A DNA stretch of 11,574 nt from Candidatus Izemoplasmatales bacterium (GTDB taxonomy: Bacteria > Bacillota_I > Bacilli_A > Izemoplasmatales > Hujiaoplasmataceae): contig JAQVTV010000020.1 in NCBI GenBank assembly GCA_028699855.1, positions 1-11,574 on the forward strand, given 5' to 3'. The stretch's first letter is position 1, and the number at the start of each line of letters is the position of its first letter. The position numbers and the translations under genes are program-made. Below the pieces are notes generated by a model. That model saw only the letters and a list, made by a program, of their open reading frames with translations. It was not told the DNA's origin and searched no databases. Shown one piece after another: positions 1 to 11,574 of the stretch.

Positions 1-491
1 TTCTGCTCAATTTCAGTCGTGATAAACTCGTCGATGACGATGCGCTTGAACAAGCGATTGCATCCGGTTTGATTCGAAAATATGTGACTGATTTCCCGAA
101 CCCGAAAACAGCGCAGATGCAAAACGTCATCGCCATTCCTCATCTCGGAGCTTCAACCGAGGAATCGGAGGACAATTGCGCGTCCATGGCTGCGCGCCAG
201 CTCATCAGTTATGTTGAAAGCGGCACGATCATCAATTCGGTCAATTTTCCGAAGATTGTGCTCCCGCCGAAGGAGCGAATGAACCGCGTCATCATCCTCC
301 ACCGTGCCATCGATGGTTTCTTGACCAGCGTGATGAAGAAGCTCGAAGGCAAGATCGCGATTCAAAGCGTCGTCAATCAAGCGAATTCCGCTTATGGCGT
401 GACCGCCTTTGATACCAAGCAAACGATCACACCTGACGATCTATCGATGATCGATCACTTACCCGGTGTGATTCGCACCCGATTGGTATAA
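1..491 (+). CDS. serA: D-3-phosphoglycerate dehydrogenase, C-terminal part (5' truncated by window)
   Basis: This is the last 162 codons of a phosphoglycerate dehydrogenase, read in the frame starting at position 3. The enzyme oxidises 3-phosphoglycerate to 3-phosphohydroxypyruvate with NAD+, the first step of serine synthesis in the cytoplasm. The opening LLNFSRDKLVDDDAL is the late nucleotide-binding-domain stretch of this 2-hydroxyacid dehydrogenase family. IPHLGASTEESEDNCA follows, and its His (codon 141-143) is the family's catalytic general acid/base. The segment NSVNFP leads into a C-terminal ACT-like domain (from about position 280), ending in PGVIRTRLV; in this family that domain serves regulation or oligomerisation. 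It ends with TAA at 489-491 and is followed by a strong terminator, so it is a separate unit from the sugar genes downstream. Identification is firm; only the N-terminal portion is missing. Confidence 0.93.
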   Translation, partial: LLNFSRDKLVDDDALEQAIASGLIRKYVTDFPNPKTAQMQNVIAIPHLGASTEESEDNCASMAARQLISYVESGTIINSVNFPKIVLPPKERMNRVIILHRAIDGFLTSVMKKLEGKIAIQSVVNQANSAYGVTAFDTKQTITPDDLSMIDHLPGVIRTRLV

Positions 492-509
492 TCACAGATA
501 TGTACATCG

Positions 510-535
510 CCTCCGGAGTTTCCGGAGGTTTTTTT
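510..535 (+). terminator. Rho-independent terminator after serA
   Basis: A perfect 8-bp stem CCTCCGGA (510-517) pairs with TCCGGAGG (521-528) across a 3-nt loop and is followed by seven T residues (529-535). It lies 19 nt after the serA stop and separates serA from the next transcription unit. Confidence 0.93.
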
Positions 536-624
536 GTGGATTGGATCAGGAGATCATCCATGCGTTGGCAGGTGTATGAGTTGCGAAACACCGGACAAAA
601 TCATCCTATTATTGGAAATGACTC
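536..624. other. Intergenic stretch without a convincing gene
   Basis: This is the upstream half of the serA-isomerase gap. It contains a 25-codon ORF (560-637) preceded by AGGAG, but that ORF has no promoter of its own, starts downstream of the serA terminator and runs into the isomerase promoter. No RNA gene or strong hairpin is visible. Confidence 0.4.
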
Positions 625-645
625 AAATGTATTATAAATGTATTG
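625..645 (+). promoter_or_regulatory. Direct-repeat operator candidate upstream of the isomerase gene
   Basis: Two copies of AAATGTATT (625-633 and 636-644) lie 11 bp apart, so they face the same side of the helix. The last TT of the second copy forms the start of the -35 box at 643. The same arrangement occurs at 3247-3267 with one mismatch in 21 bases, and the half-site recurs inverted in the gntR promoter. This suggests a shared regulator-binding site, plausibly for the encoded GntR protein, but binding is inferred. Confidence 0.6.
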
Positions 646-671
646 AAATAATGTGGCATCACTGATATAAT
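643..671 (+). promoter_or_regulatory. Sigma-A-type promoter for the isomerase gene
   Basis: TTGAAA (643-648) and TATAAT (666-671) are separated by exactly 17 bp, with an extended -10 TG at 663-664. The expected transcript start near 678 gives a leader of roughly 22 nt carrying the ribosome binding site AAGGAGG (688-694), 6 nt before the ATG. Confidence 0.88.
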
Positions 672-700
672 AATGATGAACATGAATAAGGAGGGGGATC

Positions 701-2419
701 ATGAAGTATCTCGATTTTAGAAGTGAATACGATAAGTTTCCCAAAACACGGATTTTCGGATATACAGATCAGGTATGGTCTCGCGTTTCTCAGATCGCTG
801 ATAAGATCCAGAAAATGACCGGCGTAATCGCAATGGAGACTTATCCGGGAGTCATGATTTCTGATATCGAAAGCACCATTCTCTCTCAACTTCAAGGTTA
901 TGATATCATCCATATCGAAAAATGCCGCAAACCCCTGAAGGCGTTGGCGCGTTTGCTTGATCCATTATTGACGGATGACCGCGTTTTCGGCATGATGAAT
1001 ACGCTCATGATTGAAGATCTCTATGACATGGACGCGATCGCCAAAATCAAGAGACAATGCATGAACACCAGCCGAAACACGATTATCATCGGGTTTGGCG
1101 CGAGCATGATCCCTTATGACCATTTGCTATATTTTGATATCACCCGTTGGGAAATCCAATTGAGATTCCGTCAAGGAATGGCGAACTTCACCGCAGACAA
1201 CCCGGGAGAAGATCCTCTACGCAAATTCAAGCGCGGCTACTTTGTGGAATGGCGGATTGCCGACCGCATCAAAAAAAGTCATTTGTCGCACAGCGATTAC
1301 ATCATCGACGCACATCGCGTCGGATCCTATACCATGATTACGCAGGAAGCATGGCAACACGGCCTCAACCGCCTCTCGCAACAACCTTTCCGACTCATTC
1401 CGTATTTTGATCCCGGTGTGTGGGGCGGTGATTGGATGCAAGAAGTCTGCGGTCTCGATGACAACAAACTGAACTATGCCTGGGCGTTCGATGGCGTACC
1501 CGAAGAAAACGCGCTCTGCCTGCAATTCGACGATGCACTCTTCGAGTTTCCCGCGATCAATCTCGTGTTTTTCCGTCCGATAGAACTATTAGGAAAGCGC
1601 GTATTTGAGCGATTTGGCACTGAGTATCCGATTCGCTTCGATTTCCTTGATACGATGAATGGCGGAAACCTTTCGCTTCAAGTCCATCCGCTGCCGAAAT
1701 ATATCCGCGATACCTTCGGCATGGATTATACACAGGATGAATCCTACTATATTCTCGATGCCGGACCCGATAGCGTAGTCTACCTCGGTTTAAAAGAAGG
1801 CGTGAAGCCGGAAGCATTGATTTCCGACCTCGAAAAGGCTAACCGTGGACAAGGTGGATTTGATGACGAAAAATACATCAATCGCTTTCCGGCCAAAAAA
1901 CATGACCACTTTCTTATTCCTGCAGGGACGATTCACTGTAGCGGAAAAGACACCATGGTCCTTGAAATCAGTTCGACACCCTATATTTTTACCTTCAAAT
2001 TATGGGACTGGGACCGGCTCGGACTCGATGGCTTGCCCCGCCCCGTTCATATCAATCACGGCAAGGAAGTGATTCAATATGATCGTACGACCTCATGGGT
2101 CCAGGAGAATCTGATCAATCGTTTCGAGAAAATCTCGGAGATCGAAGAGAAAACCGGGCTCCATGAACTGGAGTTCATCGAAACGCGGCGTTTCACGTTT
2201 ATGGACAAAATCACCGTTAAGACTCATGAATCGTTTGCCCAGTGCAATCTCATCTCCGGACGCGCCGCCATTATCACCTCGGAAAACGGAAGCTTCGCTC
2301 CGTTCGAGGTCCATTATGCGGAGACATTCGTCATTCCCGAAACCATCAAACGTTTTTCCATCGCTCCGAAGTATCCGGGAGACACATGCATGCTCATCCA
2401 AGCCTTCGTCCGGTCATGA
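701..2419 (+). CDS. Two-domain class I mannose-6-phosphate isomerase-like protein
   Basis: The 572-residue protein carries a C-terminal type I phosphomannose isomerase (cupin) domain, expected to interconvert mannose-6-phosphate and fructose-6-phosphate in the cytoplasm. The domain starts near residue 230 (YFDPGVWGGDW, like the family's F-x-x-x-IWGG opening). It shows the metal ligands in order: Gln327 and His329 in LSLQVHP, Glu347 in DESYYIL, and His412 in IPAGTIHC. Ordinary bacterial ManA proteins are about 310-390 residues, so about 200 residues are extra at the N-terminus. That region has VIAMETYPGVMISDIEST (about 43-59), placed where a P-loop would be but without GK(S/T), then YFDITRWEIQ (about 144-153) and KRGYFVEWRIADR (about 177-189). 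I read it as a degenerate nucleoside-kinase-like domain, as in other long ManA proteins; this is an inference. The start is set by AAGGAGG 6 nt upstream. The promoter shares its operator with the transporter operon, suggesting that it processes the imported sugar. The exact substrate is not proven. Confidence 0.85.
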   Translation: MKYLDFRSEYDKFPKTRIFGYTDQVWSRVSQIADKIQKMTGVIAMETYPGVMISDIESTILSQLQGYDIIHIEKCRKPLKALARLLDPLLTDDRVFGMMNTLMIEDLYDMDAIAKIKRQCMNTSRNTIIIGFGASMIPYDHLLYFDITRWEIQLRFRQGMANFTADNPGEDPLRKFKRGYFVEWRIADRIKKSHLSHSDYIIDAHRVGSYTMITQEAWQHGLNRLSQQPFRLIPYFDPGVWGGDWMQEVCGLDDNKLNYAWAFDGVPEENALCLQFDDALFEFPAINLVFFRPIELLGKRVFERFGTEYPIRFDFLDTMNGGNLSLQVHPLPKYIRDTFGMDYTQDESYYILDAGPDSVVYLGLKEGVKPEALISDLEKANRGQGGFDDEKYINRFPAKKHDHFLIPAGTIHCSGKDTMVLEISSTPYIFTFKLWDWDRLGLDGLPRPVHINHGKEVIQYDRTTSWVQENLINRFEKISEIEEKTGLHELEFIETRRFTFMDKITVKTHESFAQCNLISGRAAIITSENGSFAPFEVHYAETFVIPETIKRFSIAPKYPGDTCMLIQAFVRS

Positions 2420-2431
2420 TCACATTCACGA

Positions 2432-2460
2432 TTGAATATGTTACATACATTTGCTATAAT
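2432..2460 (+). promoter_or_regulatory. Promoter of the GntR regulator gene
   Basis: TTGAAT (2432-2437) and TATAAT (2455-2460) are spaced 17 bp apart, with an extended -10 TG at 2452-2453. It begins 13 nt after the isomerase stop codon. The predicted start near 2467 leaves a very short leader of about 13 nt that still holds AAGGA (2466-2470). Confidence 0.8.
2437..2452. promoter_or_regulatory. Candidate autoregulatory operator inside the gntR promoter spacer
   Basis: The spacer between -35 and -10 contains the perfect inverted repeat TATGT-T-ACATA (2437-2447). It also contains ATACATTT (2445-2452), the reverse complement of the AAATGTAT half-site found doubled at 625-645 and 3247-3267. A protein bound here would block RNA polymerase, consistent with autorepression by the GntR protein. 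Binding is inferred from position and sequence only. Confidence 0.5.
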
Positions 2461-2479
2461 GGGTCAAGGAAGTGATGAT

Positions 2480-3205
2480 ATGAAAGTCGATATCTCGAGT
2501 AATCAACCGTTTTATCTACAGATTCGCAATGATCTCAAACAAAAAATCGAAAGCGGCGAATGGCGCGAAGGCGCGCTCATTCCCTCGGAAAACGATTTAT
2601 CGGAAGCTTACGGCGTCAGCCGTGTGACCATCCGTTCGGCAATCAAGGAGTTGGTCAATGAACGCTATTTGATCCGACGTCCCGGTTTTGGTACCATGGT
2701 CTTTCAAAACAAGGAATCTCTTTCCAATTTCACGCTCGTGCGTTCGTTCACCAACGAGATGAAGGAAATGGGGATCATGAGTCGAACGCTCGAGAGCGAG
2801 TTCGAGTGGATTAAGGCCGATTTGAAGCTCGCCCAGATTTTCGGCATCGAAGAAGGAGATCCATTATACAATCTCAGAAGAGTCAGAGGAGACAATGTCC
2901 CGATTCTCTATTCCGACACCTATCTTTTACCCGTCATCGAGATCAGCGATGATGTGTGTTTGGGCTCTTTGTATCAATATTTGGCCAAAAAGGGAATATT
3001 CTTTGACCACTTTGAAGAAAAGGTCTCAGCGGTGAAAGCACCTCGTGAAATCACCCAGAAGCTCAAAATCTATTATGATGCACCGCAACTCAAACGGATC
3101 CGTTACAGTTATGATGAAAACAACCGCCTCTTAGAGTACACCGAAACGTATTATAATTCTTTATTATATGAGTATCGCACCTCGATATCCTATCGCAAGA
3201 AGTAG
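2480..3205 (+). CDS. GntR-family (HutC/UTRA) transcriptional regulator
   Basis: This 241-residue protein is a typical HutC-subfamily regulator. Residues about 9-75 form the winged helix-turn-helix: QPFYLQIRNDLKQKIESG leads in, then PSENDLSEAYGVSRVTIRSAIKEL (35-58) and a wing around RRPGFGTMV. Residues about 88-235 form a UTRA effector domain (LYNLRRVRGDNVPILYSDTYL in its core, LLEYTETYYNS near the end), which in this family binds a sugar, sugar phosphate or similar small ligand that controls DNA binding. I chose ATG 2480 because AAGGA sits 9 nt upstream and because the in-frame TTG at 2432 lies inside the promoter's -35 region. Its position between the isomerase and the transporter operon, and shared repeat motifs at three promoters, make it the likely local regulator. 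The ligand is unknown; a phosphorylated mannose-like sugar is a guess. Confidence 0.92.
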   Translation: MKVDISSNQPFYLQIRNDLKQKIESGEWREGALIPSENDLSEAYGVSRVTIRSAIKELVNERYLIRRPGFGTMVFQNKESLSNFTLVRSFTNEMKEMGIMSRTLESEFEWIKADLKLAQIFGIEEGDPLYNLRRVRGDNVPILYSDTYLLPVIEISDDVCLGSLYQYLAKKGIFFDHFEEKVSAVKAPREITQKLKIYYDAPQLKRIRYSYDENNRLLEYTETYYNSLLYEYRTSISYRKK

Positions 3206-3222
3206 TCTTCTTGCTTTTTTTT
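3195..3222 (+). terminator. Rho-independent terminator overlapping the gntR stop codon
   Basis: An 8-bp perfect stem GCAAGAAG (3195-3202) pairs with CTTCTTGC (3207-3214), followed by eight T residues (3215-3222). The 4-nt loop TAGT contains the gntR stop codon itself, so the 5' arm encodes the last residues of the protein. Confidence 0.9.
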
Positions 3223-3246
3223 GCGTTATTTTAAACAGAAAATATT

Positions 3247-3267
3247 AAATGTATTAAAAATGTATTG
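3247..3267 (+). promoter_or_regulatory. Direct-repeat operator candidate upstream of the long operon
   Basis: AAATGTATT occurs at 3247-3255 and 3258-3266, an 11-bp period. The block matches 625-645 at 20 of 21 positions, and its second copy ends in the first two bases of the -35 box, exactly as at the isomerase promoter. This implies joint control of the two units. Confidence 0.6.
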
Positions 3268-3293
3268 TAATGAAAGCGCCCACATGGTATACT
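3265..3293 (+). promoter_or_regulatory. Promoter of the propeller-transporter operon
   Basis: TTGTAA (3265-3270) and TATACT (3288-3293) are 17 bp apart, with an extended -10 TG at 3285-3286. The expected start near 3300 gives a leader of about 30 nt. No comparable promoter or any terminator is visible in the gaps between the downstream genes, so the genes from 3331 onward are likely one transcript. Confidence 0.85.
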
Positions 3294-3330
3294 ATCTATA
3301 AGATTTGCGGCCTTGGGGGTGACTCACAGG

Positions 3331-5415
3331 ATGAAAACACCTTTCTTTTCTTTCGGTATCATCCTGCTCTTCCTACTGATGGGCTGCTCCGGGGGTACGA
3401 CTGTGACCTTGCCAGCATGTACGTATCAGTTTTCGGGGACCGAGGGAGAGCGCATCTCAATTCAGAGTCTTTCGTCCGAGACTTCCAAAATCGATGGAAA
3501 TGTCGATTATTTTGTGCATCCGTGCAAACCTGAGGCAGAATATCCTTTGCGCTTTTATGAGTCGAAAATCAAAAGTCACGTCTTCTTTGTCAGCTTTGAC
3601 AAGATTTATCCCATTTCGCTCATCCGATGGTTCAATCCATCATCCGCTGACACCTTGATTGAATCCGTATCAGTCGATGTGTCCTTGAATGGTCTTGCTT
3701 ACACCCGCGTACGCTCAAATCAACCTCTGACAGAAGGATTGAATGCCGTTTCGCTGTCCGAGGTGAGCGCGAAATATATCCGTTTCACTTTTCCTGCGAC
3801 GGCAGATGCCACCTACACCCTAGCGCATCTTGAGTTCATCCTCGATATGGGTTTGATCGTCGAAGAAGATATGGATTGGACCCTTGCATTTCAACGATAT
3901 GAGTACTGGACAGGCGCAGACGGGATATTTTCGTTCAATCTGCTCGGTGACGACCGCATCGGCGCGGATCGGTCCAAGACGGCATTTATCTTCAGCGATA
4001 CTTTCACGGGAGCAGTCAACCCCTTCAACAACGTCCGCAATAGCATGCGCTTGATCAATAATTCTCTGGGTTATTACAACGGGGACAGCGACATCGCCTC
4101 AGGGATGCGTTTCGAATACCCCGTCAACGCATCGAATCAATCTCAAAGCGCCTTTGAACCGACGGAATATCTCGGTTATCAGGCGTCGAATCTGCTCGAC
4201 GCCTACGGCTTGGATATCTCCTATGATCCCGAAGGGAAATTGACGAATACCGCCAATGGCATCATGTGGAAAGCACCTTTCAGAAGCGGCATCGAGCTCA
4301 TCTTCGATTTTCAGAGTGAGGTCTCGCTTGAAACGATATATATATGGAATTTCAATGAAACGCCGGGGCTTGGTGTTTCCGACTTCCGGTTGTTCGCATC
4401 CGCCGACGGCGAGTCTTGGGTCTTGATTGATACATATTCCATGGCCCAGGCAAGCGGTAATCCCGATGAATCCTATTCCTTATCGATATCCATTCCGTCA
4501 CAGACCGTTCTGAAGCTCAAGTTGGAAGTGCTATCGAGTCACGATGATGAGATGGTCGGTTTGGGAAAAATCGTGTTTATCGATCATGATTCGATGCCTT
4601 TGTTTGCCCAGGTCAGCACTACAGACACATCGCCTGAAATCACGGGTAACGAGCTGACGGCACGGTTATGGCTTCAAGACGGCATCGTGCTGGGCAACGA
4701 TTTCTATTGTTTTCCGATTCTCGTCAAAGATACGCCTGAGGCGTTCGAAGTATTCCGGGTCGGAATGATCCATACGCCGATCGAAGCGGACCGGTTCGTC
4801 TATGAAGACGCGACATACATGACTTCGCCACTCATGAGTTTCACGCCCGAGGGCGGAATCATCTATTTCGGAGCGGGCGTGATGGACAACCGTCCGCAAG
4901 ATGGCTACATCTATGTCTACGGCTACCTCGATCTCAATGGTCGTCATCTCATCGTTTCCCGCACCACCGAGGAAGATTTCACCCACTTCAACCATTGGGA
5001 ATACTTTGATGGTTCGGGCTGGTCCCGTGACATCAATCAATCCTACCCCTTGATCGACAAAGTGTCTGCAGAACTCAGCGTAACGTATATGGATCAAGGT
5101 CTGTTTGCCGGAAAGTATATGCTGGTAGTCACGGAGCACACGGTGAGCAGTCGCATCGTCTATGCGCTGTCCGATACCCCCTATGGAACTTTTGGTGCAT
5201 ATCAGCTGCTCTATCAATCGATTGAACACACCCTCTATCGCGGGGCGATCACCTATAACGCCAAAATGCATGCGCACTTGAGTGAGCCGGGAAGTTACTT
5301 GATTTCGTATAACGTCAATTCGACCTCGCCTGCCGCATTGTATAATGCCAATGTGTATCGACCGCGATTCATCCGCGTTACAGAAGTCAAACCCATGGAG
5401 GACAACGATTCATGA
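3331..5415 (+). CDS. Secreted lipoprotein, predicted beta-propeller with discoidin-like domains (DUF5005/DUF4185-like)
   Basis: The 694-residue protein begins with a lipoprotein signal (MKTPFFSFGIILLFLLMGC, Cys19 in lipobox LLMGC), so it should be anchored outside the membrane. Residues about 80-172 resemble an F5/8 type C (discoidin) beta-sandwich. From about 182 a repeated beta-rich fold begins: WTGADGIFSFNL (Asp197), FIFSDTFTG (Asp223) and NNSLGYYN. It is interrupted by a second discoidin-like stretch (about 315-417), then resumes with LWLQDGI (Asp450), DGYIYVYGY (Asp524), WEYFDG (Asp560), ELSV (Glu581) and YNAKMHAHLS to VYRPRFIRV. This pattern recalls DUF5005/DUF4185 and five-bladed propellers of GH43/GH32/GH117-type enzymes; family assignment is from memory and tentative. 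ATG 3331 is preceded by GGGGGTGA at 8 nt; an upstream in-frame TTG (3313) would spoil the signal peptide. It overlaps the next gene, its paralog, by 4 nt. A role in binding or cleaving a glycan at the cell surface is inferred. Confidence 0.75.
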   Translation: MKTPFFSFGIILLFLLMGCSGGTTVTLPACTYQFSGTEGERISIQSLSSETSKIDGNVDYFVHPCKPEAEYPLRFYESKIKSHVFFVSFDKIYPISLIRWFNPSSADTLIESVSVDVSLNGLAYTRVRSNQPLTEGLNAVSLSEVSAKYIRFTFPATADATYTLAHLEFILDMGLIVEEDMDWTLAFQRYEYWTGADGIFSFNLLGDDRIGADRSKTAFIFSDTFTGAVNPFNNVRNSMRLINNSLGYYNGDSDIASGMRFEYPVNASNQSQSAFEPTEYLGYQASNLLDAYGLDISYDPEGKLTNTANGIMWKAPFRSGIELIFDFQSEVSLETIYIWNFNETPGLGVSDFRLFASADGESWVLIDTYSMAQASGNPDESYSLSISIPSQTVLKLKLEVLSSHDDEMVGLGKIVFIDHDSMPLFAQVSTTDTSPEITGNELTARLWLQDGIVLGNDFYCFPILVKDTPEAFEVFRVGMIHTPIEADRFVYEDATYMTSPLMSFTPEGGIIYFGAGVMDNRPQDGYIYVYGYLDLNGRHLIVSRTTEEDFTHFNHWEYFDGSGWSRDINQSYPLIDKVSAELSVTYMDQGLFAGKYMLVVTEHTVSSRIVYALSDTPYGTFGAYQLLYQSIEHTLYRGAITYNAKMHAHLSEPGSYLISYNVNSTSPAALYNANVYRPRFIRVTEVKPMEDNDS

Positions 5416-7208
5416 AAGTGATCAAAGAAGTGGTCTTGGACCAGGGAAGCCACACGCTCAAACTCGACAAAATCTACCCCATCGCATCGGTGGAAGGAAA
5501 CCACATTGCCCAGATTCGATACTTGGCCGACCACAAACCGGCAGTATCCGTCTATTCCGTGGTCTACGCCGATGAGATCGCACTCGACATCACTGCCAAG
5601 GATTCGATTCGCGTGATGCTCGGCAAAGGATACGTGGTTTCCATCGATCCCGTGTGGACGAAACGCTTTGCGAACCGTCAAGGCTGGGCCGGGGGGGATG
5701 GCATCTATTCGTTCAACCTCTCTACAGGCAACGACCAGTTCGATCAACACACGCCTGCCACCAACCTCTTTGTGTTTGGCGACACTTTGGTCGGCCGCAC
5801 CGACAAAATCACCAAACAACGCTATGAACCGCTGATCATGACAAACAACAGCATGGCCTATTTCGACAAGGGGCAGGATCAGGTGCACTTTCATTTGAAC
5901 CGCGGCGTGAAACAATCGATTGAATCCTTTTTCACTCTTGCCGATCGCGACAACCGCAAAGGGACGATTCCGGAAAACCTCGTGCAGGAGTCCGAGCGAC
6001 TCAAAGATCTCTTCTGGATGAGCAGTTTCCATCCCGAGACGGTGACGATCACTTTTGATCTCAATCAGAAAGTCGATGTGACGCATATCGATGTCTTGAA
6101 CTACTGGAGCCAAGAATCTCCGTCCTTATCTTCACGCGGAGTCAAAGTCCTGCAACTTTTCGGATCGCAAGAAGGAAAAAAATGGGACTTTATCGGTGAG
6201 TTTCAACTAAAACAGAGTTTTTCCGATGAAGATATTTCGACGATTCCCGTCGAGAAGATGTATCGCTACTTCAAGTTCGATATCAATCCTCATCCCGGAA
6301 TCGGGAATTACGAGGACGATTACGAAGAAGCTGTGTTCGCGTTGAAGCGTGTGTCTTTCTTCCATCATGCACGCAAGTACCGCGATATCCGTGTGGAAGC
6401 GTCGTCCATCATGCTTGACGAACCCGCCAACGCGTGGATTTGGCTTCAAGACGGTGTCGTGAGCCAGAACCACCTCTATTTCTTTCCTTATACCGTCGTC
6501 CAAGATCTCCAACAGCCTGAGGGCTTGCAGTTCGCCATCAAAGGGATCTCGATGATCAAAGTGCCAATCACGAACGAGAGGTTGATTTACCAACACCAGA
6601 GCCAAAGGCCTATACCCTTCCATGGCTTGCATCACGGAAGCGAATACGCGTTCGGCGGTGCGGTAATGGCCCAGACCAAGCAAGCGGGCTCAATCAATCC
6701 CGATGGCTATGTCTATATCTATGGCTACAAAACGACAATAGGACTCCGGCAAATGCTCGCCGCCCGCGTGAAAGAAGAAGATATCGAGTTGTTTGACCGA
6801 TGGGAATTTTATGATGGCACAGAGTGGGTCAGCGATTATCTGAAGGCCAAGCCGCTCTTAGACCATATTTCCACCGAGTTCAGCGTGTCTCGCGTCCTCG
6901 AAGGGGTCTACCAGGATTTATACCTCGTCGTCTTCACTTTCGATACGGATACCGCGCAAGTCGCTTTCGCGCTCGGGGAAACCCCGGTGGGGCCCTTCAC
7001 GGATCCGGTGATCATCTATCACACTCCGGAACAGGCGATATTTGGCAAAACCACCTATACGTATAATGCCAAAGCCCATCCCCAACTTTCGAAGAGTACG
7101 GATGTCCTGGTGACTTACAACACCAACACCTATTCATTCCCGCACAATATGGAGAATGCGGAAGTCTACAATCCCCGTTTCCTCCGTTTTAAGGATACGT
7201 CAAAATAG
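5412..7208 (+). CDS. Paralog of the preceding lipoprotein without a signal peptide (predicted cytoplasmic beta-propeller)
   Basis: This 598-residue protein parallels its upstream neighbour motif by motif: DKIYPI near residue 19, WAGGDGIYSFNL (Asp96), FVFGDTLVG (Asp124), NNSMAYFD, a discoidin-like insertion (about 205-318, with FDLNQKVDVTHIDVLNYW), WLQDGVV (Asp347), DGYVYIYGY (Asp431), WEFYDG (Asp468), EFSV (Glu489), YNAKAHPQLS (His556) and VYNPRFLRF at the end. Unlike its neighbour it starts MKVIKEVVLDQG, with no hydrophobic segment and no lipobox, and the N-terminal sandwich is shortened. The start is set by GGAGG (5397-5401), 10 nt upstream, and its ATG overlaps the upstream stop (ATGA), suggesting translational coupling. 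The acidic residues kept in both copies are candidates for an active site. I infer an intracellular glycan-processing enzyme acting on what the ABC importer brings in, but a non-enzymatic binding role is possible. Confidence 0.72.
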   Translation: MKVIKEVVLDQGSHTLKLDKIYPIASVEGNHIAQIRYLADHKPAVSVYSVVYADEIALDITAKDSIRVMLGKGYVVSIDPVWTKRFANRQGWAGGDGIYSFNLSTGNDQFDQHTPATNLFVFGDTLVGRTDKITKQRYEPLIMTNNSMAYFDKGQDQVHFHLNRGVKQSIESFFTLADRDNRKGTIPENLVQESERLKDLFWMSSFHPETVTITFDLNQKVDVTHIDVLNYWSQESPSLSSRGVKVLQLFGSQEGKKWDFIGEFQLKQSFSDEDISTIPVEKMYRYFKFDINPHPGIGNYEDDYEEAVFALKRVSFFHHARKYRDIRVEASSIMLDEPANAWIWLQDGVVSQNHLYFFPYTVVQDLQQPEGLQFAIKGISMIKVPITNERLIYQHQSQRPIPFHGLHHGSEYAFGGAVMAQTKQAGSINPDGYVYIYGYKTTIGLRQMLAARVKEEDIELFDRWEFYDGTEWVSDYLKAKPLLDHISTEFSVSRVLEGVYQDLYLVVFTFDTDTAQVAFALGETPVGPFTDPVIIYHTPEQAIFGKTTYTYNAKAHPQLSKSTDVLVTYNTNTYSFPHNMENAEVYNPRFLRFKDTSK

Positions 7209-7226
7209 TTTAAGAGGCACAGACGC

Positions 7227-8102
7227 ATGTCAGAATTGATGCTCCCGAAACAAAAGTATCGCTCCCGTAAGAAACGAGCCAGAATCGTACGTTTGATCTT
7301 GCACATCGTGCTCCTTTTGTGTTCGTTGGTTTTCGTATTTCCATTTTTATGGATGCTCGTGACCGCGCTCAAAACACCCGCAGAACTTTTGCGGGGGATC
7401 GATGTGTTCTTTCCTGCTAAGCCCCAATGGTCGAATTTTATCGATGCCGTGCAGAAGATTCCTTTCTTCATGTACTTGAAAAACAGTCTGATCATCGTGG
7501 TATTGGTCGTTTTCGGGACAGTCATGAGTGCGACGACTGCGGCGTACGCTTTCGCGAAACTGCGTTGGAAAGGCCGTGACAAATGGTTTATCGTGATGTT
7601 GGCGACGATGATGTTGCCGATTCAGGTCATCCTCATTCCGACCTATGTCATGTATTCGTGGATCGGATGGCTCGGTACGCGTTTGCCCATGATTGTTCCC
7701 GCATTTTTCGGTGGCGGAGCGGCCTTCTATATTTTCCTGATGCGCCAGTTCTTTAAAGGCATACCCAAAGAACTCACCGAAAGCGCGATTATCGATGGTG
7801 CGAATCATTTCCAGATATTCCTGAAGATTATGTTACCGCTGTCCAAGCCCGCCATTGTTACCGTGGCCTTATTCACATTTATGGGCACATGGAATGATTA
7901 TTTCGGTCCACTGATCTTCTTGAGCAACCCCGACCATTGGACGCTCGCCTTGGGTCTCAGGGCATTCCAGACGCAGTACGGTGGTCAATACAACTTGATG
8001 ATGGCTGCGTCCATCCTCATCATGTTACCTACCTTAATCATCTTTTTCTTCGCACAAAAAACGTTTATTGAAGGAATTAAGTTTACTGGAATCAAGGGAT
8101 AG
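7227..8102 (+). CDS. Carbohydrate ABC transporter permease, MalG type
   Basis: A 291-residue integral membrane protein of the binding-protein-dependent permease family (MalG/LacG/UgpE-like). After a basic N-terminus (KQKYRSRKKRAR) come about six hydrophobic segments, roughly at 22-46, 86-110, 120-143, 153-172, 210-232 and 258-276. The cytoplasmic EAA loop that docks the ATPase is ELTESAIIDGANHFQIFLKIMLP (182-204), with the usual Glu, Gly and Leu-Pro positions. TWNDYFGPLIF and the C-terminal FIEGIKFTGIKG are typical of this subfamily. It forms a heterodimer with the MalF-type partner encoded two genes later. A weak AAGAGG site (7212-7217) precedes the ATG, and only 18 nt separate it from the previous gene. 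The order permease-binding protein-permease is unusual; the binding protein normally comes first. Substrate cannot be read from the sequence, though context suggests an oligosaccharide. Confidence 0.95.
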   Translation: MSELMLPKQKYRSRKKRARIVRLILHIVLLLCSLVFVFPFLWMLVTALKTPAELLRGIDVFFPAKPQWSNFIDAVQKIPFFMYLKNSLIIVVLVVFGTVMSATTAAYAFAKLRWKGRDKWFIVMLATMMLPIQVILIPTYVMYSWIGWLGTRLPMIVPAFFGGGAAFYIFLMRQFFKGIPKELTESAIIDGANHFQIFLKIMLPLSKPAIVTVALFTFMGTWNDYFGPLIFLSNPDHWTLALGLRAFQTQYGGQYNLMMAASILIMLPTLIIFFFAQKTFIEGIKFTGIKG

Positions 8103-8112
8103 GAGGTTATCC

Positions 8113-9411
8113 ATGAAAAAGTTTTTGTCAATCTTGCTCTTAGGTTTACTTTCACTCGCGCTGTATGGTTGTAATGATGATACGCCCACAGATCGCATCG
8201 AAATCACTTTCTGGCATATGTCACCGGTTGGAAGTGCATCTTTTTCTGACACCAGGCGCATCATTACTGAGTTCAACCAGTCACAAGATGTCTATTTTGT
8301 CAAAGGCACGGGATTCTCGTTCTGGGATTACTGGGATAAAATCGCGGTTGCCATCAGTTCACGGACCGCGCCCGATATTGGTTTATCCACCATCGATGAT
8401 GTGCCCATCCGGGCAGAGGCAGGTGTACTCTATAATCTATCAGAACTCATAGAAGCGGATCCAGATGGCATTGAAATCGATCAGCTCTATGACAGTCAAC
8501 TCAGTTTCGCGACATACGATGGCCATCTCTACGCCTTGCCATTCACCGCGACGACACGCGTGTTGTATTATAACCTCGATATGTTCACCGCAGCGGGTCT
8601 ATCCGCAGACGACGTGCCGACGACGTGGAGCGAACTCCATACCGTCGCCAAACAACTCGATATCGTCCAAGGGAGTTCCATCCAGCAGTTGGGTTTTGAT
8701 CCGACCTATGGGAATGCGACGTATCATGGCTATTTGTGGCAAGCCGGGCTCGACTTCTTCGATGAAGACTTGAATCCCACATTGAACACCCAGGGTCATA
8801 TCGATGTCTTGCAATGGATGATCGATTTCAACAGCGAGTTTACTCGCAGCCAGTTGACGGCGTTCGGCGATGCCAACACGATGCTCGGAATCAACCCCTT
8901 CGCAGGCGAACGCGTGGCGATGATGATCGAAGTCGACAGCCTATATCAGACCATCAAAGAAGCAGGAGCGGATTTCAACTTCGGTGTGACTTCGATCCCG
9001 GTGCCCGATGACGGCGGGATTCGCGTCAATTGGGGCAGTGGATTTTCTGTGGAAATGTATGACAACAACAAAAATACCCCCGACAAAAAGGCCGGAGCCT
9101 GGGAATTTTTGAAGTATTTGATGAGCAAAGACACACAAAAAGATTTGTCTGAAACCAACGGATGGATCATGGCGCACCAAGGCGCGATGCTTGAAGTCGC
9201 GGAGGGAGACGCCATCATGACGCGTATCCTCGAAGAAGTGGCGTACGCACGCGACAAAGTATATGTTCCTTACGCGCCATCATGGCATGGCAATGACTGG
9301 CAATCGTATTATAACGATGCACTGACCGGCAAGAAGACCGCCGCGCAAGCCTTGGCGGATGCGCGGGCGAATTATCTCCAGAAAAAAGCGAACTGGGAAG
9401 CAACGCGTTAA
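8113..9411 (+). CDS. Sugar-binding lipoprotein of an ABC importer
   Basis: This 432-residue protein is an extracellular solute-binding protein of the MalE/UgpB type (SBP_bac_1/8 group). Its signal peptide, MKKFLSILLLGLLSLALYGC, ends in a lipobox with Cys20, so it is tethered to the outer face of the membrane. Family hallmarks are ITFWHMSP near residue 31, the APDIGLSTIDDVP stretch (86-98), LYNLSELI, DGHLYALPFTATTRVLYYN (hinge region), and late GAWEFLKYLMSKDTQKDLSETNGW. Many aromatic residues (FSFWDYWD at 68-75 and others) could stack on sugar rings. ATG 8113 is set by AGGAGG (8101-8106), which overlaps the permease stop codon; an upstream in-frame start inside the permease gene would disrupt the signal. 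It delivers ligand to the two flanking permeases. Confidence 0.95.
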   Translation: MKKFLSILLLGLLSLALYGCNDDTPTDRIEITFWHMSPVGSASFSDTRRIITEFNQSQDVYFVKGTGFSFWDYWDKIAVAISSRTAPDIGLSTIDDVPIRAEAGVLYNLSELIEADPDGIEIDQLYDSQLSFATYDGHLYALPFTATTRVLYYNLDMFTAAGLSADDVPTTWSELHTVAKQLDIVQGSSIQQLGFDPTYGNATYHGYLWQAGLDFFDEDLNPTLNTQGHIDVLQWMIDFNSEFTRSQLTAFGDANTMLGINPFAGERVAMMIEVDSLYQTIKEAGADFNFGVTSIPVPDDGGIRVNWGSGFSVEMYDNNKNTPDKKAGAWEFLKYLMSKDTQKDLSETNGWIMAHQGAMLEVAEGDAIMTRILEEVAYARDKVYVPYAPSWHGNDWQSYYNDALTGKKTAAQALADARANYLQKKANWEATR

Positions 9412-9416
9412 GGAGG
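9410..9416 (+). promoter_or_regulatory. Ribosome binding site that selects between two adjacent ATG codons
   Basis: AAGGAGG sits 3 nt before ATG 9420 and 6 nt before ATG 9423. The isomerase and binding-protein genes both use a 6-nt gap, so the second ATG is favoured. The site overlaps the stop of the preceding gene. Confidence 0.7.
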
Positions 9417-9422
9417 ACCATG

Positions 9423-10340
9423 ATGGGAAAAACCATTTCGATCATCAAAATGCGCAAGCAGGAAAATCTGATCGGCTATCTTTTCGCCTCGCCGTGGCTT
9501 TTTGGTTTGATCGTCCTCGGGTTTTTTCCGATTTTGATGTCGTTTTACTTCAGCTTCACGAACTACAACATGGTATCCGCCCCGAAAATCATCTGGTTCG
9601 AGAATTACCGGATTTTGCTCACGAATGACAACTTGTTTTGGAAGTCGCTCGGCATTACGCTCTATCATGTCGTGATTGCGGTGCCTCTGGGGATTTTTGT
9701 GGGTTTGTTCCTCGCTTTTCTCCTCAACAGCAAGATCAAAGGCATCAGCATCTATCGGACTTTGTTCTATTTGCCGAACGTGGTGAGTGTCGTGGCGATG
9801 ACTCTGCTTTGGATGTGGTTGTTTCAACCCAACTTCGGACTGATCAACCAACTTCTAAAACCGCTGTACGATCTATTCAAGATGGAACCGCTCGGTTGGT
9901 ATCTCGATCAGGATCTATCCAAGCTCACTTTGATCCTGATGGGATTGTGGACGGCTGGAGGATCGATGGTGATCTACCTGGCCCAGATGCAGGACATTCC
10001 TGTTACCTTGTACGAGTCGGCGGATATCGATGGGGCTTCTTGGTTCAAGAAGATGATCCACATCACCCTGCCCCTCATGACACCCTCGATCTTTTTCAAT
10101 TTCATTATGGGGCTGATCGGTTCGTTCCAAGTGTTCACCATCGCTTATATCATGACTGGCGGCGGTCCGTCGCGTTCCACCTATTACTATGCCTATTATT
10201 TGTTCGATAAAATGATGAACGATAATGCCATGGGCATGGCTTCTGCGATGGCATGGATTCTCCTCGTCATCGTCCTCATCGTCACTGTGTTTGCATTGCG
10301 TCTGAATAAATATGTTTTCTATTTGGGCGAAGATTCATAA
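9423..10340 (+). CDS. Carbohydrate ABC transporter permease, MalF type
   Basis: A 305-residue membrane protein of the MalF/LacF/UgpA family. The opening RKQENLIGYLFASPWLFGLIVLGFFPILMSFYFSFTNY is characteristic of this group, followed by about five more hydrophobic segments. The EAA loop is LYESADIDGASWFKKMIHITLPLMTP (196-221). MTGGGPSRSTYYYAYYLF (about 244-261) is the conserved region before the last membrane span. It pairs with the MalG-type protein to form the translocation channel. I favour the second of two consecutive ATG codons because of the ribosome binding site spacing; starting at 9420 would add one Met. No ATPase gene accompanies the permeases here, so a shared MsmK-type ATPase from elsewhere, or one further downstream, must energise it. 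Confidence 0.95.
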   Translation: MGKTISIIKMRKQENLIGYLFASPWLFGLIVLGFFPILMSFYFSFTNYNMVSAPKIIWFENYRILLTNDNLFWKSLGITLYHVVIAVPLGIFVGLFLAFLLNSKIKGISIYRTLFYLPNVVSVVAMTLLWMWLFQPNFGLINQLLKPLYDLFKMEPLGWYLDQDLSKLTLILMGLWTAGGSMVIYLAQMQDIPVTLYESADIDGASWFKKMIHITLPLMTPSIFFNFIMGLIGSFQVFTIAYIMTGGGPSRSTYYYAYYLFDKMMNDNAMGMASAMAWILLVIVLIVTVFALRLNKYVFYLGEDS

Positions 10341-10370
10341 AATATATGATAATATATAGGAGGAAAAACA

Positions 10371-11210
10371 ATGTGTAAGAAGATTTTAATGATTTTTGGT
10401 TTACTGGCAACTGTATTGGTTCTTGGGGGCTGCTGGCCCGCTGAGATCGGTGTCGAAACCGAATTCACGAGTCGTTCAGGCGGTGGCACCCGCGTGTTCG
10501 TAGTGGATATCATGGATGACACCTTGGCGACCGAACCCATCACGAATCCCGATGACCCAGATGGCACCGAAGGTAAAGGCGCAGTCATCAACAACAAGCA
10601 TATTACGGGTGGGTTAGGAGCGATTCAAACCTGGCTGGAACAGTATGCACCGGATTTCATCACGGTGAAACCGATGACAACTTCGGGCTATCACCGGTAT
10701 TTCACCTTCGAGTTCAGTTTCAAAGACTTCGACGAGTTTCTTGAGAAATACGAAGCTTTGGTCAACCTGAGCCCGACGATGAGTTGGAGCGACTTTGACG
10801 CCGATGAAAAGCCCAAGTGGGTTTGTGAAGGCGGACAATGCACGTTCACCGAGAGCAAGGCGATTTTGGAAGCTTCACTCGACTGGGCGTTGGATGGCAT
10901 CTTCAACGACATCTATGATGCGGATGATTTGGCGGATTATGTCGGCAAAGCCGATATCAGCGTGCTCGCCAACTACAAGCTCTATGTCGGTGATGGCGAA
11001 TATGAGGAACTCCAACACTTCGATGCGGATGCCATTGATGGCGCTGGAACCGGCAAAGTGGTCTATGTGACCAGCGAAACTTTGACCGGAACGGGTCAAG
11101 TCCCGATGGCGGGATGGCTGATTGGCGTCATCATTGCCGGTGTAGTACTCGTGGCCGGCGGTGCAGTTGTCCTCGTGCTTCTCTTAGGCAAGAAGAAAGC
11201 TGTAGCATAA
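10371..11210 (+). CDS. Lipoprotein with a C-terminal transmembrane anchor, function unknown
   Basis: This 279-residue protein has a signal peptide with lipobox VLGGC (Cys21) and a second hydrophobic segment at about 249-272, followed by GKKKAVA. It would therefore be held in the membrane at both ends, with an extracellular domain of about 225 residues between. That domain is acidic, has alternating beta and helical character (YFTFEFSFKDFDEFLEKYEAL at 110-130) and contains a C-x4-C pair (Cys152, Cys157). The overall plan resembles LppM/DUF3153-type lipoproteins, but the match is only architectural. AGGAGG lies 7 nt before the ATG, and the gene is 30 nt after the MalF-type permease, so it most likely belongs to the same operon. 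A role in assisting the transporter or the surface propeller protein is a guess. Confidence 0.7.
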   Translation: MCKKILMIFGLLATVLVLGGCWPAEIGVETEFTSRSGGGTRVFVVDIMDDTLATEPITNPDDPDGTEGKGAVINNKHITGGLGAIQTWLEQYAPDFITVKPMTTSGYHRYFTFEFSFKDFDEFLEKYEALVNLSPTMSWSDFDADEKPKWVCEGGQCTFTESKAILEASLDWALDGIFNDIYDADDLADYVGKADISVLANYKLYVGDGEYEELQHFDADAIDGAGTGKVVYVTSETLTGTGQVPMAGWLIGVIIAGVVLVAGGAVVLVLLLGKKKAVA

Positions 11211-11239
11211 AAACGAATTAAGGAAACAGGGAGGCCCGG

Positions 11240-11574
11240 ATGCAGCGCACCACCTTCAAAGATCTCTACAAGGATATCATCGATTACATCTTGCTCAATC
11301 TCATTTTTCTTGCGACCGTCTTATTGACCGCAATGGTGACGTTTGGAGCGGCATTAAAAGCGCTTTTCTACGTTTCCAGGCGATTGAGTGCGCACGATCT
11401 CCAGGTATCTGTGTGGCGCGATTTCTTCAAGAGTTTCAAAGAAGAGTTCGGCTTGAGTACTTTGATTTGGTTTTGCACAGTGCTTTTGGGCCTTTCTGCG
11501 TATTTCGGTTTTCTGAGCGCGATGGAAAACGAGCAGATGATCATCCTCGTTTTGCTGATCGTCTCCGTTCTGTT
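11240..11574 (+). CDS. DUF624 (YesL-family) membrane protein, N-terminal part (cut by window end)
   Basis: An open frame starts at ATG 11240, 5 nt after AGGGAGG (11228-11234), and runs to the window edge for 111 codons without a stop. The sequence has a first membrane segment YILLNLIFLATVLLTAMVTFGAA, then ALKALFYVSRRLSAHDLQVSVWRDFFKSFKEEFGLSTLIWF. The TFGAA...ALFYV and RDFF-SFK-F...W pattern is the signature of DUF624/YesL proteins. These are small (about 200-residue) integral membrane proteins often encoded beside sugar ABC transporters, such as yesL in Bacillus subtilis. Their biochemical role is unknown. It follows the preceding lipoprotein gene by 29 nt and extends the operon beyond the window. 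Confidence 0.85.
   Translation, partial: MQRTTFKDLYKDIIDYILLNLIFLATVLLTAMVTFGAALKALFYVSRRLSAHDLQVSVWRDFFKSFKEEFGLSTLIWFCTVLLGLSAYFGFLSAMENEQMIILVLLIVSVL

Follow-up and report, generated by a model that had tools for sequence, protein, structure and literature searches.

A tandem pair of putative surface and cytoplasmic glycosidases related to GH183 in a sugar-import locus of a wall-less bacterium

Results

Gene content of the locus

The window (the whole stretch of DNA analysed, 11,574 nt) comes from a wall-less bacterium, whose genome is 68.5% complete, and carries a sugar-import locus around two adjacent genes designated here GH_A and GH_B. Its features are as follows.

701..2419, + strand: fusion protein with a mannose-6-phosphate-isomerase (type I)-like C-terminal half and an N-terminal half of no assigned family (phmmer to 1qwr)
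2480..3205, + strand: GntR/UTRA transcription regulator (Pfam GntR 66.7 bits, UTRA 81.2 bits)
3195..3214, + strand: terminator-like hairpin, then T8 (pattern scan and sequence read)
3265..3293, + strand: weak promoter-like site upstream of GH_A (pattern scan)
3331..5415, + strand: GH_A, predicted surface lipoprotein with GH183-like propeller, 694 aa
3331..3387, + strand: GH_A lipoprotein signal with Cys19 (sequence, hydrophobicity)
3547..3855, + strand: GH_A N-terminal discoidin/CBM32-like domain, bounds approximate (profile match to 2j7m/2v5d; strands in model)
4231..4542, + strand: GH_A discoidin (F5/8 type C) domain within the propeller (Pfam 37.5 bits)
4894..5247, + strand: GH_A DUF4185 match, including R538, R544 and E581 (Pfam 52.5 vs 39.5 bits)
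5412..7208, + strand: GH_B, predicted cytoplasmic GH183-like propeller, 598 aa
6006..6290, + strand: GH_B discoidin-like domain within the propeller (19.5 bits for Pfam F5_F8_type_C, under the cut-off; F5/8 and CBM32 matches in the fold search)
6669..7109, + strand: GH_B DUF4185 match, including R446, R452 and E489 (Pfam 45.7 vs 39.5 bits)
7227..8102, + strand: ABC sugar permease (Pfam BPD_transp_1 84 bits)
8113..9411, + strand: sugar-binding lipoprotein of the ABC importer (Pfam SBP_bac_8 118.4 bits)
9420..10340, + strand: ABC sugar permease (Pfam BPD_transp_1 49 bits)
10371..11210, + strand: conserved lipoprotein-like protein, its C-terminal part including a hydrophobic segment (relatives found in 25 of the 34 Mycoplasmatota-type loci)
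11240..11572, + strand: DUF624 membrane protein, gene cut by the contig end (Pfam 51.5 bits)

Note that the regulator start at 2480 is our choice (the longest open reading frame begins at 2432). Pattern scans returned seven terminator-like sites, compared to a mean of 4.9 (sd 2.2) in shuffled sequences, and six promoter-like sites, compared to 6.0, i.e., no excess. The protein encoded at 10371..11210 had no Pfam or NCBIfam match, and no sugar kinase was seen within the window. The fusion protein clearly matches solved mannose-6-phosphate isomerases (1qwr, E 1.5e-13 over residues 223-554), and its residues Q327, H329, E347 and H412, which we take to be the metal ligands, are invariant in all 14 aligned rows. 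It gave no Pfam match at E 0.01 and no NCBIfam ManA match at E 0.1; the L087 fusion scored 20.7 against a ManA cut-off of 116.2.

GH_A and GH_B are paralogs with different predicted locations

The two open reading frames share 4 nt (ATGA, 5412-5415), and their products are 28% identical over 552 columns (two-sequence BLASTP, E 3e-63), far past chance. The original prediction had described a series of shared motifs (GxDGI-SFNL, F-F-DT, NNS, LQDG, DGY-Y-YGY, WE-DG, E-FSV/ELSV, YNAK-H-LS, VY-PRF), and each of them occurs in both proteins, in matching order, with the residue pairs D197/D96, D223/D124, D450/D347, D524/D431 and E581/E489 (GH_A/GH_B). As it had also proposed, a lipoprotein signal is present on the first protein only: the N-terminus of GH_A (MKTPFFSFGIILLFLLMGC) is lipoprotein-like, with Cys19 and a best 15-residue hydropathy of 2.55, whereas GH_B has no comparable hydrophobic N-terminal stretch (1.29). 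Among the relatives, a hydropathy of at least 1.89 was reached by each of the 26 GH_A rows whose N-terminus is complete and by none of the 32 GH_B-type rows (maximum 1.49). These signals, together with the neighbouring importer genes, bear out the predicted surface/cytosol split in a sugar ABC locus.

The beta-rich insert predicted in the middle of the fold is real in both proteins, but it had been placed between the second and later repeats; as it lies between D124 and D347, we read its position as after blade 1. In GH_A it scores 37.5 bits, above the Pfam F5_F8_type_C cut-off of 28.2, with its best stretch at 301-404, whereas in GH_B it remains below that cut-off (19.5 bits, stretch 199-293); fold searches with either model return F5/8-type and CBM32 chains. 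The discoidin-like insert is common to the whole Mycoplasmatota group. GH_A possesses an extra N-terminal discoidin/CBM32-like domain, where profile positions 93-185 match NagJ chains (presumably CBM32).

Fold and family placement

The AlphaFold2 models of GH_A and GH_B are confident (mean pLDDT 93), and fold searches with them support the predicted propeller as kin of solved five-bladed enzymes. The best structural match of both was 4hbs (BACOVA_04882, a DUF5005 protein annotated as "putative hydrolase"; 2.7e-14 for GH_A, 3.7e-13 for GH_B); both also matched EndoMA1 (5.7e-10 and 5.8e-10), and GH_B matched AraH2 as well (8an0, 4.2e-6). GW-GGDG and YRP-type segments are shared with 4hbs, which with its 406 residues would be too short for a propeller plus such an insert. 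In the accessible parts of the literature, we found no activity for BACOVA_04882 or for any member of the clade of GH_A and GH_B.

Both proteins exceed the gathering cut-off of Pfam PF13810 (DUF4185, GH183; 52.5 bits for GH_A and 45.7 for GH_B, cut-off 39.5), yet only the C-terminal part of the profile is covered (positions 169-283 and 160-294 of 309). Two plasmid-borne DUF4185 proteins, for comparison, score 315 and 339 bits over positions 2-309 and 1-309, and six full-length matches in relatives score 205-218 bits over positions 8-308. The DUF5005 cut-off (PF16396, 29.6 bits) was reached neither by GH_A (23.4) nor by GH_B (19.2), whereas a relative without the insert (L108) passes it with 31.5 bits. 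GH32, GH43, GH117, GH130 and other GH families were absent among the 6 and 7 Pfam families matched at E up to 10, a scan in which the HMMER filters remove most weak matches; GH43 chains in the PDB gave weak profile and fold matches. Since the DUF4185 cut-off is passed and the catalytic acids are kept (see below), GH_A and GH_B are members of a superfamily that includes a known family of glycosidases. The suggestion of a new family therefore stands as far as the partial profile match and the separate clade are concerned, but "no known family" is too strong; the clade is a separate one between DUF4185 and DUF5005, sister to GH183. The proposed role in glycan degradation is likely.

Putative catalytic residues

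EndoMA1 uses the catalytic D33 and D51 and a third acid, E243, according to the accessible text of PMC10509167. Aligned by motif and sequence rather than by superposition, the dyad GxDG...[FG/FS]DT and the glutamate of GH_A and GH_B correspond to these three residues, with E581 and E489 at E243. EndoMA1 Arg198, which holds the substrate, lines up with R538 if gaps are allowed but lies two residues away from it if they are not, R446 is similarly near, and R or K is found at this position in 109 of 122 rows. In the same 122 rows, which include both window proteins, D96 is conserved in 121 and D124, D347, R452 and E489 in 120 each; as these residues are so widely kept, neither paralog looks degraded. 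Homology to EndoMA1 would make the enzymes retaining, the nucleophile being D197/D96, the acid/base D223/D124 and the third acid E581/E489.

Besides the propeller fold, the Asp...Asp dyad, the third Glu and possibly the nearby Arg, the window proteins share with the GH183/DUF4185 endo-D-arabinanases (EndoMA1, 8hhv/8ic1; DgGH4185a/b; AraH2, 8an0) the occurrence of a surface or secreted enzyme within an ABC-transporter locus. They differ in the partial PF13810 match and in the spacing of the dyad (motif GADG/GGDG...FSDT/FGDT, corresponding to G[ST]DLG...FGDT of GH183), which is 26 and 28 residues rather than 17-19 as in five GH183 rows. Furthermore, K554 is kept in 118 of 122 rows and is Tyr, Met or Phe in these five; of the same five, three have another residue at H556 (kept in 117 of 122), while the two phage rows have His. 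The discoidin insert, the cytoplasmic paralog and an isomerase-like gene in place of a D-arabinose pathway also distinguish the window pair.

Related loci

From 176 pattern hits in a genome collection, 163 of which encode relatives, 79 loci were kept. The 34 Mycoplasmatota-type loci, several of them on short contigs, contain the binding protein in 30 cases, the permeases in 29 and 26, and the isomerase fusion (>450 aa) in 22. This fusion was absent from the examined DNA of 12 of these loci, of 6 of 11 Paenibacillaceae-type loci and of 30 of 34 other loci. The pair is present in 19 of 101 genomes. The fusion query matched 49 genomes, of which 19 (E up to about 1e-53) were counted; pair and fusion occur together in 14 (15 if a fragment at a contig end is included; Fisher p 2e-9, uncorrected for kinship), whereas no fusion was seen in 4 of the 19 pair genomes, and in 5 genomes the fusion stands without the pair.

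The original prediction had noted that no classical glycosidase was present. This does not extend to the related loci, several of which have a GH38-type gene adjoining the pair; none was found in the window's own incomplete genome. GH38N occurs in 12 of 19 pair genomes versus 8 of 82 others, and low-scoring matches (39.6-59.3 bits, a group defined post hoc after inspection of all matches) adjoin GH_A or GH_B in 8 of 19 and are absent from all 82 others. The GH38-like frames close to GH_A in G049 (460 aa) and G083 (250 aa) are short.

On a Hymenobacter plasmid, the neighbours of relatives of the pair include a sialate O-acetylesterase, a ROK protein and a protein annotated as class I mannose-6-phosphate isomerase. 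The locus is also present in Peloplasma aerotolerans (L058), for which the accessible part of the literature lists D-mannose among the growth sugars.

Discussion

We propose, with a probability of about 0.6, that GH_A and GH_B are active surface and cytoplasmic glycosidases acting in series on a mannose-containing, perhaps acylated glycan, the oligosaccharides being imported by the ABC transporter. A substrate different from that of GH183, and containing mannose, is probable because the genes around the pair encode a sugar importer and a mannose-6-phosphate-isomerase-like protein; catalysis, the action in series and mannose as product are all what we infer. GH_A, a surface-anchored protein equipped with two discoidin (CBM-like) domains, would cut the glycan to oligosaccharides, the neighbouring importer (binding protein and two permeases) would take them up, and GH_B would trim them inside the cell by the same catalytic machinery. 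Mannose would then be routed to glycolysis by a sugar kinase, which is of the BadF or ROK type in relatives, and by the fusion, with a GH38-type alpha-mannosidase sharing the work in some relatives. The same order of cutting outside, import and finishing inside is found in the accessible description of the D-arabinan locus of Microbacterium arabinogalactanolyticum, where an extracellular endo-enzyme, ABC import and intracellular enzymes are followed by an isomerase and a kinase (PMC10509167); its intracellular enzymes are GH172 and GH116, whereas the window has a paralog of its own surface enzyme in this place.

For the clade as a whole, the chances are about even that it forms a new GH family, sister to GH183, which spans Mycoplasmatota, Bacillota, Bacteroidota and a number of further phyla, acts on an acylated mannose-containing glycan and has tandem surface/cytoplasmic paralogs in several lineages, the discoidin insertion preceding the duplication in wall-less Mycoplasmatota. 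No paper naming both DUF4185 and mannose-6-phosphate isomerase was found in the open-licence literature. If the proposal is true, the current label DUF4185, and hence "D-arabinanase", would be misleading for this widespread clade, a specific substrate class would become directly testable, and wall-less, small-genome Mycoplasmatota would possess a dedicated polysaccharide-harvest system.

GH183 enzymes act on D-arabinofuranose, not on mannose, which counts against the mannose reading. The pair could be endo-D-arabinanases acting on D-arabinan or arabinomannan, with the isomerase serving the mannan part of lipoarabinomannan-like glycans. The fold, dyad and third Glu shared with EndoMA1 and the DUF4185 cut-off passed by both proteins point this way, as does a published sampling of every major lobe of a DUF4185 tree, one that may not include the window clade, in which each assayed enzyme that was soluble proved to be an endo-D-arabinanase (accessible text of PMC10115798). 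We nevertheless regard this as unlikely, as the profile is matched in its C-terminal part only and the conserved K554 and H556 differ in GH183 rows (five and three of five, respectively). Moreover, the window lacks GH172 and a D-arabinose pathway, which mark the known D-arabinan loci rather than the family itself; among the 19 pair genomes, GH172 (on other contigs) and full-length GH183 occur in 3 each and GH116 over cut-off in none. Full-length GH183 (205-218 bits) adjoins GH172 in G011, G055 and G061, in loci with an apparent D-arabinose pathway: L-fucose isomerase in G011 and G061, ribulokinase in G011, and in G055 a KpsF/KdsD-like isomerase (below NCBIfam cut-offs) with a ribokinase. G011 and G055 also have the window-type pair elsewhere, beside the mannose-6-phosphate-isomerase-like fusion, and thus provide a built-in control.

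It is similarly improbable that the pair releases a sugar other than mannose, e.g., a 6-deoxyhexose or uronic acid. The isomerase half is divergent, and the fusion might isomerise a different sugar phosphate than mannose-6-phosphate; in Paenibacillus montanisoli and two Cyclobacteriaceae, clade members adjoin an oxidative sugar-acid type pathway with an enolase-superfamily dehydratase and what we take to be SDR-like and SMP-30-like genes. However, the fusion's clear match to solved mannose-6-phosphate isomerases and the presence of GH38-type genes in 6 of the 34 loci of Mycoplasmatota type and in 7 of the 11 of Paenibacillaceae type argue for mannose. Metal-dependent carbohydrate deacetylases or lyases on a similar propeller are very unlikely, given the GH183-type acids in about 120 of 122 rows, EndoMA1 and AraH2 within the Foldseek top 10 for GH_B, no deacetylase named among the best 50 of 958 and the best 50 of 1216 model matches, and distinct SASA or GDSL esterases in some related loci. 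Finally, the lack of a signal peptide and the nearby regulator gene would fit a binding or regulatory GH_B, with GH_A alone active, but this can practically be dismissed, as D96, D124, D347 and E489 are invariant and D431 nearly so in 33 GH_B rows, and the B group has the shorter stem branch (0.36, against 0.65 for the A group).

A conserved pair of paralogs beside GH183

The overlapping genes for GH_A, a predicted surface lipoprotein, and GH_B, its cytoplasmic paralog, are a real, conserved pair. The original prediction had described them as tandem paralogs split between outside and inside of the cell, and this was borne out: the two proteins share 28% identity over 552 columns (3e-63), all motifs then listed are common to both, the five acidic residues match one to one (D197/D96, D223/D124, D450/D347, D524/D431 and E581/E489 in GH_A/GH_B), and GH_A has a lipoprotein-like N-terminus, with none on GH_B. 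The features of the window considered here are:

701-2419, PMI fusion, protein with a mannose-6-phosphate-isomerase-like C-terminal half
3195-3214, hairpin with T8, at the end of the regulator gene
3265-3293, promoter-like site (pattern scan; such sites are no commoner than in shuffled DNA)
3331-5415, + strand, GH_A
5412-7208, + strand, GH_B (overlap with GH_A: ATGA)
10371-11210, lipoprotein-like protein with a C-terminal hydrophobic segment (by sequence reading)

In Pfam searches (E up to 10), both proteins passed the DUF4185 (GH183) cut-off of 39.5 bits (GH_A, 52.5 bits; GH_B, 45.7 bits), GH_A also passed that of F5_F8_type_C, and no other glycoside hydrolase family was listed for either; the NCBIfam search with the two gave no match. 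Membership in DUF5005 was ruled out, both proteins being under its Pfam cut-off. Profile searches of the PDB retrieved 4hbs (BACOVA_04882) and EndoMA1, a characterised GH183 endo-D-arabinanase, with GH_A (E 9.9e-7 and 9.5e-7, respectively) as well as with GH_B (E 2e-6 and 0.038), and the N-terminal domain of GH_A matched NagJ chains. The clade of GH_A/GH_B-type proteins beside GH183 looks new; in the open-licence PMC literature no paper joins DUF4185 with mannose-6-phosphate isomerase or links a deacetylase with "five-bladed", and other papers may describe the clade. Note that a further DUF4185 match (G001:C20:10786-11664; 46.1 bits, profile positions 26-288) has the coverage neither of a full-strength GH183 nor of a window-type protein.

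Predicted fold and catalytic residues

AlphaFold2 modelled GH_B with a mean pLDDT of 93.5 and a pTM of 0.91 (33-sequence alignment) and GH_A with 92.9 and 0.89 (27-sequence alignment). With both models, Foldseek ranked 4hbs first and EndoMA1 second, discoidin/CBM32 chains being found lower; AraH2 was at rank 10 for GH_B. The query-normalised TM-scores of these first matches are modest (0.36-0.46 for GH_B, 0.33-0.39 for GH_A), which is expected because of the large extra domains in the two proteins. EndoMA1 is five-bladed according to its authors (PMC10509167), and by analogy GH_A and GH_B probably have five blades as well.

In EndoMA1, D33 is the nucleophile and D51 the acid/base, E243 and R198 are supporting residues, and the D33N, D51N and E243 mutants retain almost no activity (PMC10509167). 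For DgGH4185b, PMC10115798 gives both Asp as essential and the activity as broadly kept without the Glu. The GH183 motif G[ST]DLG...FGDT was found in five rows, with 17-19 residues separating its two Asp; this spacing is 26 and 28 in the window proteins and 26-31 in 59 Mycoplasmatota rows of types A and B. In the profile-profile comparison with GH183, the alignment is confined to the C-terminal part (E 4.5e-10 and 9.1e-10), and the equivalence of the dyads therefore rests on the motif, by which the two Asp of GH_A and GH_B would be the counterpart of the EndoMA1 dyad. E243 of EndoMA1 is aligned with E581 of GH_A and E489 of GH_B. Among 122 aligned sequences (GH_B numbering), D96 is conserved in 121, D124, D347, R452 and E489 each in 120, K554 in 118, and D431 and H556 each in 117. 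H556 is not foreign to GH183 throughout, as two phage rows of that family have His as well.

Discoidin insert and third paralog

The distance between D124 and D347 is 204-245 residues in the Mycoplasmatota group (27 GH_A and 32 GH_B rows); nine Paenibacillaceae-type B rows have 70-71 residues there, and 39 others have 37-85; in the Paenibacillaceae-type A rows, counted without both pieces of L097, it is 67-80 in eight and 269-271 in two. From these residue counts, the insert is old in the Mycoplasmatota group and common to both paralogs. The two Paenibacillaceae surface copies with 269-271 residues at the insert position (L091:7810-10779 and L093:4175-7093) have perhaps gained an insertion separately. 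Three Mycoplasmatota-type loci possess a short, insert-free third paralog directly 3' of GH_B (L069:10791-12044, L081:10796-12016, L064:10751-11734); it has no hydrophobic N-terminus, a GH183-like Asp-Asp spacing of 17, and 56-62 residues between D124 and D347.

Gene order and distribution

The window, which is the whole of contig C80, encodes, in this order, the end of a 2-hydroxyacid dehydrogenase, the PMI fusion, a GntR/UTRA regulator, GH_A, GH_B, an ABC permease, a sugar-binding protein, a second ABC permease, an unknown lipoprotein and a DUF624 protein. It contains no tRNA genes, and an Rfam scan of it gave nothing reaching gathering scores. For the protein encoded at 10371-11210, Pfam and NCBIfam gave no match; 25 of the 34 Mycoplasmatota-type loci encode a relative. 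The N-terminal half (~200 residues) of the PMI fusion is conserved without a Pfam match, and the full-length protein shares 31-66% identity with 13 relatives picked from Mycoplasmatota, Bacillota, Chloroflexota and Bacteroidota.

A first scan of the genome contigs with GH_B alone as query found no relative. The second scan, with query alignment A2, did, and 79 loci were kept, which were sorted by locus number and title into 34 Mycoplasmatota-type, 11 Paenibacillaceae/Bacillus and 34 other loci. Within the named genome collection, the nearest relatives of the window are metagenome-assembled genomes labelled Acholeplasmataceae, Acholeplasmatales, Izemoplasmatales, Bacilli and similar, and we therefore assign the window to that group (Mycoplasmatota). 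One of the loci (L058) is from Peloplasma aerotolerans, a free-living isolate. The family is present in 19 of 101 genomes, a set made up of the one with the window and 100 relatives. Both A and B were seen in 28 Mycoplasmatota-type loci; in 27 of these no more than ~210 nt separates them, and in the remaining one, L072, the distance is 1037 nt. In G076 they are ~16 kb apart. In ten of the 11 Paenibacillaceae-type loci, a copy whose N-terminus is hydrophobic is accompanied by one lacking this feature; the two are not always neighbours. In G062, the reading frame of GH_A is broken (L047:4125-6114, on the contig that also has L078), its last piece having one internal TGA.

In the trees, Mycoplasmatota A and B group together (62 rows, SH-aLRT 99; thinned set, 25 rows, 99/97). 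The thinned tree and AU test used 63 of 121 rows; eight long or fragmentary ones were removed, and the sets of Mycoplasmatota and "other" rows were reduced. A single clade of Mycoplasmatota B and Paenibacillaceae B was not rejected (AU test, p 0.079), and we therefore do not claim an independent origin of the pair in the two groups.

Substrate of the pair

We favour the reading that the pair are glycosidases acting on a mannose-containing, perhaps acylated glycan. The case for mannose is good but unproven, and comes from neighbours and co-occurrence. The 34 Mycoplasmatota-type loci contain a sugar-binding protein in 30 cases, the permeases in 29 and 26, the conserved lipoprotein in 25, the PMI fusion in 22, a BadF-type kinase in 16 and a GH38-like gene in six. 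The 11 Paenibacillaceae-type loci have sugar-binding protein, GH38-like and ROK genes (seven each) and the PMI fusion (five); the 34 other loci have four PMI fusions and no GH38-like gene. Absences are not firm, since many contigs are short. Two scanned GH38-like genes passed the GH38N Pfam cut-off of 25 bits (38.8 and 79.9). Furthermore, the pair and the PMI fusion occur together in 14 of 101 genomes versus ~3.6 expected (19 x 19/101; p 2e-9, kinship ignored), fusion genomes being the 19 with E up to ~1e-53 out of 49 with any match. GH38 is present in three of the five genomes with the PMI fusion and without the pair. Results that count against mannose are that no GH38 was found in the window's own genome (1.34 Mb, 68.5% complete) and that the PMI half of the window protein matched no NCBIfam ManA model. 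No single sugar stands out among the 42 PDB matches of the sugar-binding protein. That the glycan is acylated is a guess drawn from recurrent esterase genes: one cluster occurs in L094 and 21 of the 34 Mycoplasmatota-type loci (the only member scanned encodes a GDSL-type hydrolase), a SASA esterase cluster in L093, L117 and L124 (one scanned), and Hymenobacter has an annotated sialate O-acetylesterase.

The first alternative is D-arabinan. Soluble DUF4185 enzymes taken from every major lobe of a published family tree, which may not contain this clade, are all endo-D-arabinanases according to PMC10115798, and the presence of GH172 in three and of full-length GH183 in three of the 19 pair genomes speaks against mannose. 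We nevertheless doubt D-arabinan as the substrate, mainly because the same lineage holds both kinds of loci, separate from each other. Full-length GH183-type genes (205-218 bits) are found in G011, G021, G055 (three genes) and G061, with GH172 nearby in G011, G055 and G061. They are accompanied by genes for L-fucose isomerase in G011 (1031.7 bits) and G061, ribulokinase in G011, and ribokinase and a KpsF/KdsD-like isomerase (194.9 versus 203.7, under cut-off) in G055. L-fucose isomerases isomerise D-arabinose too. G011 and G055 also possess the window-type pair, on other contigs. Thus, within one lineage, GH183 is kept with a D-arabinose-type pathway and the clade with a PMI-like gene. Three apparent D-arabinan loci (L138, L139, L140) come from genomes in the same family or order as the window and contain GH172, GH183 with lipoprotein-like N-termini, putative ABC-transporter-like genes and D-arabinose-type catabolism.

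In L089 (Paenibacillus montanisoli), L117 and L124 (two Cyclobacteriaceae), the clade adjoins an enolase-superfamily sugar-acid dehydratase (under every NCBIfam cut-off listed in the case of L089), with further neighbours that we take to be SDR-like and SMP-30-like genes. This setting does not point to mannose and suggests that these species process the released sugar oxidatively.
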